This document shows positions 1 through 64,000 of a DNA stretch of 64,000 nt, one piece after another. The notes beneath the pieces are model-generated. The model saw nothing but the letters and a program-made list of their open reading frames with translations, had not been told where the DNA came from and did no database searches. Position 1 is the stretch's first letter, and each line of letters starts with the position of its first letter. The position numbers and the translations under genes are program-made. The stretch covers positions 1,810,001 to 1,874,000 of the forward strand of contig NC_011891.1 of assembly GCF_000022145.1 (NCBI RefSeq), written 5' to 3'. This DNA comes from Anaeromyxobacter dehalogenans 2CP-1 (lineage in GTDB: Bacteria > Myxococcota > Myxococcia > Myxococcales > Anaeromyxobacteraceae).

Positions 1-258
1 ATCAACCACGACACGCGGAACTGCGAGGCGAACCCCGGCGAGACCTACTCGGCGGACTACCTCGGCCGGCTCCCGGCGGGCGGCTGCCAGACGCGCGCGG
101 ACTGCTACGGCGCGCTCGGCGGAAAGCCGAATGGCGACGTCGACGCGTGGACCTGCTACGCGGGCGAGAGCGGCAACCCCGCGGCGCCGTTCACGCAGCC
201 CACGCCCACCGCGCCCGGCACCTGCATCTGCGGCGACCTGCAGGCGAACTCGTACTGA
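1..258 (+). CDS. C-terminal fragment of a cysteine-rich, probably secreted protein
   Basis: The window opens inside a gene; 85 codons remain before a TGA. The visible tail has six cysteines and is rich in Gly, Pro, Asn and Thr, with a Pro/Thr stretch before a final CxCG group. That spacing suggests disulfide-bonded extracellular modules, but I do not recognise the family. Codon use matches the neighbours. Without the N-terminus neither signal peptide nor function can be judged. Confidence 0.7.
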   Translation: MNHDTRNCEANPGETYSADYLGRLPAGGCQTRADCYGALGGKPNGDVDAWTCYAGESGNPAAPFTQPTPTAPGTCICGDLQANSY

Positions 259-409
259 TCCACGCCCCGTCCGGGGTCACGGGTCGCCCCGCGCCCGCCA
301 CGCGCGCCCGCCGCCCCCGCCTCCGGGCGGACGGCGGCGCGCGTCGTGACGAAGCGTGAACCTCTCCAGGGGCGCAGCCAAGAGGGACGCATCCCGGCAT
401 GCTTCGGGG

Positions 410-1147
410 ATGCTCTGCGCCCTGCTCGCCGCCGCCGCCCTGGCGGCCACGGCTGCTCCCCAGGGGGCAGCCCTGGGCGACCTGCTGGAGCGCTCCGACG
501 CCGCGTACGCGCGGCGCGACGCGCCCGGCGCGCTCGACGAGGTCCGGACCACGCTCGAGGAGGCGAGTCGGCGCGCGCCCGACGACTACGAGGTGCTGTG
601 GCGCCTCGCGCGGCTCTACTTCTGGCTCTCCGACGACCCGGCGCTGAAGGACTCGGAGAAGAGCCGGCTCGGGAAGCAGGGCTGGGAGTTCGGCGAGCGC
701 GCCATCCGCGCGAACCCGGCGCGCGTCGAGGGCTGGCACTTCGCCGCCGCCGGCATGGGCAACTACTCGCTCGGCATCGGCGTCCTCAAGGCGCTGACCC
801 AGGGCATCGAGGGCAAGTTCAAGGACCGCCTCTCGCACGCCGAGAAGATCGATCCCGCGTTCCAGCACGGCTCGATCCAGACGGCGTGGGGGCGCTTCTG
901 GTTCAAGCTCCCCTGGCCGAAGTACGACGCGAGGAAGAGCGAGCGCTCGCTCCAGGCGGCGCTGGCGCAGAACCCGGTGAACGTGCGGGCGCGCGTGTAC
1001 CTGGCCGACCTCTACCGGAAGGAAGGGCACAAGCGCGAGGCGACGGAGCAGCTCGAGAAGGCGCTGGCGTCGGAGCCGGGCCGTTATGACCCCCCCGAGG
1101 AGCGGCGGTGGCAGCAGGTCGCGCGGGGCATGCTGGAACGCAAGTGA
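410..1147 (+). CDS. Exported TPR-repeat protein
   Basis: Protein of 245 residues if started at the ATG at 410; an in-frame GTG at 356 would add 18 residues. I prefer 410 because a clean signal peptide begins there (LCALLAAAALAATAAP). The mature part is helical, with TPR-like units: an early one around the LWRLARLYFWL segment and a clear one near the C-terminus (VYLADLYRKEGHKREA followed by LEKALASEP). TPR arrays scaffold protein-protein contacts. The layout resembles the periplasmic TPR subunits (TatT type) of some TRAP-like systems, but no transporter subunits lie beside it, so the partner is unknown. It ends 13 bases before the acyl-CoA ligase and may be co-transcribed with it. Confidence 0.75.
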   Translation: MLCALLAAAALAATAAPQGAALGDLLERSDAAYARRDAPGALDEVRTTLEEASRRAPDDYEVLWRLARLYFWLSDDPALKDSEKSRLGKQGWEFGERAIRANPARVEGWHFAAAGMGNYSLGIGVLKALTQGIEGKFKDRLSHAEKIDPAFQHGSIQTAWGRFWFKLPWPKYDARKSERSLQAALAQNPVNVRARVYLADLYRKEGHKREATEQLEKALASEPGRYDPPEERRWQQVARGMLERK

Positions 1148-1160
1148 AAGCGAGGACGCG

Positions 1161-2975
1161 ATGATCGCCGAGGCGGAGCTCAGGAAGGGGGCGTCCGACG
1201 CCCAGAACCTCGTCTCTCTCTTCGAGACGCAGGCGCGCCGGCGCGGCGACGCCACCGCGGTGAAGCTCAAGTCCGCGGGCGCCTGGCGCGACGTGAGCTG
1301 GGCCGAGATGGCCCGCCGCGCGCGCGACGTGGCCGACGGCCTCGCCGCGCTGGGGCTCCGCGCCGGCGATCGCGTCGCCATCATCGGCGACACGAACCTC
1401 GAGTGGATCCTGGCCGACCTGGGCATCCTCGGCGCGGGCGGGATCACCGTCACGATCTACCAGTCGAACACGCCGACCGAGTGCCAGTACATCCTGGCCG
1501 ACTCCGGCGCGCGGTTCGTGTTCTGCGACTCCGCGGCGCAGGTCGCGAAGATCCGCGAGGTGCGGGCCAAGCTGCCGGCGCTGGAGGCCCTGGTGCGCGC
1601 GCAGGGCCCGGCGGCCGACGCGTTCGAGCGGACGCTCGCCGACGTGGAGCGGGCCGGGGTCGCCTGGCGCGCCTCGAACCCGGACGCGCACGCGGCGCGG
1701 CTCGCGCGCATCGGGCGCGACGACCCGGCCAGCTTCATCTACACCTCGGGCACCACCGGGAACCCGAAGGGCGTCGTGCTCACGCACGGCAACTGGGTCT
1801 ACGAGGCGCTCGCGGTCGAGGGCCTGAAGGTCGTCCGCCCCGACGACCTCATCCTCATGTTCCTGCCCATGGCCCACTCGTTCGCGAAGGTGATCGAGGC
1901 GGTCTGGTTCAGCACCGGCGCCACCGGCGCGTTCGTCGAGTCGCTCGAGAAGATCGTGGACAACGCCGGCGAGGTCCGGCCCACCGTGATGCCCTCGGTG
2001 CCGCGCATCTTCGAGAAGGCCTACAACACCGTGATCTCGAAGGGGCTCGCCACGCCCGGCCTGAAGGGCAAGCTGTTCAAGCTCGCCCTGCAGGAGTTCG
2101 AGAAGTACGCCGCCGCGAAGGAGCAGGGGAAGGACTACTCCTCGCTCGGGCTCACCATCGGCCGGAAGCTGGTCTTCCCGAAGCTCTCCGCGACGCTCTC
2201 GGAGCGCTTCGGCGGGCGGATGCGCCTGTTCGTCTCCGGCGGCGCGCCGCTCTCGCCGAAGATCGCGCACTTCTTCGACCAGCTCGGCTTCGTGATCCTG
2301 GAGGGCTACGGCCTCACCGAGACGTCCGCCGGCACGTTCGTGAACCGCCCCGGCGCGAACCGCATCGGCACGGTGGGCCCGCCGGTCCCCGGCACGGAGG
2401 TGCGCATCGCCGAGGACGGCGAGATCCTGGTGCGCGGGCCGTGCGTGATGAAGGAGTACTACAACAACCCCGCCGCCACCGCCGAGGTGCTGAAGGATGG
2501 CTGGCTCGCCACCGGCGACATCGGGTTCGTGGACGAGGCCGGCTGCCTCAAGATCACCGACCGCAAGAAGGACATCATCGTCACCGCGGGCGGGAAGAAC
2601 GTCGCGCCGCAGAACCTGGAGAACGAGCTGAAGACCGATCCGCTCGTCTCGCAGGTGATGGTGCACGGCGACAAGCGCAAGTTCCTCTCGGCGCTCATCA
2701 CGCTGAACGAGGAGAACGCGCGCAAGTGGGCCGGCGACCACGGCCTGCCCGCGGGCGAGGGGCTGCACCGCGATCCGCGGCTGCGCGCACGCATCCAGCA
2801 GACCATCGACGCGCTGAACGCCCGGCAGGCGAGCTACGCCACGATCAAGAAGTTCGAGATCCTCCCCCGCGACTTCACCCAGGCGACCGGCGAGCTGACG
2901 CCGACGCTGAAGGTGAAGCGCAAGGTCGTCACGCAGCAGTACCGGGCCCTGCTCGACTCCTTCTACGCCGAGTAG
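1161..2975 (+). CDS. Long-chain fatty-acid--CoA ligase (AMP-forming)
   Basis: 604-residue member of the ANL adenylating superfamily, the usual length for FadD15-type ligases. Visible motifs are the P-loop YTSGTTGNPKG at about residue 194, the GYGLTE motif at about 385, the adenylate-binding TGD segment, and the hinge/C-terminal DRKKDIIVTAGGKN with the downstream catalytic lysine region. It should activate a long-chain fatty acid with ATP and CoA, at the inner face of the membrane. The ATG at 1161 follows a GAGGA element; longer in-frame starts overlap the upstream TPR gene. The nearby SCP2 and CoA-transferase genes suggest a lipid-acyl neighbourhood. The substrate chain length cannot be read from sequence. 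Confidence 0.93.
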   Translation: MIAEAELRKGASDAQNLVSLFETQARRRGDATAVKLKSAGAWRDVSWAEMARRARDVADGLAALGLRAGDRVAIIGDTNLEWILADLGILGAGGITVTIYQSNTPTECQYILADSGARFVFCDSAAQVAKIREVRAKLPALEALVRAQGPAADAFERTLADVERAGVAWRASNPDAHAARLARIGRDDPASFIYTSGTTGNPKGVVLTHGNWVYEALAVEGLKVVRPDDLILMFLPMAHSFAKVIEAVWFSTGATGAFVESLEKIVDNAGEVRPTVMPSVPRIFEKAYNTVISKGLATPGLKGKLFKLALQEFEKYAAAKEQGKDYSSLGLTIGRKLVFPKLSATLSERFGGRMRLFVSGGAPLSPKIAHFFDQLGFVILEGYGLTETSAGTFVNRPGANRIGTVGPPVPGTEVRIAEDGEILVRGPCVMKEYYNNPAATAEVLKDGWLATGDIGFVDEAGCLKITDRKKDIIVTAGGKNVAPQNLENELKTDPLVSQVMVHGDKRKFLSALITLNEENARKWAGDHGLPAGEGLHRDPRLRARIQQTIDALNARQASYATIKKFEILPRDFTQATGELTPTLKVKRKVVTQQYRALLDSFYAE

Positions 2976-3067
2976 CCGTCGCCCCCACGAGGCGGTCGCG
3001 CCCCGGGGCGCCGAGTGCTTAACTGACCCCGGGGTGCCAGGTCGCGCGGCCGCCCGGCGAGGGGATC

Positions 3068-3451
3068 ATGGAGCAGAGCGGGGTACGGGTCCTCCTCGTC
3101 GAGGACGACGACGACAACCGGGAGCTGATGGCGGAGGTGCTCACCGCCTCCGGGTGCCTGGTCCTGTCCGCCGCGAGCGGGCAGGAGGGGCTGAAGACCC
3201 TGTCCGAGCACTCGATCGACGTGGTGGTCACCGACGTCGGCATGCCCGGCATGGGCGGGCTGGAGATGGCCCGGGCGGCGAAGGCCATCGCGCCCACCGT
3301 CCCGGTGGTCATCGTCACCGGCTGGGCGGAGCGCGACGACATCGCGCGGGCGCGCGGCCGCGACGTGGACGCGGTGCTCATCAAGCCGGTGGACCCGGAC
3401 GCGCTCACCGCCGCAGTGAACGACGCGGTGCAGACGCACGGGCGCGCGTAG
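3068..3451 (+). CDS. Single-domain response regulator (CheY-like receiver)
   Basis: 127 residues that consist only of a receiver domain. The acidic pocket EDDDD sits at residues 12-16, the phospho-acceptor is Asp56 in the TDVGMPG motif, Thr84 is the switch Thr, and Lys106 in the IKP motif completes the active site. There is no output domain, so it would act by protein contact or within a phosphorelay. A GAGGGG element lies just upstream of the ATG. No histidine kinase is present nearby, so its partner is encoded elsewhere, as is common for orphan receivers in myxobacteria. Confidence 0.9.
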   Translation: MEQSGVRVLLVEDDDDNRELMAEVLTASGCLVLSAASGQEGLKTLSEHSIDVVVTDVGMPGMGGLEMARAAKAIAPTVPVVIVTGWAERDDIARARGRDVDAVLIKPVDPDALTAAVNDAVQTHGRA

Positions 3452-3467
3452 CGGCGGCCGGGCCGGC

Positions 3468-3496
3468 TTGACACTCCCGGATCCGCCCAATACGTT
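3468..3496 (+). promoter_or_regulatory. Sigma-70-type promoter upstream of the SCP2 gene
   Basis: A perfect TTGACA lies at 3468-3473, followed by a 17-base spacer and TACGTT at 3491-3496. The predicted transcription start is near 3503, about 55 bases before the SCP2 start codon. A consensus -35 at this spacing is unlikely by chance in such G+C-rich DNA, though the -10 matches only three of six positions. Confidence 0.5.
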
Positions 3497-3512
3497 GCGC
3501 TCTCCCCAGGCT

Positions 3513-3526
3513 TGATTCTGGAATCA
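3513..3526. promoter_or_regulatory. Perfect palindrome, candidate operator
   Basis: TGATTC and GAATCA form two 6-base arms around a 2-base centre, about 10 bases downstream of the predicted transcription start of the SCP2 gene. The A+T-rich palindrome stands out from the local composition and is placed where a repressor would block initial transcription. The binding protein is not identified. Confidence 0.4.
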
Positions 3527-3556
3527 GCGGCCGCCGAGCGGCTCCGAGGGTCCGAC

Positions 3557-3889
3557 ATGGCAGTGTCCACCGTGAAGGAAGTCTTCGAGCAGCACATCCC
3601 GGCGAAGCTCCAGGCGAAGCCGGACGTCGTCACCCGGATCGCGGCGGTCTACCAGTTCAACATCAGCGGTCCCGGCGGCGGCACCTGGGGCGTGGACTGC
3701 ACCGCGCCGGGCGGGAAGGTGAGCGAGGGCGCGCCCGCCAGCCCGAAGTGCACGGTCGCCGCGACCGAGCAGGACTTCCTGAACATCGTGAACGGCAAGC
3801 TCAACCCGCAGATGGCGTTCATGTCCGGGAAGCTGAAGATCCAGGGCGACATGGGCCTCGCCATGAAGCTGCAGCAGATCCTGGTCTGA
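3557..3889 (+). CDS. SCP2 sterol-binding-domain protein
   Basis: 110 residues forming one SCP2 (sterol carrier protein 2) domain. It shows the family order: an N-terminal helix (VKEVFEQHIPAKL), a beta sheet with a conserved GGTW turn, then the NGKLNPQMAFMSGKLKIQGDM core and a C-terminal hydrophobic helix. SCP2 domains bind acyl-CoAs, sterols or other lipids in a hydrophobic tunnel and have no catalytic residues of their own. The ATG at 3557 follows a GAGGG element. It lies 15 bases before the CoA-transferase gene, which supports a shared role in acyl-CoA handling. Confidence 0.88.
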   Translation: MAVSTVKEVFEQHIPAKLQAKPDVVTRIAAVYQFNISGPGGGTWGVDCTAPGGKVSEGAPASPKCTVAATEQDFLNIVNGKLNPQMAFMSGKLKIQGDMGLAMKLQQILV

Positions 3890-3904
3890 TCCTGGGCCAC
3901 GGGC

Positions 3905-5080
3905 GTGGCGCTCCCGCTCGCCGGCGTCCGCATCCTCGACCTCACCCGGCTCCTGCCCGGGCCGTACGCGACGCTGGTCCTCGCGGACCTCGGCGCCGAC
4001 GTCGTCAAGGTGGAGGACCCGCAGGGCGGCGACTGGCTGCGCTGGATGCCGCCGCTCGCGGGCGAGCAGTCCGGCGCATTCCACGCGCTCAACCGCAACA
4101 AGCGCTCGCTCGCGATCGACCTCCGCAGGGCCGAGGGCGTCGAGGCCTTCCTGCGGCTCGCCGCGCGCGCCGACGCCGTCGTCGAGTCCTTCCGGCCCGG
4201 CGTGCTCGACCGGCTGGGCGTCGGCTACGAGGCGCTGCGCGCCCGCGCCCCCGGCCTCGTGCTCTGCTCGATCTCCGGCTACGGGCAGGACGGCCCGTAC
4301 GCCGGTCGCGCCGGCCACGACCTCGACTACTGCGCGGTCTCCGGCGTGCTCGCCGCGAACGGCCCGCCGGACGCGCCGCGACCCCTGGGCGTCCAGGTCG
4401 CCGACGTGGCGGGCGGCGCCTGGCCGGCGGTCGCCGGCATCCTGGCGGCGCTGGTGCGGCGCGCGTCGACCGGCGAGGGCGCGCACGTGGACGTGTCGAT
4501 GACCGAGGGCGCGCTGGCGCTGCTCGCCATGCCGCTCGGGATGGCGTGGGCCCGCGGCGCGCCGCTCGCGCGCGGCCGCGAGCTCCTCGACGGCGGCGCG
4601 GGCTGCTACGGCGTGTATCGCACCCGCGACGGCCGCTTCGTCGCGCTCGCCGCGCTCGAGCCCCGGTTCTTCGCCGCGTTCTGCGAGGCCGTGGGCCGGC
4701 CGGAGCTCGCCTCGCGGCAGTGGGACGAGGGCGGCGCCGGGGCGCGCGCCGAGCTCGCGGCGATCTTCGCGGCGCGCACGCGCGACGAGTGGGCCGCGTT
4801 CGCCGCGGCGCACGACGCGTGCGTGGCGCCGGTGCTGGAAGGCGACGAGCCGCGCGCCGATCCGCAGCTCGCCGCGCGCGGCGCGTTCCTCGAGGTGGAC
4901 ACGCCGTGGGAGGGCAGGGCGCTCCCCGCGGTGGCGTCGCCGGTGCGGCTGCGCGGCGAGGCCGCGCCGCGCCGGCCCGCGCCCCGGCTGGGCGAGCACG
5001 GCGAGGCGGTGCTGGCCGAGGCCGGGTTCTCGCCCGCGGAGATCGCGGCCTTGCGCGCGTCGGGTGCGCTCGGAGCGTGA
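3905..5080 (+). CDS. CaiB/BaiF-family CoA transferase (alpha-methylacyl-CoA racemase-like)
   Basis: 391 residues from a GTG start. The N-terminus has the class III CoA-transferase signature (LDLTRLLPGPYAT, then LGADVVKVE), followed by NRNKRSLAIDL and the VESFRPGVLDRLG motif. The segment GHDLDY at about residues 138-143 contains the Asp expected at the active site. Family members move CoA between carboxylic acids or racemise 2-methylacyl-CoAs; the length and start motif fit the racemase branch slightly better. Together with the ligase and SCP2 genes it suggests branched or long acyl-CoA metabolism. The exact reaction is not determined. Confidence 0.88.
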   Translation: MALPLAGVRILDLTRLLPGPYATLVLADLGADVVKVEDPQGGDWLRWMPPLAGEQSGAFHALNRNKRSLAIDLRRAEGVEAFLRLAARADAVVESFRPGVLDRLGVGYEALRARAPGLVLCSISGYGQDGPYAGRAGHDLDYCAVSGVLAANGPPDAPRPLGVQVADVAGGAWPAVAGILAALVRRASTGEGAHVDVSMTEGALALLAMPLGMAWARGAPLARGRELLDGGAGCYGVYRTRDGRFVALAALEPRFFAAFCEAVGRPELASRQWDEGGAGARAELAAIFAARTRDEWAAFAAAHDACVAPVLEGDEPRADPQLAARGAFLEVDTPWEGRALPAVASPVRLRGEAAPRRPAPRLGEHGEAVLAEAGFSPAEIAALRASGALGA

Positions 5081-5158
5081 ACCCGGGCCCGCGCGCCGCG
5101 GCGGGTGCTGGCACTTTCGGTTGACAGGCACCGAGCGGCCGACCAAGTTCGGGGCGGG

Positions 5159-5422
5159 ATGCGCGCGCTCCTCGCCGCCGGGCTGGCCCTGTTCCTGGTC
5201 TTCGCGGCCGGGGGGCACCACGCGCACGCGCCCGGGCCCCACGGCGCCGACCACTGCGCCGTGTGCGCGGTGCGGAGCGCCGACGTCGCGCACACCGAGA
5301 CGCCCGACGTCGCGCCGCGCCCCGTCGTCGAGGACGTGGTCGAGCCTGCGCGCGGCCTCGCACCCGTGCTGGGCGCCCCGCTCGGCGCCGTCCCGGGCCA
5401 GTCACCTCCGCGGAACGCGTAG
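5159..5422 (+). CDS. Small exported His/Cys-containing protein ahead of the metal-uptake operon
   Basis: 87 residues from ATG 5159. A hydrophobic signal sequence (ALLAAGLALFLVFAAGG) is followed at once by HHAHAPGPHGADHCAVC, giving five His and a CxxC in a short stretch, then a low-complexity tail. Such metal-ligand-rich small proteins recur in front of zinc or copper uptake genes (DUF2946-like), and the next four genes form a metal ABC system, so periplasmic metal binding is a reasonable inference. A TTGACA at 5121-5126 could be its -35 element, although the expected -10 (CAAGTT) is poor. Confidence 0.6.
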   Translation: MRALLAAGLALFLVFAAGGHHAHAPGPHGADHCAVCAVRSADVAHTETPDVAPRPVVEDVVEPARGLAPVLGAPLGAVPGQSPPRNA

Positions 5423-5515
5423 CCCCTGCCGGCTCCGCAATGGGCGCGCGGCTGCTCGCGCGCGTCCGATCCGTTCCGCGTAACATGGCGCGCCGGGCGC
5501 GCGCCGAGGTGTCTC

Positions 5516-6748
5516 ATGCGTTCACTGATCGTGGCGAGCGTGCTCGCCGTGTCCGCCGTCCCCGTCGCCGGTTCCGCGCAGTCGTCCGGCGCGACCTCGC
5601 CGCCGTCCAGTCCCCCCGCGCAGCAGGATCCGAAGCAGCTCGAGGCGGAGATCGCCAGGGAGCTGGGCGCCGCTCCCGCGGCCGCCCCCGCGCCGCAGCC
5701 GGCGGCCCCGGCGCCGCCCGGCGCGGCCGCGCCGTCCACCGGCGGGAGCCCGTACGCGCGCCTCCTGCTCCTCCCCGACGTGAGCGCCATCGGCTCGGCC
5801 TCGCTCGCGTACGACGGCTACGACGTCGAGAAGCGCTCGCCGCGCGGCGGCCCGTTCAGCCCCGCCGAGAAGCCGGCGTTCGCGTTCGAGGAGCTCGAGC
5901 TCGGGCTGCAGGCGGTGGTCGACCCCTACGTCCGCGCCGACGTGTTCCTGTCCTTCACCGAGGCCGGCGCCGGCGTCGAGGAGGCCTACGTCACCACGCT
6001 CGCGCTCCCGGCCGGGCTTCAGGTCCGCGCCGGCCGCATCTACAGCCCGTTCGGCCGGCTCAACCTGCAGCACCCGCACGCCTGGGAGTTCGTGGACGCG
6101 CCGCTCGCGCGGGAGCGGCTCCTCGGCGAGGAGTCGCTGGGCGGGCCGGGCGTGGAGGTCGCCTGGCTCGCGCCGCTGCCCTGGTTCTCGGAGCTGCGCG
6201 TCGCCGGGCAGAACACCACGCTGATGGAGGACGCGACCTCGGAGCTGACCGGCGTGGCGCGGCTGCTCAACTACCTGCCGCTCGGCGAGACGGCGACGCT
6301 CGGCCTCGGCCTGTCCGCGGCGCGCCGCGGCGAGGGCACCGGCGGCGCGTTCCGCGACCTCGGCGGCGCCGACGCGTACCTGCGCATCCGCCCGCCCGCC
6401 GGGCGCGCCTACCTCGCGGTCCAGGGCGAGGTCTACGCGCGCAGGTTCCGTGGGGCCGCCGCCGACGCGAACGGCGGGGAGACCGAGACCGGCTGGTGGA
6501 CGCAGGCGTTCTGGCGGCAGAGCGCGTGGTGGGGGTACGGCGTCCGCTACGAGCGCGCGCCGTCCGCGGGCGAGGCGCCCAGCGGCACCGAGCAGCGCGC
6601 CAGCGGGCTCGTGACCTGGTTCCCGTCGGAGTTCCAGCGGCTCCGCTTGCAGGTCGGCTGGGATCGGCTGCCCGGCGGCGGAGGAGGCCTCGAGGCGCTG
6701 CTCCACGTCGAGTTCGGCATCGGGGCGCACGGCGCCCACCCGTTCTAG
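5516..6748 (+). CDS. Outer-membrane porin-like protein of a metal-uptake operon
   Basis: 410 residues. An N-terminal signal peptide is followed by an Ala/Pro-rich linker (residues about 22-75) containing a short charged helix, then some 320 residues of alternating polar/aromatic strands typical of a beta barrel, ending in Phe (HPF), the usual last residue of an outer-membrane barrel. The ATG at 5516 follows GAGGTG. It lies 12 bases before the binding-protein gene and is therefore probably the outer-membrane entry route for the same metal. The family is seen next to zinc ABC genes; transport itself is inferred. Confidence 0.7.
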   Translation: MRSLIVASVLAVSAVPVAGSAQSSGATSPPSSPPAQQDPKQLEAEIARELGAAPAAAPAPQPAAPAPPGAAAPSTGGSPYARLLLLPDVSAIGSASLAYDGYDVEKRSPRGGPFSPAEKPAFAFEELELGLQAVVDPYVRADVFLSFTEAGAGVEEAYVTTLALPAGLQVRAGRIYSPFGRLNLQHPHAWEFVDAPLARERLLGEESLGGPGVEVAWLAPLPWFSELRVAGQNTTLMEDATSELTGVARLLNYLPLGETATLGLGLSAARRGEGTGGAFRDLGGADAYLRIRPPAGRAYLAVQGEVYARRFRGAAADANGGETETGWWTQAFWRQSAWWGYGVRYERAPSAGEAPSGTEQRASGLVTWFPSEFQRLRLQVGWDRLPGGGGGLEALLHVEFGIGAHGAHPF

Positions 6749-6760
6749 GAGGAGATCGCC

Positions 6761-7660
6761 ATGACCTTCCGCCCCGTCGCCGTCCTCCTGGCCCTTGTCC
6801 CCTCGCTTGCGCTCGCCGGACCCCGCGTCGTCACCACCACCGAGGGGCTCGCCGCGCTCGTCCGAGAGGTCTCCGCCGGCCGCGCGTCGGTGGAGAGCCT
6901 CTCGCGCGGCTCGCAGGATCCGCACTACGTGGACGCGAACCCGATGCTCGCGGTGAAGCTCCGCAACGCCGACTTGCTCGTGGACGTCGGCCTCGACCTC
7001 GAGATCGGCTGGCTGCCGCCGCTCGTGAACCAGTCGCGCAACGGCGCCATCCAGCCCGGCGGCGCGCACCGGCTCACCGCCGCCTCGGCCGTGCAGGTGC
7101 TCGACGTGCCCACGGGCCCGGTGGACCGCAGCCGCGGCGACCTCCACCCCGCCGGCAACCCGCACTTCCTCACCGACCCGCGCCGCGCGCTCCAGGTCGC
7201 GACGGCGATCGCCGGGAAGCTGGGCGAGCTCGATCCCAGCGGTGCCGCCGCCTACCAGGGCGCGCTCGCCGCGTTCCGGACGAAGCTCCAGGCCGACTTG
7301 GCGCGCTGGCAGGCGACGCTCGCGCCGGTGAAGGGGCGGAAGATCTTCTCGCAGCACCGCACGCTCACGTACTTCCTCGACTGGAGCGGGATCGTGTCGG
7401 CGGGCGAGATCGAGCCGCGCCCCGGCGTGCCCGCGCCGCCCGCCTACCTCGCCGAGCTGGTGCAGCGGGCGCAGCGCGAGCAGGTGAAGGCGATCGTGGT
7501 GGAGAACTACTACGACACGAAGTCCGCCGAGGTGGTGGCGCGCCACGCCGGCGCGAAGGTGGTGCGCGTGCCCGGGGACGTGGGCGGCGAGCCCGGGGTG
7601 AAGACCTACGAGCAGTGGATCCAGGAGCTCGTGGAGCGCGTCGCGGAGGCGCTCCGTTGA
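6761..7660 (+). CDS. Metal ABC transporter substrate-binding protein (ZnuA/TroA family)
   Basis: 299 residues with a signal peptide ending near LALAG. The cluster A-I (TroA) ligands can be placed: His55 in DPHYV, His135 in the NPHF motif, His199 in SQHRTLTYF, and an acidic residue near 273 in PGDVG. These four bind Zn2+ or Mn2+ in the periplasm and deliver it to the permease. The long His/Asp-rich loop of enterobacterial ZnuA is absent. An AGGAGGAGAT ribosome site precedes the ATG. It is coupled to the ATPase gene by a 4-base overlap. Confidence 0.9.
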   Translation: MTFRPVAVLLALVPSLALAGPRVVTTTEGLAALVREVSAGRASVESLSRGSQDPHYVDANPMLAVKLRNADLLVDVGLDLEIGWLPPLVNQSRNGAIQPGGAHRLTAASAVQVLDVPTGPVDRSRGDLHPAGNPHFLTDPRRALQVATAIAGKLGELDPSGAAAYQGALAAFRTKLQADLARWQATLAPVKGRKIFSQHRTLTYFLDWSGIVSAGEIEPRPGVPAPPAYLAELVQRAQREQVKAIVVENYYDTKSAEVVARHAGAKVVRVPGDVGGEPGVKTYEQWIQELVERVAEALR

Positions 7661-8427
7661 GCCCCGGCCCGCTCGTCGCGCTCGAGGGCGCAACCGTCGG
7701 GTACGGCCGCCGCGCCATCCTCCAGCGGGTGGACCTCGCGGTCGAGGCCGGGGACTTCCTGGCCGTGGTCGGCCCGAACGGCGGCGGCAAGACCACGCTC
7801 GTGCGCTCGCTGCTCGGCGCGCTGCCGCTGCTCGCCGGGCGGCGCACGCTGCGGCCCGGCGTGCGCGTCGGCTACGTGCCCCAGCGCGACCACGTCGATC
7901 CCGTGTGGCCGTTCACCGCGGGAGAGGTGGTGCTGATGGGCCGGGTCCCCGCGCTCGGCCCCGGGCGCCGCCCCGGCCCCGCCGACCACGAGGCGGTGCG
8001 GGCCGCGCTCGGGCTCGTCGGGATCGAGGCGCTCGCCGGGAGCGCGTACGGCGAGCTCTCCGGCGGGCAGCGGCAGCGCACGCTCATCGCGCGGGCGCTC
8101 GCCGCGGAGCCCACGCTGCTGGTGGTGGACGAGCCCACCAACGGCATGGACCCCGCCGCCGAGCTCGCGACCATGGACCTGCTCCGCGATCTGCACCAGG
8201 GCGTGCGGATCGCGATCGTGATGGTGTCGCACCGGCTCGAGGCCGTGGCGAACTACGCGCGCGCGCTCGCGTTCGTGGACAAGGACCAGACGCTGTTCCG
8301 CGTCGGGCCGGTGGAGGAGATGCTGCGGCCCGACGGGCTCGGGGCGCTGTACGGAAGGCCCGTCGCGGTGCGCGAGCTGGACGGGCGGCGCCTCGTGTAC
8401 CCCATCAACGGCGGGGTGCGTCGGTGA
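7657..8427 (+). CDS. Metal ABC transporter ATP-binding protein
   Basis: 256 residues, starting at a TTG that overlaps the upstream stop (TTGA), a typical translational-coupling arrangement. Walker A is GPNGGGKTT at residues 39-47, the signature is LSGGQRQR, Walker B is LLVVDEPT, and the switch His lies in MVSHRLEAV. It energises import by the permease encoded immediately downstream. Length and motif spacing match ZnuC/MntB-type ATPases. Earlier in-frame starts would run back through the binding-protein gene and are rejected. Confidence 0.9.
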   Translation: MSPGPLVALEGATVGYGRRAILQRVDLAVEAGDFLAVVGPNGGGKTTLVRSLLGALPLLAGRRTLRPGVRVGYVPQRDHVDPVWPFTAGEVVLMGRVPALGPGRRPGPADHEAVRAALGLVGIEALAGSAYGELSGGQRQRTLIARALAAEPTLLVVDEPTNGMDPAAELATMDLLRDLHQGVRIAIVMVSHRLEAVANYARALAFVDKDQTLFRVGPVEEMLRPDGLGALYGRPVAVRELDGRRLVYPINGGVRR

Positions 8428-9266
8428 GCGCGCTCGAGACGTTCCTGTCCGCGCGCGAGATCTGGGAGGTGCCCCTCGCCGCGTCCGTCGTGGCCGGCGC
8501 GCTGCTCGGCGCGCTCGGCGTGTACGTGGTGCTCCGGCGGACCGTGTTCGTGTCCGCCGCGCTCACGCAGGTGTCCACCCTCGGGCTCGTGCTCACGCTG
8601 CTCGTCGAGGAGCGGGTGCACATCGAGACCGAGCACGCCACCGAGCAGCTCGCCGTCGCGATCCTGTTCTCGGTGGCCGGCGCCCTCGTCCTCGGCGCGC
8701 TCCGCCCCCGCCGGCTGCCCGCCGAGGCCACCGTCGGCGCCGCCTGGGTGACCGCGTCCGCGCTCGTCGTGCTCGGGGTGAGCCAGCTCGTGCACGCCGC
8801 GCACGACCTCGGCGGCATGGTGTTCGGCAACGCCGTCGCCGTGCCCGCCGGCGACCTCGCCGTGATCGTGGTGGTGGCGGCCGTCTGCACCGCCGTGCAC
8901 CTCGTGTTCGCGAAGGAGCTCGCGTTCGCGTCGTTCGACCCCGAGACCGCCCAGGCGCTCGGGCTGCGGGTGAAGCTGTGGGACGCCGTGCTGTTCCTGA
9001 CCATCGGGCTCGCGATCCCCGTCACCGCGCGGGCGCTCGGCGCGCTGCCCGTGTTCGCGTTCCTGACCCTGCCCGCCGCGGCCGCGCTGCTGCTCAAGGT
9101 CGGGTTCCGCCCCGCGTTCGCCGTCGCCGCCGGCCTCGGCATCCTGGCGGCGGGTGGCGGCTACGTGCTGTCGTGGATCTGGGAGATCCCCACCGGCGCG
9201 ACCATGGTGGCGCTCGCCGCGCTGTTCCTGGTGCCCGGCGCCGTGCTGCGGAGAGCGGGAGGATGA
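8424..9266 (+). CDS. Metal ABC transporter permease (ABC-3 family)
   Basis: 280 residues from GTG 8424, overlapping the ATPase stop by 4 bases. Seven to eight hydrophobic segments are visible. The region DPETAQALGLRVKLWDAV is the cytoplasmic coupling loop characteristic of ZnuB/TroC-type permeases. It completes an operon of small His-rich protein, outer-membrane protein, binding protein, ATPase and permease. Zinc is the most likely substrate from context, but manganese or iron cannot be excluded. Confidence 0.9.
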   Translation: MSALETFLSAREIWEVPLAASVVAGALLGALGVYVVLRRTVFVSAALTQVSTLGLVLTLLVEERVHIETEHATEQLAVAILFSVAGALVLGALRPRRLPAEATVGAAWVTASALVVLGVSQLVHAAHDLGGMVFGNAVAVPAGDLAVIVVVAAVCTAVHLVFAKELAFASFDPETAQALGLRVKLWDAVLFLTIGLAIPVTARALGALPVFAFLTLPAAAALLLKVGFRPAFAVAAGLGILAAGGGYVLSWIWEIPTGATMVALAALFLVPGAVLRRAGG

Positions 9267-9317
9267 GGCCGCCGGCGAGGCCGTCCCGAACGCATTTCGG
9301 CGCGGTGCGAAAAGGTC

Positions 9318-9346
9318 TTGACCGGAACCGGCCCGGACTGTAGAAA
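9318..9346 (+). promoter_or_regulatory. Promoter of the initiator tRNA gene
   Basis: TTGACC at 9318-9323, a 17-base spacer, and TAGAAA at 9341-9346. Five of six and four of six bases match the sigma-70 consensus. The implied start near 9353 leaves a roughly 24-base 5' leader before the mature tRNA. Confidence 0.65.
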
Positions 9347-9373
9347 CCCGCCTCGCTTCGACACTTTCCCACC

Positions 9374-9453
<80 letters not shown>

Positions 9454-9457
9454 GTTC

Positions 9458-9496
9458 GACGCCGGCCAGCCCAGAGCTGAGCCGGCGTCTTCTTTT
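9458..9496 (+). terminator. Rho-independent terminator after tRNA-fMet
   Basis: A perfect 9-base inverted repeat, GACGCCGGC at 9458-9466 and GCCGGCGTC at 9481-9489, is followed by TTCTTTT (9490-9496). The hairpin begins only 4 bases after the tRNA CCA end. Confidence 0.8.
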
Positions 9497-9506
9497 GGGG
9501 TGACCG

Positions 9507-10262
9507 TTGCTCGACCTCGTCGCGCGCACCTCCGGCACCTGGATCAACGTCGCCGCGATCGCGGCCGGCACCGTCGTCGGCGCCGGCGTGGGCGCCCGGC
9601 TGCCGGACCGCCTCGGGCGGACGCTGATGCAGGTGCTCGGGCTCGTGACGCTGCTCGTCGGGCTCGGGATGGCGCGGGGCCTGGACGGCGTTCGCGCCGG
9701 TCCGCTGCCCGGCATCATCCTCGCGCTGGTGAGCCTCGCGCTCGGCGCGGTCGTGGGCGAGCTGCTCCAGATCGAGGAGCGGCTCACGGCCATCGGCGAG
9801 GCGGCGCGCCGCAAGGTGGGCGGCGGGGGCCGCTTCACCGAGGGCTTCGTCACCGCGTCGCTGCTCTTCTGCATCGGGCCGATGGCGATCGTCGGCTCGA
9901 TCCAGAACGGCCTGACGCTCGACGCGCAGACGCTGGTGCTGAAATCGTCGCTCGACGGGATCGCCGCGGTCGCGCTCGCGGGCGTCTACGGCGTCGGGGT
10001 CGGGCTCTCCGCGCTGCCGATCCTCGTCCTCCAGGGCGGCATCAGCGTGGCCGCGGCCGCGTTCGCGCGGGTGCTGCCGGATCCCGCGACGGATCCGCGC
10101 GTGCTCGCGGTCGGGGGCGCCGGCGGGTTGCTCGTCGCGGGGATCGGGCTGAACCTGCTGCTCGCCGGCGTGGGGATGGAGGACCGCCGGGTTCGCGTCG
10201 GGTCGATGCTGCCGGCGCTGCTGATCGCGCCGGTGCTGGTGGTGGTGCTGGCGGGGTGGTGA
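9507..10262 (+). CDS. DUF554 family membrane protein
   Basis: 251 residues from a TTG start located just after the tRNA terminator. The family pattern is clear: WINVAAIAAGTVVGAGVG at the N-terminus, a cytoplasmic region with LQIEERL, then FVTASLLFCIGPMAIVGSIQNGL and several more hydrophobic spans (about seven in total). DUF554 (YdfK-like) proteins are inner-membrane proteins of unknown transport role. No neighbour hints at a substrate. Confidence 0.85.
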   Translation: MLDLVARTSGTWINVAAIAAGTVVGAGVGARLPDRLGRTLMQVLGLVTLLVGLGMARGLDGVRAGPLPGIILALVSLALGAVVGELLQIEERLTAIGEAARRKVGGGGRFTEGFVTASLLFCIGPMAIVGSIQNGLTLDAQTLVLKSSLDGIAAVALAGVYGVGVGLSALPILVLQGGISVAAAAFARVLPDPATDPRVLAVGGAGGLLVAGIGLNLLLAGVGMEDRRVRVGSMLPALLIAPVLVVVLAGW

Positions 10263-10659
10263 GGCGGCGAGGGCGCTGAGCTTGCGGCATTCGCGATTCG
10301 CGAATCCGATTGGTCGTATCCGAAGACCGCCGCCGGGATCGGGATGAGCGCGTCCGAGATCCACCCGGCGGTCCGCCGCGCCCCGGTTCACTCAGCCGGG
10401 TGCTCGCGGGCGGAGGGCTGGGGGGCGGCTGCAGCCAACAAAGCAACTTTCGGGCGCCCGAAGTGCGGCTCGCGCCGCCGCGCCCGCGGCCTCGAGCCGG
10501 CCCAGCGGTTCACGATCCTGCCGTATCCGAGGTCCGGATCTCTTCCCGCCGCGGGAACGCCGCGCGGCGGTGCCGCGAGCGGGTGGCGAACCTCCGGCGC
10601 AACCGGTAGACCTCTTGCGAACGCGGCCGGGGCACGGCTCGCTCGCAGCGGAGTCAACG
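10263..10659. other. Gene-free stretch with nested palindromes
   Basis: No open frame here has plausible codon use or a ribosome site. The only structure seen is an A+T-richer palindromic block at 10289-10306, listed separately. The rest is ordinary G+C-rich DNA leading to the flavin-type oxidase gene. Confidence 0.5.
10289..10306. repeat. Nested palindromes between DUF554 and the next gene
   Basis: ATTCGCG-ATT-CGCGAAT spans 10289-10305 with perfect 7-base arms, and the overlapping GATTCGCGAATC at 10295-10306 is a perfect 12-base palindrome. No T tract follows, so this is not a standard terminator; a protein-binding site or a repeat-derived block is possible. Confidence 0.5.
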
Positions 10660-11022
10660 ATGATTCCGGATCGGTTGAAGGCGGCGCTGAAGGGCGAGGG
10701 CTCGGCTGCGTTCGTGACGCAGGGGCCGGACGGCCCCCACCTCGTCGCGACGTGGAACAGCTACCTCGACGTGCTCGACGCCGATACGCTGGTCTTCCCG
10801 GCGGGTGGCTATCGGAAGACGGAGGAGAACCTCCGGAGCGGAAGCCCGGTGCAGATGATCGTGGGGGGACACGACCCCGCGGGCATCGGCTTCCGCCTCA
10901 CCGGCCGCGCCGCGCTCGAGGTGGACACGCCGAACCACCAGCGGGTGAAGCAGCGGTTCCCGTGGGCTCGCGCGGCCGTCGTCTTCCGGGTCGGCTCGGT
11001 CGAGCAGGTGCTCGGGAAGTGA
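10660..11022 (+). CDS. Pyridoxamine 5'-phosphate oxidase-like (FMN-binding split barrel) protein
   Basis: 120 residues. The strand pattern SAAFVTQGPDGPHLVATWNSYLDVLDADTLVFPAGGYRKTEENL is that of small split-barrel flavin proteins, in which the early strand pair and the R/K-T-EEN segment contact FMN or F420. Family members are oxidases or reductases of flavin-linked substrates or heme-handling proteins. The ATG at 10660 sits 8 bases after a GGAG element; upstream in-frame codons lack a ribosome site. Its biological substrate is unknown. Confidence 0.75.
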   Translation: MIPDRLKAALKGEGSAAFVTQGPDGPHLVATWNSYLDVLDADTLVFPAGGYRKTEENLRSGSPVQMIVGGHDPAGIGFRLTGRAALEVDTPNHQRVKQRFPWARAAVVFRVGSVEQVLGK

Positions 11023-11085
11023 CGCTGGCGCCGACGCCGGACACGAGGACGCGTATCATCTCGTCTTGCTCGGTCGAAACTGCCG

Positions 11086-12360
11086 ATGAAGCGACCCGTC
11101 CTCGCCTGCCTGGCCCTCCTCGCGGTCTCCGCGTGCCTGCCCGCCGCATCGCAGCGGCGCGTGCCGGCGGTCGAGTACCGGAACGGCCACTGGTTCGACG
11201 GAGCGCGGTTCGTGGACCGCACGATGTGGGGGGTCGGCGATCGCTTCTCCGAGACCGCGCCGACGGGGACGGGGACCGTGACGGTCGTCGACCTCCGCGG
11301 CGGCTTCGTGGTGCCGCCGTACGCCGAGGGGCACAACCACTGGCTCGAGCCGGCGCTGGTCGACGCGTACATCCAGACGTACCTCCGGGACGGGGTGTTC
11401 TACGTCCAGGACCAGGGGACCTCTCCGAAGTCTCACGATGCGATGCGGGCGGCGCTCGGCGCGCCGACGTCCGTGGACTTCGTGAGCGCACACCAGGGCT
11501 TCACGGGGCCAGGCGGCCACCCGATGGAGCTCATCGACCAGCTTGCCGCGATGGGGATCCTCCCGGCCGACTGGGCGACGACCCACGGCGAGGGCGAGGC
11601 GCTCTTCGCGGTGGCCTCCGAGGCGGACGTCGATCGAGCCTGGCCGAAGCTCCTGGCCGGGCGGCCCGACTTCGTGAAGCTGTTCCTCGTCCACTCGGAC
11701 GAGTACGCGGCGCGGCGGGACGACCGAACGCTCACGCCCAGGCAGCGGGGCCTGGATCCGGCGCTCGTCCCGGCGATCGTCCGTCGCGCGCACGCCGCGA
11801 ACCTCCGCGTCTCCGCGCACATCGAGGACGCGCACGATTTCCACGTCGCGGTCGCGGGCGGTGTGGACGAGATCGCCCACCTGCCGTTCGTATCGGCCGA
11901 CGCGCCGGACGCGTACCTGCTCGACGACGCGGACTGCGAGGCGGCGGGGCGGCGCAAGGTCTCGATCTCGACCACCTTCGACTTCCTGGGGGACGCGCCT
12001 GGCCCACGCCAGCTCGAGGTCGCGCGCGCGAACCTCCGCAACCTCCAGCGCCATGGCGTCCTGATCGCCATCGGCACCGACCTGTTCCGCCAGACGCCGC
12101 GCGTCGAGGTCGAGCGGATCGCCCGGTTCCACCTCCTCACCAACCTCGAGATCCTCGTCGCCTGGGCGGTCACGACGCCGCAGGTCATCTTCCCGGGGAG
12201 GAAGATCGGGCGGCTCGCCGACCGGTACGAGGCGAGCTTCCTCGTGCTCGGTGCGGATCCGCTGCGCGATCCGGCGAACCTCGAGCACATCGTCGACCGG
12301 GTGAAGCGGGGCCGCGCGGTCGTCCCGGGGCCGGAGACGCTCCCGCCGCTCGGCCGATAG
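11086..12360 (+). CDS. Amidohydrolase-family lipoprotein
   Basis: 424 residues with a lipoprotein signal (lipobox AVSAC, Cys17). The metal-dependent hydrolase fold shows a front strand ending in GHNHW (HxH-type ligands), a Lys in FVKLFLVH, SAHIED with the next His ligand, an IAHLPF segment, and GTDLF near residue 327 supplying the catalytic Asp. A C-terminal segment rebuilds the small beta sandwich. It is predicted to hydrolyse an amide or ester bond in the periplasm; the substrate is unknown. A TATCAT at 11054-11059 may be its -10 element, with a weak -35 17 bases before. Confidence 0.82.
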   Translation: MKRPVLACLALLAVSACLPAASQRRVPAVEYRNGHWFDGARFVDRTMWGVGDRFSETAPTGTGTVTVVDLRGGFVVPPYAEGHNHWLEPALVDAYIQTYLRDGVFYVQDQGTSPKSHDAMRAALGAPTSVDFVSAHQGFTGPGGHPMELIDQLAAMGILPADWATTHGEGEALFAVASEADVDRAWPKLLAGRPDFVKLFLVHSDEYAARRDDRTLTPRQRGLDPALVPAIVRRAHAANLRVSAHIEDAHDFHVAVAGGVDEIAHLPFVSADAPDAYLLDDADCEAAGRRKVSISTTFDFLGDAPGPRQLEVARANLRNLQRHGVLIAIGTDLFRQTPRVEVERIARFHLLTNLEILVAWAVTTPQVIFPGRKIGRLADRYEASFLVLGADPLRDPANLEHIVDRVKRGRAVVPGPETLPPLGR

Positions 12361-12431
12361 GCGCGCCGACCCGCGCTTGCGTCGCGGCACGCACGGAGTG
12401 CGCGCGCCGCACCCGTCGAGATCCCCCGCGG

Positions 12432-13388
12432 CTACTCCTCGCGTCGGAAGTAGGCCTGCGTCGTCCTGCGCCACGGCGCGAGCGCGCGCTGCGCTGCCGT
12501 CCGGGCGAGGCGCACCGGGTCGGCGGTCACCCACGCGGCGGGCGTCTCGATCCGCCGGAAGCCGACCCGTTCCACGAACCGCTCCAGCGACGCCGCCGTG
12601 AACGCGTTGATGTGCTCGAGCGGGTGGACGGCCCGGTACTCGGCGAGGGTCCGGATCCCGTCCACTCCGGAGCAGTCGGGGACCTCGACCACCAGGATGC
12701 CGCGGAAGGCGAGGCGGTACCGGAGCTGCCTCAGGACCTCGAGCGGCTCCGTGAGGTGCTCCAGCACCTCGAAGAGCGTGACCGCGTGGAAGCGGAGCGA
12801 CGGATCCAGCTCGGAGAGGCCGCCGACGAGCCGGTCGGCGCCGAGCCCGGCGCCGCGCAGGCGGTGCGCGTCCCAGTCCACGCCGTGGACGTCGCATCCT
12901 GCCAGCGCGGCCGTCGCGACGAGCTCCCCCCATCCGCAGCCGAAGTCGAGCAAGCGCGGCGCCTCGTCGCGGGTCCGCAGCTCGCGCGTCAGGCGCTCCA
13001 GCCGCAGCACGTGCGCGATCCGGTTCGTGCCGCTGCTCCACCGGGCCGGGAACGCCGTGGCCCCGACGCGCTCGGCGAACGAGCGCATCGCGGCCTCGCC
13101 CATCCAGCGTCGGAACCGGAGCTTCTGCCATGCGTCGTCGAGCACCCAGCGGTGGAACACCTGGCCGCACGCCGCGCACCCGCGCAGCTCCCACGGCGCG
13201 TCTCCGAGGGCCGGGAGCGGGTCCTCGCCCCACGGATCGGCGGCGAGGAACCCGCGCAGCGGCTCGGCGTCGAAGCGCCCCTGCGCGACCGCGCGCAGGT
13301 CGGCTGACCCACAGGCGATGCAGGCATCGCGGGACACGAACCTCGCTCGAGCGGGCGCGTTGGCGAGCGGAACGGGGCCAGCCAGCAT
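12432..13388 (-). CDS. Class I SAM methyltransferase with N-terminal zinc-ribbon-like motif
   Basis: 318 residues. Two CxxC pairs (Cys23/Cys26 and Cys71/Cys74) form a putative zinc ribbon before the methyltransferase core. The SAM site is LLDFGCGWGE, followed by the acidic strand VHGVDWD and the FEVLEHLTEP motif. This arrangement is that of Methyltransf_23-type enzymes often found near surface-polysaccharide or secondary-metabolite genes, but no such cluster is present here. A GGAGG ribosome site precedes the ATG. The substrate is unknown. Confidence 0.85.
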   Translation of the reverse strand: MLAGPVPLANAPARARFVSRDACIACGSADLRAVAQGRFDAEPLRGFLAADPWGEDPLPALGDAPWELRGCAACGQVFHRWVLDDAWQKLRFRRWMGEAAMRSFAERVGATAFPARWSSGTNRIAHVLRLERLTRELRTRDEAPRLLDFGCGWGELVATAALAGCDVHGVDWDAHRLRGAGLGADRLVGGLSELDPSLRFHAVTLFEVLEHLTEPLEVLRQLRYRLAFRGILVVEVPDCSGVDGIRTLAEYRAVHPLEHINAFTAASLERFVERVGFRRIETPAAWVTADPVRLARTAAQRALAPWRRTTQAYFRREE

Positions 13389-13861
13389 GGCGTTGCCTCC
13401 GTCACCAGGAACGCCGTGTCCACCGTTCGTGACATGGTCGGTGCGTGGGCCGTCGACGCAGGTTGACGTACGGTGTACGCGGCGCGCGAGCGCGTGACGT
13501 GGGCGACGGCGCGCGGGCGCCAGGTGGCGCCATCGTGTGCGTGCCGACGGTCCCCGGCTGCTTCCCCTGCTTCCCGAGCGGTGCGCAGCGCTCCACGCTT
13601 CTGCGGCGCGTCGTCGAGGCCCCGAGGACCGGGCGTCGCGCAGCGGGCGACGCCGCCCGTCATGGTCGCAGGTGAGGCGGCGGCCGCCGGGCCCTCGTGC
13701 CGTTCACCGGGCGCCTCGGCATGGCGTCCCCTGGCAGTCCCCCGAACGGTGGGCCCGAGGCGTCGATGCGCCGACGCTCCCGTCCGGTTCCCGTCATGGC
13801 GACGCGTCTCCATTACAGATGTCGCCTCGAGCGGCTCCCCCGCCGCTCCACGAGGTGCGCC
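13389..13861. other. Divergent intergenic region without a supported gene
   Basis: The stretch separates the minus-strand methyltransferase from the plus-strand cysteine-synthase-like gene and must hold both promoters. A TTGACG at 13463-13468 overlaps a CGTAC-GGT-GTACG inverted repeat (13467-13479), but no matching -10 follows. I find no convincing gene in either direction. Confidence 0.45.
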
Positions 13862-14911
13862 ATGGGCCGACGTTACGCGAGCATCCTGGAGACGATCGGA
13901 AACACTCCCGTAGTCCGGATCAACAGGCTCGCTCCACCGAACGTGAACCTGTTCGTGAAGGTGGAGGCCTTCAACCCGCTCGGCTCGGTGAAGGACCGTC
14001 TCGCCATCGCGGTGATCGAGGCGGCGGAGCGCTCGGGAGCGCTGAAGCCGGGGCAGACGGTCATCGAGGCGACCAGCGGCAACACCGGCATCGGCCTGGC
14101 CATGGTCTGCGCGGCGAAGGGCTATCCGCTGGTGCTCGTGATGGCCGAGTCGTTCAGCGTCGAGCGGCGCCGGCTGATGCGCTTCCTGGGTGCGAAGGTG
14201 GTGCTCACCCCGGCGGCGGAGCGCGCGGTGGGCATGATCAGGAAGACGGAGGCGCTGGCGGCCGCGCACGGCTGGTTCATGACGCGTCAGTTCGAGAACG
14301 AGGCCAACCCCGACTACCACTCGCGCACGACGGCGCAGGAGATCCTGGCCGACTTCGCGGGCGACCGGCTCGACTACTGGGTGACCGGCTACGGGACCGG
14401 TGGGACGCTCAAGGGCGTGGCCCGCGTGCTCCGCAAGGAACGGCCGGAGACGAAGATCGTGGTCTGCGAGCCGGCGGAGGCCCCGCTCCTGGGCAGCGGG
14501 GCCGCGCAGTCACGCAATCCGGACGGCACCCCGGCCGCACCGCACCCGAGCTTCAAGCCGCATCCGATGCAGGGATGGACCCCGGACTTCATCCCGAAGC
14601 TGACCGGCGACGCGGTGGACCTGAAGCTGGTGGACCGCATCCTGGCCGTCCCCGGCCCGGAGGCGATCCGCTGCGCCAAGGAGCTGGCCGCACGGGAGGG
14701 CATCTTCGTGGGCATCACCTCCGGCGGCACGTTCGCCGGCGCCCTCGAGATCGCCGCCAGCGCGGAGCCGGGGGCCAACATCCTCTGCATGCTGCCGGAC
14801 ACGGGGGAGCGTTACCTCAGCACGCCGCTCTTCGCGGACGTGCCGTCGGAGATGACCGAGGAGGAACAGTCGATCGCGCGTTCCGTGGCGGACGCGGGCC
14901 CGAAGGCCTGA
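13862..14911 (+). CDS. Cysteine-synthase-like PLP enzyme (beta-family)
   Basis: 349 residues. The start TIGNTPVVRINRL and the PLP-lysine motif NPLGSVKDR (Lys44) identify the O-acetylserine sulfhydrylase family. The substrate loop EATSGNTGIG, the phosphate-binding glycine loop GYGTGGTLKG and the PDTGERYLS segment are intact. The family makes cysteine from O-acetylserine and sulfide, but related enzymes make beta-substituted alanines. Its close pairing with an aminotransferase 12 bases downstream, with no serine acetyltransferase nearby, leaves room for a non-cysteine role. The ATG at 13862 follows a GAGGTG element. Confidence 0.85.
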   Translation: MGRRYASILETIGNTPVVRINRLAPPNVNLFVKVEAFNPLGSVKDRLAIAVIEAAERSGALKPGQTVIEATSGNTGIGLAMVCAAKGYPLVLVMAESFSVERRRLMRFLGAKVVLTPAAERAVGMIRKTEALAAAHGWFMTRQFENEANPDYHSRTTAQEILADFAGDRLDYWVTGYGTGGTLKGVARVLRKERPETKIVVCEPAEAPLLGSGAAQSRNPDGTPAAPHPSFKPHPMQGWTPDFIPKLTGDAVDLKLVDRILAVPGPEAIRCAKELAAREGIFVGITSGGTFAGALEIAASAEPGANILCMLPDTGERYLSTPLFADVPSEMTEEEQSIARSVADAGPKA

Positions 14912-14923
14912 GGGCGCACGGCC

Positions 14924-16093
14924 ATGGCCATCGTGTCGCGCAGGGCGGCGGCGGCGGATCGGGCGTTCGAGGCGGTCAAGAGCTTCTACTTCAGCTCGCG
15001 GTACGGCGAACGGCGCGGGGATGCCACCATCGCCGACTTCACCTTCGGGAACCCGCACGAGATGCCGCTCGACGGCCTCGTCGCGGCCATCCGCGAAGCC
15101 GCCGTCCCGCTCGACGAGAACTGGTTCGCCTACAAGTCCAGCGAGGAGGCGCCGCAGGCGTTCCTGGCCGAGACCGTCGGCCGCGAGCTGGGGCTTCCGC
15201 TCGAGCCATCCGACGTGGCCCTCACCGCCGGAGCCTTCGGGGCCATCTCGCTCGCCTTCCGCCTACTGCTCGACGCCCGCGACGAGGCCATCTTCAACGC
15301 GCCGGCCTGGTTCTGCTACGAGCCGATGCTCCTTGCGGCCGACGCCGTGCCGCGGGAGGTGGCGCTTCGCGCGCCGCGCTTCGACCTCGACCTCGAGGCC
15401 ATCGAGGCGGCCATCGGTCCGAACACGCGCCTCGTGATCGTGAACACCCCGCACAACCCCACGGGCCGGATCTACGGGCGCGCCGAGCTGGCGGGGCTGG
15501 CGGAGGTGCTGGAGCGCGCTTCGCGCCGGATCGGCCGCCGGGTCTTCCTCCTGTCCGATGAGCCCTATCGGCGCATCCGCTTCGACGGCCGGGCCTTCAC
15601 CAGCCCGGCGGCCGTGTACCCGTGGACGCTCGTCTCCTACAGCTACGGCAAGGTCCTGCTGGCCCCGGGGCAGCGGCTCGGCTACCTGGCCCTCTCACCG
15701 CTGATGCCCGCCTCCGACCGTCAGCAGCTGCGCGACGTCATGTTCGCGAGCCAGATGGCGCTGGGCTGGTGCTTCCCGAATGCCGTCATGCAGTACGCGG
15801 TACCGCAGCTGGAGCCCCTCTCCATCGACGTGACGGCGCTGGCCCGCCGGCGCGATGCGCTGAGCGAGGCGCTGGGCCGGGCCGGCCACGGCGTCCTGCC
15901 GCCGGAGGGGACGTTCTACCTGTGGGCGCGGTGGTCGGGAGATCCCGTCCGCCAGTGGGAGGCCCTGGCCGACGAAGGGGTCTTCGTCATGCCGGGCACG
16001 CTCATGAAGCAGCCGGACTACTTCCGGATCAGCCTGACCGCGTCGGACGCGATGGTGGCGCAAGCGCTTCCATACCTGGCCCGGCGGGCGTGA
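14924..16093 (+). CDS. Class I/II pyridoxal-phosphate aminotransferase
   Basis: 389 residues of fold-type I. Asn178 lies in PHNPTG, Asp212 and Tyr215 in SDEPYR, and Lys243 in SYSYGKVL is the Schiff-base lysine, followed by the APGQRLGY arginine region; a late FRISLT segment supplies the substrate-carboxylate Arg. It should transfer an amino group between an amino acid and a 2-oxoacid. The gene forms a two-gene unit with the upstream cysteine-synthase-like enzyme, suggesting that one product feeds the other. Confidence 0.88.
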   Translation: MAIVSRRAAAADRAFEAVKSFYFSSRYGERRGDATIADFTFGNPHEMPLDGLVAAIREAAVPLDENWFAYKSSEEAPQAFLAETVGRELGLPLEPSDVALTAGAFGAISLAFRLLLDARDEAIFNAPAWFCYEPMLLAADAVPREVALRAPRFDLDLEAIEAAIGPNTRLVIVNTPHNPTGRIYGRAELAGLAEVLERASRRIGRRVFLLSDEPYRRIRFDGRAFTSPAAVYPWTLVSYSYGKVLLAPGQRLGYLALSPLMPASDRQQLRDVMFASQMALGWCFPNAVMQYAVPQLEPLSIDVTALARRRDALSEALGRAGHGVLPPEGTFYLWARWSGDPVRQWEALADEGVFVMPGTLMKQPDYFRISLTASDAMVAQALPYLARRA

Positions 16094-16110
16094 GGACGCC
16101 GCCCGGCGGT

Positions 16111-16497
16111 CTATGGTGCGCGCACCAGCGCGACCACCGAAGGCGAGTAGGTGATGCAGCCGGCGCAGCACTTCCCGGGTGCGCCCTCCACAGGCGTGAG
16201 CTGAACGTCCTGCGAAACGTAGCCGGGCGCGGTGACCGTGACGCTGAAGACCGCATCGGGCAACTGCTCGGTGCCCGTCGTGCACCGGGTCGCCCCACCG
16301 GCGTCGGTACATGCCCAGGTCACGCTCCCGCCACTGACGGCCGCTCCGGGCACCACGCCGGAGCTCACGGAATCCGTGATCGTGAGGTCTCCCGACCGAG
16401 GACACGGCGAGCAGTTCACGTCCTGGCAAGCCTCGTCCTCGCAGCCGACCGTGCACAGCCCGAGGATCGAGAGCAGCGCGACGAGAGGGATTCGCAT
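16111..16497 (-). CDS. Small lipoprotein with a carboxypeptidase-regulatory-like domain
   Basis: 128 residues with a lipoprotein signal peptide (LLSILGLCTVGC). The mature part starts with a Cys cluster (EDEACQDVNCSPCP), then has a short beta-rich domain with SVTVTAPGYVSQDV, the motif of CarboxypepD_reg-like Greek-key modules, and a late GKCCAGC. The start at 16497 is chosen because the signal begins there; the longer frame adds 17 residues without a ribosome site. It converges on the aminotransferase with only 17 bases between. Function unknown. Confidence 0.68.
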   Translation of the reverse strand: MRIPLVALLSILGLCTVGCEDEACQDVNCSPCPRSGDLTITDSVSSGVVPGAAVSGGSVTWACTDAGGATRCTTGTEQLPDAVFSVTVTAPGYVSQDVQLTPVEGAPGKCCAGCITYSPSVVALVRAP

Positions 16498-16606
16498 CGG
16501 GTCATCCTTGCGCCGACAGTGAAGTCCGTCAAGCCCTTTGGCCGTCACATCCGGCTCGGCACCGAGTTGCCTGGCGAGCGCGGGACGATCGGCGGCCGGT
16601 CCCGGA

Positions 16607-17563
16607 TCACTTGACCGGCGATCGGCCTTCCTCGTCGATCAGCGCTGCTTCGGCGGGCGAGACGGTCCTCAGCCTCGTGAGGAGCGAGGCCGCGGCGTCC
16701 GCGTTCCCCGAGGCGCGGTAGGCGCGAATCAGGCTCGCCATGACCCACGGCTGGTCGGGCCGGAACCGGAGGCTCATGTCATACGCCTGGATGGCAAGGT
16801 CGTACTGGCCGCGGGCATGAGCGCCGTGACCCTTGGTGGACCACCAGGTGGCTGACCACGGGCAGGCGACGGTGACGCCAAACGCCAGCAGGATCAGGAG
16901 GATCGCTCCGGCCTTCGCCAGGCGTGGCCGCCTCCCCGTCGCGACGGCCTCCGCGGCGGCTGCTCCGAACAGGAGGCCGCCGAGGTGAGCCCCGTTCGCC
17001 ACCTCGCGTGTCAGGACGATCCAGCATCCGACGAGACCTGCCGCGAACAGGATTCCGGTCTTCGTCGTGAAAGTCGCTCTCAGCTCGCCGCGCTTGCCCC
17101 TCGCCAGCCATCCGAAGCCGAACACGGCGAACACCATTCCGGAAGCGCCCACTCCGACGTCGTCGAAGATGGCCAGATGGAACGAAGAGCTCACGAACGC
17201 GGACGTGAGCAGGAGCAGCCCCATCGCGCGCGGTCCGAATGCGCCCTCGACCGCCCGCCCGAGCGTCCACAGCCAGTAGACGTTCAGCGCCAGGTGCGAC
17301 AGGGCCTGGTGGATGAAGGCTGAAACGAGCAGCACCCAGGCCGCCCCGGACCAGACCTGGAACGCGTCGCCACGGTAGCCCCAGGACGCGAACGGCGCCT
17401 CGCCTGGCGTTGCGGAGATCACCGCGAAGAGTGCCACCATCGTGGCGCAGGCGGTGGCCGTGACCCACGGCACTCGGCGTCTCGAGGCCGGCCCCGTCGC
17501 AAGTGCTGGACGCGAGGTGCTCCCGGCGACCGGAGAGAGGGCTTCGGGAGCGTCCTGTCTCAT
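16607..17563 (-). CDS. Rhomboid intramembrane serine protease with C-terminal TPR tail
   Basis: 318 residues. Membrane spans carry the rhomboid catalytic set: Ser141 in GASG, His193 in NGAHLGG, and the HxxxN oxyanion motif (His90, Asn94). It would cut transmembrane substrates within the inner membrane. After the last span, residues about 235-310 form a helical TPR-like tail (AHARGQYDLAIQAYDMSL), which may present substrates. It is one of the few genes here with slightly lower G+C, and it sits next to a truncated gene, so it may mark a recombination site. Confidence 0.85.
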   Translation of the reverse strand: MRQDAPEALSPVAGSTSRPALATGPASRRRVPWVTATACATMVALFAVISATPGEAPFASWGYRGDAFQVWSGAAWVLLVSAFIHQALSHLALNVYWLWTLGRAVEGAFGPRAMGLLLLTSAFVSSSFHLAIFDDVGVGASGMVFAVFGFGWLARGKRGELRATFTTKTGILFAAGLVGCWIVLTREVANGAHLGGLLFGAAAAEAVATGRRPRLAKAGAILLILLAFGVTVACPWSATWWSTKGHGAHARGQYDLAIQAYDMSLRFRPDQPWVMASLIRAYRASGNADAAASLLTRLRTVSPAEAALIDEEGRSPVK

Positions 17564-17584
17564 GTCGTTGGCCCCCTGCCGGCC

Positions 17585-18100
17585 TCACGCCAATGGATTG
17601 GCCGCCACGGAGAGTATATGTGGCACCCAGGAACCGCAATCGTCTCCGCCGGTCACCTCGAGTGACTGGCGATCCGACGCGCAGTTCCCGGCGACGAGCC
17701 CGACGGCGCCGACGACCGCGTTCAGGTCGCCGCCGCCGACGCGCAGCCACACGCGCACGGTGCAGCCGAGGAACACCAGCGCGGCCACCATGAACACGAA
17801 GCCGAGCACGAAGCGCGGCAGGACGGCGACGCCGCCGCGCGGACGGAACTGTCCGGACGCGACGGCGGCGCCGGCCGCGCCGAGCACGAGCGCGGGGAGC
17901 TCGGGCCGGAGGTAGGCGAGGGCGCCCATCCCGGCGGCGGACCCGCCGAACGCGCCGGTGATGTCGCGCAGGAAGCAGGCGACGCAGACGCCCATGTTCC
18001 CGGGGTTCCCGGCGTACACGAGCAGCGATGCGACGACCCCGAAGAAGAGGCCGGCGAGGAGGAGCTTCCACAGGGCGGAAGAGGGGGACTGCGCTTGCAT
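17585..18100 (-). pseudogene. Truncated YedE-like (putative selenium/sulfur transporter) gene
   Basis: The first roughly 137 residues match the N-terminal half of YedE-type membrane transporters: the GNPGNMGVCVACFLRDI motif, YLRPE, RGGVAVLPRF, FLGCTVRVWLR and GGDLNAVVGAVGLVAG. Complete family members are about 350-400 residues with a second homologous half. Here the similarity stops abruptly after GLVAG and continues into 33 unrelated residues before a stop, next to the rhomboid gene. The frame is still open (171 codons), so a short protein could be made, but it would lack half the transporter. I interpret it as a 3'-deleted remnant. Confidence 0.65.
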
Positions 18101-18472
18101 GCGTGCTGCTCCGTGCGCCGGGGAATCTCGGCACGGCCGAGGAGGGTGGCGGCGGCGGCTTGGTCTACGAGGCGAACTCGCCTCGGGCCCTCACGGGCGG
18201 GCGAGCTGGAGCGGCGCGCGGCTCACGATCGGCAGCACGGGCGCACCATACCCCGAGCCACGGACGGGGCGCGGCGGAAAGGCGTGCGGCACGCGGTCGC
18301 GCCGCGCGCTTCCACGGCAGCTGCGCCGCCCACCGACCGCTCGGCGGATGGAGGTGCGCTCGACCCGCTGCCGCTCAAGCGCGCGGTTCGAGAACGCCCC
18401 GTCGAATCCGCGCGCTGCGGGGATCCGCTCCTTAGGTCCGACTGGCTTGGCGCGTCCAGGCAGGTCTTCGAG
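18101..18472. other. Divergent intergenic region without a supported gene
   Basis: It separates the minus-strand YedE remnant from the plus-strand cytochrome b. No convincing gene or strong promoter is seen; several Cys/Arg-rich frames across it are shadows of G+C bias. Confidence 0.45.
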
Positions 18473-19123
18473 ATGCCGCGCTCGTCGCAGCCCTTCCTCA
18501 TCCGCGTGACCCACTGGGCGCACGCCGTCCTGTTCGCGGTGATGGCCGGGAGCGGGCTCCAGATCCTCGCCGCGTTCCCGCTGCTCGGCCCGCGCGGCGA
18601 GCCCTACGCCTGGTACCCGCTGCAGGGCGTCGGCCCGCCCGCCGTGCTGACGGTAGGGAAGTGGCTCGCGGGAGCGCGGCACTGGCACTTCGCGTTCGCC
18701 TAGATCTTCACCGCGAACGCCCTCGTCTACCTCGCCTACTTCATCGCGAGCGGCGCATGGCGCGAGCGGCTCTTCTCCCCGCGGCGCGACGCGCGGAACG
18801 CGTGGGAGACCGTGCTCCACGACCTGCGCCTCCGGCGTGCCGCGCCGTCGCCGGTGGGGCTCTACAACGGGATGCAGCGCCTCGTGTACACCGGCGTGCT
18901 CGCGATCGCGCCCCTCCTCGTCGCGTCGGGGCTCGCGATCTACAAGCCTGTCCAGCTGCCACGCCTCACGGCGCTCCTGGGCGGATACGACGCGGCACGC
19001 GCGATTCACCTGGGCGTGCTGGTGGCGCTCGCCGCGTTCCTCGTCGTCCACGTCGTGCAGGCGGTGCTCCACCCGCGGACGCTCGTCGACATGACGGCGG
19101 GCGGACGGAGGGCCGAGGCGTGA
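18473..19123 (+). pseudogene. Cytochrome b561-type membrane subunit interrupted by one amber codon
   Basis: The frame from ATG 18473 to the TGA at 19121-19123 encodes 216 amino-acid codons plus one internal TAG at 18701-18703 (codon 77). Both sides belong to the same family of di-heme cytochrome b subunits: THWAHAV and ARHWHFAFA before it, IFTANALVYLAYF and the late IHLGVLVALAAFLVVHV after it, with His residues placed for heme ligation. The position normally holds Trp, so a single TGG to TAG change explains it. It would anchor and pass electrons to or from the Mo enzyme encoded immediately downstream (4-base overlap). Either recent gene decay or a sequencing error. Confidence 0.8.
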
Positions 19124-19824
19124 CCGGTACGCGGCGAGCGTTCCTCCGGGCCGGCCTGCGCACGGGGGCGCTCGTCGCGCTCGGGGGCGTCGCGTGCGAC
19201 TCCGACCACCCGCGGGCGGGCTTCCTGGGCCTCATGGAGCGGGTGAACGAGCGCTTGCAGCGGGCGCTCTTCGACCCGGGCCGGCTCGCGCCGGAGCTCG
19301 CCGAGAGTGACGAGAGCGCGCCCGGCGACTTCCCGCAGTACAAGATCGGGAGCGACTACCCCGCCGCGCCGGAGGGCTGGGCGCTGCGGGTCGGAGGCCT
19401 CGTCGCGCGCCCGGTCGTCCTGTCCGCGGACGCGCTCCAGCGGCTGCAGCGGACGCGCACGCGCGTCCGGCACCACTGCGTCGAGGGCTGGTCCGCCGTC
19501 GCGTCCTGGGACGGCGTGCGCGTCTCGGAGCTCGCGCGGCTCGTCGCGCCCGACCGGCGTGTCCGGTACGTCGAGTTCCGCTCGTTCGAGGCCGGATACT
19601 ACTCGTCGTGGGACCTCGAGAGCGCCCTTCACCCTCAGACGATCCTCGCCTACGGCATGAACGGCCAGCCGCTCGCACGCGAGTACGGCGCGCCGCTGCG
19701 GCTCTACTCCGCGGTGAAGCTCGGCTACAAGATGGTGAAGTGGGTGACCGACGTCTCCTTCCTGCCGGTTCGGACCGGCGGCTACTGGGAGGACCGCGGG
19801 TACGAGTGGTTCGCGGGCGTGTGA
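19120..19824 (+). CDS. Molybdopterin-dependent oxidoreductase (MsrP/sulfite-oxidase family)
   Basis: 234 residues from GTG 19120. The N-terminus has a twin-arginine-like element (RRAFLRAG) and a possible lipobox (GGVAC), so it is probably exported folded. The Mo-ligand Cys120 lies in RHHCVEGW, the family hallmark, followed by YVEFRSF, LAYGMNGQPL and GAPLRLYS, which line the cofactor. With its neighbouring cytochrome b it would form a membrane-linked periplasmic reductase/oxidase similar to MsrPQ. Since the cytochrome gene is interrupted, this enzyme may lack its usual electron partner. Substrate unknown. Confidence 0.85.
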   Translation: MTGTRRAFLRAGLRTGALVALGGVACDSDHPRAGFLGLMERVNERLQRALFDPGRLAPELAESDESAPGDFPQYKIGSDYPAAPEGWALRVGGLVARPVVLSADALQRLQRTRTRVRHHCVEGWSAVASWDGVRVSELARLVAPDRRVRYVEFRSFEAGYYSSWDLESALHPQTILAYGMNGQPLAREYGAPLRLYSAVKLGYKMVKWVTDVSFLPVRTGGYWEDRGYEWFAGV

Positions 19825-19849
19825 CGGTGCCCGGGCGAAGGGGGCGGAC

Positions 19850-20551
19850 ATGGCGGGTCATGAGGAGCGCGGGACGAACGGGCGGGAGGCGCTCGCGCGG
19901 GCGCTGCGGTGGGTCGTGGCAGCCATGGCGTGCATGGCGGCGGTCAGCGCGCTCGCGGCGGAGGGCGAGCAGCACGTGCGCGGCGTGGTGAGCGAGGTGG
20001 CCGGCGACTCGGTCACGGTGAAGCTGCAGGATGGACGGCCGCAGCCGCTGAAGCTCGGGCCGAAGTCGCGCGTGAGCACCGCGACGCGGGCCGATCTCGG
20101 CGCGATCGCGAAGGGCGCGTACGTCGGCACGACGGCGGTCCAGGCGAAGGACGGCACGCTGCGCGCCGTCGAGGTCCACGTCTTCCCCGAGGCGGCGCGG
20201 GGCACGGGCGAGGGGCATCGCCCCTGGGACCTGAAGCCGGGCAGCTCGATGACGAACGCGACGGTGGCCGGCGCCGAGGATGCGAAGGGCGCTCGGAGCA
20301 CGATGACGAACGCGAACGTCTCGGACGTCTCCGGCGGGTCCGGCGGGAAGCGGCTCGAGCTCACGTACGCGGGCGGCAAGCAGACGGTGATCGTTCCCCC
20401 GGGGACGCCAGTCGTGCGCATCGAGCCGGCGGACCGCGCCGCCATCGCGACCGGCGCGCACGTGTTCGCGGCGGGGGCGCCCCAGCCGGACGGGACGGTG
20501 CTCGTCGATCGGATGTTCGTCGGGAAGGACGGCGCGGTTCCGCCGATGTGA
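19850..20551 (+). CDS. Exported protein with two DUF5666-like beta domains
   Basis: 233 residues. A hydrophobic leader ends near SALAAE. Two related units follow: one around GVVSEVAGDSVTVKLQDG with LGAIAKGAYVGTTAV, and a second around LELTYAGGKQTVIVPPGTPV with RAAIATGAHVFAAG. This is the pattern of DUF5666-like small barrels, which have no assigned catalytic role. It starts 25 bases after the Mo enzyme on the same strand, so it may belong to the same transcription unit. Confidence 0.68.
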   Translation: MAGHEERGTNGREALARALRWVVAAMACMAAVSALAAEGEQHVRGVVSEVAGDSVTVKLQDGRPQPLKLGPKSRVSTATRADLGAIAKGAYVGTTAVQAKDGTLRAVEVHVFPEAARGTGEGHRPWDLKPGSSMTNATVAGAEDAKGARSTMTNANVSDVSGGSGGKRLELTYAGGKQTVIVPPGTPVVRIEPADRAAIATGAHVFAAGAPQPDGTVLVDRMFVGKDGAVPPM

Positions 20552-20618
20552 TCCCCGACCGCGCTTCGCGGTCCGGGGGGCGTGGCGCTCGGCTCGGAGC
20601 GCGCCGCCACCCGGCGGG

Positions 20619-21329
20619 TCAGGCGCGCCCGTACACGGGAACGACCGCGCCGCTCACGTCGCGGGCCGCGTCGGAGAGCAGGAACTCGATGACGGCTGAG
20701 AGCGACTCGATCGACACCCACCGTGAAGGATCGGCGCCGGGCATGGCGCCGCGGTTCGCGGGGGTGTCGATGGTGCTCGGCAGGACGGCGTTCACGCGGA
20801 CGCCGGTCTCCAGCACCTCCTGGGCGATCACGCGCGCGAGCGCCACGACCGCGGTCTTCGCGACCGTGTAGCCCGCGGCGCCCGCCCCGGACCACGGCCG
20901 CTCCACGTTCCGCGAGCCGACCACCACCACGCTGCCGGAGCGCTGCGCCACGAGGCGCGGCATCAGCGCGCGCAGCGCGCGCTGCGCCGACTCGAGGTTC
21001 TCGTCGAGCATGCTCCGCCAGGTCCCCTCGTCGCGGTCCTCGTGGAACGGCTCGCCTCCGCGCCAGCCACCGGCGACCAGCGCAGCGCCCGAGACCGCGC
21101 CGAGGCGCGACCCCACGGCGTCGAGCGTCGCGTCCCACGCCGCGGTCGAGTCGGCCTCGAGGGTGAACCCCGCGAACCCGGCGCCGAGGTCCGCCTCGAG
21201 CGTTCGCAGGCGCTCCTCGTGCCGGCGGAGCCCCACGCCGGCGACGCGGTAGCCATGCGCGACGAGGTGGCCGGCGAGGGCGGTCCCGAGGGCTCCTGCG
21301 GCTCCGGAGATCACGACGACAGGGGTCAT
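20619..21329 (-). CDS. Short-chain dehydrogenase/reductase
   Basis: 236 residues from the ATG at 21329, which begins directly at the Rossmann strand (MTPVVVISGAAGALG). The NAD(P) motif GAAGALG, a central VVGSRN segment, and the catalytic YTVAK (Tyr and Lys) are present; an Asn/Ser pair is placed as in classical SDRs. A longer frame to 21410 has no ribosome site. It is divergent from the metallo-hydrolase at 21509. Substrate unknown. Confidence 0.85.
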   Translation of the reverse strand: MTPVVVISGAAGALGTALAGHLVAHGYRVAGVGLRRHEERLRTLEADLGAGFAGFTLEADSTAAWDATLDAVGSRLGAVSGAALVAGGWRGGEPFHEDRDEGTWRSMLDENLESAQRALRALMPRLVAQRSGSVVVVGSRNVERPWSGAGAAGYTVAKTAVVALARVIAQEVLETGVRVNAVLPSTIDTPANRGAMPGADPSRWVSIESLSAVIEFLLSDAARDVSGAVVPVYGRA

Positions 21330-21508
21330 GCTGGACTGTGTAATCGCTCGACGCCTTTGCGGCAGCGCTCGGCCCATGGCCCTGGCGGCCGGACCTTCGC
21401 CGGCTGCCATACCGGCGAGCCACCGGCTCGCGCGGGTACGCGCACGCGCGACCTTCCGTCGTTACGTCGTCGTCCGGCCGCACGCGCTGCGACCGGAGTG
21501 GAGGGTGC

Positions 21509-22477
21509 ATGTTGCCGAGGACCTGCCGCCGTCTCGTCCCGCTGCTCTTGCTCGCGGTGGCTCCCGCGGTCGGCGCGCAGGAGATCCGCGTGACGCTGCT
21601 CGGGACGGGGAGGCCCGCGCCGGAGATCGACCGGTTCGGCCCGAGCACGCTCGTGGAGGCCGGAGGGCACCGGCTGCTCTTCGACGCCGGACGCGGCGTG
21701 ACGCAGCGGTTGTGGCAGCTCCGGATACCCCTTCGAGACGTGGACGCGGTCTTCCTGACGCATCTCCACTCGGATCACGTGGTCGGCCTCCCCGACCTCT
21801 GGCTCACCGGCTGGCTGCCGACGCCGTTCGGACGTCGCGCTGCGCCGCTGTCGCTGTGGGGGCCCGCGGGGACGGTCGACATGGTGGCCGCGCTCCGGAG
21901 GGCGTATGCGTGGGACCTGCGCGCCCGCAGCGGGCACCAGCAGCTCCCGGAAGCGGGGACCACGATCCGTGCGCGCGACGTCAAGCAGGGCGTCGTGTAC
22001 GAACGCGACGGCGTGAAGGTCACCGCGTTCCTCGTCGACCACGGACCGCACCTCCGTCCCGCGCTCGGGTACCGCGTCGATCACGCCGGGCGGTCCGTCG
22101 CCATCTCGGGGGACACGCGCCCGTGCGAGAATCTCGTCCGGTTCGCGGCGGGCACCGACGTGCTCGTCCACGAGGTGGCTGCCGCGCGAAAGGAGCTCGT
22201 GGAGCGTTCCGCCGTGGTGCGCAGCATCCTCGAGGTCCACACCTCGCCTGAGGACGCGGGCCGGGTCTTCACGCGCGTGAAGCCCAGGCTCGCGGTGTTC
22301 ACGCACGTCGCGCTGGTCACGACGGACCCGGACGTGCCGGCGCCCTCGGTCGCGGACATCATCGCCCGGACGCGCACGACCTACGCCGGGCCGCTCGTCG
22401 TCGGCGAGGACCTCATGACGGTCGTCATCGGCGACGAGGTCGAGGTCCGCCACGCTCCGGAGGCGGGTGCCCGCTGA
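21509..22477 (+). CDS. Exported metallo-beta-lactamase-fold hydrolase (RNase Z/arylsulfatase-like)
   Basis: 322 residues with a signal peptide ending near VGAQ. The sequence LLGTGRPAPEIDRFGPSTLV and HLHSDHVVG resembles the RNase Z/ElaC branch of the fold, but export to the periplasm argues against tRNA processing. Further ligands are in VDHGPH, ISGDT and a late FTHVAL. Two Zn2+ would be bound by the HxHxDH set. GGAGGG precedes the ATG. Ester- or sulfate-ester hydrolysis is likely; the substrate is unknown. Confidence 0.82.
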   Translation: MLPRTCRRLVPLLLLAVAPAVGAQEIRVTLLGTGRPAPEIDRFGPSTLVEAGGHRLLFDAGRGVTQRLWQLRIPLRDVDAVFLTHLHSDHVVGLPDLWLTGWLPTPFGRRAAPLSLWGPAGTVDMVAALRRAYAWDLRARSGHQQLPEAGTTIRARDVKQGVVYERDGVKVTAFLVDHGPHLRPALGYRVDHAGRSVAISGDTRPCENLVRFAAGTDVLVHEVAAARKELVERSAVVRSILEVHTSPEDAGRVFTRVKPRLAVFTHVALVTTDPDVPAPSVADIIARTRTTYAGPLVVGEDLMTVVIGDEVEVRHAPEAGAR

Positions 22478-22833
22478 AGGCGCCGCCGTCGCGCTGACCT
22501 GCTGGGCTCACGTTCGCACCGTCGCGAAACTCTGCACCGTGTTGTGTTCCTCCGCAGTGCGGGGCGCGAGGCCGATCGGCTCGAAATCTCAGAGCATTCC
22601 GGGCGGGCGCGGCGCGGCGCCGCTGTCCCTCTCAGCAGTTCGCCGTGCGCGTCGCGGCGCACGCCGAGGCGCTCGCCGCGGCCGCTCGCGACCCAACCGC
22701 CCGCGTCCGCACGGGGTTCCCGGGATCGGGGTGCGGCCCGCGTGCGCTGGCCCGCGGCTTGCCATCGAGAACGGTCGAAGGGCGAAGGACCGCAGCGACG
22801 AAGCCCAACGCAGGAGCTGACAAGGAGCACGCC
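22478..22833. other. Gene-free stretch before a predicted micro-ORF
   Basis: No frame has supporting codon use plus a ribosome site until 22834. The composition is ordinary, with one slightly A+T-richer region around 22530-22600 that could hold a promoter for the small membrane protein and GcvH-like gene. Confidence 0.4.
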
Positions 22834-22908
22834 ATGATGTTCGCACTCGTGCTGGCCCTCATCGGATTCGCCATCATCCCGGCCCTGAACCTCTCCGCCT
22901 CGCACTGA
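22834..22908 (+). CDS. Predicted 24-residue membrane microprotein
   Basis: A 25-codon frame with ATG 22834 preceded by AAGGAG at 22821-22826, a near-ideal ribosome site. The product is almost entirely one hydrophobic helix (FALVLALIGFAIIPAL) with a short polar end. It lies 41 bases before the GcvH-like membrane protein on the same strand, so it could be a small partner subunit. Support is the ribosome site, hydrophobicity and position only; no family is recognised. Confidence 0.45.
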   Translation: MMFALVLALIGFAIIPALNLSASH

Positions 22909-22949
22909 CTCCCGTCGGCGGCAGCGCACGCGTACGGAGCGAGGAGCCC

Positions 22950-23696
22950 ATGGCCTACGATCTACTTTCCGTGTACCCGGCGAAGCTCCTGGAGTACGGC
23001 CTCGGGATCGGCTACCTGCTGCTCTTCATCCCCTTCTGGAGGTACGTGCAGGGCGGCCGGCGCGAGGCGCGCGAGGTGATGCGGGTCGCGGTGCCGGTGC
23101 GCGAGGCGGTGTCCGCCGCCCTCCGTGCGGCGCGTCCCGCGGGCGCGACCGCCATCGCCCGGCCGGCCTCGGCCGGCTGGTTCCACGTCCCGGCCGACGT
23201 GCACCTGCACCCCGGCCACACCTGGGCGCGGCTGGGCGGCGACGGGCTCGTCTCCGTGGGCATCGACGACTTCGCCCACAAGCTGGTGGGGCCGGCGACG
23301 GTGGAGCTGCCCGCGGTCGGGGCGCGGGTGGCGCAGGGCGAGCCCGCCATCGAGCTGCGCGAAGAGGACCGCGGGGTCGCGATGCTCTCGCCGGTGGACG
23401 GCACCGTGGTCGCGGTGAACCCGCGCGTCCGCGCCCACGGCGCGCTCGAGGACCCCTACGGCGCGGGCTGGCTGTTCAAGGTGAAGGCGCCGCGGCTGGT
23501 GGCGAACTTCCGGCAGCTCCAGGCCGAGGCGCCGGCGCAGCGGATGCTCGACGTGGCCGGGGACACGCTGGCGCTCCGCCTCGCGCCCGAGCTCGGGCAG
23601 GTCCTGCAGGACGGCGGCACGCCGGTCCACGGCATCGCCCGCGCGCTGGCCGGGGAGGGCTGGGACGAGCTGGCGCGGGAGTACTTCCTGACCTGA
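22950..23696 (+). CDS. Membrane-anchored GcvH-like (lipoyl-domain) protein lacking the lipoyl lysine
   Basis: 248 residues. One transmembrane segment (about residues 12-30, LEYGLGIGYLLLFIPFW) is followed by a basic linker and a GcvH-like hammerhead domain: HPGHTWARLGGDGLVSVGIDDFA, LVGPATVELPAVGARVAQGEP, SPVDGTVVAVN, then DPYGAGWLFKVK. In true GcvH the lipoylated lysine sits in ESVKAASD; the aligned stretch here is EEDRGVAML, with Asp at the lysine position. It therefore probably cannot carry lipoate. Such anchored H-like proteins occur in anaerobic delta-proteobacteria without known function. No gcvP or gcvT is nearby. Confidence 0.75.
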   Translation: MAYDLLSVYPAKLLEYGLGIGYLLLFIPFWRYVQGGRREAREVMRVAVPVREAVSAALRAARPAGATAIARPASAGWFHVPADVHLHPGHTWARLGGDGLVSVGIDDFAHKLVGPATVELPAVGARVAQGEPAIELREEDRGVAMLSPVDGTVVAVNPRVRAHGALEDPYGAGWLFKVKAPRLVANFRQLQAEAPAQRMLDVAGDTLALRLAPELGQVLQDGGTPVHGIARALAGEGWDELAREYFLT

Positions 23697-23717
23697 GCCG
23701 CCGCGGACGCACGCGAG

Positions 23718-23739
23718 GGGCCGGCGAGCGCCGGCCCTT
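23718..23739. terminator. Hairpin between convergent genes, candidate terminator
   Basis: GGGCCGGC (23718-23725) and GCCGGCCC (23730-23737) form a perfect 8-base stem with a GAGC loop, followed by only TT. It lies between the convergent GcvH-like and SDR genes and could serve both; the T tract is too short for a classic terminator. Confidence 0.5.
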
Positions 23740-23757
23740 CGCCGTCGGACGCGGTCC

Positions 23758-24618
23758 TCATCGCCGGCGGCGGCCGGCGACCCGGCGCGCGGGCGCCTCG
23801 GGCACCTTCGCGGCGCGGCCGGTCCACTGCTCCATGCTGCCGGCGGCGCCGAGCGCGCTGGACAGGGCGTCGGCCAGGCCGGTGGGGAGCACGCCGTTCA
23901 GGAAGGGGACGAGCTTCACGAGCCACGGGGTGCGGACGAACACCCGGTCCCGCTCGACGCCCTCGACGATCTCGTCCGCGAGCTGCGCCGGCGTGAGCAT
24001 CGACGTGAGCAGCGGCGGCCGGGCTCCTTCGAAGAGGCCGGTCGAGACGTACAGCGGGCAGACGGTCGTCACGTGCACGTGGCGGTGCCCCTGCCGCGCG
24101 AGCTCCAGCCGGATCGACTCGGAGAACCCGACCACGGCCCACTTGCTCGAGGCGTAGGTGGTCGCGAACGGCACCGCGGTGAGCCCCGCCGCGCTCGCCA
24201 CGTTGACGAGGTGCGCCTCCGGCCGGCCGACGAGGTCGGCGAGGAACGCGTGCGTCACCGACACCAGGCCGAGCACGTTCACGGAGAACGTGTCGAGGTG
24301 CTTCTGGAGCGGGACATCCACGAACGCGCCGCCGAAGACCACCCCGGCGTTGTTGACCAGCACGTCGATCGGCCCGCCGCGGGAGTGGATCGCGTCCCGC
24401 GCCTGCAGGATCGAGGGGCCCTTCGTGACGTCGAGGACGTGGTGCTGCGCGTTTGCCCCGGCCCGGCGGATTCCGTCGGCGGTCGCGGCCAGGGGCGCCT
24501 CGTCGCGGTCGGTCAGGATCAGCGCCGCGCCCCGGGCGCCGAGCCGCTCGGCGAGGGCCCGGCCGATTCCGGCCGCGGCCCCGGTGATGAGGACGCGCTT
24601 TCCGTTCCAGGCCTTCAT
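23758..24618 (-). CDS. Short-chain dehydrogenase/reductase (DltE/ketoreductase-like)
   Basis: 286 residues. The NAD(P) motif is TGAAAGIGR (residues 11-19), with DVTK, NNAG (about 92), VASAAG and the catalytic YASSK (Tyr and Lys near 160). The C-terminal tail of about 40 residues has a hydrophobic patch (LVKLVPFLNGVLPTGLADAL) and may bind membrane or long-chain substrates, as in related SDRs acting on acyl chains. It is divergent from the acyl-ACP-reductase-like gene, 235 bases away, and an aldehyde/alcohol step is plausible. Confidence 0.85.
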   Translation of the reverse strand: MKAWNGKRVLITGAAAGIGRALAERLGARGAALILTDRDEAPLAATADGIRRAGANAQHHVLDVTKGPSILQARDAIHSRGGPIDVLVNNAGVVFGGAFVDVPLQKHLDTFSVNVLGLVSVTHAFLADLVGRPEAHLVNVASAAGLTAVPFATTYASSKWAVVGFSESIRLELARQGHRHVHVTTVCPLYVSTGLFEGARPPLLTSMLTPAQLADEIVEGVERDRVFVRTPWLVKLVPFLNGVLPTGLADALSSALGAAGSMEQWTGRAAKVPEAPARRVAGRRRR

Positions 24619-24853
24619 GGCGACCTCCGGTCGTTTGCGTCGACGTTGCTCCTCGCGCGAAACGGTGAGGCTGCGCCCGTTGGTCGCAGACCAGGGAGAG
24701 ACGCACCGTGGACGAGCACCGCCGCGCCCTCTGCAGCCGATCGTCCTGCCCGGCTGTCACACCATCCCGAGGGGACCGCTTCGAACTGGCCCCGCCCGGT
24801 GCCGGCGAAGGCCTCCCGGGCCTGGCGCATCATGGGGGCCAGCGGGGATGCCA

Positions 24854-26977
24854 ATGAAGAACGTCGTCAGCATCAGCCTCGGCGCGAGCGCCGGTGACTA
24901 CGACTACACCACGCGGTTCATGGGGCAGTCGTTCCGCGTCCGCCGCTTCGGGGTCGACCACGACCTCCGCAAGGCGCTCGACCTGCTCGCGCGCTGGCAG
25001 GGCGAGTGCGACGCGATCGGGCTCGGCCTCGTGGCCGACCACCTGCTGGTCGGGACGCGCCGCTGGGAGGATCCGACCACCGCCGAGCTCGAGGCGGCGG
25101 TGTGCGAGGTGCCGGTCACCACCGGCGCCCGCCTCCGCGGCTTCCTCGACGAGTGGGCCATCCGGCACATCCAGGCGCACGAGCAGCGCTGCTTCACGAA
25201 CGCACGGGTGATCTTCCTCTCCGGCCTCGCGAACTACGCCATCGCGCAGGCCGTGTCCGAGTACACGCACAACCTGGGCTTCGCCGACCCGCTGCTCCAG
25301 CTCGGGCTGCCGGCGATCCTGGGCTCGGTCGCGCAGCTCGAGGCATACGCGGCGCTCACGGCGCCCGTGCAGCGTCCGCTCCAGGCGGTGTGGGGCAAGG
25401 CCCCGCTCGCGCTCCGCGACGCCTGGACGCGGCTGATCCTCGGGAAGGCGGCCCGCGAGGCGAGCGTCCTGGTGGGTCCGCACGACGACCTCGCCGCGCT
25501 CGGGCGCGAGGCGCTGGACCGCAAGATCGTCCTCACCTCGGCGGTGACGGACGAGGAGGTCGAGCGGCTCGGCGACCAGGGGGTGGACGTCGTCATCGAC
25601 CGCACGCCGAAGCTGCTCGGGCGCGTCGTGGGCCTCAACGTGATCGAGGCCATGATCATCGCCGCGCTGGGCAGGCAGCACCGCGACGACGTCCTCCACG
25701 ACGAGTACCTCGACATCTTCGGCGAGATGAAGCTCGCGCCGCGCATCCTGTTCCCCTCGGGCAAGCCCAGGCGCGTGAACCGGTTCGCCTTCGTCATCCA
25801 CCCGCTGTCGCGCGAGTACCTGAAGGCGTCGAAGCCCGTCGAGCTGGCGTCGCGCATCGCCCCGTCGGTCGTGCTGCCGGTCGTCGAGAAGCTCATCGCG
25901 TACTCGCCGCCGTTCGTGTACTCGCGGGTCACCGGCATCCGGTCGCCGACCGGCACCGAGGCGGAGGGCTGGCTCATCACCGTGGGCGGCACGCCCAAGG
26001 AGCTCCTGGCGCACAGCCCGGAGTTCACGTACCGGCGGCTGCTCGCCGCCGCCAAGATCGCCGAGGGGCTCGGCGCCCAGATCATGGGCCTCGGCGCGTT
26101 CACCAAGGTGGTGGGCGACGCGGGCGTGACGGTCGCGAAGCGCGCCGGCATCCCCATCACCACCGGGAACAGCTACAGCGCGTCCGCGGCGCTCTGGGCC
26201 GCCGCGGACGCGGTGAAGCGCCTCGGGCTCCTCTCCCGGAGCGAGGACGGCAAGGTCGCCGGCAAGGCGATGGTGGTGGGGGCGACGGGCGCGATCGGCG
26301 CCGCGTGCGCGCGCCTGCTCGCGATGTCCTTCGACGACGTCTTCCTCGTGTCGCCGGAGATCGGGAAGCTGCTCACGTTGCGGGAGACGATCCTCGCGGA
26401 CACGCCCGACGCGGTCCTGCACCTGTCGAGCAAGGCGGACGAGAACCTGCGCGACATGGACCTCGTGGTCACGGCCACCTCCGGCGCCGGCAAGAAGATC
26501 CTCGACATCATGAAGGTGAAGCCCGGCTGCGTGATCACCGACGTGGCGCGCCCGCTCGACCTGCCGCCGTCCGAGGTGGCGAAGCGGCCCGACGTGCTCG
26601 TCATCGAGTCGGGCGAGATCCAGCTGCCCGGCGGCGCGCGCATGCGCGACATCGGCCTCCCGGACGGCGTCGTGTACGCCTGCCTGGCCGAGACGATCGT
26701 CCTCGCGCTGGAGGGCCGGTTCGAGAGCTACACCGTCGGTCGGAACATCGAATGGGAGAAGGTGAAGGAGATCTACAAGCTCGGGCTCAAGCACGGCATG
26801 CGGCTGGCGGCCATCTCCGGGGTGAACGGGCCGTTCACCGACGAGGACATCGGCCGCGTTCGCGCGCTCGCGCTCGCGGCGCGGACGCGCTGGCCGGGCG
26901 GGGCGCCGTCGCGCGCGGCCGTGCGCGAGCCTGCGCGGCCGGCCGCGGAGCGCCCGGAGCAGCACGCGGGGGCCTGA
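24854..26977 (+). CDS. N-terminally extended acyl-ACP-reductase-like dehydrogenase
   Basis: 707 residues (an ATG 6 bases earlier is possible). Residues about 380-665 look like cyanobacterial long-chain acyl-ACP reductase (AAR): IAEGLGAQIMGLGAFTKVV, TGNSYSASAALWAA, the nucleotide-binding GATGAIG near 476, and YACLAETIVLALEG, in which Cys610 aligns with the acyl-thioester nucleophile of AAR; VGRNIEWEKV follows. AAR enzymes are about 340 residues; here roughly 370 extra N-terminal residues of unrecognised fold precede the core. It should reduce an acyl-ACP or acyl-CoA to aldehyde with NADPH if active. A GGGG element 6 bases before the ATG is the only ribosome-site-like motif. Confidence 0.72.
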   Translation: MKNVVSISLGASAGDYDYTTRFMGQSFRVRRFGVDHDLRKALDLLARWQGECDAIGLGLVADHLLVGTRRWEDPTTAELEAAVCEVPVTTGARLRGFLDEWAIRHIQAHEQRCFTNARVIFLSGLANYAIAQAVSEYTHNLGFADPLLQLGLPAILGSVAQLEAYAALTAPVQRPLQAVWGKAPLALRDAWTRLILGKAAREASVLVGPHDDLAALGREALDRKIVLTSAVTDEEVERLGDQGVDVVIDRTPKLLGRVVGLNVIEAMIIAALGRQHRDDVLHDEYLDIFGEMKLAPRILFPSGKPRRVNRFAFVIHPLSREYLKASKPVELASRIAPSVVLPVVEKLIAYSPPFVYSRVTGIRSPTGTEAEGWLITVGGTPKELLAHSPEFTYRRLLAAAKIAEGLGAQIMGLGAFTKVVGDAGVTVAKRAGIPITTGNSYSASAALWAAADAVKRLGLLSRSEDGKVAGKAMVVGATGAIGAACARLLAMSFDDVFLVSPEIGKLLTLRETILADTPDAVLHLSSKADENLRDMDLVVTATSGAGKKILDIMKVKPGCVITDVARPLDLPPSEVAKRPDVLVIESGEIQLPGGARMRDIGLPDGVVYACLAETIVLALEGRFESYTVGRNIEWEKVKEIYKLGLKHGMRLAAISGVNGPFTDEDIGRVRALALAARTRWPGGAPSRAAVREPARPAAERPEQHAGA

Positions 26978-27013
26978 GCCACCTTCCCCAGCCGGACGCG
27001 CGACCGGGAAGGG

Positions 27014-28111
27014 TCACCGGTCCGCGTGCACGACGTAGAAGCAGTTCTGGATGTCGTGCGGCAGCGTGTGAACCGAGACCTCGCCGAACCCAGCCTCGGC
27101 GAGCATCGCCCGCGCGCGCTCCTCGCCCCACATCGTCCCGAGCCCGGCCCCGCCCTGCGCGAGCGAGACGGTCATGCAGTGCATGACGGACACCGCGTAC
27201 AGGAAGGGTGCGAGCGGATGTTCGACGTTCCGTTCGAGGGCGCTCGACGCGCGGATGTCCTGCATCAGGAAGATGCCGTCCGGCGCGAGGCGCTGGCGGA
27301 TGCCGCGGAGCACGGCGGCCGGATCCGCCTGGTCGTGGATCGCGTCGAACGCGGTGATGAGGTCGTACCGCGCCTCGCCGACCGGACCGGCGGCGTCCCG
27401 CACGTCGAACTCGACGTTCGTGAGCCGGTGCTCGGCGGCGACGTTGCGCGCCGCGCGTATCGCCTCCTCGGAGAAGTCGTGCCCCGTGAACCGGCTTCGC
27501 GGGTAGGCGCGCGCGAGCGCGGTCAGCGCGCGCCCCGAGCCGCAGCCAACGTCGAGCACGGAGATCCCGTCCAGCAGGTCGTGCTCGAGCCCCGGCACGA
27601 GGGCGACGATCGCGTCGAGCGCCCCCACCACGCTCTGGCCACTGTCCTCCGCCATCACCTCGTGGAAGCGGTGGAACGCGGAGTACGGGACGCCGCTCCC
27701 GCTGCGGAAGCACTCGACGATCCGGTCCTCGACCGCCCCGAGCAGCGCGACGTACTGCGCGTAGACCGCGAAGTTGTTGGGCGTCGCGGCGCGCGTGAGG
27801 AGCGAGGCGTGGTGCGCGGGCAGGCGGTACTGGCCGCCGCGCGGGTCGTACTCGACGACCCTCGAGGTCGTCATCGCGCCGAGCCACTCACGCACGTAGC
27901 GCTCGTCGAGGCCCGCCTCGTGCGCGAGCTCCGCTGCCGTCGCGGGCGGCAGGCGCGCCATCGCGTCGAAGAGGCCCGTGCGGTGGCCGACCGAGATCAT
28001 GAGCGCAGCCCCGGCCTCGTCGAGCATGCCGACCAGCCGGTTCCCGAACGCATCCACCGCGTCGGCGTTCGGAGCCGCTCGCGCGGGTTCCATCGCATGC
28101 GGGTGTTCCAT
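27014..28111 (-). CDS. Class I SAM methyltransferase with N-terminal winged-helix domain
   Basis: 365 residues. The N-terminal 95 residues form the winged-helix dimerisation domain typical of O-methyltransferase-like proteins (GLFDAMARL, AAELAHEAGLDERYVREWL). The SAM core follows with SVLDVGCGSGRALTAL, FTGHDFSEEAI, VEFDVRD and ITAFDAIHD. The overall architecture resembles Rv2258c-type proteins. It ends convergently, 36 bases from the AAR-like gene. Substrate unknown. Confidence 0.85.
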   Translation of the reverse strand: MEHPHAMEPARAAPNADAVDAFGNRLVGMLDEAGAALMISVGHRTGLFDAMARLPPATAAELAHEAGLDERYVREWLGAMTTSRVVEYDPRGGQYRLPAHHASLLTRAATPNNFAVYAQYVALLGAVEDRIVECFRSGSGVPYSAFHRFHEVMAEDSGQSVVGALDAIVALVPGLEHDLLDGISVLDVGCGSGRALTALARAYPRSRFTGHDFSEEAIRAARNVAAEHRLTNVEFDVRDAAGPVGEARYDLITAFDAIHDQADPAAVLRGIRQRLAPDGIFLMQDIRASSALERNVEHPLAPFLYAVSVMHCMTVSLAQGGAGLGTMWGEERARAMLAEAGFGEVSVHTLPHDIQNCFYVVHADR

Positions 28112-28137
28112 GGTTCGCCCCCCTCGAAAACCAGGCT

Positions 28138-30561
28138 CTAGGCGCGGCGTGAGGCCGCGGCCACAACCTCTTGGATCCGCCGGATCTCACAGAGATATGC
28201 CCGGTGAGGCACGGACCCGCTGATCGGATCGATCGCGGCGTTCCCGATCAGGAGGTTGAAGTTCGCGCCGTCAGGGCCGAACGGATCGTAGCCGGGTGCT
28301 CCAACCTCCGGGCACGGCTGCCACCACCCGTGCTGCCCGGAGACCACGTCCGGCTGCAACGTGTCGTTCAGCCGCGCCCGCGCGCGCACGCTGCCGTCGG
28401 GCGTCTCGATGCGGACCCAGTCGCCCGTCGCGATGCCGCGTTCCGCCGCAGCCGCGGGGTGCAGCTCGACCTCGGGGTCCATCGCCTTCCGCCGCAGGCT
28501 GGGGAGCGCGCGGTGCTGGGTCTCGCAGAAGAGGGTGTGCTTCGTGCACGTGAGGACGAGCGGATAGCGCTCCGCGAGGTCGGGGCGGGAGACCGGACCG
28601 ACGAGTGGCTCCTGGTACTCGGGCAGCGGCGGGTGGCCGTGGGCGAGCAGCGTCTCGGAGTACAGCTCGATCTTGCGCGTGGGCGTGTCGAAGCCTCGCG
28701 GGATCCCGCCGGCCTCCTCCGCGAACTTGCGGTAGCGCGTCTCGAGCGCGACGCGCGCACCCGCGGGGTGCTCGCGCAGCCACTCGAGCGAGAGCCCCGA
28801 GGGCCCGAGCTGGTGGCGATAGGCGGCGTCGACGTCCCCGTTCCAGAAGTGCTCCCCGAGCCCGAGCGCGACGGCGAGGCCGAAGACGAGCTCGGTGTCG
28901 GAGCGCGCCTCGCCAGGGGGCGCGGCCACGGGCCGCCGCAGCTGCACGAGCGACTGCGCCTCGGGGCTCACCTCGAAGCCGAGCTTGAGCGCCTCGCGCT
29001 CGAAGCCGCTCGCCACCGGCAGGACCAGGTCGGCGAGCTCCGCGGTGGGGTTCATGAAGAGGTCCGCGTGGACGTAGAAGTCGAGCGCGCGGAGCGCCTC
29101 GCGCCCGCGCGGGACGTCGCCGTGCGACAGCAGGAGGTTGGAGCCGAAGCCGACGAGACCGCGGACCGCGTACGGCCTTCGTTCGAGGATGGCGCGGTAC
29201 AGCTCGTCGGTGGTCGCGAACCCCCACCGCGCCGGGCCGAGCGGACGGTCGGCGACGCCGAGCCCGACGGCGGAGTGCTCCGGCCGCGGTGGCACCTCGG
29301 TGCCGACGGCGGGGGAAGGGACCGAGGGGAAGAGCACGTTGCCGCCCCGTGCATCGAAGCTGCCCGTCAGCACGGAGAGCTGCGCGATCGCTCGCGCGAT
29401 CTGCGTCGAGCTGGTCTGCATCTCGACCCCGCTCCACGCGTAGTAGGCGAGGGGCCTCGCCTCCCACAGGAGCCGCGCGGCGCGCTCGACCTCGCCCCGC
29501 GGGACGCCGGTGATCGCCTCCACGCGCTCCGGCGAGTACGCCCGGCAGCGCGCGGCGGCGAGCTCGAAGGCGGTCTGGCAGTGCACGCTTCCCTTCGGCG
29601 TCTCCAGCGTGTGCTCGCCGAACAGGGCGAGGTCGACCGCGCCGGTCTCGTACCGCACGCACCGGGGGTCGTAGAGCACGGGGCGGTCAGAGGTCCGGTC
29701 CCAGGCCACGAAGGATCCCGGGTCGCCGCCCTCGAGGTCCGCGCCCGTCAGGAGGCGGCCCGTGTCGGAGCGGACGAGCAGCGGGCCGTTCGTCCACTCA
29801 CGCACGAACGGCTCGTCGAACCACCCGCGCTCGATCATCACGCCGGCGATCCCGAGCGCGAGCGCGCCGTCCGTCCCCGGGCGCACCCGCAGCCACGCGT
29901 CGGCGCGCCGGGCGGGCTCGGTGCGCCGGGGATCGACCACGACGAGGCGCGCCCCGCGCTTCTGCGCGGCGATCGTGGCGGTCGCGTGGGCGAGCCGCGC
30001 GTGGTTGGGGTTGTAGCCCCAGAACAGGATGCAGCCGGCGTGCTCGAGGTCGGGCAGGTAGCGTCCGGGAACCGGCGCACCGAAGGTGAACGTCGTCGCG
30101 AAGTGCCGTCCCCAGCCGCACAGCTCCATGGCGACGACGAGGTTCGGGCTGCCGAACGTGCGCGTCAGCCGCTCGACCCAGGCCATCGAGTCGTCCGAGG
30201 CCGAGGTGGACGGTGACACCAGGCTGAACGCGACGCTCTCGGGCCCGGACTCCGTGGCGAGCTGGCGGAGCCGCGACGCGGTGATCGACAGCGCTTCGTC
30301 CCAGCCGATCCGCTTCCAGCCGGGTTCGGGATCGCCCTTCGGGCGCGTGCGCAGCAACGGGAACTCGAGACGGCCAGGGTGGTAGACGAGCTCCGGCCCC
30401 GCCCGGCCCTTCGCGCAGAGCGCCTGGCCGGTGGGATGTGACGGGTCGGGATCGAGCCGGACGAACCGGCCATCCTCGATCGTCGCGATGGCGCCGCAGC
30501 GCGAGACGCACAGCGCGCAGTATATGGGGATGCGCTCCGAGGTCGCCTTGGCGGCCGGCAT
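28138..30561 (-). CDS. Molybdopterin oxidoreductase of the DMSO-reductase family (cytoplasmic)
   Basis: 807 residues. The N-terminus binds an Fe-S cluster through Cys15-x2-Cys18-x3-Cys22 and Cys49 (LCAKGRAG). Cys148 in MELCGWGRH is the probable Mo ligand. Later segments VVVDPRRTE, NPTAELADLVLPVAS and the C-terminal SGQHGWWQPC domain bind the two pyranopterins. There is no Tat signal and no companion Fe-S or membrane subunit beside it, so it probably works in the cytoplasm with a partner encoded elsewhere. It lies in the assimilatory-type branch; substrate unknown. Confidence 0.88.
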   Translation of the reverse strand: MPAAKATSERIPIYCALCVSRCGAIATIEDGRFVRLDPDPSHPTGQALCAKGRAGPELVYHPGRLEFPLLRTRPKGDPEPGWKRIGWDEALSITASRLRQLATESGPESVAFSLVSPSTSASDDSMAWVERLTRTFGSPNLVVAMELCGWGRHFATTFTFGAPVPGRYLPDLEHAGCILFWGYNPNHARLAHATATIAAQKRGARLVVVDPRRTEPARRADAWLRVRPGTDGALALGIAGVMIERGWFDEPFVREWTNGPLLVRSDTGRLLTGADLEGGDPGSFVAWDRTSDRPVLYDPRCVRYETGAVDLALFGEHTLETPKGSVHCQTAFELAAARCRAYSPERVEAITGVPRGEVERAARLLWEARPLAYYAWSGVEMQTSSTQIARAIAQLSVLTGSFDARGGNVLFPSVPSPAVGTEVPPRPEHSAVGLGVADRPLGPARWGFATTDELYRAILERRPYAVRGLVGFGSNLLLSHGDVPRGREALRALDFYVHADLFMNPTAELADLVLPVASGFEREALKLGFEVSPEAQSLVQLRRPVAAPPGEARSDTELVFGLAVALGLGEHFWNGDVDAAYRHQLGPSGLSLEWLREHPAGARVALETRYRKFAEEAGGIPRGFDTPTRKIELYSETLLAHGHPPLPEYQEPLVGPVSRPDLAERYPLVLTCTKHTLFCETQHRALPSLRRKAMDPEVELHPAAAAERGIATGDWVRIETPDGSVRARARLNDTLQPDVVSGQHGWWQPCPEVGAPGYDPFGPDGANFNLLIGNAAIDPISGSVPHRAYLCEIRRIQEVVAAASRRA

Positions 30562-30648
30562 GCTCCGTGCCGTTGGGGCGCCATGGCGGCGGTGGCCGAT
30601 CCATCTTGGGCCCGAGCCCCGAACGGATTGGGACGGACGTGCGGTCGC

Positions 30649-31680
30649 TCAATGGCCCGGCCCCTCCAGCATCGGCGGACCCGTCAGCTCGACCAGGTAG
30701 CCCACGAGCCAGACGTCCCAGCGCTCCTCGAAGCGGATGTTGAGGGGGTCGCGACCGTGGTGGTACCGCACGAACGGACCCCCGCTGCCGCCGTGCTCGA
30801 AGCGCGTGAGGTACGCGAGGTCGAAGGGGGCGTCGCCGTAAGGTGAGTGGCCTTGCCCGAGACCCAGGTGGACGGCGCCGGAGGCCGTGAGCCGGAGCCG
30901 CGCGTCGGAGGCCTCGCGGGCGCGGAAGGGGATGGCCCGGTGGTGGCCGGCGGCCAGGAGCTCTCCCGAGGCCAGCCATCGGATCGCGCTCTCTCCGTAG
31001 CGTCGACGCATCGCCGGCTCGATGCACCCGGAGAACGTGCAGGGCACGTTCCAGTCGACCCCGTGCTTGCCGGTGGCACCGCCACGGGATGCGCCGCCGT
31101 CCACCGGAAAGGAGAGCCAGCGGAGGAGGAGCTCGGCGCCGAGGAGGTGTTCCGTGAAGCTCCCGCTGTCGAGGTTCAGCTCGCCGGACCGCGGCACACC
31201 GGGTGGCCATCCGCAGTCGAAGTCCGACGTGGCGCCGGGCAGCAGCGCACCGTCGCGGAGCGCGCAGCCCTTCTGCCCGTTGGAGTGGTGCGCAGCCATC
31301 ACCCCGAGCGAGACCAGCAGCCGATCGGCGTGGCTCGCGCTGCGCCAGGCGAGCGGGAGGACGTCGACGAGCTGCAGCCGCAGGCGCGGCAGGTATGACG
31401 GCGGCCGGATCGGCGTGGACTGCGAGGTCTCCATGCGCAGCGTGGCGATGAACGAGAAAGCCGGGGCCACGCCGAACCCGCCGTCGTTCATGAGCCGTGG
31501 ATGCTCCAGACCGTCGTGGAGGAAGAAGTGCAGCGGCAGCTGCGCCTCGAACAGCTGATTCCTGGCGAACGGGACCCCGATGGTGATCGGCTCAAGATCG
31601 AGGGTCGGCTCCTCGACCCTCGGGAAGTGGGCTGCGCAGGCCGTGAGCGCGAGCAGAACGTTCAACGGCGCACGTCGCAC
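30649..31680 (-). CDS. OMPLA-like outer-membrane phospholipase lipoprotein (putative)
   Basis: 343 residues from GTG 31680, with a lipobox LLALTAC (Cys15). The motif HHSNG (His131, His132, Ser133, Asn134, Gly135) corresponds to the HxSNG active site of outer-membrane phospholipase A, with His131 and Ser133 at the catalytic positions. The early strand NQLFEAQLPL and the last strands (PFVRYHHGRDPLNIRF, WDVWLVGYLVEL) also fit OMPLA. A lipid anchor on this fold is unusual. It would hydrolyse phospholipids of the outer membrane. The start is uncertain; no ribosome site is seen before 31680. Confidence 0.52.
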   Translation of the reverse strand: MRRAPLNVLLALTACAAHFPRVEEPTLDLEPITIGVPFARNQLFEAQLPLHFFLHDGLEHPRLMNDGGFGVAPAFSFIATLRMETSQSTPIRPPSYLPRLRLQLVDVLPLAWRSASHADRLLVSLGVMAAHHSNGQKGCALRDGALLPGATSDFDCGWPPGVPRSGELNLDSGSFTEHLLGAELLLRWLSFPVDGGASRGGATGKHGVDWNVPCTFSGCIEPAMRRRYGESAIRWLASGELLAAGHHRAIPFRAREASDARLRLTASGAVHLGLGQGHSPYGDAPFDLAYLTRFEHGGSGGPFVRYHHGRDPLNIRFEERWDVWLVGYLVELTGPPMLEGPGH

Positions 31681-31893
31681 GGCTGGCGTCCGCCAGCCGG
31701 CGGCTCGGCCGCTGCGCGATCGCGAGCGCGCCCGCCCGGCAGGTGCGAGGCTCCGATCCCGGATGGCGTTCACCCCCCTCGGACGAGACGTGTGGCTCAC
31801 GCTCAGTGCAGCATCGCCGGGACTTGCGGGGCCACCCGACCGGCGGCGGTCCAAGGGGGCGAGCGTGCCTCGCGGCGGCGCTGCACGGATGGT

Positions 31894-32127
31894 ATGATTC
31901 CTCGCGTGGGCCGCGCGAAGACCACCGTGCTCGTCCTCGGCATCTGCGCCGTCGTGACCGGCGCGATGATGCTGCCGTTCCCCGTCACCAACCCGAAGGT
32001 CTTCACGCAGAGCTTCTTCGCGCTGGTCGCGAGCACCGGCGCGTTCGCTCGGCCTGGCTTCGTCGTGATCCTGGGCGGCCTCGGCTGTCTCGCCGTCGCG
32101 GCGTTGCTGCCCTCGGACCGGTGGTGA
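31894..32127 (+). CDS. Small two-span membrane protein
   Basis: 77 residues. Two hydrophobic segments (TVLVLGICAVVTGAMML and FVVILGGLGCLAVAALL) are separated by a polar loop. A TATGAT overlaps the ATG, which would favour a leaderless message starting at the in-frame GTG at 31906; alternatively translation begins at 31894. No family recognised, and no neighbour suggests a function. Confidence 0.55.
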   Translation: MIPRVGRAKTTVLVLGICAVVTGAMMLPFPVTNPKVFTQSFFALVASTGAFARPGFVVILGGLGCLAVAALLPSDRW

Positions 32128-32150
32128 CCCGGCCGCCGGGCCTCGCAGCC

Positions 32151-33035
32151 CTACAGGTACCGCCCGGCCTCGATGTCCTGGATGAGCCCGGGGTGCGTCG
32201 GCCTCCAGCCCATTCGCTCTTGCGTCAGCGCGCTGGAGGCCGGCTGGTCGACGGCGACGAACCCGCCGAGCCAGCCGAAGTGGTCGCTCGCGGCCTCGGG
32301 AGCGACAGAGGCCACGGGGAGCTTCAGCTGCGTCGCGATGGCCTCGGCGATGGTGCGGAGGGTCACCGCCTCCTCCCCGACCGCGTGCAGGACGCTGCCG
32401 GCGGGCGCGCTCTCGAGAGCGAGGCGGAACAACCGGGCCGCGTCCAGCCGGTGGACCGCGTTCCAGCGGTTCGAGCCGTCGCCGGGGTACCCCGAAACGC
32501 CCTTCTCCCGGGCGATCTCGACGAGCCGCCTCACGAAGCCGTGGTCGCCCTCGCCGTGCACGCTGGGCGCGAGGCGCACCGCGGCGCTGCGGACGCCCCG
32601 GTCCTTCAGGCTCAGCGCGACGAGGGCGTTCGCGAGGCGGGGGTGTCCCTTCGCGTCGAAGGGGATCAGCTCGGTGGCCACGCGGCCCGGGGCGATGCCC
32701 AGCGTGCCCGAGGCGATCACGAGCGGCCGCCCCGAGCCCTCGAGCACGGCGCCCAGCGTCTCGATCGCGTTCCGGTCGGAGCGGATCGATGCGTCGAAGC
32801 GCTCGAAGTCGTGGATGAAGCCGAGGTGGATGACTCCGTCGGCTCCGTCGGCGCCCGCCCGCAGGCTGTCGGGATCCTCGAGGTCCCCCCGGTGGACCTC
32901 GGCGCCAGCCGCGGCGAGCGCTCGCGCCGAGGTGTCGGAGCGGGCGAGCCCCACGACCTGGTGGCCTGCCGCCAGGAGCTCGGGAACGACGGCAGAGCCG
33001 ATGAAGCCGGACGCACCGGTGACGAACACGCGCAT
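32151..33035 (-). CDS. NAD-dependent epimerase/dehydratase-family (extended SDR) protein
   Basis: 294 residues from ATG 33035. The Rossmann motif GASGFIGS is at residues 7-14, followed by DLEDPDSL, GVIHLGF and a variable catalytic centre; the usual YxxxK is not obvious. A GGAGGA site precedes the ATG. It is divergent from a TetR gene, with three operator-like palindromes between them, so it is probably the regulated target. Related genes encode flavin- or sugar-linked reductases; substrate unknown. Confidence 0.83.
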   Translation of the reverse strand: MRVFVTGASGFIGSAVVPELLAAGHQVVGLARSDTSARALAAAGAEVHRGDLEDPDSLRAGADGADGVIHLGFIHDFERFDASIRSDRNAIETLGAVLEGSGRPLVIASGTLGIAPGRVATELIPFDAKGHPRLANALVALSLKDRGVRSAAVRLAPSVHGEGDHGFVRRLVEIAREKGVSGYPGDGSNRWNAVHRLDAARLFRLALESAPAGSVLHAVGEEAVTLRTIAEAIATQLKLPVASVAPEAASDHFGWLGGFVAVDQPASSALTQERMGWRPTHPGLIQDIEAGRYL

Positions 33036-33061
33036 GGGATCCTCCTGGGCAAATGCCGTGA

Positions 33062-33076
33062 TGTCAGGCACTGCCA
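33062..33076. promoter_or_regulatory. TetR operator-like palindrome, copy 1
   Basis: TGTCAG-GCA-CTGCCA, an imperfect copy of the pattern TGTCAG-N3-CTGACA, 27 bases from the epimerase start codon. One of three copies in the divergent intergenic region; it would overlap or follow the predicted epimerase transcription start. Confidence 0.55.
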
Positions 33077-33084
33077 TCGCCTCG

Positions 33085-33113
33085 AATCTGGCCTCGATGT
33101 CAGTTACTGTCAA
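33085..33113 (-). promoter_or_regulatory. Candidate promoter of the epimerase gene
   Basis: Reading the minus strand, a perfect TTGACA (33113-33108) is followed by a 17-base spacer and CAGATT (33090-33085), which matches three of six -10 positions. Operator copy 2 lies almost wholly between the two elements, so a bound repressor would block RNA polymerase. Confidence 0.45.
33098..33112. promoter_or_regulatory. TetR operator-like palindrome, copy 2
   Basis: TGTCAG-TTA-CTGTCA, the second copy, 36 bases from copy 1. It overlaps the -35 and spacer of the predicted epimerase promoter. Confidence 0.6.
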
Positions 33114-33121
33114 GGGCAGGA

Positions 33122-33136
33122 TGTCAGAAGCTGACG
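33122..33136. promoter_or_regulatory. TetR operator-like palindrome, copy 3
   Basis: TGTCAG-AAG-CTGACG, the third copy, 24 bases from copy 2 and ending just before the first possible TetR start codon. Placement suggests autorepression. Confidence 0.55.
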
Positions 33137-33149
33137 TATGGTGGTCGCG

Positions 33150-33761
33150 ATGGCCCGATGGGAACCCGACGCGCGCGGCAGGCTGGAGCGGGCCGCGATG
33201 GAGCTCTACCGCGAGCGCGGCTACGACCAGACGACAGTCGCGGAGATCGCCGCGCGCGCGGGGCTGACCGAGCGCACGTTCTTCCGGCACTTCGCCGACA
33301 AGCGCGAGGTCCTGTTCTGGGGCGCCGCGGGGCTGCAGCAGCTCATCACCGACGGCATCGCCGGCGCGCCGCCGCACGCTGCGCCGCTCGACGCGGTCGC
33401 CGCCGCGCTCGAGTCCACCGCGCCCGTGTTCGAGCAGCGCCGCGCGTTCGCGCGCCAGCGCCAGGCCCTCATCGCGGCCCACCCCGAGCTGCAGGAGCGG
33501 GAGGTGATGAAGCTCACGCTGCTCGCCGCGGCCGCCGCCGAGGCGCTGCGCGCGCGTGGCGTCCCCGAGCCGGCGGCGAGCCTGGCCGCGGAGGCCGGGA
33601 TCGCGGTGTTCAAGGTCGCGTTCGAGGGCTGGATCCGCGACGAGAAGGGGCGGGGCCTGCCGCACCACCTCCGGGCGGCGCTGGGCGAGCTCGGTGCAGT
33701 CCTCGGGAGGAGGCCTGGCTCCGCAGCCCCGACGCGGGCGGCGAGGCCGAGACGCGGGTAG
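33150..33761 (+). CDS. TetR-family transcriptional regulator
   Basis: 203 residues from ATG 33150 (an ATG at 33138 adds four). The N-terminal DNA-binding domain has the classic TetR HTH (TVAEIAARAGLTERTFFRHF), and the remaining helices form the ligand-binding dimerisation domain. A GGTGG element sits 5 bases before 33150. Three palindromes of TetR-operator size lie upstream and between it and the epimerase, so it probably represses both genes and is relieved by a small ligand. Confidence 0.9.
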   Translation: MARWEPDARGRLERAAMELYRERGYDQTTVAEIAARAGLTERTFFRHFADKREVLFWGAAGLQQLITDGIAGAPPHAAPLDAVAAALESTAPVFEQRRAFARQRQALIAAHPELQEREVMKLTLLAAAAAEALRARGVPEPAASLAAEAGIAVFKVAFEGWIRDEKGRGLPHHLRAALGELGAVLGRRPGSAAPTRAARPRRG

Positions 33762-33821
33762 AGCCCCCGACAGCCCTGCTCGTCGGCCTCGCTCACCTCC
33801 AGGGTGCTGCCCGACCGTGCT

Positions 33822-34793
33822 TCAGGGCAGCCGGTACTCCTTCACGAAGTCCCAGATGACCTCGTGCGCGTCGATGTCGTCGGTCTGGTAGCCCCACCAC
33901 CAGTTGACGTCCGGATCCATCTCGTACAGGTCGAAGTCTGAGCCCGGCCAGTTGTGACCGCCGCCGAACACCGTGCACAGCTCCGCCTTCGCGTCGGCCT
34001 TGCACGCCCGGTACTGCTCGCACAGCACGTCCGTGCTGGAGAACGTGACCTGCTTGTGGGTCTCCAGCGCGCAGCCGTTGTTGGCGGCCCAGAACACGAC
34101 GGTCCCGGGAGCGCCGCGCGTGTAGTTGCCGAAGATGGGCCCGTAGCCTTCCGGGTAGGGGCTGAGCCAGTCGGCGTCGCCGTGGATCTCGATGACCGGC
34201 ACGGGCCGGCCGGGCGCGCATTCCTCCTCACCCATGCCGCCCGCGATGGACCCGATGGCGGCGATCAGGTCGGGCCGCTCGCAGGCGAGGCGGTACGCCA
34301 TCCCACCGCCGTTCGAGATGCCGCTGGCGTAGACGCGGGCGCGGTCGAGGCGGTGGTTGGCGGCGACGTCCTCGATGAGGTCGGCGATGAACTGGACGTC
34401 GTCGACGCCGGTGACGTTGGCCGGCGGGCAGCAGCCGTAGGCGTTCCAGGAGAGGCCGATGCCTTCCGGGACCACCAGGATGACGTGGTTCGCGAGCGCG
34501 AACGGCTCGAGGCCGACCGGCACCGTCGCCTCGGGCGAGAAGCTCCAGCCGTGCATCACGATCAGCATGGGGAGCTTGGGGTCGCCGTCCACCTCCGGCG
34601 CGAGGATCAGGTACCTGCGCTCGATCTCGCTCGAAACGAGCGTCCTCACCTCGATCTGCGGCGTCCCGCTCGACGAGATCGCCTGCGTCGCCGGGGCCGC
34701 GAGGCCCGATGCCGGGTCCGCGGTCGAGACGCCGCACGCGATCGACGCCGCCATGCCGAGCAATGCCACGCACCATGACAGTGATCGTCTCAT
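33822..34793 (-). CDS. Alpha/beta-hydrolase lipoprotein of the PHB-depolymerase/esterase type
   Basis: 323 residues from ATG 34793, preceded by GGGAGGA. It is predicted to be a lipoprotein (lipobox ASIAC, Cys20). The fold shows LPMLIVMHGWS (oxyanion region), VPEGI, the nucleophile Ser160 in GISNGGG, and GHNWPG near residue 280, which supplies the catalytic His. This is the pattern of LpqC/feruloyl-esterase-like PHB-depolymerase relatives, anchored at the cell surface or periplasm. The true ester substrate is unknown. Confidence 0.85.
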   Translation of the reverse strand: MRRSLSWCVALLGMAASIACGVSTADPASGLAAPATQAISSSGTPQIEVRTLVSSEIERRYLILAPEVDGDPKLPMLIVMHGWSFSPEATVPVGLEPFALANHVILVVPEGIGLSWNAYGCCPPANVTGVDDVQFIADLIEDVAANHRLDRARVYASGISNGGGMAYRLACERPDLIAAIGSIAGGMGEEECAPGRPVPVIEIHGDADWLSPYPEGYGPIFGNYTRGAPGTVVFWAANNGCALETHKQVTFSSTDVLCEQYRACKADAKAELCTVFGGGHNWPGSDFDLYEMDPDVNWWWGYQTDDIDAHEVIWDFVKEYRLP

Positions 34794-35225
34794 CGCGTCC
34801 TCCCAGTGGCCGATGACGCGCTCGAGCCGCCGTCCGCGGGCGAGAGCGCGAGGCGATCGTTGGACGGCGAACGACGGGCGGTGTCCGGCAGGCCGGGGTG
34901 ACGCGCAGGCGGTGACTCGCCGGGCCGTGCGCCCTCTCGCGATTCCCCGCGGTGTCGCGGCTGCCGCGCCCCGCGTTGGCGGGGCGCCGGCATCATGGGC
35001 TGAGGCCGCCGGGCGCACCACCTGCGCGCTACCGCTGCCGTCCCGCCGCGCCTCGGGCACTGGCGCCACGTTCACGAAGCGGCCGGGCCCGGTCGCCGCC
35101 CCAGGGTCGCGGGCCGAAGCGACGGAACCGCCGGGGTGGGCTGGGCGCGAGCCGCTCCCTGACGTCGGCTTCTTCCCGGCGTGCGTGCCGCTCGCCGGCA
35201 GCGCGAGCGCGCACGGTGTACCACG
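34794..35225. other. Gene-free stretch with a strong hairpin
   Basis: It separates two minus-strand genes and should carry the esterase promoter. A perfect 9-base inverted repeat at 34966-34987 (GCGCCCCGC, GTTG loop, GCGGGGCGC) stands out; there is no T tract in either direction. No coding frame here is convincing. Confidence 0.45.
34966..34987. repeat. Perfect 9-base hairpin in an intergenic region
   Basis: Arms GCGCCCCGC (34966-34974) and GCGGGGCGC (34979-34987) with loop GTTG. Could be a transcript-stabilising structure or chance in G+C-rich DNA. Confidence 0.45.
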
Positions 35226-35765
35226 TCACTCGCCCATCAGCTCGTGCAGCCGCGCCGTGGTGTTCCAGTTCCGGATCGTCATCTGCTTGTAGACGGGCGT
35301 CCCGACGATGCGGCTCATGCGGCTCTGCGAGGCCTTCGGGATGAGCCGCGAGTAATAGAGGACCCCGGGGCCGGCGGTGACCTCGTCGACCTCCGGGTTC
35401 ACCGGGACGCGCTCGAGCGCCTGGGCGGGCGACAGCGGGGGCTTCAGGAAGATGGCGTCGTAGCGGAAGCGCTCGGGCCGCGTCCCGAAGCCGTCGGGTG
35501 CGTGCTCCACCACCCGGCGCAGCTGCGCGCGGGAGAGCACGACGACGCTGGCGGCGTAGCCGAAGGCGTCCGAGAGCATCGCCTCGATGCGCGGGACGAG
35601 CGCGGGGCCACGCTCGGGGGAGGAGACGAGCACGTTGCCGCTCTGGATGTACGTCACGACGTCGTCGAAGCCCTGGGCCTCGAAGGCAGCCTTCAAGGCG
35701 GGCATGCCGATGAGGTTCTTGCCGCCGACGTTGATCCCGCGAAGCAGCACCAGATAACGGCTCAT
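35226..35765 (-). CDS. DUF1697 family protein
   Basis: 179 residues from ATG 35765 preceded by GGGGAGG. The DUF1697 signature is obvious: YLVLLRGINVGGKNLIGMPALKAAFE, YIQSGNVLV, LKPPLS, YYSRLIPKASQSRMSRI and the C-terminal TIRNWNTTARL. The family has no established function but is widespread in soil bacteria as single genes. It overlaps no neighbour and lies 40 bases after the metallophosphoesterase stop. Confidence 0.9.
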   Translation of the reverse strand: MSRYLVLLRGINVGGKNLIGMPALKAAFEAQGFDDVVTYIQSGNVLVSSPERGPALVPRIEAMLSDAFGYAASVVVLSRAQLRRVVEHAPDGFGTRPERFRYDAIFLKPPLSPAQALERVPVNPEVDEVTAGPGVLYYSRLIPKASQSRMSRIVGTPVYKQMTIRNWNTTARLHELMGE

Positions 35766-35805
35766 GCGCCTCCCCGTGCGGCCGTTCTCGTAGCGTGCGA
35801 TCGCT

Positions 35806-36618
35806 TCAACCGCAAGGGCTTGGCGCGCCCCGGCGGAACCGGGGCGGCGGCGCGTGCAGGGGGAGCGGGCGGAACCGGTACCGCTCGAGCCCGGCCTCCG
35901 AGAACCAGAGCAGGACGATGCCCTTCGTCTCGCCGGCCTCGGCCGACGAGGTCCGCTCGGTGGACCCGGCATAGATGACGGGCGGCACACCGTCCGCGCG
36001 GAGGACCTGGTGCCGGTGCACGTGGCCGCAGAGGACCGCCGCGAAGCCGGTCGGCAGGGCAGAGCGCGGGATCACGTCGGGCCCGTCGCGGAAGGTGAAG
36101 TCGGTGGGCCCGACGGTGGCGCCCTCGACGCAGTGGTGGAGGCAGAGGACCCGCACGTCTCCGGACGGCGCCCCGGCGGTCGCCGCGTCGAGGAGGGCCG
36201 CGAAGCGGCCCCGCACCTCGCGCGCGTACGGGAACCCGGCGAACGCGACCCGAACGCCGCCGGCCTCCAGCACGACGGTGCGCGGGCGGTCGAACACGTG
36301 GAGGTTGCGGTGGCACGCGAGGAGCGGGTGGGGGAGCTGTCCGCGTTCGTGGTTGCCGGGGAGCAGCAGCACCGGGATCCCCGCGTCGGCGACGGCGCGG
36401 AGGGGCGCCAGCGCCGCGTCCGAGAGCCACGCCGGCACCCGGCTCCGGTACAGGAGGTCGCCGGCGTGCAGCACCGCATCCACCTCGCCGGCGCGGGCGG
36501 GCGCGAGCGCCGCCTCGAAGCTCTCGAAGAACTCGGCCCCGCGCCGCGGCCGCGACGTGCGGGGACGCGCGGGCAGGTCGTGGCCGAGGTGCGTGTCGGA
36601 GAGGAAGAGGAGTCGCAT
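35806..36618 (-). CDS. Metallophosphoesterase (calcineurin-like)
   Basis: 270 residues. The five metal motifs are in order: SDTHLGHD (Asp8, His10), AGDLLY, GNHE, a mid-protein LCLHH, and CGHVHRH with the paired late histidines. It would bind two metal ions and hydrolyse a phosphoester; the family covers nucleases, cyclic-nucleotide phosphodiesterases and phosphatases. No neighbouring gene narrows the substrate. Confidence 0.88.
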   Translation of the reverse strand: MRLLFLSDTHLGHDLPARPRTSRPRRGAEFFESFEAALAPARAGEVDAVLHAGDLLYRSRVPAWLSDAALAPLRAVADAGIPVLLLPGNHERGQLPHPLLACHRNLHVFDRPRTVVLEAGGVRVAFAGFPYAREVRGRFAALLDAATAGAPSGDVRVLCLHHCVEGATVGPTDFTFRDGPDVIPRSALPTGFAAVLCGHVHRHQVLRADGVPPVIYAGSTERTSSAEAGETKGIVLLWFSEAGLERYRFRPLPLHAPPPRFRRGAPSPCG

Positions 36619-36703
36619 GGCCGCCGGCCTCGCGTGCGAGACGGAACGGATGTACAGGCTCCGTCTGACAGCCGAGGCGGGTCGGCGATCGCCGTGGCGC
36701 GCG

Positions 36704-37855
36704 TCAGCTGCCGCGCAACGGCCGGAAGCTCTCCCGGAGGTCCTGCACCAGCAGCTCGGGCTCCTCCAGCGCGGGGAAGTGGCCGCCGCGCGGCATGTTG
36801 GTCCAGCGGCGGACGTGGTAGCAGCGCTCCGCCCATTCGCGCGGGACGAGGAGGTCGCGCTCGCCGGGGAACATGGCGATGGAAGCGGGCGCCTCGATGC
36901 GCTCCCCGGGCCGCAGCGGCGGCTGCGGATCGTGGCGCACCTCGTAGTAGCGGCGCATCGAGGAGTTGATCGTCTGCGTCGCCCAGTACACGACGACGTT
37001 GGTGAGGAGCGTGTCCTTGGAGAACCGGCGCTCCACCTCGCCGCCGCAGTCGCTCCAGGCGCGGTACTTCTCCACGATCCAGGCCGCGAGCGCGGCGGGC
37101 GAGTCGTTGAGGCCGTACGCGGCGGTCTGCGGCGTGGTGGCCTGGAGCTCGCCGTACGCCCCCTGCTCCTTCTCCCAGCGCGCGCAGCGCGCCACGTAGT
37201 CCCGCTCCGCGGCGGTCATGCTCGCCGCGTCGGGCGGCGGGTCGGGCCACTCGAGATCCACGGAGCCGAGGTGGATCCCGCGCACCACGTCCGCCTGGAA
37301 CCGCCCGAGCGCGCTCGTCACGCGCGCGCCGACGTCGGTCCCGTGCGCCACGAACCAGGGGTAGCCGAGGACCTGGGTCATCAGCTTGCGCCAGAGCCGG
37401 TCCACCCGGACGAACCCCCGGGCCGTGGGCCGATCGGAGAAACCGAAGCCGGGCATGGAGGGGATCACCACGTCGAACGCGTCGCGCGCATCGCCGCCGT
37501 GGCTGGCGGGGTCAGCGAGCGGGCCGGCGACGGCCTCGAGCTCGATGAACGAGCTCGGCCAGCCATGTGTGAGCACGAGCGGGATGGGGGCCGGTCCGCG
37601 CCCGCGGACGTGCACGAAGTGGATGCCGAGGCCGTCGACCCGCGCGCGGAACTGGGGGAGCTGGTTCAGGCGGCGCTCCTGCGCGCGCCAGTCGAACCGG
37701 TCGACCCAGTACGCCACCAGCTCCTGCATGTACGCGAGGTCCGCGCCGTAGTCCCAGCCGGCGCCCTCGACGGCGTCGGGCCAGCGCGTCGCGCGGAGCC
37801 TCTCGCGCAAGTCGTGCAGGACGGCCTCGGGAACGTCGATGGCGAAGGGCTCCAC
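36704..37855 (-). CDS. Epoxide hydrolase (alpha/beta hydrolase with N-terminal EHN domain)
   Basis: 383 residues from GTG 37855, which follows GGAGG. The first residues (PFAIDVPEAVLHDLRERLRATRWP) are the EHN domain; the core has HGWP (oxyanion hole, residues 98-101), GFGFSDRP, and the nucleophile Asp174 in HGTDVGA. The C-terminal PRGGHFPALEEPELL contains the catalytic His. It should add water to an epoxide through an alkyl-enzyme ester. Longer in-frame starts are rejected because family proteins begin at this point. Confidence 0.9.
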   Translation of the reverse strand: MEPFAIDVPEAVLHDLRERLRATRWPDAVEGAGWDYGADLAYMQELVAYWVDRFDWRAQERRLNQLPQFRARVDGLGIHFVHVRGRGPAPIPLVLTHGWPSSFIELEAVAGPLADPASHGGDARDAFDVVIPSMPGFGFSDRPTARGFVRVDRLWRKLMTQVLGYPWFVAHGTDVGARVTSALGRFQADVVRGIHLGSVDLEWPDPPPDAASMTAAERDYVARCARWEKEQGAYGELQATTPQTAAYGLNDSPAALAAWIVEKYRAWSDCGGEVERRFSKDTLLTNVVVYWATQTINSSMRRYYEVRHDPQPPLRPGERIEAPASIAMFPGERDLLVPREWAERCYHVRRWTNMPRGGHFPALEEPELLVQDLRESFRPLRGS

Positions 37856-38094
37856 GCGGCCTCCAGGCTGCGCCCGCGGCTTCGCGCCGCCAGCGCATCG
37901 AGGCCCCTCTGGTAGTGCCGGCGCCGCCCTGCCGCATGCTACCGGTTCGGGTTCGGCCGATGTGAGCGGCATCTCACCGTTCGCGGCCGCGCGTCACGCC
38001 GCCGCTCCTCGTCGAGGCCGTGACCCTCGGCCCGATTGACGCGCCGGCGCCGTCGCGGGGGAATGGCTCCGCGCGCATGCGCGAGGAGGGCGCC

Positions 38095-39342
38095 ATGGCG
38101 GGTTCGATCGCGGCGTCGCTGAGGGCGCACGGCAGGTTGCGGGCACAGGAGCTCCGCGTCGCTGGCCTGGTCCGTCCGGGCTTCGAGGCGGTGCGGCAGG
38201 CGTTCGAGGAGAACTTCGAGCGGCGCGGCGAGCTGGGCGCTGCCTGCGCGGTCTACCTGCGCGGCGAGAAGGTCGTGGACCTCTGGGGCGGCGTCCGCGA
38301 CGCGGCGACCTGCGAGCCGTGGCGGGAGGACACCATGGCCCTGGTGTTCTCCGCGACGAAGGGCCTGGCGAGCCTCGCCATCGCGCTCGCCCATTCCCGC
38401 GGGCTGATCGACTTCGACGAGCGGGTGAGCACGTACTGGCCGGAGTTCGCGCAGGCGGGGAAGGGCGCCATCACGGTCCGGCAGCTGCTCGCGCACCAGG
38501 CCGGCCTGTTCGCGCTCGACGAGCGGCCGGACGCAAGGCTCGTCGCGGATCCGGAGCGGCTGGCCGCGGTCCTCGCCCGGCAGAAGCCGGCCTGGCCCGC
38601 CGGGACGCGGCAGGCGTACCACGCGATCACCGTGGGCCTCTACCAGGGCGAGCTGCTGCGCCGGGTCGACCCGGCGCGCCGGACGCTGGGCCGCTTCTTC
38701 CAGGAGGAGCTGGCGACGCCGCTCGGGCTCGAGTTCTACATCCGGCTCCCGCCGTCGATCCCGGACGCGAGGCTCGCGCCGCTGTTCCGATCCGGGCGCA
38801 TGCCGCTCCGCATGCTCCTCACCATGCCCCCCGCGCTCGCGATCGCCGGCATGAACCCGCGCTCGCGCCTGCGCCGCGCGCTGCAGGGCTCCGAGCTGCC
38901 GGAGCAGTGCGCACGCGGCGTCTACGCGCGCGACCTGGAGATCCCGGCGGGCGGCGGGGTGGGGACGGCGCGCGCCATGGCGCGGGCGTACGGGGTGTTC
39001 GCGGCCGGCGGGAAGGAACTCGGCCTGCGAGAGGAGACGCTGCGGCAGCTCATGGCGCCCCCGGTGCGGCCGGTGCGCGGGTTCCGGGACGCGTGCCTGA
39101 AGGTGGAGATCGCCTACGCGCTGGGGTTCGCGAAGCCGAGCGCCGGGTACCCGTGGGGCCACCCGAGCGCGTTCGGCGCGCCGGGCGCGGGCGGGTCCTT
39201 CGGCTTCGCGGATCCGCACGCCGGGATCGGCTTCGGCTACGTCCCCAACCGGATGGGCATGCACCTCGACGATCCGAGGGCGGCCGCGCTGCGGCGCGCG
39301 GTGTACGGATCGATCGGCGTCGAGGACCCGTACCGCGGCTGA
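38095..39342 (+). CDS. Serine beta-lactamase-like hydrolase/esterase (class C fold)
   Basis: 415 residues from ATG 38095 with a GAGGAGGG site. The SxxK nucleophile is Ser86-Ala-Thr-Lys89, and Tyr175 in YHAITVG matches the EstB-type YxA/N motif rather than the beta-lactamase YxN. LLAHQAG precedes it and GGSFGFADP follows near the third box. Without a signal peptide it is probably a cytoplasmic esterase or D-amino-acid-type amidase rather than a beta-lactamase. Substrate unknown. Confidence 0.88.
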   Translation: MAGSIAASLRAHGRLRAQELRVAGLVRPGFEAVRQAFEENFERRGELGAACAVYLRGEKVVDLWGGVRDAATCEPWREDTMALVFSATKGLASLAIALAHSRGLIDFDERVSTYWPEFAQAGKGAITVRQLLAHQAGLFALDERPDARLVADPERLAAVLARQKPAWPAGTRQAYHAITVGLYQGELLRRVDPARRTLGRFFQEELATPLGLEFYIRLPPSIPDARLAPLFRSGRMPLRMLLTMPPALAIAGMNPRSRLRRALQGSELPEQCARGVYARDLEIPAGGGVGTARAMARAYGVFAAGGKELGLREETLRQLMAPPVRPVRGFRDACLKVEIAYALGFAKPSAGYPWGHPSAFGAPGAGGSFGFADPHAGIGFGYVPNRMGMHLDDPRAAALRRAVYGSIGVEDPYRG

Positions 39343-39360
39343 GGGGGCTCGAGGAAGCGC

Positions 39361-39530
39361 ATGCGCACCGAGCTGGAGAAGATGCTGGCGGGGGAGTCGT
39401 ACGCCCCGCCCGGCGTGAGGGTCGGCGCGAGGAGCGTCATCGGCGCGGCAGCGTGGTCACGCGGGACGTCCCCGAGGGTGGCGTCGCCGCCGGCAATCCC
39501 TGCCGCGTCATCCGGCCGATCGGCGCCTGA
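39361..39530 (+). pseudogene. Maltose O-acetyltransferase remnant
   Basis: The first 14 codons (MRTELEKMLAGESY) match the start of maltose/galactoside O-acetyltransferases and then jump to the far end of the family (PPGVRVGARSVIGA). About 130-140 residues of the left-handed helix domain are missing, and a single G deletion in the following glycine codon shifts the frame: the end GSVVTRDVPEGGVAAGNPCRVIRPIGA is readable only in the next frame. It is therefore a dead gene left between two intact ones. Confidence 0.75.
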
Positions 39531-39588
39531 GGCCGCGCGTGGTCAACGTATCCGCGGGGGCCGCGTGACGAGGAGTCCGGACGGAGCG

Positions 39589-40383
39589 ATGGCCGGGGCG
39601 CCACCAGGCGCCGTGCGGGCGCGGCTGCGCGCCGCCGGCGAGGCGCCGCGGCCGGTGGCGGGCTGGCAGCGCTGGGAGGAGATCCTGTTCCTGCACTGGT
39701 CCGTGGACCCGGCAGCCCTCCGGCCGCTCGTGGACGAGCGGCTGGAGCTCGACCTGGCGGACGGGCGCGCGTGGGTCTCCCTCACGCCGTTCACCATGCG
39801 TGACGCCCGCGTCCGCGGCCTCCCGCACCTGCCGCTCCTCACCACCTTCCACGAGGTGAACCTCCGCACCTACGTGCGCCTCGGCGGCGTGCCCGGCATC
39901 TGGTTCTTCAGCCTGGACGCGGCGAGCGCCCCGGCGGCCGCGCTCGCCCGCGCCACGCTCGGGCTGCCGTACGAGTGGGCGGACGTGGACCGCGGCCTGG
40001 AGGCCGGGCGCCGCTGGTACCGGAGCCGCCGCCGGGGGCTGGGCGGGCGCGCCGCGGTGCTCGAGGCCGGGTGGGGCGACGGCGACGCGATGCCGGATCC
40101 GCCGGGCGCGCTCGACGAGTTCCTCGCCGATCGCCACGCGCTCTACTCGACGCTCGCGGGCGCGCTGATCCGCGTGCGGGTCCGGCACGCGCCCTGGCGG
40201 CTGCGCCAGGTCCGGCTCGACGCGCTCGCGCAGACGGTCACGCGCGCCGCCGGCGTCGAGGTGGCGGAGCGGCCGGCCCTGGCGCGCGCCTCGGACGGCG
40301 TGGACGTGCAGGTGCTCGCGCCGGAGCTCGTCCTCGCGCGGCGCGCGGCCGCCCGGAGGACGCCGGCCGCCGCGCCGCGCTGA
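39589..40383 (+). CDS. DUF2071 (YqjF-like) protein
   Basis: 264 residues from ATG 39589; a GTG at 39565 is an alternative. The N-terminal half shows the DUF2071 pattern: WEEILFLHWSVDPAALRPLVDERLELDLADGRAWVSLTPFTM, then FHEVNLRTYVRLGGVPGIWFFSLDA. The family has acetoacetate-decarboxylase-like folds with no established activity. Placement behind the acetyltransferase remnant is probably incidental. Confidence 0.8.
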   Translation: MAGAPPGAVRARLRAAGEAPRPVAGWQRWEEILFLHWSVDPAALRPLVDERLELDLADGRAWVSLTPFTMRDARVRGLPHLPLLTTFHEVNLRTYVRLGGVPGIWFFSLDAASAPAAALARATLGLPYEWADVDRGLEAGRRWYRSRRRGLGGRAAVLEAGWGDGDAMPDPPGALDEFLADRHALYSTLAGALIRVRVRHAPWRLRQVRLDALAQTVTRAAGVEVAERPALARASDGVDVQVLAPELVLARRAAARRTPAAAPR

Positions 40384-40671
40384 GAGCACGCGAACCCATC
40401 CCCTCCCGTCGCCGCGGCGGGCCGATCCGCGTCGCATCGCGTCGTTGCTCCTCCCTCACATGCCTCGGGGCATGCTCGGTCGTCGCGCCTCGCGCTGCTC
40501 GCGTCTCGACCGCCTGGCTCGGTCCGGGGATGGATTCACGCGCTCTGACCGCCGAGCAGGGCGCGGCCGCGCTCGGAATCGCGCCGCACTTGTCACTCCC
40601 TGCCGCCGGACCCCGCCGCCTACAGAAGGCGAGGCGCGGGGCGAGGTCCCCGGCGCGAGAGGAGCACGACA

Positions 40672-41130
40672 ATGCCGGACATCATTCACAGGATCGCAAT
40701 CCGGGCACCCGCCGCGAAGGTCTACGAGGCCCTCGCCACGGTGGAGGGGGTCGGGGGCTGGTGGACGCGGGACGCGAAGGGGCGCTCCGCGCCCGGCGGG
40801 ACGCTGCAGTTCATGTTCCACCGGCCGGACGGGACCGAGCTCGGCGCGATGGAGTTCGAGGTGCTCGAGCTGAAGCCGGAGCGCGAGGTGCGCTGGCGCT
40901 GCACGGGCGGGCCGCCGGAGTGGATCGGCACGGAGGTGGCGTTCCGGCTCTCCCGCGAGGACGAGCAGACGGTGATCGCGTTCGGTCACCGGGGCTGGCG
41001 CGAGGTGTCGGAGTTCACGGCCCACTGCTCCATGAAGTGGGCCACGTTCCTGCTGAGCCTCAGGGCGTTCGTCGAGACCGGCAAGGGCAGGCCGGCCCCC
41101 GACGACCTCAAGATCGACACCTGGAACTGA
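40672..41130 (+). CDS. SRPBCC/AHSA1-like protein
   Basis: 152 residues with a GAGAGGAG site. The START/Bet-v1-like fold starts with IAIRAPAAKVYEALATVEGVGGWWT, a hallmark of AHSA1-type domains, and ends with the long helix around SMKWATFLLSLRAFVETGKG. Members bind hydrophobic ligands or act as stress co-factors. Ligand unknown. Confidence 0.85.
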   Translation: MPDIIHRIAIRAPAAKVYEALATVEGVGGWWTRDAKGRSAPGGTLQFMFHRPDGTELGAMEFEVLELKPEREVRWRCTGGPPEWIGTEVAFRLSREDEQTVIAFGHRGWREVSEFTAHCSMKWATFLLSLRAFVETGKGRPAPDDLKIDTWN

Positions 41131-41243
41131 CGGCCGCGCCGAGGCCGTTCTCCCCGCCTCGACCCACCAGGACCGGTGGGCCGGGGCGGCCGCCTCGGCT
41201 ACGGTGGCGCGTCCCGGGCGCTGACCGCGGACGGGAGGTCCAG

Positions 41244-42170
41244 GTGAGGCACGCATCCCGATGGCTCCTCCTCGCCGCCGCGGGCATCGCCGCCGCGTGC
41301 GGCGGGGGCGGCGGCGGCAACGACGGCGCGCCTCCGCCGGCGCGCAGCTTCCAGCTCCGGAGCCCGGACCAGGTGGTCGGCGCGGGGCAGGAGCTGGCGT
41401 CCTGCTGGTACTTCCGCACGCCGAACGCGCAGGATCTCGTGGTGCGCACGTTCACCTCGCGCCTGCCCGCGGGGGCGGTGAGCGTCGCGATGATGCTCAC
41501 GCCCGACGACGTGCAGCCGCCGGGGACGCAGTCCTCCGCCGGCTGCGCCTGGGCGCCGGCGAGCGGCCCGGTGCCGGCGTACCTGGGATCTTCCGGCACC
41601 AGCTCGCTCTCGTTCCCGGCGGACGACGGGACCGGCAAGGCCATCGGCGTCCGCATCCCGGCGGGCCAGGCGGGCTACCTGCGCGTGCACTGGGCGAACG
41701 CCTCCGACCAGGCCATCACCGCGCACGTCGAGCTGGACGTGCAGGGGTGGCGGGACGGGACCGCGACCACGCTCGCGAGCCCGTACGTGTCGGTGGCGGG
41801 CTCGTTCAGCATCCCGGCGTCCGGGTCGGCGACGGCGGAGACCACCTGCGAGGTGCCGGCGGGCGTGCGCTTCGTGGCCCTGACCACGCGCACCTACAAA
41901 CACTCGGTCGCGACCTCGATCGCGGACGGGGGCACGAACGTCTTCGAGAGCGCGGACTGGTCCGCGCCGGGCTTCGCGCGCCGGGACGCGCCGCCGTTCC
42001 TCGCCTTCGCGAGCGGGGCGCTCACCACGCGCTGCGAGTACCTGAACACGACCCCGAGCACCGTCCAGCCGGGCGACGACCCGGCGAACGACGAGCTCTG
42101 CGCGGGCATCGGCTGGTACTTCCCGGCCACGCGGGCGCGGCTCTGCTACGACGGCACGCTGCTGCCGTGA
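41244..42170 (+). CDS. Lipoprotein related to copper monooxygenase C-terminal domain (PHM fold)
   Basis: 308 residues from GTG 41244 with GGGAGG upstream; lipobox AAAC, then a Gly-rich linker. The mature protein has Cys-containing strand pairs (SCWYFRTPNAQDLVVRTF, TRTYKHSV, TRCEYLNTT, ELCAGIGWYFPA). This resembles the C-terminal half of peptidylglycine monooxygenase-type enzymes, as in myxobacterial lipoproteins. The copper ligands expected there (His-x-His and Met in EMC) appear as KHS and ELC, so it is probably inactive or structural. Confidence 0.55.
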   Translation: MRHASRWLLLAAAGIAAACGGGGGGNDGAPPPARSFQLRSPDQVVGAGQELASCWYFRTPNAQDLVVRTFTSRLPAGAVSVAMMLTPDDVQPPGTQSSAGCAWAPASGPVPAYLGSSGTSSLSFPADDGTGKAIGVRIPAGQAGYLRVHWANASDQAITAHVELDVQGWRDGTATTLASPYVSVAGSFSIPASGSATAETTCEVPAGVRFVALTTRTYKHSVATSIADGGTNVFESADWSAPGFARRDAPPFLAFASGALTTRCEYLNTTPSTVQPGDDPANDELCAGIGWYFPATRARLCYDGTLLP

Positions 42171-42340
42171 GCGCCGGGAGCGCGTCTGCCAGCGCGGGCG
42201 CGAGCGCTCCCCCGTCCGAGTGGTGCAAGGCCGGTCGATCCGTGCCAGAGGTGGCGCGAGCGCGGGCCCTCGGAGATCGAGCCCCGGCGCCGCAGGACCG
42301 CCGCCCGGCCGGGCGGCCCCTCGCCCCTTTCAAACGCCAC

Positions 42341-42502
42341 GTGAGCCCAGCCGTGTTCGCCACCGTCGCACCCCTCGTCGTCGTCGCCGCCGCCGGAACC
42401 GTCATCGTCGTCCACAAGCTTCGCGAGCGGCGGCGCTGGGCCAACGTGAAGGCGTCGGGCGGGCGGAAGTCGCTCGTCCTGAACCTGTTCGACCGCCCGT
42501 AG
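42341..42502 (+). CDS. Small single-span membrane protein (start uncertain)
   Basis: 53 residues from GTG 42341 (GTG 42167 would overlap the upstream stop and add 58 residues). One transmembrane helix (FATVAPLVVVAAAGTVIVV) is followed by a basic segment KLRERRRWANVKASGGRK. No ribosome site is visible at either start. Function unknown. Confidence 0.4.
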   Translation: MSPAVFATVAPLVVVAAAGTVIVVHKLRERRRWANVKASGGRKSLVLNLFDRP

Positions 42503-42836
42503 CGGACGGACGGTCGCAGGCGGTCCCTCCGCCTTTCGGGGGGATGCGCCGAAAAAGCCTGCCACGAGCGAGGGTTCCGGGCGCACGCGCGGCCGGGCTG
42601 GGCGTCGGCTTGCATATCGACGCGGGTTTGTGCGAGGGTGCGCGCCGCTCGCGGCCGTGGATGTGGGTGGACGGCGCGGGCTTTGTCGCATCCGGGGCCG
42701 GCTCGCGTGAATGAACGCGCGCCGAAACGGGTTCGAGACAGCGGCTCCCAAGCTCCGCCGGCGGGACTGGCGAGCGACGCCGCGCAAACCGATTCGCCCA
42801 TGCAGCTCGGTCCGCCCCCGCGGGTGGAGGTAAGAC
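42503..42836. other. Leader region before EF-G
   Basis: No coding frame here is convincing. A GGAGG ribosome site at 42825-42829 belongs to EF-G. The length suits a promoter plus long 5' leader, but no clear sigma-70 elements or riboswitch fold are recognisable by eye. Confidence 0.4.
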
Positions 42837-44924
<2,088 letters not shown>

Positions 44925-44940
44925 CGATGCCTGCGGCGCC

Positions 44941-46236
44941 ATGATCCGCCAGGAAGCGATCCTCCAGAGCCCGCTGCGGATCCTCGACCGGAGGCTCCAC
45001 GGCGGCCTGGGGAGGGGTCGCCTCGGCGTGATCGTGGCGCCCGCCGGCGTCGGCAAGTCCGCGGTCCTGGTGCAGCTCGGGCTGGACGCGCTGCTGCGCG
45101 GCCGCCCGGTGCTGCACGTCGCGCTCGGGCAGTCGATCGAGCACGTCGCGGCCCGCTACGACGCGTTCTTCGAGGAGCTGGCGGATCGCGTGGACCTGGC
45201 GGATCGCCGGGGCGTCCACGAGATGGTCGCGCGCCAGCGCCTGATCTGGTCGTCGATGGACGGCGGCCCGGGCGTCCGCACGCTGGACGAGGCGCTCGCC
45301 GCGTTCGAGGCGCACCTCGGCCGGACCCCCGCAACCGTGCTCGTGGACGGCTTCCCCTGGACCGGGGCCGGCGTGAGCGCGACGCTCGCCGGCCTGAAGG
45401 CGAGCGCGGCGCGGGCGGGCGCCGAGCTGTGGATGACCGCCCGGTCCGCCCCGGGGTGCGCGCCGTGCGAGGCCGACCCGGACCAGGCGGCGCCGCCCGA
45501 GCGCTGCGGTGCGCAGGTGGACGTGATCCTCGCGCTCCTGGCGCAGGGGCGCGGCGCGCGGGTGCGGCTGGTGCGCGACCTGGACGGCTCGGACGAGGCC
45601 GACCTGCCGCTCGTGCTGGTGGGCGGCTCGCTGCGCTGGGCGGGCGGCGAGGACGAGGGCGGTGGCGACCCCCGCGGCCCGGAGGCGTTCACGCTGCTCG
45701 CGGGCGGGTTCGCCGGCGCCGAGGAGGCGTTCGGCGCGTTCGCGGAGCGCTGGGGCGTGCAGGAGGTGAACTTCACCTTCGCCGGCCGCCCCGGGCTGGC
45801 CCGGACCCGCGGGCTCATCGAGCTGACCGAGGCCGAGCTGCGCCTCGGCGAGGTCGGCGAGGCCTATCTGAAGGCGCACCTGCCCGGCGCGCTCGCGGCG
45901 TCGCCGGAGCTCCGGCGCGTGCTCCAGCTCATCTGGCACCAGGTCGGCACCGCGGGCGAGGTGTTCGCGGTCGGCGCGCTCAGCCCCGACGACAGCGCCC
46001 AGGGCGGCACGGGCTGGGCGGTCGAGCTGGCGCGGCACTGGGGGAAGCCGGTCCACCTCTTCGACCAGGACCGCGACGGCTGGTTCCGCTGGGACGGGCG
46101 GGCCTGGGCCCCCGAGGCGCCGCCCGCCGTCACGCACCCGCGCTTCGCCGGCGCCGGGACCCGCGCGCTCTCGGAGTCGGGGCGCGCCGCGATCCGCGCG
46201 CTCTTCGAGCGGTCCTTCGGGGCTGCGCCGGAGTAG
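44941..46236 (+). CDS. P-loop ATPase fused to a SLOG-like domain
   Basis: 431 residues, starting 16 bases after EF-G. The N-terminal half (residues 1-220) is a RecA/KaiC-like ATPase: Walker A APAGVGKS at 33-40, a TVLVDGF strand as Walker B, and LWMTARS as sensor strand. The C-terminal half has LARTRGLIELTEAELRLGEVG, then GTAGEVFAVGALSPDD and GGTGWAVELARHWGKPVHLFDQDRDG, the nucleotide-binding glycine loop and strand order of SLOG proteins. Neither half has known substrates. The pairing suggests nucleotide sensing coupled to ATP use. Family not recognised as a whole. Confidence 0.7.
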   Translation: MIRQEAILQSPLRILDRRLHGGLGRGRLGVIVAPAGVGKSAVLVQLGLDALLRGRPVLHVALGQSIEHVAARYDAFFEELADRVDLADRRGVHEMVARQRLIWSSMDGGPGVRTLDEALAAFEAHLGRTPATVLVDGFPWTGAGVSATLAGLKASAARAGAELWMTARSAPGCAPCEADPDQAAPPERCGAQVDVILALLAQGRGARVRLVRDLDGSDEADLPLVLVGGSLRWAGGEDEGGGDPRGPEAFTLLAGGFAGAEEAFGAFAERWGVQEVNFTFAGRPGLARTRGLIELTEAELRLGEVGEAYLKAHLPGALAASPELRRVLQLIWHQVGTAGEVFAVGALSPDDSAQGGTGWAVELARHWGKPVHLFDQDRDGWFRWDGRAWAPEAPPAVTHPRFAGAGTRALSESGRAAIRALFERSFGAAPE

Positions 46237-46370
46237 CGCCGCCCGCGCGCGCGCGATGCGCGGTGCGTGAACCTGCACCGCGAGGCGTGGCGCCCGGCGA
46301 ACCCGGGTCTGCTCGTGTTCCCTTGAGCGGGGGTTGACGCGGGGGCGCCGGCACGCGAAGGCTGGGCCCG

Positions 46371-47228
46371 ATGCAGCCGCTCCTCGCGCTCCTCCTCGCC
46401 ACGGTGCCGCTCCTCGAGCCCGCCGCCGGCGGCGCCGACGTCCTCGGCGTGCTCGGCACGCGGATCGTGAAGCAGGGCGACTCCCTCATCGAGCTCGCCC
46501 GCGCGCACGACGTGGGCTTCAACGCCATGGAGTCCGCGAACCCGGGGCTCGACGCCTACGTGCCGACGCCCGGCGCGGCGCTGGTGGTGCCGGCGGCCTG
46601 GATCCTGCCGCCGTCCGCGGCGCCCGGATCGATCGTGGTGAACCTCTCGGAGATGCGGCTCTACCTGCTCCCGGGCGGCGGCGCCGCGCCCGTCACCTAC
46701 CCGGTGGGCATCGGCAAGGATCGCGCGAAGACGCCGCTGGGATCCTTCACCGTCATCGGCAAGACCGTCGCGCCCACCTGGTACCCGCCGGCGTCGATGC
46801 GCCGCGACGACCCCACGCTCCCGGATCGCGTCCCGCCCGGCCCGGACAATCCGCTCGGCACGCACGCGCTGCGCCTCTCGGCGGGCAGCATCCTCATCCA
46901 CGGCACCGACGAGCCGTTCGGCATCGGCCGGAAGTTCAGCCACGGCTGCGTCCGGCTCTACCCCGAGGACATCCCGCGCCTGTTCGAGGTGGTGCCGCTG
47001 AAGACGCCGGTCCGGATGGTCCGCGAGCCGGTCAAGATCGGCGTGCGCGGGAGCCGCGTGGTCGTGGAGGCCCACGACGATCCGGACGCGCGGGTGGACC
47101 TCCGCGCCGAGGCGCAGCGCCAGCTCGAGCGGCGCGGCCTCGCGGCGCGCGTGGACGCGGGCAAGCTCGCGGCCGCGCTCGAGGCGCGGCGCGGCATCCC
47201 GGTGGACGTCTCGATCGACGTGTTCTGA
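46371..47228 (+). CDS. L,D-transpeptidase with LysM domain
   Basis: 285 residues with a signal peptide. Residues about 31-74 form a LysM-like module (TRIVKQGDSLIELARAHDVGFNAMESANPG). The YkuD catalytic domain starts at about 87 (SIVVNLSEMRLYLL) and ends with His177 in HGTDEP and the Cys193 nucleophile in SHGCVRL. It cross-links or anchors peptidoglycan via meso-diaminopimelate. The tail after residue 215 contains a helical extension of unclear role. Confidence 0.92.
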   Translation: MQPLLALLLATVPLLEPAAGGADVLGVLGTRIVKQGDSLIELARAHDVGFNAMESANPGLDAYVPTPGAALVVPAAWILPPSAAPGSIVVNLSEMRLYLLPGGGAAPVTYPVGIGKDRAKTPLGSFTVIGKTVAPTWYPPASMRRDDPTLPDRVPPGPDNPLGTHALRLSAGSILIHGTDEPFGIGRKFSHGCVRLYPEDIPRLFEVVPLKTPVRMVREPVKIGVRGSRVVVEAHDDPDARVDLRAEAQRQLERRGLAARVDAGKLAAALEARRGIPVDVSIDVF

Positions 47229-47232
47229 GGCG

Positions 47233-47715
47233 CTACGGGATCGGGTCGGGGATGGGCAGCTCGGCCCGGATCCGCCAGCGCCCGTCCTTCCCGCGCCGCC
47301 ACACGGCCAGGTAGCGTCCCGTCACCGTCATGGGCGCGCGGTCGCCCTGCTGTACGAGCAGGCGGTTCGTCCCCGCCTCCCAGGCGAGATCGCCCGAGAC
47401 CTCGAGCTGCACGGTGGTGATGGTGGCCTCCAGATACCGGAGCGCCCGCACGCGCCGCGCGTCGTACGCCTCGAGCTCGCCGCGGCCGGAGACGAAGCCG
47501 CGCTGCATGGCGGGGATGACCAGGGCGTCCTCGGTGAACACGGCCGCCATCGCGCGCGCGTCGCCGGCGACGAGCGCGCGGACGAACGCGTCGTTCGCGG
47601 CGGCGATGGCGGCGCGGAGCTCCGCGTCGGGCTCGGCGCGGCCGCCCGGCGAGTGCGCGCAGGCGCTGGCCCCCAGCGCGGCGGCGACGAGGAGGGCACG
47701 GGCGAGGTTGGCCAT
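47233..47715 (-). CDS. SnoaL/DUF4440-like lipoprotein
   Basis: 160 residues from ATG 47715. The lipobox is GASAC near residue 20. The mature part is an NTF2-like cone: AIAAANDAFVRALVAGDARAMAAVFTEDALVIPA, a strand VSGDLAWEAG, then GRYLAVWRRGKDGRWRI. Such domains bind small ligands or act as esterase-like accessory modules. It converges with the L,D-transpeptidase gene, four bases apart. Function unknown. Confidence 0.82.
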   Translation of the reverse strand: MANLARALLVAAALGASACAHSPGGRAEPDAELRAAIAAANDAFVRALVAGDARAMAAVFTEDALVIPAMQRGFVSGRGELEAYDARRVRALRYLEATITTVQLEVSGDLAWEAGTNRLLVQQGDRAPMTVTGRYLAVWRRGKDGRWRIRAELPIPDPIP

Positions 47716-47889
47716 CCGCGAAGGAGACCGCGCCTTCACGCGCGGCGCGCGCGGCATCCTGTCCGACGCGTCCGGGGTAGGGCGAGCGTGGCGCGGTGGC
47801 GTCGCGGCGGCCCGCGAGATCGCCCGCTCGGGGTTCGAGCGCCGCCGCGCCGTGCGCGATGATGGCGCGACACGCGAGGAGGTCCGGCC

Positions 47890-48141
47890 ATGAACGCCGA
47901 GCACGCGGTGACGCTACAGGCACCGGCCGCCGACTGGGAGCGCTCGGAGCGCGAGGCGCGGCAGGCCGCGGCCTACGTCGCCGCGTTCGTCGGCGTCCCT
48001 GCCGTCGTCGCCGCGGCGGCCGCGCTCGCGCTGTTCGCCCTCACCGCGCTCGTGCTGCTCGCGCCGCTCGTCGCGTGCGTGCTGACCTGGGCGGCGTGGC
48101 GGTACGGCCGGCCCGAGCGCCGCGGCGCGCGCCGCGCCTGA
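47890..48141 (+). CDS. Small two-span membrane protein
   Basis: 83 residues preceded by GAGGAGG. After a charged N-terminus (DWERSEREARQ) there are two hydrophobic helices, ending in basic RRGARRA. It lies on the same strand as, and 190 bases before, soxC but need not be co-transcribed. No family recognised. Confidence 0.6.
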   Translation: MNAEHAVTLQAPAADWERSEREARQAAAYVAAFVGVPAVVAAAAALALFALTALVLLAPLVACVLTWAAWRYGRPERRGARRA

Positions 48142-48163
48142 GAGCCAGTCGGCGCGCGGCGCG

Positions 48164-48272
48164 CTTCACGCTCGCCCCACGCGTGGCGCACGAAACGTGA
48201 AGCAGGGCCCCGCGCATGTCTCGACGCTGCGCGTCACCCACACCCGCAGTCGATGCGTCACCTCGCGTGAAG
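48164..48272. promoter_or_regulatory. GTGAAG-type repeats in the sox upstream region
   Basis: CTTCACG at 48164-48170 pairs with CGTGAAG at 48196-48202 as a perfect 7-base inverted repeat, and a third CGTGAAG lies at 48266-48272. They sit before the first sox gene and could bind a regulator; no sox regulator gene is seen in the window. Confidence 0.3.
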
Positions 48273-48330
48273 GCCGTCAAGCCCCACTCAGGACGGAGAC
48301 GACGACTATTCGTTCTCTTACAGCCCACGC

Positions 48331-49680
48331 GTGCCATCCAAGACCGCCCGCATCCTCCGGGCTCCTGAGAATTTCCTCACCCAAGAGCAGATCACCGAGG
48401 TCGCCGCCGGACGGCGGAGCTTCCTGCGGAGCGCGTTCCTCGCGGCGGGCGGGATCGCCGCCGGCGCGGTCGCCGTTCGCGCCGGCGCGGCCCCGGCTCC
48501 TCGCGGCGCTCCGGCCGGCGATCCGGCGATCCTCGAGCGCCAGCCGTGGAACACCTCGCTTGGCAAGCCCGTCGCCGCGCGGGGCTACGGCCTGCCGTCG
48601 CCGTACGAGGCGAACCTCCAGCGCCGCGAGAGCCCCGGCCTGACCCGCGTGAACGCGGCGTCGGTCTCGTTCGCGCCGCTGCAGGGGCTGTTCGGGATCA
48701 TCACGCCGAGCGGCCTGCACTTCGAGCGCCACCACCAGGGCTGGCAGGACGTCGATCCCGCGAAGCACCGGCTGATGGTCCACGGGCTGGTGCGGACGGC
48801 CAAGGTCTACACGATGGACGACCTGATGCGCCTGCCGTCCGTCTCGCGCATCCACTTCATCGAGTGCGGCGCCAACACCGGCATGGAGTGGGGGAACGTG
48901 GCGGTGCCCACGGTCCAGTACACCCACGGCATGCTGTCCTGCAGCGAGTTCACCGGCGTCCGGCTGTCCACGCTGCTCGACGACTGCGGCTTCGACCGGG
49001 CGAAGGGCCGGTACGTGCTCGCCGAGGGCGCCGATGGCTCGGGCATGACCCGGACCGTCGCCATCGACCGCGCGCTCGACGACGTGCTCGTCGCGTGGGG
49101 CCAGAACGGCGAGATGCTGCGGCCCGAGAACGGCTACCCGCTCCGCCTGGTGGTGCCCGGCGTCCAGGGCGTCTCCTGGGTGAAGTGGCTCCGCCGCATC
49201 GAGGTGGGCGACCAGCCCTGGGCGGCGAAGGACGAGGCCATCCACTACGTGGACCTCATGCCGGACGGCCGTCACCGGCAGTACACGTCGATCCAGGAGG
49301 CGAAGTCGGTCATCACCACGCCCTCCGGCGGCCAGGTGCTGGTGCAGCAGGGCGCCTGCGAGGTGACCGGCCTGGCCTGGTCGGGCCGCGGGAAGATCAA
49401 GCGCGTGGACGTGTCGCTCGACGGCGGCCGGAGCTGGACGCCGGCGCGGCTGGAGACGCCGGTGCTCTCGAAGGCGCTGACCCGGTTCAGCCTGAGCTGG
49501 CGCTGGGACGGCCGCGCCGCGCTGCTGCAGAGCCGCGCGGTGGACGACACCGGCTACGTGCAGCCGACCACGCGGCTGCTGCGCGAGGTGCGCGGGACGA
49601 AGTCCATCTACCACAACAACGCGATCCAGACCTGGCGCGTCGACCCCAACGGCGAGGTGTCCAATGTACAGCTGGCGTGA
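48331..49680 (+). CDS. soxC: Sulfite/sulfur dehydrogenase SoxC (Mo subunit)
   Basis: 449 residues from GTG 48331. A twin-arginine signal (GRRSFLRSAFLAAGG) exports the folded enzyme. Cys179 in HFIECGANTG is the Mo ligand; SVSFAPLQGLFG and HFERHHQG precede it, and the C-terminal dimerisation domain contains SLDGGRSW. With SoxD it forms the sulfur dehydrogenase that oxidises the sulfane sulfur on SoxY. The start of soxD overlaps its last 17 bases. Confidence 0.93.
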   Translation: MPSKTARILRAPENFLTQEQITEVAAGRRSFLRSAFLAAGGIAAGAVAVRAGAAPAPRGAPAGDPAILERQPWNTSLGKPVAARGYGLPSPYEANLQRRESPGLTRVNAASVSFAPLQGLFGIITPSGLHFERHHQGWQDVDPAKHRLMVHGLVRTAKVYTMDDLMRLPSVSRIHFIECGANTGMEWGNVAVPTVQYTHGMLSCSEFTGVRLSTLLDDCGFDRAKGRYVLAEGADGSGMTRTVAIDRALDDVLVAWGQNGEMLRPENGYPLRLVVPGVQGVSWVKWLRRIEVGDQPWAAKDEAIHYVDLMPDGRHRQYTSIQEAKSVITTPSGGQVLVQQGACEVTGLAWSGRGKIKRVDVSLDGGRSWTPARLETPVLSKALTRFSLSWRWDGRAALLQSRAVDDTGYVQPTTRLLREVRGTKSIYHNNAIQTWRVDPNGEVSNVQLA

Positions 49681-50698
49681 GCCGCTCGTCCTCGCGGCGC
49701 TGCTCGCCGCCGGCGCCGCGCACGCGGGAGAGGGCGTCGGGCGCCCGGCGACGCCGGCCGAGGTCCGGGCCTGGGACATCGACGTGCGGCCCGACTTCCA
49801 GGGCCTGCCGCGCGGCTCCGGCTCGGTCCTGCGCGGGCAGGAGGTCTGGGACGCGAAGTGCGCCTCGTGCCACGGCACGTTCGGCGAGAGCAACGAGGTC
49901 TTCACGCCGCTGGTCGGCGGGACCACCGCCGAGGACCAGGCGCGCGGCCGCGTGGCGGCGCTCACCGGCAACGGCCACCCGCAGCGCACCACGCTCATGA
50001 AGGTGGCCACGGTCTCGACGCTGTTCGACTACATCCGCCGCGCCATGCCGTGGGACGCGCCGCGGACGCTCACCGACGACGACACCTACGCGGTGCTCGC
50101 ATACCTCCTGAACCTCGGCGACGTCGTCCCGTCCGACTTCGTGCTCGACCAGGACTCGATCCGCGCGGTGCAGCAGCGCCTGCCCAACCGGAACGGCATG
50201 AACCGCGCGCACGGCCTGTGGGACGTGAAGGGCAGGCCGGACGTGCGCGCGATCGCGTGCATGAAGGACTGCGGGCCGGAGCCGCGCGTCGCCTCGACGC
50301 TCCCGGACTTCGCCCGCAACGCGCACGGGAACCTGGCCGAGCAGAACCGGACGTTCGGCCCGGTGCGCGGCGCGGACACCACCCGGCCCGCCGGCGCGGC
50401 CCCGACCGGCGCGCCCGCGGCGGCCCCGGCCGCGCCGAAGCTGGCCGCCGGGCTGGCGCTGGCGCGGGCCAACGGCTGCCTCGCCTGCCACGACGTCGAG
50501 GCGAAGCGGCTCGGCCCGAGCTTCCGCGACCTGAAGGCGCGGTACGCCGCCGACGCGGACGCGGCGGCGAAGCTGGCCGCCCGGGTGCGCGGCGGCAGCC
50601 AGGGCGCGTGGGGGCCGGTGCCGATGCCGCCCCAGCGCCAGGTGGCGGAGGGCGACGTGGACACGATCGTGAAGTGGGTGCTCGAGGGAGCACGCTGA
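49664..50698 (+). CDS. soxD: SoxD, di-heme cytochrome c subunit of sulfur dehydrogenase
   Basis: 344 residues with a signal peptide. Heme motifs are CASCH (Cys66-His70) and CLACH near residue 270, separated by a long Ala/Pro-rich linker. It accepts electrons from the Mo centre of SoxC in the periplasm. Overlap with soxC indicates translational coupling. Confidence 0.92.
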   Translation: MYSWREPLVLAALLAAGAAHAGEGVGRPATPAEVRAWDIDVRPDFQGLPRGSGSVLRGQEVWDAKCASCHGTFGESNEVFTPLVGGTTAEDQARGRVAALTGNGHPQRTTLMKVATVSTLFDYIRRAMPWDAPRTLTDDDTYAVLAYLLNLGDVVPSDFVLDQDSIRAVQQRLPNRNGMNRAHGLWDVKGRPDVRAIACMKDCGPEPRVASTLPDFARNAHGNLAEQNRTFGPVRGADTTRPAGAAPTGAPAAAPAAPKLAAGLALARANGCLACHDVEAKRLGPSFRDLKARYAADADAAAKLAARVRGGSQGAWGPVPMPPQRQVAEGDVDTIVKWVLEGAR

Positions 50699-50756
50699 GG
50701 CGCTCGCGGCGCGGCGACCGTCGCCGCGCGCGGCAGAACCCGTAGAGGAGAGCGGA

Positions 50757-51245
50757 ATGAGAGAGGTAGAGCAGACGGGCATCGGGAGGCGGCGGTTCCT
50801 CGAGACGACCGGCGGGGCGACGCTCCTCGGCATGCTGGTCGCCGCGGGCATCCTGAAGCCGAGCTGGGGCCGCGCGGCCGACTGGAACAAGGCGGCGTTC
50901 GAGGCCCGGACCATGAAGGAGGCGCTGGACGCGCTCGGCGCCGGCGCGCCGGCCGACTCGAAGGACATCGCCGTCACCGCACCCGACATCGCCGAGAACG
51001 GCGCCGTGGTGCCCATCACCGCGACCAGCAACCTGCCCGACACCGAGTCGATCGCGTTCCTGGTCGAGGCCAACCCGAACATGCTCGCCGCGTCGTTCCT
51101 CCTGACCCCGGCCTCGCTGCCGGTCGTCTCCACGCGGGTCAAGATGGCCCGGACGTCGAACGTGTCGGTGCTGGTGAAGGCCGGCGGCAAGTTCTACGTG
51201 GCGACGAAGGAGATCAAGGTCACCCTGGGCGGTTGCGGCGGGTAG
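50757..51245 (+). CDS. soxY: SoxY, sulfur-carrier subunit
   Basis: 162 residues. Tat signal GRRRFLETTGG, then an immunoglobulin-like domain and the C-terminal GGCGG swinging arm with Cys160 as the sulfur carrier. All oxidation intermediates stay bound to this Cys. A GAGGAGAG site precedes the ATG. SoxZ is encoded immediately downstream and forms the heterodimer with it. Confidence 0.95.
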   Translation: MREVEQTGIGRRRFLETTGGATLLGMLVAAGILKPSWGRAADWNKAAFEARTMKEALDALGAGAPADSKDIAVTAPDIAENGAVVPITATSNLPDTESIAFLVEANPNMLAASFLLTPASLPVVSTRVKMARTSNVSVLVKAGGKFYVATKEIKVTLGGCGG

Positions 51246-51262
51246 GGAGCGAGGAGACAGCC

Positions 51263-51574
51263 ATGGCAGATCCGATGAAGATCCGCGCGAGCCTCCAGGG
51301 CGACGTCGTGGAGGTGAAGGTGCTGATGAGCCACGAGATGGAGACGGGCCAGCGCAAGGACGCGAGCGGCGCGCTCGTCCCGGCCCACTTCATCAGCTCG
51401 GTCCAGGCGGAGTGCAACGGCAAGGCCGTGCTCACCGCGCACTGGGGCCCGGCGGTGTCGAAGAACCCGTACCTCGCCTTCAAGTTCAAGGGCGCGGCCA
51501 AGGGCGACAAGGTCAAGGTGACCTGGGTGGACAACAAGGGCGAGACCCGCACCGACGAAGGGACCATCGCCTGA
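51263..51574 (+). CDS. soxZ: SoxZ, partner of the sulfur carrier
   Basis: 103 residues from ATG 51263. Family motifs: VKVLMSHEMETGQRKD, IPAHFISSV-like segment, and FKFKGAAKGDKVKVTWVDNKGETRT. It has no signal peptide, so it would be exported with SoxY as a heterodimer. Four bases of its end overlap the possible CTG start of the next gene. Confidence 0.94.
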   Translation: MADPMKIRASLQGDVVEVKVLMSHEMETGQRKDASGALVPAHFISSVQAECNGKAVLTAHWGPAVSKNPYLAFKFKGAAKGDKVKVTWVDNKGETRTDEGTIA

Positions 51575-52068
51575 GCGCGCCGTCCGCCAGCCACGCGGCG
51601 CGGGCGGCGGGGAGGGGGGCCCGGTGGCTCCTCGTCCTCGCCGCCGGCCTCGCGGCCGCCCCGGCGGCCCGGGCCGCGCCGCCCTCCGCGCGCGCCGCCG
51701 CCCAGAAGGCGGCGCCGATCAAGGTCGTGTACCACCTGACCGAGGGGATCGAGGAGGCGGTGCGCGCCCTGCGCAACGTCCGCAACCACCTCGACGCGGA
51801 TCCCACCGCGAGGATCGTGGTGGTGGCGAACGGCGCCGGCATCGACTTCCTGCTCGACGGCGCCATGGACAAGAACGGCAACCCGTTCGACGCCATCGTG
51901 CAGGACCTCGTCACCCGTCACGTCGAGTTCCGGGCGTGCCGCAACACGCTCGTCACCCGCAGCATCGATCCCTCGAAGCTCCTGCCGGAGGCGACGCTGG
52001 TCCAGTCCGGCGTGGCGGAGGCGGCGCGCCTCCAGGCGCGCGAGGGCTTCGCCTACCTCAGGCCCTGA
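51571..52068 (+). CDS. Exported DsrE-family sulfur-relay protein (non-canonical start likely)
   Basis: From a CTG at 51571 that overlaps the soxZ stop (CTGA), 165 residues: an Arg/Ala-rich signal peptide (WLLVLAAGLAAAPAARA) followed by a DsrE/COG1416 domain (VVYHLTEG, ARIVVVANGAGIDFLLDG, FRACRNTL with a conserved Cys). No ATG, GTG or TTG gives the signal peptide without running back into soxZ: GTG 51412 is inside soxZ, GTG 51727 removes the signal and the first strand. So CTG is my best start, marked as inferred. The Cys may carry sulfur between Sox proteins. Confidence 0.65.
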   Translation: MSAPSASHAARAAGRGARWLLVLAAGLAAAPAARAAPPSARAAAQKAAPIKVVYHLTEGIEEAVRALRNVRNHLDADPTARIVVVANGAGIDFLLDGAMDKNGNPFDAIVQDLVTRHVEFRACRNTLVTRSIDPSKLLPEATLVQSGVAEAARLQAREGFAYLRP

Positions 52069-52101
52069 GCTTCACGAACCGTTCCCTGGAAGGAGATTCG
52101 G

Positions 52102-52917
52102 ATGACCCGTCGATCGATCGGGCCGGCGCTGCTCCTCGCGGCCGCGGCCCTGGCCCCGGCCGCCCACCGCGCGCAGGAGGAGGACGCCACCGCCGCCATC
52201 GCGCGCTACCGCGAGCTGCTCCAGGACGGCAACCCCGCCGACCTGTGGGAGGCGCGCGGCGAGGCGCTGTGGCAGGAGAAGCGCGGGCCGAAGGGCGCGT
52301 CGCTGGAGGCCTGCGACCTGGGCAAGGGGCCGGGCGTGGTGCAGGGCGCGTACGCCGAGCTGCCGCGGTACTTCGCCGACGGCGACCGCGTCATGGACCT
52401 GGAGACGCGCCTGGTGCACTGCATGGGCACGCTGCAGGGGATCGGCGCCGGGGAGGCCACGAAGCAGAAGTTCGGCGCGGGCGACAAGCGCTCCGACCTC
52501 GAGGCGCTCGCCGCCTGGATCGTGGCGCAGTCGCGCGGCATGCCGGTGCGGGTGGCGCTGAAGCACCCGAAGGAGAAGGCCGCCTACGCGCTGGGCGAGC
52601 GGATCTTCTTCTACCGCGGCGGGCCGCACGACTTCTCCTGCGCGACCTGCCACGCGCAGAGCGGCAAGCGCATCCGCCTGCAGGAGCTGCCCAACCTCAC
52701 CACGCCCGCCGACGCGAAGCGCGCCTTCGCGACCTGGCCGGCCTACCGCGTCTCGCAGGGCGAGGTGCGCACCATGCAGTGGCGCATGAACGACTGCCTG
52801 CGCCAGCAGCGGTTCCCGGAGCTGGTGTTCGGCTCGGAGGGCTCGGTCGCCCTCATCACCTACCTGGCCCGCCAGGCCAACGGCGCGGGGATGGACGCCC
52901 CCGCCATCAAGCGCTGA
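52102..52917 (+). CDS. soxA: SoxA, mono-heme thiosulfate-loading cytochrome
   Basis: 271 residues with a signal peptide and GGAGAT upstream. CATCH (Cys180-His184) binds the single heme. The active-site Cys232 in MNDCLRQQR carries the persulfide and heme ligand. In the N-terminal half the CxxCH is replaced by Cys71 and Cys107, which would form the disulfide found in mono-heme SoxA. SoxXA joins thiosulfate to SoxY-Cys160 oxidatively. Confidence 0.93.
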   Translation: MTRRSIGPALLLAAAALAPAAHRAQEEDATAAIARYRELLQDGNPADLWEARGEALWQEKRGPKGASLEACDLGKGPGVVQGAYAELPRYFADGDRVMDLETRLVHCMGTLQGIGAGEATKQKFGAGDKRSDLEALAAWIVAQSRGMPVRVALKHPKEKAAYALGERIFFYRGGPHDFSCATCHAQSGKRIRLQELPNLTTPADAKRAFATWPAYRVSQGEVRTMQWRMNDCLRQQRFPELVFGSEGSVALITYLARQANGAGMDAPAIKR

Positions 52918-52927
52918 GGAGAAGCCG

Positions 52928-53560
52928 ATGCCGTTCGCTCGAACCGTAGCCGTCACGCTCGCCGGCCTCGCGCTCGCGGGCCTCGCGCAGGCCGCCCAGC
53001 CGCAGAAGGGCGCGAAGGACGAGGCGCGCGCCCGCGAGGTCATCCGCGCGTCCTTCAAGGAGAAGGGCCAGGCGGGCCTGGATCGCCTGGAGCAGGACGA
53101 GGTCCAGGCGGCCTGCAGCCGCGCCCCGGCCCAGGGGCCGCTGCCGGACGCCGCCGCGAAGAAGCTGGTCGCCGCGCAGCAGGCCACGCTCGTCTACCCG
53201 GCCGACGGCAAGCTCATGGGCGACTGGAAGAAGGGCGAGCAGATCGCGCAGAGCGGCGTCGGCAAGCAGTTCTCCGACGATCCCGCGAAGCCGTCCGGCG
53301 GCAACTGCTACGCGTGCCACCGCCTCTCGAAGCAGGAGGTGTCGTTCGGCACGCTCGGCCCGAGCCTGTACCAGTACGGCAAGGTGCGCGGGCAGGGCGA
53401 GGCCATGCAGCGCTACACCTACGCGAAAATCTTCAACCCGCAGGCGTTCACGGCGTGCTCCACCATGCCGCGCTTCGGGCACCACGCCATCCTCACCGAG
53501 GAGCAGATCAGGGATCTGGTCGCGCTGCTCCTCGATCCCGCCTCCCCGGTGAACCAGTAG
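52928..53560 (+). CDS. soxX: SoxX, mono-heme cytochrome partner of SoxA
   Basis: 210 residues; signal peptide, then a long N-terminal helical extension of about 90 residues before the heme domain. Heme at CYACH (Cys127-His131) with axial Met180 in STMPRFG. It accepts electrons from SoxA and passes them to a soluble cytochrome. It lies 10 bases after soxA. Confidence 0.92.
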   Translation: MPFARTVAVTLAGLALAGLAQAAQPQKGAKDEARAREVIRASFKEKGQAGLDRLEQDEVQAACSRAPAQGPLPDAAAKKLVAAQQATLVYPADGKLMGDWKKGEQIAQSGVGKQFSDDPAKPSGGNCYACHRLSKQEVSFGTLGPSLYQYGKVRGQGEAMQRYTYAKIFNPQAFTACSTMPRFGHHAILTEEQIRDLVALLLDPASPVNQ

Positions 53561-53578
53561 CGCGGAGCGAGCGAGCCC

Positions 53579-55294
53579 ATGGATCGCAGGGAGTTCATGC
53601 GGATGCTGGCGGCGGCCGCCGCCGGCGGGATGACCCTTCGCGCGCGCGCGGCGGGTCCGGAGGGCGCGGGGCTGTACGACCTGCCGCGCCACGGCAACGT
53701 GAGCCTGCTGCACTTCACCGACGTGCACGCGCAGCTCATGCCGCTCCACTACCGGGAGCCGGCGGTGAACCTGGGCGCCGGGCCGGCCCGGGGCCGCCCG
53801 CCGCACCTGGTCGGGAAGGCGCTCCTCTCGCACTTCGGGATCCGGCCCGGGACGCGCGAGGCGCACGCGCTCACGTTCCTCGACTTCGAGGCGGCGGCGC
53901 GGCGGTACGGCAAGGTCGGCGGCTTCGCGCACCTCGCCACGCTGGTGAAGCGCCTCCGGGCCAGCCGCCCCGGCGCGCTGCTGCTCGACGGCGGCGACAC
54001 CTGGCAGGGCTCGGCCACGGCGCTGTGGACCGACGGCCAGGACATGATCGACGCGGCCAAGCTGCTCGGCGTGGACGTGATGACCGGCCACTGGGAGTTC
54101 ACGCTCGGCGCCGACCGGGTGAAGCGCGCGGTCGAGAAGGACCTCGCCGGCAAGATCTCGTTCGTCGCCCAGAACGTGCACACCGCCGACTTCGGCGACC
54201 CGGTGTTCGAGCCCTGGGTGATGCGCGAGGTGAACGGCGTACCGGTGGCCGTGATCGGGCAGGCGTTCCCGTACACCCCCATCGCGAACCCGCGGTACCT
54301 CGTGCCCGACTGGACGTTCGGGATCGACGAGGAGAACCTCCAGCGCACCGTGGACGAGGCGCGGGCGAAGGGCGCGCGCGTGGTGGTGCTGCTCTCGCAC
54401 GACGGCATGGACGTGGACCTGAAGCTCGCGTCCCGCGTGAGCGGCATCGACGCGATCCTGGGCGGCCACACGCACGACGGCGTCCCGCGCCCGGTCGCGG
54501 TGAAGAACCGCTCCGGCCAGACGCTGGTCACGAACGCGGGCTCGAACGGCAAGTTCCTGGGCGTGCTCGATCTGGACGTCCGCGGTGGGAAGGTGGCGAG
54601 CCACCGCTACCGGCTGCTCCCGGTGTTCTCGAACCTGCTCCCGGCCGACCCGGAGATGGCCGCGCACATCGAGCGCGTCCGCGCGCCGTTCCGCGAGAAG
54701 CTCGCCGCCCCGCTGGCGGTCACCGAGGGCGTGCTCTACCGGCGCGGCAACTTCAACGGAACGTACGATCAGCTCATCCTGGACGCGCTCATGGCCGAGA
54801 AGGACGCCGAGATCGCGTTCTCGCCCGGCTTCCGCTGGGGCGCCTCGCTCCTGCCCGGCGACACCATCACGCAGGAGGACCTGCTCGCGGCCACCGCCAT
54901 CAGCTACCCGAACGTCGGCGTCAACGACATGACCGGCGCGACGGTGAGGGCGGTGCTCGAGGACGTCTGCGACAACATCTTCAACCCGGACCCCTACTAC
55001 CAGCAGGGCGGCGACATGGTCCGGGTCGGCGGGCTCGAGTACGCGTGCCACCCCGGCGCGCGGAGCGGGGAGCGCATCCAGGACCTGCGCCTGCGCGGGA
55101 AGCCGCTGGAGGCGTCGAAGACGTACCGCGTCGCCACCTGGGCCTCGGTGAGCGAGGCGGCGCGCGACGCCGGCGGCGAGCCGGTCTGGGACGTGGTGGG
55201 CCGCTGGCTGCGCGCCCAGAAGACGATCACGCCGCGCACGCCGAACCTGCCGCGCCTGGTCGGCGTGGGCCGGGATCCGGGGATGTCCACCTGA
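53579..55294 (+). CDS. soxB: SoxB, sulfate thiol hydrolase
   Basis: 571 residues with a short Tat signal (DRREFMRMLAAAAAGG). The dinuclear-metal nucleotidase-like active site is seen in LLHFTDVHAQL, LLDGGDTWQG, TGHWEFT (family-specific NHE-to-GHWE variant), and GGHTHDG. C-terminal substrate-binding parts include the RGNFNGTYDQLI and FSPGFRWG segments. It hydrolyses sulfate from SoxY-bound thiosulfonate in the periplasm. The downstream metallo-hydrolase start overlaps its stop by one base (TGATG). Confidence 0.94.
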   Translation: MDRREFMRMLAAAAAGGMTLRARAAGPEGAGLYDLPRHGNVSLLHFTDVHAQLMPLHYREPAVNLGAGPARGRPPHLVGKALLSHFGIRPGTREAHALTFLDFEAAARRYGKVGGFAHLATLVKRLRASRPGALLLDGGDTWQGSATALWTDGQDMIDAAKLLGVDVMTGHWEFTLGADRVKRAVEKDLAGKISFVAQNVHTADFGDPVFEPWVMREVNGVPVAVIGQAFPYTPIANPRYLVPDWTFGIDEENLQRTVDEARAKGARVVVLLSHDGMDVDLKLASRVSGIDAILGGHTHDGVPRPVAVKNRSGQTLVTNAGSNGKFLGVLDLDVRGGKVASHRYRLLPVFSNLLPADPEMAAHIERVRAPFREKLAAPLAVTEGVLYRRGNFNGTYDQLILDALMAEKDAEIAFSPGFRWGASLLPGDTITQEDLLAATAISYPNVGVNDMTGATVRAVLEDVCDNIFNPDPYYQQGGDMVRVGGLEYACHPGARSGERIQDLRLRGKPLEASKTYRVATWASVSEAARDAGGEPVWDVVGRWLRAQKTITPRTPNLPRLVGVGRDPGMST

Positions 55295-56250
55295 TGGCGC
55301 CCGCGCTCGCCACGCTGCTCGCGGCGCTCGCCGCGGCCGCCCCCGCGCCGGCCCGCGCGGCCGATCCCGTCCTCGAGCCGGTCCGGCTCGCGCCGCGGGT
55401 CTGGCTGGTGCAAGGCGACCCGGGCGTCGCCTCGGCGGCGAACCGCGGCTTCAACTCCAACGCGGCGTTCGTCGTGACCGGCGACGGCGTGGTGGTGATC
55501 GACGCCCTCGGCACGCCGGCGCTGGGCCGCGCGCTGGTGCGCGCCATCCGCAAGGTGACCCGCCAGCCGATCCGGCGGGTGATCCTGACGCACTACCACG
55601 CCGACCACGTCTACGGCCTCGGCGCGCTGAAGGCGGCGGGGGCCGAGGTCTGGGCGAGCGCGGAGGGCAGGGCGTACCTCGAGGGCGAGGAGGCGGCGAA
55701 GCGGCTCGAGCAGCGCCGGAAGGAGCTGGCGCCGTGGTTCGACGCCGGAAACCCGCTGCTCCCCGCGGACCGCTGGCTCGACGGGGACGCCGCCTTCGAG
55801 CTGGGGGGCGCGCGCTTCGAGGTGGTCCGGCTCGGACCGGCGCACTCGCCCGAGGACCTGATGGTGGTCCTGCCGGACGACGGCGTGGTCTTCTCCGGCG
55901 ACGTCATCTTCGCCGGCCGCATCCCGTTCGTCGGCGAGGCCGACAGCCGCCGCTGGCTGGCGGCGATCGACCGGCTCCTGGAGCGCCGCCCGAAGCTGCT
56001 CGTCGCGGGCCACGGCCCCGCGTCGCGGGACCCGGCCACCCACCTCGCCCTGACCCGCGACTACCTCCGCCACCTCCGCGCGGTGATGGGGGCGGCGGTC
56101 CAGGACCTCGTCCCGTTCGAGGAGGCGTACGCCGCCGCCGACTGGAGCGCGTACGCGAAGCTCCCCGCGTTCGAGCCGGCGAACCGCATCAACGCCTACG
56201 GGACCTACCTCACCATGGAGCGCGAGATGCTCGAGGCGGGCCGGCAGTGA
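55294..56250 (+). CDS. Exported metallo-beta-lactamase-fold hydrolase (SoxH-like)
   Basis: 318 residues. A signal peptide ends near ARAAD. The zinc site is HYHADH (His100, His102, Asp104, His105) with GHG near the end and a GDVIF strand. Placement after soxB and similarity to the SoxH/quinoprotein-relay hydrolases suggest action on a sulfur or glutathione conjugate in the periplasm. Not essential in known Sox systems, so exact role is open. Confidence 0.8.
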   Translation: MAPALATLLAALAAAAPAPARAADPVLEPVRLAPRVWLVQGDPGVASAANRGFNSNAAFVVTGDGVVVIDALGTPALGRALVRAIRKVTRQPIRRVILTHYHADHVYGLGALKAAGAEVWASAEGRAYLEGEEAAKRLEQRRKELAPWFDAGNPLLPADRWLDGDAAFELGGARFEVVRLGPAHSPEDLMVVLPDDGVVFSGDVIFAGRIPFVGEADSRRWLAAIDRLLERRPKLLVAGHGPASRDPATHLALTRDYLRHLRAVMGAAVQDLVPFEEAYAAADWSAYAKLPAFEPANRINAYGTYLTMEREMLEAGRQ

Positions 56251-56308
56251 GCCGGCCGCGCGGAGAGCGCGACGCTCCCGTTCAACCCCGCAACCGGAGG
56301 AACCCCAC

Positions 56309-56695
56309 ATGAAGAAGTCGATCGCGATGTCCCTCGCCGCCGCCGCCATCCTCTCCGCCGCCGGCGCCCGCGCCGCCGGCCCGGCCCCGAAGAAGACCCC
56401 CGAGCTCGTCGCCAAGGGGAAGGCGTCCTACGCGACGAACTGCGCCGCCTGCCACGGCGACAAGGGCCTGGGCGACGGCGCCGCCGCGGCCGCGCTGGAT
56501 CCCAAGCCGCGCAACCTGGTGACCGGCGCCTACCGGAACGGCACCACCGCCGACCAGGTGTTCGCGACGCTCGAGCAGGGCATCCCCGGCACCACCATGA
56601 CCGCCTTCGGCCACCTGCCGGCCGAGGAGCGCTGGGCGCTCACCTACTACGTGCTCGACCTGCGCGGCGCCAAGTCCGCCAAGGCCAAGAAGTAG
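56309..56695 (+). CDS. Soluble mono-heme cytochrome c
   Basis: 128 residues, signal peptide, heme motif CAACH (Cys45-His49) and a Met in the GTTMTAFG loop as sixth ligand. Class I c-type cytochrome. Position between the Sox genes and the caa3 oxidase makes it a likely electron carrier from SoxXA/SoxCD to the oxidase. GGAGG lies just upstream. Confidence 0.9.
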   Translation: MKKSIAMSLAAAAILSAAGARAAGPAPKKTPELVAKGKASYATNCAACHGDKGLGDGAAAAALDPKPRNLVTGAYRNGTTADQVFATLEQGIPGTTMTAFGHLPAEERWALTYYVLDLRGAKSAKAKK

Positions 56696-56718
56696 CGCCA
56701 CCCTCGTCCCCTCCTCCC

Positions 56719-57549
56719 GTGACCTCCCTCCCGCGAACCCTCGCGCTCGCGGCGGCCGCCCTCGTCCTCGAGGCCGGCGCCGCCCGCGCGCAGACGCCCG
56801 AGCAGCTCCGCCGCGAGCTCGCCGCCATCGGCGTGGTGGAGCGGCTCGGCGCCGAGGTGCCCCGCGACCTCGCCTTCACCGGCGAGGACGGGCGCCCGGT
56901 GACGCTCCGGGCGCTGGCCGGCCGCCCGGTGCTGCTCTCGTTCAACTACACGAGCTGCGCGAAGCTCTGCAGCCTGCAGCTCGCCGGCCTCGCCCGGGCG
57001 CTCCGCGACGCGGGCTGGAAGGGCGAGGACTTCTCGGTCTTCACCCTGAGCATCGACCCCGCCGAGACCCTGCCGCAGATCCGCAAGTACGAGGAGACCT
57101 TCGTGCAGCAGGCCGGCGGCGGGGAGGGCGTCACCCGCGCCTGGCACTTCGCCACCGGCGCGAAGCCGGCCATCGACGCGCTCGCCGAGGCGGTGGGCTT
57201 CCGCTACCGCTACGATCCCAAGACCGGCGAGTTCGCGCACCAGGCCACGCTGGTGGTGCTCACCGGCGACGGCCGGGTCTCCGGCTACCTGCACGGCGTG
57301 AGCTACGAGCCGGACGCGCTGCGCACCGCCGTGCGCCGCGCCGCCGACGGGCGGGTGGCCACCGCCGCCGAGCAGAAGGCGCTCGGCGGGTTCCTCCTCT
57401 CCTGCATCGGGTTCTCCCCCGACGATCCGCTCCCGCTGGCGCTCAAGGTGATGCGCGCGGCGGGCGGGGTGGTCGGGCTCTTCCTCGTCTCCTTCGTCGG
57501 CGTCCACGTCGCGCGCGATCGTCGGCGCCGAATCAGGAACGCACCGTGA
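56719..57549 (+). CDS. SCO1/SenC-type copper chaperone
   Basis: 276 residues from GTG 56719. After the signal sequence the thioredoxin-like domain has the copper ligands Cys80 and Cys84 in CAKLC and His174 in EFAHQ. Unusually, a transmembrane helix lies at the C-terminus ([15 protein letters not shown]) followed by an Arg-rich cytoplasmic end. It inserts copper into the CuA site of the oxidase subunit II encoded next (4-base overlap). Confidence 0.88.
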
Positions 57550-58555
57550 CCGAGCTGCCCATCCGCACCCTCCACCTCCTCGCCGGGGCAGGCCCCGGCT
57601 ACCTCCCCGCGCGCGCGTCCAGCGTGGCGGACGGGGTGGACCAGGTCTTCCTGTTCCTCTTCTGGGTGAGCGCCTTCTTCCTCGCGCTCATCATCCTCCT
57701 CACCATCGTCTTCGTGCTGCGGTACCGCCGCCGCCCGGCGCGGCTGCACCCGGAGCCCTCGCCGGCGCACAGCACGCGGCTCGAGCTGGTGTGGACCATC
57801 ATCCCGCTGGCGCTCGTCATGGCGCTGTTCGTCATGTCCACCCGCACCTGGATCCAGATGACCTCGGCGGACCCCGGGGCGGATCCGGTGCGCGTGCAGG
57901 TGACCGGGCGCAAGTGGTCGTGGTGGTTCGACCACCCGGGTGGCAAGGGCGCGAACGAGCTGCACGTGGTGGCCGGGCGGCCGGTGGAGCTGGTCCTCTC
58001 CGCCACCGACGTGATCCACTCGCTGTACGTCCCGGAGTTCCGCCTGAAGCAGGACGCGGTCCCCGGGCGTTTCACCCGGCTCGCCTTCACGCCCACCGTG
58101 CCGGGCAGCTACCCCATCCTCTGCGCCGAGTACTGCGGCACCGACCACTCCCGCATGCTGTCCACCGTGGTGGTCCACGCCGACCAGGCCTCGTTCGACG
58201 CCTGGGCCAGGGAGGGCCTCCCGGCCGACGCCACGCTCGCCGACCTCGGCAAGCAGGTGTTCGCGGAGAAGGGCTGCGCCGCCTGCCACAGCGTGGACGG
58301 GGCGCGGGGCGTCGGCCCGTCGGTCCGCGGGCTGTGGAAGCGCCACGAGAAGCTGGCGGACGGCACCACCGCGCTGGTGGACGAGGAGTACCTGCGCGAG
58401 TCGCTGGTGAAGCCGGGCGCGAAGGTGGTCGCCGGATACCCGAACATCATGCCGCCCATGCCGCTGGAGGAGCGCGAGCTGAAGGCCGTCGCCGCGTACC
58501 TCGAGACGCTCGCCGTCGAGGGCGGCGCGCCGGCGAAGGGCGAGGAGACGAAGCG

Positions 58556-58559
<4 letters not shown>
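57546..58559 (+). CDS. coxB: Cytochrome c oxidase subunit II with fused cytochrome c (caa3-type)
   Basis: 337 residues from GTG 57546. Two transmembrane helices, then the CuA domain with His158, Cys193, Glu195, Cys197, His201 and Met204 ([12 protein letters not shown]). A C-terminal class I cytochrome c domain carries CAACH (Cys244-His248), the defining feature of caa3 oxidases. It takes electrons directly from soluble cytochrome c and passes them to subunit I. Confidence 0.94.
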
Positions 58560-60223
<1,664 letters not shown>

Positions 60224-60928
60224 ATGGACGCGACCGCCCAGCCCGCCGCCGCCCGCCCGGAGCGCGGCCGGTTCCTGGCCGTGCAGTTCGAGGACATGCC
60301 CGCCCAGCTCGCCACCGGCAAGCTCGGGATCTGGCTGTTCCTCGCGAACGAGGTGCTGTTCTTCTCGGCGCTGTTCGTCTCGTACGGCGTCTACCGCGCC
60401 CACCACCCGGAGCTGTTCCGGTACGCCAGCCAGTTCCTCGACTGGCGCATGGGCGCGACGAACACCCTCGTGCTCATCAGCAGCAGCCTCGCCGCGGCCT
60501 GGTCGGTGCGGGCGGCGCAGCTCGGGAACCAGCGCACGCTGATCCGGTCGCTGGTGCTGACGGTGGTGCTCGCCGCCACGTTCATGGTCGTGAAGTACTT
60601 CGAGTACAGCCACAAGCTGCACAACGGGGTGGGGTGGGGGACGGCGTGCAACCCGTCGCCGGAGCTGCTCGCGAGCCTGCCCGCCGCCGTCCGCGCGCTG
60701 CCCGTCCCCGAGCACCTCGGCACCTTCTTCAGCCTCTACTACCTGATGACCGGCCTGCACGGGATCCACGTGGTCATCGGCATCGGGCTGTACGTGTGGC
60801 TGATCGTGCGCGCGCGGCGGGGCCACTTCGGCCCCGGCTACTACGGGCCGGTGGACGCGGTGGCGCTCTACTGGCACCTCGTGGACCTGGTGTGGATCTT
60901 CCTCTTCCCGCTGCTCTACCTGATCTGA
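60224..60928 (+). CDS. Cytochrome c oxidase subunit III
   Basis: 234 residues, beginning at the base after the subunit I stop. The family pattern is clear: KLGIWLFLANEVLFFSALFVSY, then MVVKYFEYSHKL and GLHGIHVVIGIG, with VALYWHLVDLVWIFLFPLLYL at the end. Five to seven spans. It stabilises the oxidase core. Confidence 0.94.
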   Translation: MDATAQPAAARPERGRFLAVQFEDMPAQLATGKLGIWLFLANEVLFFSALFVSYGVYRAHHPELFRYASQFLDWRMGATNTLVLISSSLAAAWSVRAAQLGNQRTLIRSLVLTVVLAATFMVVKYFEYSHKLHNGVGWGTACNPSPELLASLPAAVRALPVPEHLGTFFSLYYLMTGLHGIHVVIGIGLYVWLIVRARRGHFGPGYYGPVDAVALYWHLVDLVWIFLFPLLYLI

Positions 60929-60938
60929 GGCCGGCTCC

Positions 60939-61328
60939 ATGAACGTCGTCGAGAACGCGTCCTCCGACCGCGCGCACGGGGACGGCGCGCACGCCGGGCC
61001 GCACGTGCTCCCGCCCTCGGTGCTGCTCGGCACCGCCGCGGCGCTGGGCGTCCTCACCGTGCTGACGGTGGCCGTCGCCCGCGTCCACCTCGGGGCCGCG
61101 AACGTGCCGGTGGCCCTCGCCATCGCCACCGTGAAGGCCTCGCTGGTGGCGCTGTTCTTCATGCACCTCAAGTACGAGCACCGGTTCCACCTGGTGATCC
61201 TGGTGGGCGCGGTGCTGTTCGCGGTGCTGTTCGGCAGCTTCGTCATGTTCGACGCCTCCGAGTACCGGCCGGACGTGCGCGCGCACGAGCAGGCGGTGCG
61301 GGCGAAGGCCGCCGAGCCCGCGCGCTGA
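60939..61328 (+). CDS. Cytochrome c oxidase subunit IV (caa3-type small subunit)
   Basis: 129 residues with a His/Asp-containing N-terminus and three transmembrane helices; the central motif VKASLVALFFMHLKYEHR is typical of prokaryotic subunit IV (CtaF-like). It completes the oxidase operon, 10 bases after subunit III. Confidence 0.88.
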   Translation: MNVVENASSDRAHGDGAHAGPHVLPPSVLLGTAAALGVLTVLTVAVARVHLGAANVPVALAIATVKASLVALFFMHLKYEHRFHLVILVGAVLFAVLFGSFVMFDASEYRPDVRAHEQAVRAKAAEPAR

Positions 61329-61419
61329 GGGGCGTGCCCCCGGCGCGGCGCGCCCGCGCCCGCCGGGGACGCGCCGCCGCGCCGGGGCGGTGCTATGGTC
61401 CGCGGCCCGGAGGCCGCAC

Positions 61420-62793
61420 ATGTCCGACGAAGCCAGGCTGGCGAGCACGACCGCGAACGCGATCCTCGGGATCGACACGCTCTGGGGAGGCGACGTGATG
61501 AGCGCCTCCGGGACCGGCCGGTACATCGCCGACTCGTGGTTCTCGGACGAGCCGCTGCCGCCGGCGTACGCGCTGCCCGCGGCGGCGCGGCTCCGCGCGA
61601 TGGGCGGGGTGGCGGCGCCCGCTCCGGACCTCGCCGCCATCGACGCGTACCTCGCCGCCGTGGACGTCCCGGGCGCCATCGACGCGCTCGCCGCGCTCGG
61701 ACGCGGGGTCGGCGGGATCCGCGGTGCCTACCTGGCGGCGCAGGGTGAGTCGCTGCGCGTCATGTGGGCGCTCGCCGAGGAGCTGCTCGGGCGCGGGCCG
61801 AAGGTTCCGTACGAGCGCTGCGTGGTCGCCTCGACCGGCCGGGCGCCGGAGCCGTCGCGACCGGAGGCGAAGCGCGAGCGCCTGGCCGAGCTGCTCGGGG
61901 TGCGCGCCGAGGCGGAGCCGCTGCTCGCGGCGGTGGACGCGTGGCGCGGCGAGCGGCTCGTCCCGCGCAAGGCCATCAAGCTGCTCGCGGACGCCTGCAT
62001 CGCCCAGCTCGACGAGGGCACGCGCCGGCACGTGGTGCCGCACCTGCCGGCCTCGCTCCACGGGATCCCGCGCGCGAACATCGAGTTCCTGCCCATCGAG
62101 AACGCCTGGTTCTCCGGGTCGATGAACTACGTCGGGCGGGCCCGCGGGCCCGACGGCTCGCCGCGGTACGAGGCGACCTACGAGATCAACGCGGCCCTCC
62201 AGATCTCGGTCCCGGAGTTCCTCGACCTGGTGGCGCACGAGGTGGTCCCCGGGCACGTCACGAACTTCGCGCTCGCCCAGGCGCTCCACGTGCAGGGGCG
62301 GCTCGGGTTCGAGGGCACCGTCCTCACCATGAACACGCGCGGCGCGGCGCTCTCGGAGGGCCTCGCCAACAACGCCATGATGATGGCGCTCGGCGTCACC
62401 GAGGTGGAGCAGCTGCCCGACCCCGACCTGCAGATCGGGAAGCTCCTGGTGCTCCTGCAGGACGACGCGAAGAACCAGGCGTCCTGGCTCACCTGGGCCG
62501 AGGGCCGGCCGCAGGACGAGGTCGCCACGGCGCTGCGGCGCGAGTACCTGCTCTCCGAGGAGCGCGCCGCCAAGATCTCCGGCGCCTGGGCGCGCCACCC
62601 GCTGAACGGCCGCATGTACCTGCCGTGCTACCGGGCCGGCACCGAGAAGGTCGCCGAGCTGCTCCGGCGCCACGCGCCGGAGCAGGTCATCCCGGCGCTC
62701 TACCAGGTGCGCGGCCTGGTGGACGTCGTGACCATCGACCAGGTGCTGGAGGGCGTGGCGGCCGCCGGCGGCGCCGCCGGTCAGGCCGGGTAG
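61420..62793 (+). CDS. Zinc-protease-like protein with HEVVPGH motif (DUF885-like)
   Basis: 457 residues from ATG 61420 with GGAGG upstream. The only catalytic-looking motif is HEVVPGH at about residue 273, like the zinc site of DUF885/M-type peptidases. The rest is helical, including TMNTRGAALSEGLANNAMMMALG, which may supply the third ligand region. No signal peptide. It lies on the same strand as the oxidase operon but after a gap. Peptidase activity is inferred from the motif only. Confidence 0.65.
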   Translation: MSDEARLASTTANAILGIDTLWGGDVMSASGTGRYIADSWFSDEPLPPAYALPAAARLRAMGGVAAPAPDLAAIDAYLAAVDVPGAIDALAALGRGVGGIRGAYLAAQGESLRVMWALAEELLGRGPKVPYERCVVASTGRAPEPSRPEAKRERLAELLGVRAEAEPLLAAVDAWRGERLVPRKAIKLLADACIAQLDEGTRRHVVPHLPASLHGIPRANIEFLPIENAWFSGSMNYVGRARGPDGSPRYEATYEINAALQISVPEFLDLVAHEVVPGHVTNFALAQALHVQGRLGFEGTVLTMNTRGAALSEGLANNAMMMALGVTEVEQLPDPDLQIGKLLVLLQDDAKNQASWLTWAEGRPQDEVATALRREYLLSEERAAKISGAWARHPLNGRMYLPCYRAGTEKVAELLRRHAPEQVIPALYQVRGLVDVVTIDQVLEGVAAAGGAAGQAG

Positions 62794-63761
62794 AGGCCGC
62801 GCACGCGCGCGTGCAGCCGGGCCAGCCCGAGCAGCGTGTCGATGCGCGGCGTCGGCTCGCCGACCCGCGCGCCGATCTCCCGCACCGCCGACACGAGCGC
62901 GTCCAGCTCCACCGCCCGGCCCGCCTCCACGTCCTGCAGCATCGACGTCTTGAACGCGCCCAGCTTGCGCGTGACCGCCATGCGGTCCTCGCCGCTCTCG
63001 GAGATGGGGCACCCGATGGCCGCGCCGATGCGCGCCGCCTCGCCCATGACGTCCAGGCAGAAGCGGTACACCTGCGGATCGTCGAGGATCCGGTCGCAGG
63101 TGGCGCCGGTGATCGCCGAGACCGGGTTCATGGTCATGTTGCCCCAGAGCTTGTACCAGACGTCCGCCTGGATCCGCCGCGAGACGTCCACGTCGAACCC
63201 GGCGCCGCGGAGCGTCGCGGCGAGGCGCGCGAGGCGCTGCGACGCCTCGCCGCCGGGCTCGCCCACGATGAGGCGGTTGCCGGCCGTGTGGCACACGAAC
63301 CCCGGCTCCGGCACCGCGCAGGCGAGGTGGACCACGCAGCCGACCACGTGCCGCGACGGGATGCCCGCCGCGATGGCGCCGCCGGGGTCCACCGAGTCGA
63401 GCCGGGTGCCGGCCCAGCGGCCGCCGAACCGGTCGAAGAACCACCAGGGCACGCCGTTCATGGCGGTGAGCACGACCGTGTCCGGCCCGAGCAGCGGGCC
63501 GATGTCCCGGGCCACGTGGACGAGCGCGGGCGCCTTCACCGCCACGACCACCAGCTCCTGCGGCCCGAGCTCGGCGGGATCGTCCGACGCCGGGAGCCGG
63601 ACGCGCGCCTCCCCGCCGGCCGAGACGAGCCGCAGCCCGCGCGACCGCAGCGCGTCGAGCGTCGCGCCGCGCGCCACCGCGCTCACCTCGTGCCCGGCGC
63701 ACGCCAGGCGGGCGGCCACGAGCCCGCCCACCGCGCCGGCGCCGTAGATCGCGATCCTCAC
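62781..63761 (-). CDS. Ketopantoate reductase-like (ApbA/PanE family)
   Basis: 326 residues from GTG 63761 with GGGGAGG upstream. It starts at once with the Rossmann motif GAGAVGG. VVAVKAPAL, TAMNGVP (Asn in the nicotinamide site) and the KLWGNMTMNPVSAIT helix contain the catalytic Lys of PanE. C-terminal FKTSMLQDVEAGRAVELD is the family end motif. It would reduce 2-dehydropantoate or a similar keto acid with NADPH. Its end overlaps the convergent protease-like gene by 13 bases. Confidence 0.88.
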   Translation of the reverse strand: MRIAIYGAGAVGGLVAARLACAGHEVSAVARGATLDALRSRGLRLVSAGGEARVRLPASDDPAELGPQELVVVAVKAPALVHVARDIGPLLGPDTVVLTAMNGVPWWFFDRFGGRWAGTRLDSVDPGGAIAAGIPSRHVVGCVVHLACAVPEPGFVCHTAGNRLIVGEPGGEASQRLARLAATLRGAGFDVDVSRRIQADVWYKLWGNMTMNPVSAITGATCDRILDDPQVYRFCLDVMGEAARIGAAIGCPISESGEDRMAVTRKLGAFKTSMLQDVEAGRAVELDALVSAVREIGARVGEPTPRIDTLLGLARLHARVRGLYPA

Positions 63762-63891
63762 CGCCACCACCTCCCCGCGGAGCCTCCGCGGAGGGGAGAG
63801 TACCGCAGGCGGGGCGGGCGCGGGGCGCGCCGCGCGACGCGGCCGGGCCGGGTTCACTCGTCGTGAGCGGGCAGGCGGGCGTGGCCGGCCC

Positions 63892-64000
63892 TCAGTCGCC
63901 GTGGGTGTGGCAGGCCCGGCAGAGCGGCATCGGGCTCACGTCGGCGCCGTCGTCGTCGTCCGGCGCCGCGCGCGCGTGGCTCCCGTACGTCGCCGGGTCA
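63892..64000 (-). CDS. C-terminal end of a c-type cytochrome
   Basis: The gene runs off the end of the window; 35 residues are visible, ending shortly after a CRACH heme motif (MPLCRACHTHGD). An Asp-rich stretch precedes it. A heme motif so close to the end is typical of multiheme cytochromes, common in metal-reducing relatives, but the rest cannot be seen. Confidence 0.65.
   Translation of the reverse strand, partial: DPATYGSHARAAPDDDDGADVSPMPLCRACHTHGD

Follow-up and report, generated by a model that had tools for sequence, protein, structure and literature searches.

A two-half protein of the AAR/PigE type in Anaeromyxobacter dehalogenans, probably an acyl-thioester reductase with a fused partner domain

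In cyanobacterial acyl-ACP reductase (AAR) the acyl group is carried by a cysteine before hydride transfer (PMC7089970), and the same acyl-Cys mechanism has been proposed for PigE and TamH, whose reductase domains mean that AAR-type reductases are already known outside cyanobacteria (PMC8341465, PMC9594044). The wax-ester fatty acyl reductases considered in a 2025 study are FarA, AcrB, Acr1 and FcrA (PMC11948995), and in Acinetobacter an introduced cyanobacterial AAR was a poor supplier for wax-ester synthesis (PMC5806253). The protein analysed here is encoded in a window of 64,000 nucleotides from the genome of Anaeromyxobacter dehalogenans 2CP-1 (Table 1), and is a variant of this AAR/PigE type; by analogy it is probably a soluble enzyme that reduces acyl thioesters with NAD(P)H. 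A search of the PubMed Central literature returned no description of a two-half protein of this kind, which on that search looks undescribed.

The reading frame encodes a real protein, since homologues 51-91% identical over the full length occur across many phyla, and the ATG start is backed by homologues sharing the same MKxVVSISLG N-terminus. An antisense frame on the opposite strand (24830-26965, 711 aa) was rejected as a shadow frame due to GC-rich coding. The gene is present in one copy in the complete 5.03-Mb genome, its nearest named relatives being in Anaeromyxobacter sp. PSR-1 (91%) and A. oryzae (82%). It is sporadic within the genus, where three of eight further genomes searched carry it besides the window genome, and rare in the rest of the class. 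The first-pass annotation described an acyl-ACP-reductase-like enzyme with an N-terminal extension of 370 residues; the extension exists, but the domain border falls near residue 305-310, leaving an N-terminal part of about 305 residues.

Table 1. Features of the reductase gene and the adjacent dehydrogenase gene (window positions)
Feature	Position	Strand	Basis or remark
Putative two-half AAR-type acyl-thioester reductase	24854..26977	+	707 aa plus stop, from ATG
N-terminal half (residues 1-305), predicted AAR-like fold without catalytic Cys or GxxGxxG loop	24854..25768	+	AF2 model, VIA match
C-terminal half (residues 310-670), predicted complete AAR/PigE-type reductase	25781..26863	+	profile, PDB-sequence and fold matches
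Dinucleotide loop GATGAIG (residues 476-482)	26279..26299	+	equivalent to AAR 162-168 GATGDIG; conserved in homologues
Cys610 codon	26681..26683	+	equivalent to acyl-enzyme Cys294 of AAR and Cys296 of PigE; Cys in YACLAE
His316 codon	25799..25801	+	nearly invariant; aligned by eye with AAR His7
Divergent short-chain dehydrogenase (SDR), 286 aa	23758..24618	-	PF00106 6e-46; adjacent gene also in Anaeromyxobacter sp. PSR-1

The C-terminal half carries the family relationship. Residues 310-672 align with positions 1-356 of the PigE model NF053554 (E 2.6e-52, 178 bits against an equivalog cut-off of 850 bits, the match being to the reductase part only), and residues 350-650 match the AAR model TIGR04058 (E 4.9e-16) at 59 bits, again far below the equivalog cut-off, here 449.7 bits, which makes the protein a relative of cyanobacterial AAR and not a member of that family. 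Its sequence matches in the PDB are 4ppm (PigE) together with 6jzq and other AAR entries, and AAR is also the best PDB fold for this half in the predicted full-length AlphaFold2 model (pLDDT 86.7, pTM 0.85; Foldseek 6jzy, E 1.5e-17, TM 0.77 by target length). These matches bear out the AAR relationship put forward in the first-pass annotation, and both motifs it named, the glycine loop and the Cys of YACLAE, are found in this half (Table 1). Cys610, the loss of which in related proteins it named as a refutation, is present in 80 of 82 homologues, the two exceptions being a Ser in locus L065 and a Gly in the tandem second copy of locus L013. AAR His7, the counterpart of His316, contacts Tyr247 in the AAR structure (PMC7089970). 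Residues ~310-670 form a complete AAR-type thioester reductase, for which analogy with AAR and PigE predicts an acyl-ACP/CoA to aldehyde activity.

Duplicated forms of the gene are seen in two of the loci. The tandem second copy in L013 (10458-12539), in which Gly replaces the catalytic Cys, lies beside an intact copy and is possibly a further inactive partner. The acidobacterial locus L016 holds two two-half copies in divergent orientation, at 3640-7770 (-) and 8001-10118 (+), which fall on different tree branches.

The gene neighbourhoods of the relatives suggest a fatty acyl reductase whose type is undescribed, acting in a fatty alcohol/wax ester pathway. A tblastn survey of the 59 loci with sufficient flanks found, within 1.5 kb of the fused gene, NAD_binding_4 proteins at 23 loci, WS/DGAT at 16, Fe-ADH at 11, classical SDRs at 8 and FadD-like ligases at 2, counts that come from loci which are not phylogenetically independent and from family seeds drawn from the same loci; control strips twice as long, at 3-6 kb, gave 0-2 matches per family. 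A candidate aldehyde reductase (Fe-ADH, NAD_binding_4 or SDR) stands beside 42 of the 59, and 46 have a member of at least one of the five families. Family identity was confirmed for WS/DGAT by TIGR02946 (376.9 bits, cut-off 309.95), for Fe-ADH by PF00465 and for NAD_binding_4 by PF07993; the NAD_binding_4 gene beside the actinobacterial copies hits PRK07201, which serves as the profile for AcrB, over the N-terminal half of that model. Different hosts thus pair the reductase with unrelated families able to reduce aldehydes, a pattern that fits a route from acyl thioester through aldehyde and alcohol to wax ester. Fatty-aldehyde formation outside cyanobacteria, raised as a possibility in the first-pass annotation, is thus well supported as a predicted function by gene neighbourhoods.

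Taking together the AAR/PigE analogy, the predicted fold and the neighbourhoods, we consider it fairly probable that the protein is a two-half acyl-thioester reductase whose aldehyde product is converted to alcohol and on to wax esters. In such an enzyme the C-terminal half would work as AAR and PigE do: Cys610 would accept a long-chain acyl group from either acyl-CoA or acyl-ACP, and reduction to fatty aldehyde would follow, with NAD(P)H docked at the GATGAIG loop. The N-terminal half would pack against the active half, to which it is fused, in the manner of a pseudo-dimer, probably stabilising that half or shaping or gating its acyl tunnel, and would take the place of a subunit that Armatimonadota and some Bacillota make as a protein of its own. 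The aldehyde would then be reduced to alcohol by a lineage-specific partner, either Fe-ADH, an NAD_binding_4 protein or an SDR, and in many hosts the alcohol would be esterified to wax esters by WS/DGAT.

It is for A. dehalogenans itself that wax esters are least certain as the end point, because of the partner families only the divergent SDR adjoins the gene in the window and the WS/DGAT match in the genome is weak (70 bits; 89.8 with its in-frame neighbour) and about 0.29 Mb away. The SDR is a possible aldehyde reductase, but a weakly linked one, and was rejected as an operon partner: it is divergent, and the link is not kept in A. oryzae, where the alignable DNA covers the reductase gene alone. 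Co-occurrence with WS/DGAT within the genus was likewise set aside as uninformative, most members having WS/DGAT with or without the gene. Also in the window are a protein of 248 aa (22950-23696, +) that combines an apparently hydrophobic N-terminus with a glycine-cleavage H-like domain (PF01597), and a methyltransferase with an Rv2258c-like winged HTH (27014-28111), beside a molybdopterin oxidoreductase of 807 aa (28138-30561, -).

The neighbourhoods also bear on whether the substrate might instead be a specialised acyl chain, belonging to a natural product or cell-envelope lipid as with PigE/TamH, the WS/DGAT neighbours reflecting other lipid chemistry. The closest profile to the reductase is indeed that of PigE, relatives occur in prodiginine-like clusters, and none of the five partner families is found at 13 of the 59 loci; in several loci without known partners the genes near the reductase are mostly of unrelated families. 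We hold this reading to be doubtful, though not negligible, as the reductase is repeatedly paired with WS/DGAT, with aldehyde-reductase families and, at two loci, with FadD-like ligases, and the fused protein lacks an aminotransferase domain.

The N-terminal half matches no Pfam or NCBIfam family. Folded alone it yields an AF2 model with pLDDT 90, and in a VIA-align comparison over PDB chains ranked by Foldseek the best match of this predicted model is AAR 6jzq (Z 13.3, 248 aligned, rmsd 4.3). The top eight matches, which cover the whole domain, are AAR (Z 13.3-12.7) and the TAD of carmabin synthetase (Z 12.0-11.9), the next group being the malic enzymes (Z 10.2). The two halves show no significant sequence homology above shuffled controls in hhalign comparisons of two alignments, controlled with shuffled and unrelated profiles (P 0.02-0.04; score 22.7 against a shuffled maximum of 23.1). 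A shared fold is thus what the model predicts, and common descent of this half with the AAR fold is likely but unproven. The lack of significant similarity between the halves and the score of the malic enzymes could be taken to mean that an unrelated Rossmann-type domain makes up the N-terminal half and resembles AAR only because folds of this kind are widespread; this we judge unlikely, since AAR and TAD hold the first eight ranks, align over the whole domain and lead the next family by 2-3 Z.

The position in the N-terminal half that matches the catalytic Cys (residue 262) is mainly A, N or S, and the glycine loop is lost, both correspondences being drawn from a weak profile alignment. Because Cys and glycine motif are missing, this half is probably a catalytically dead AAR-fold partner, and from the loss of the motif we infer that it would not bind NAD(P)H. 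The first-pass annotation had suggested that the extension might select the acyl carrier or a second substrate, which is not supported in that form, given both the predicted AAR fold without Cys or glycine motif and the occurrence of this half elsewhere as a separate partner protein; a carrier-selecting extension of unrelated fold was accordingly replaced by the AAR-like fold. An FxD motif, nearly invariant at a strand end, could still serve in ligand binding. A conserved site is also suggested by the invariant residues R31, G33, D145, K224 and A266, and these, set in a predicted Rossmann-type AAR fold, leave room for a second functional domain with which the protein alone would make fatty alcohol, such as an aldehyde reductase or a site for CoA/ACP or a nucleotide. 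Such a domain is distinctly improbable, as the GxxGxxG loop and Cys are lost and the separate Fe-ADH, NAD_binding_4 or SDR genes alongside would be redundant. The weakest alternative, an alkane-pathway AAR feeding an aldehyde-deformylating oxygenase, shares the AAR fold and Cys of the C-terminal half but is hardly credible and was rejected, Ald_deCOase (PF11266) being absent from this genome and ten relatives in a search whose control detects it in Synechococcus elongatus.

That the N-terminal half is a partner of the reductase is consistent with its distribution where the halves are separate. In the Bacillota locus L077 they are neighbouring genes, and a standalone N-half is present in five of the five genomes that carry a standalone C-half. 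Within the Bacillota class of L077 the N-half is found in 70 of 72 genomes and the C-half, counted whether standalone or aminotransferase-fused (as in L164), in 69 of 72; in 23 genomes the printed coordinates place C immediately downstream of N. The corresponding figures for Armatimonadota are 192 and 194 of 201 genomes; when only strong C matches are counted, 186 genomes have both halves, 6 neither, 6 N only and 3 C only (Fisher p 8e-7, a value inflated by incomplete assemblies and shared ancestry), and of the 26 best C-half matches in this phylum, 13 share the strand of N and follow it at a distance of no more than 350 bp. Co-occurrence and adjacency therefore suggest that the halves are two subunits of one enzyme, fused later.

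The standalone N-half of L077 (7986-8909), about 300 aa long, belongs to a protein near-universal in these two groups and without a Pfam or NCBIfam model; such standalone proteins probably carry the annotation 'quinate 5-dehydrogenase'. Several of the Bacillota loci read have the gene order Dus, small uncharacterised protein, N-half, C-half. TamH-like aminotransferase-reductase fusions of about 900 aa also occur in Bacillota, at L164:2124-4835 (-), where the fusion is directly downstream of an N-half gene, and in L163, L165, L168 and L169.

In the C-half tree, some outgroup branches of which are very long and of unsure order, the fused proteins group in a single clade (SH-aLRT 100), which excludes PigE/TamH and AAR as well as the standalone proteins and the aminotransferase fusions of Bacillota. 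The clade spans six phyla, Myxococcota, Acidobacteriota, Pseudomonadota, SAR324, Thermodesulfobacteriota and Actinomycetota, which are intermixed within it, the Actinomycetota making up a group of their own, and because of this intermixing the tree suggests that the fused gene spread horizontally. A broader proposal is that, outside cyanobacteria, AAR chemistry requires two AAR-fold proteins, one dead and one live, as an obligate pair. Separate genes for the two would belong to the core set of Armatimonadota and of a Bacillota class; a single fusion would have produced a 700-residue protein, and this form would have spread across phyla as a hitherto undescribed class of fatty acyl reductases for wax esters. 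We put the chances of this proposal at about even. If true, the link of a natural AAR-type reductase to WS/DGAT would fill a gap in the wax-ester set and offer a new enzyme for fatty aldehyde/alcohol production, and the two-gene form of Armatimonadota provides a testable function for a conserved N-half that lies outside Pfam/NCBIfam models.

The proposed enzyme thus shares features with four described systems and is distinct from each. With cyanobacterial AAR (TIGR04058; PDB 6JZQ/6JZY) it has in common the fold, the GATGxIG loop and a nearly identical spacing from loop to Cys (162 to 294 in AAR, 476 to 610 here), but identity in the aligned fold is 23-24%, the protein is twice as long, its gene partners differ and its genome has no ADO. 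The PigE/TamH reductase domain of prodigiosin and tambjamine synthesis gives the closest curated profile, with the same Cys and the same proposed reaction type, yet is fused to an aminotransferase in pyrrole natural-product pathways, whereas here the fusion is to an AAR-fold half. FarA, AcrB, Acr1 and FcrA resemble it in the proposed supply of aldehyde or alcohol to WS/DGAT, but Acr1 is an SDR, FcrA a relative of HMG-CoA reductase, and none of the four is described there as AAR-type (PMC11948995). The carmabin synthetase TAD (PDB 9E4U, 9E50, 9E56), found by structure searches with both halves, has an AAR-like fold and a Cys (2238) trapped as a disulfide with dephospho-CoA, and, unlike either half here, is the terminal domain of a modular synthetase.
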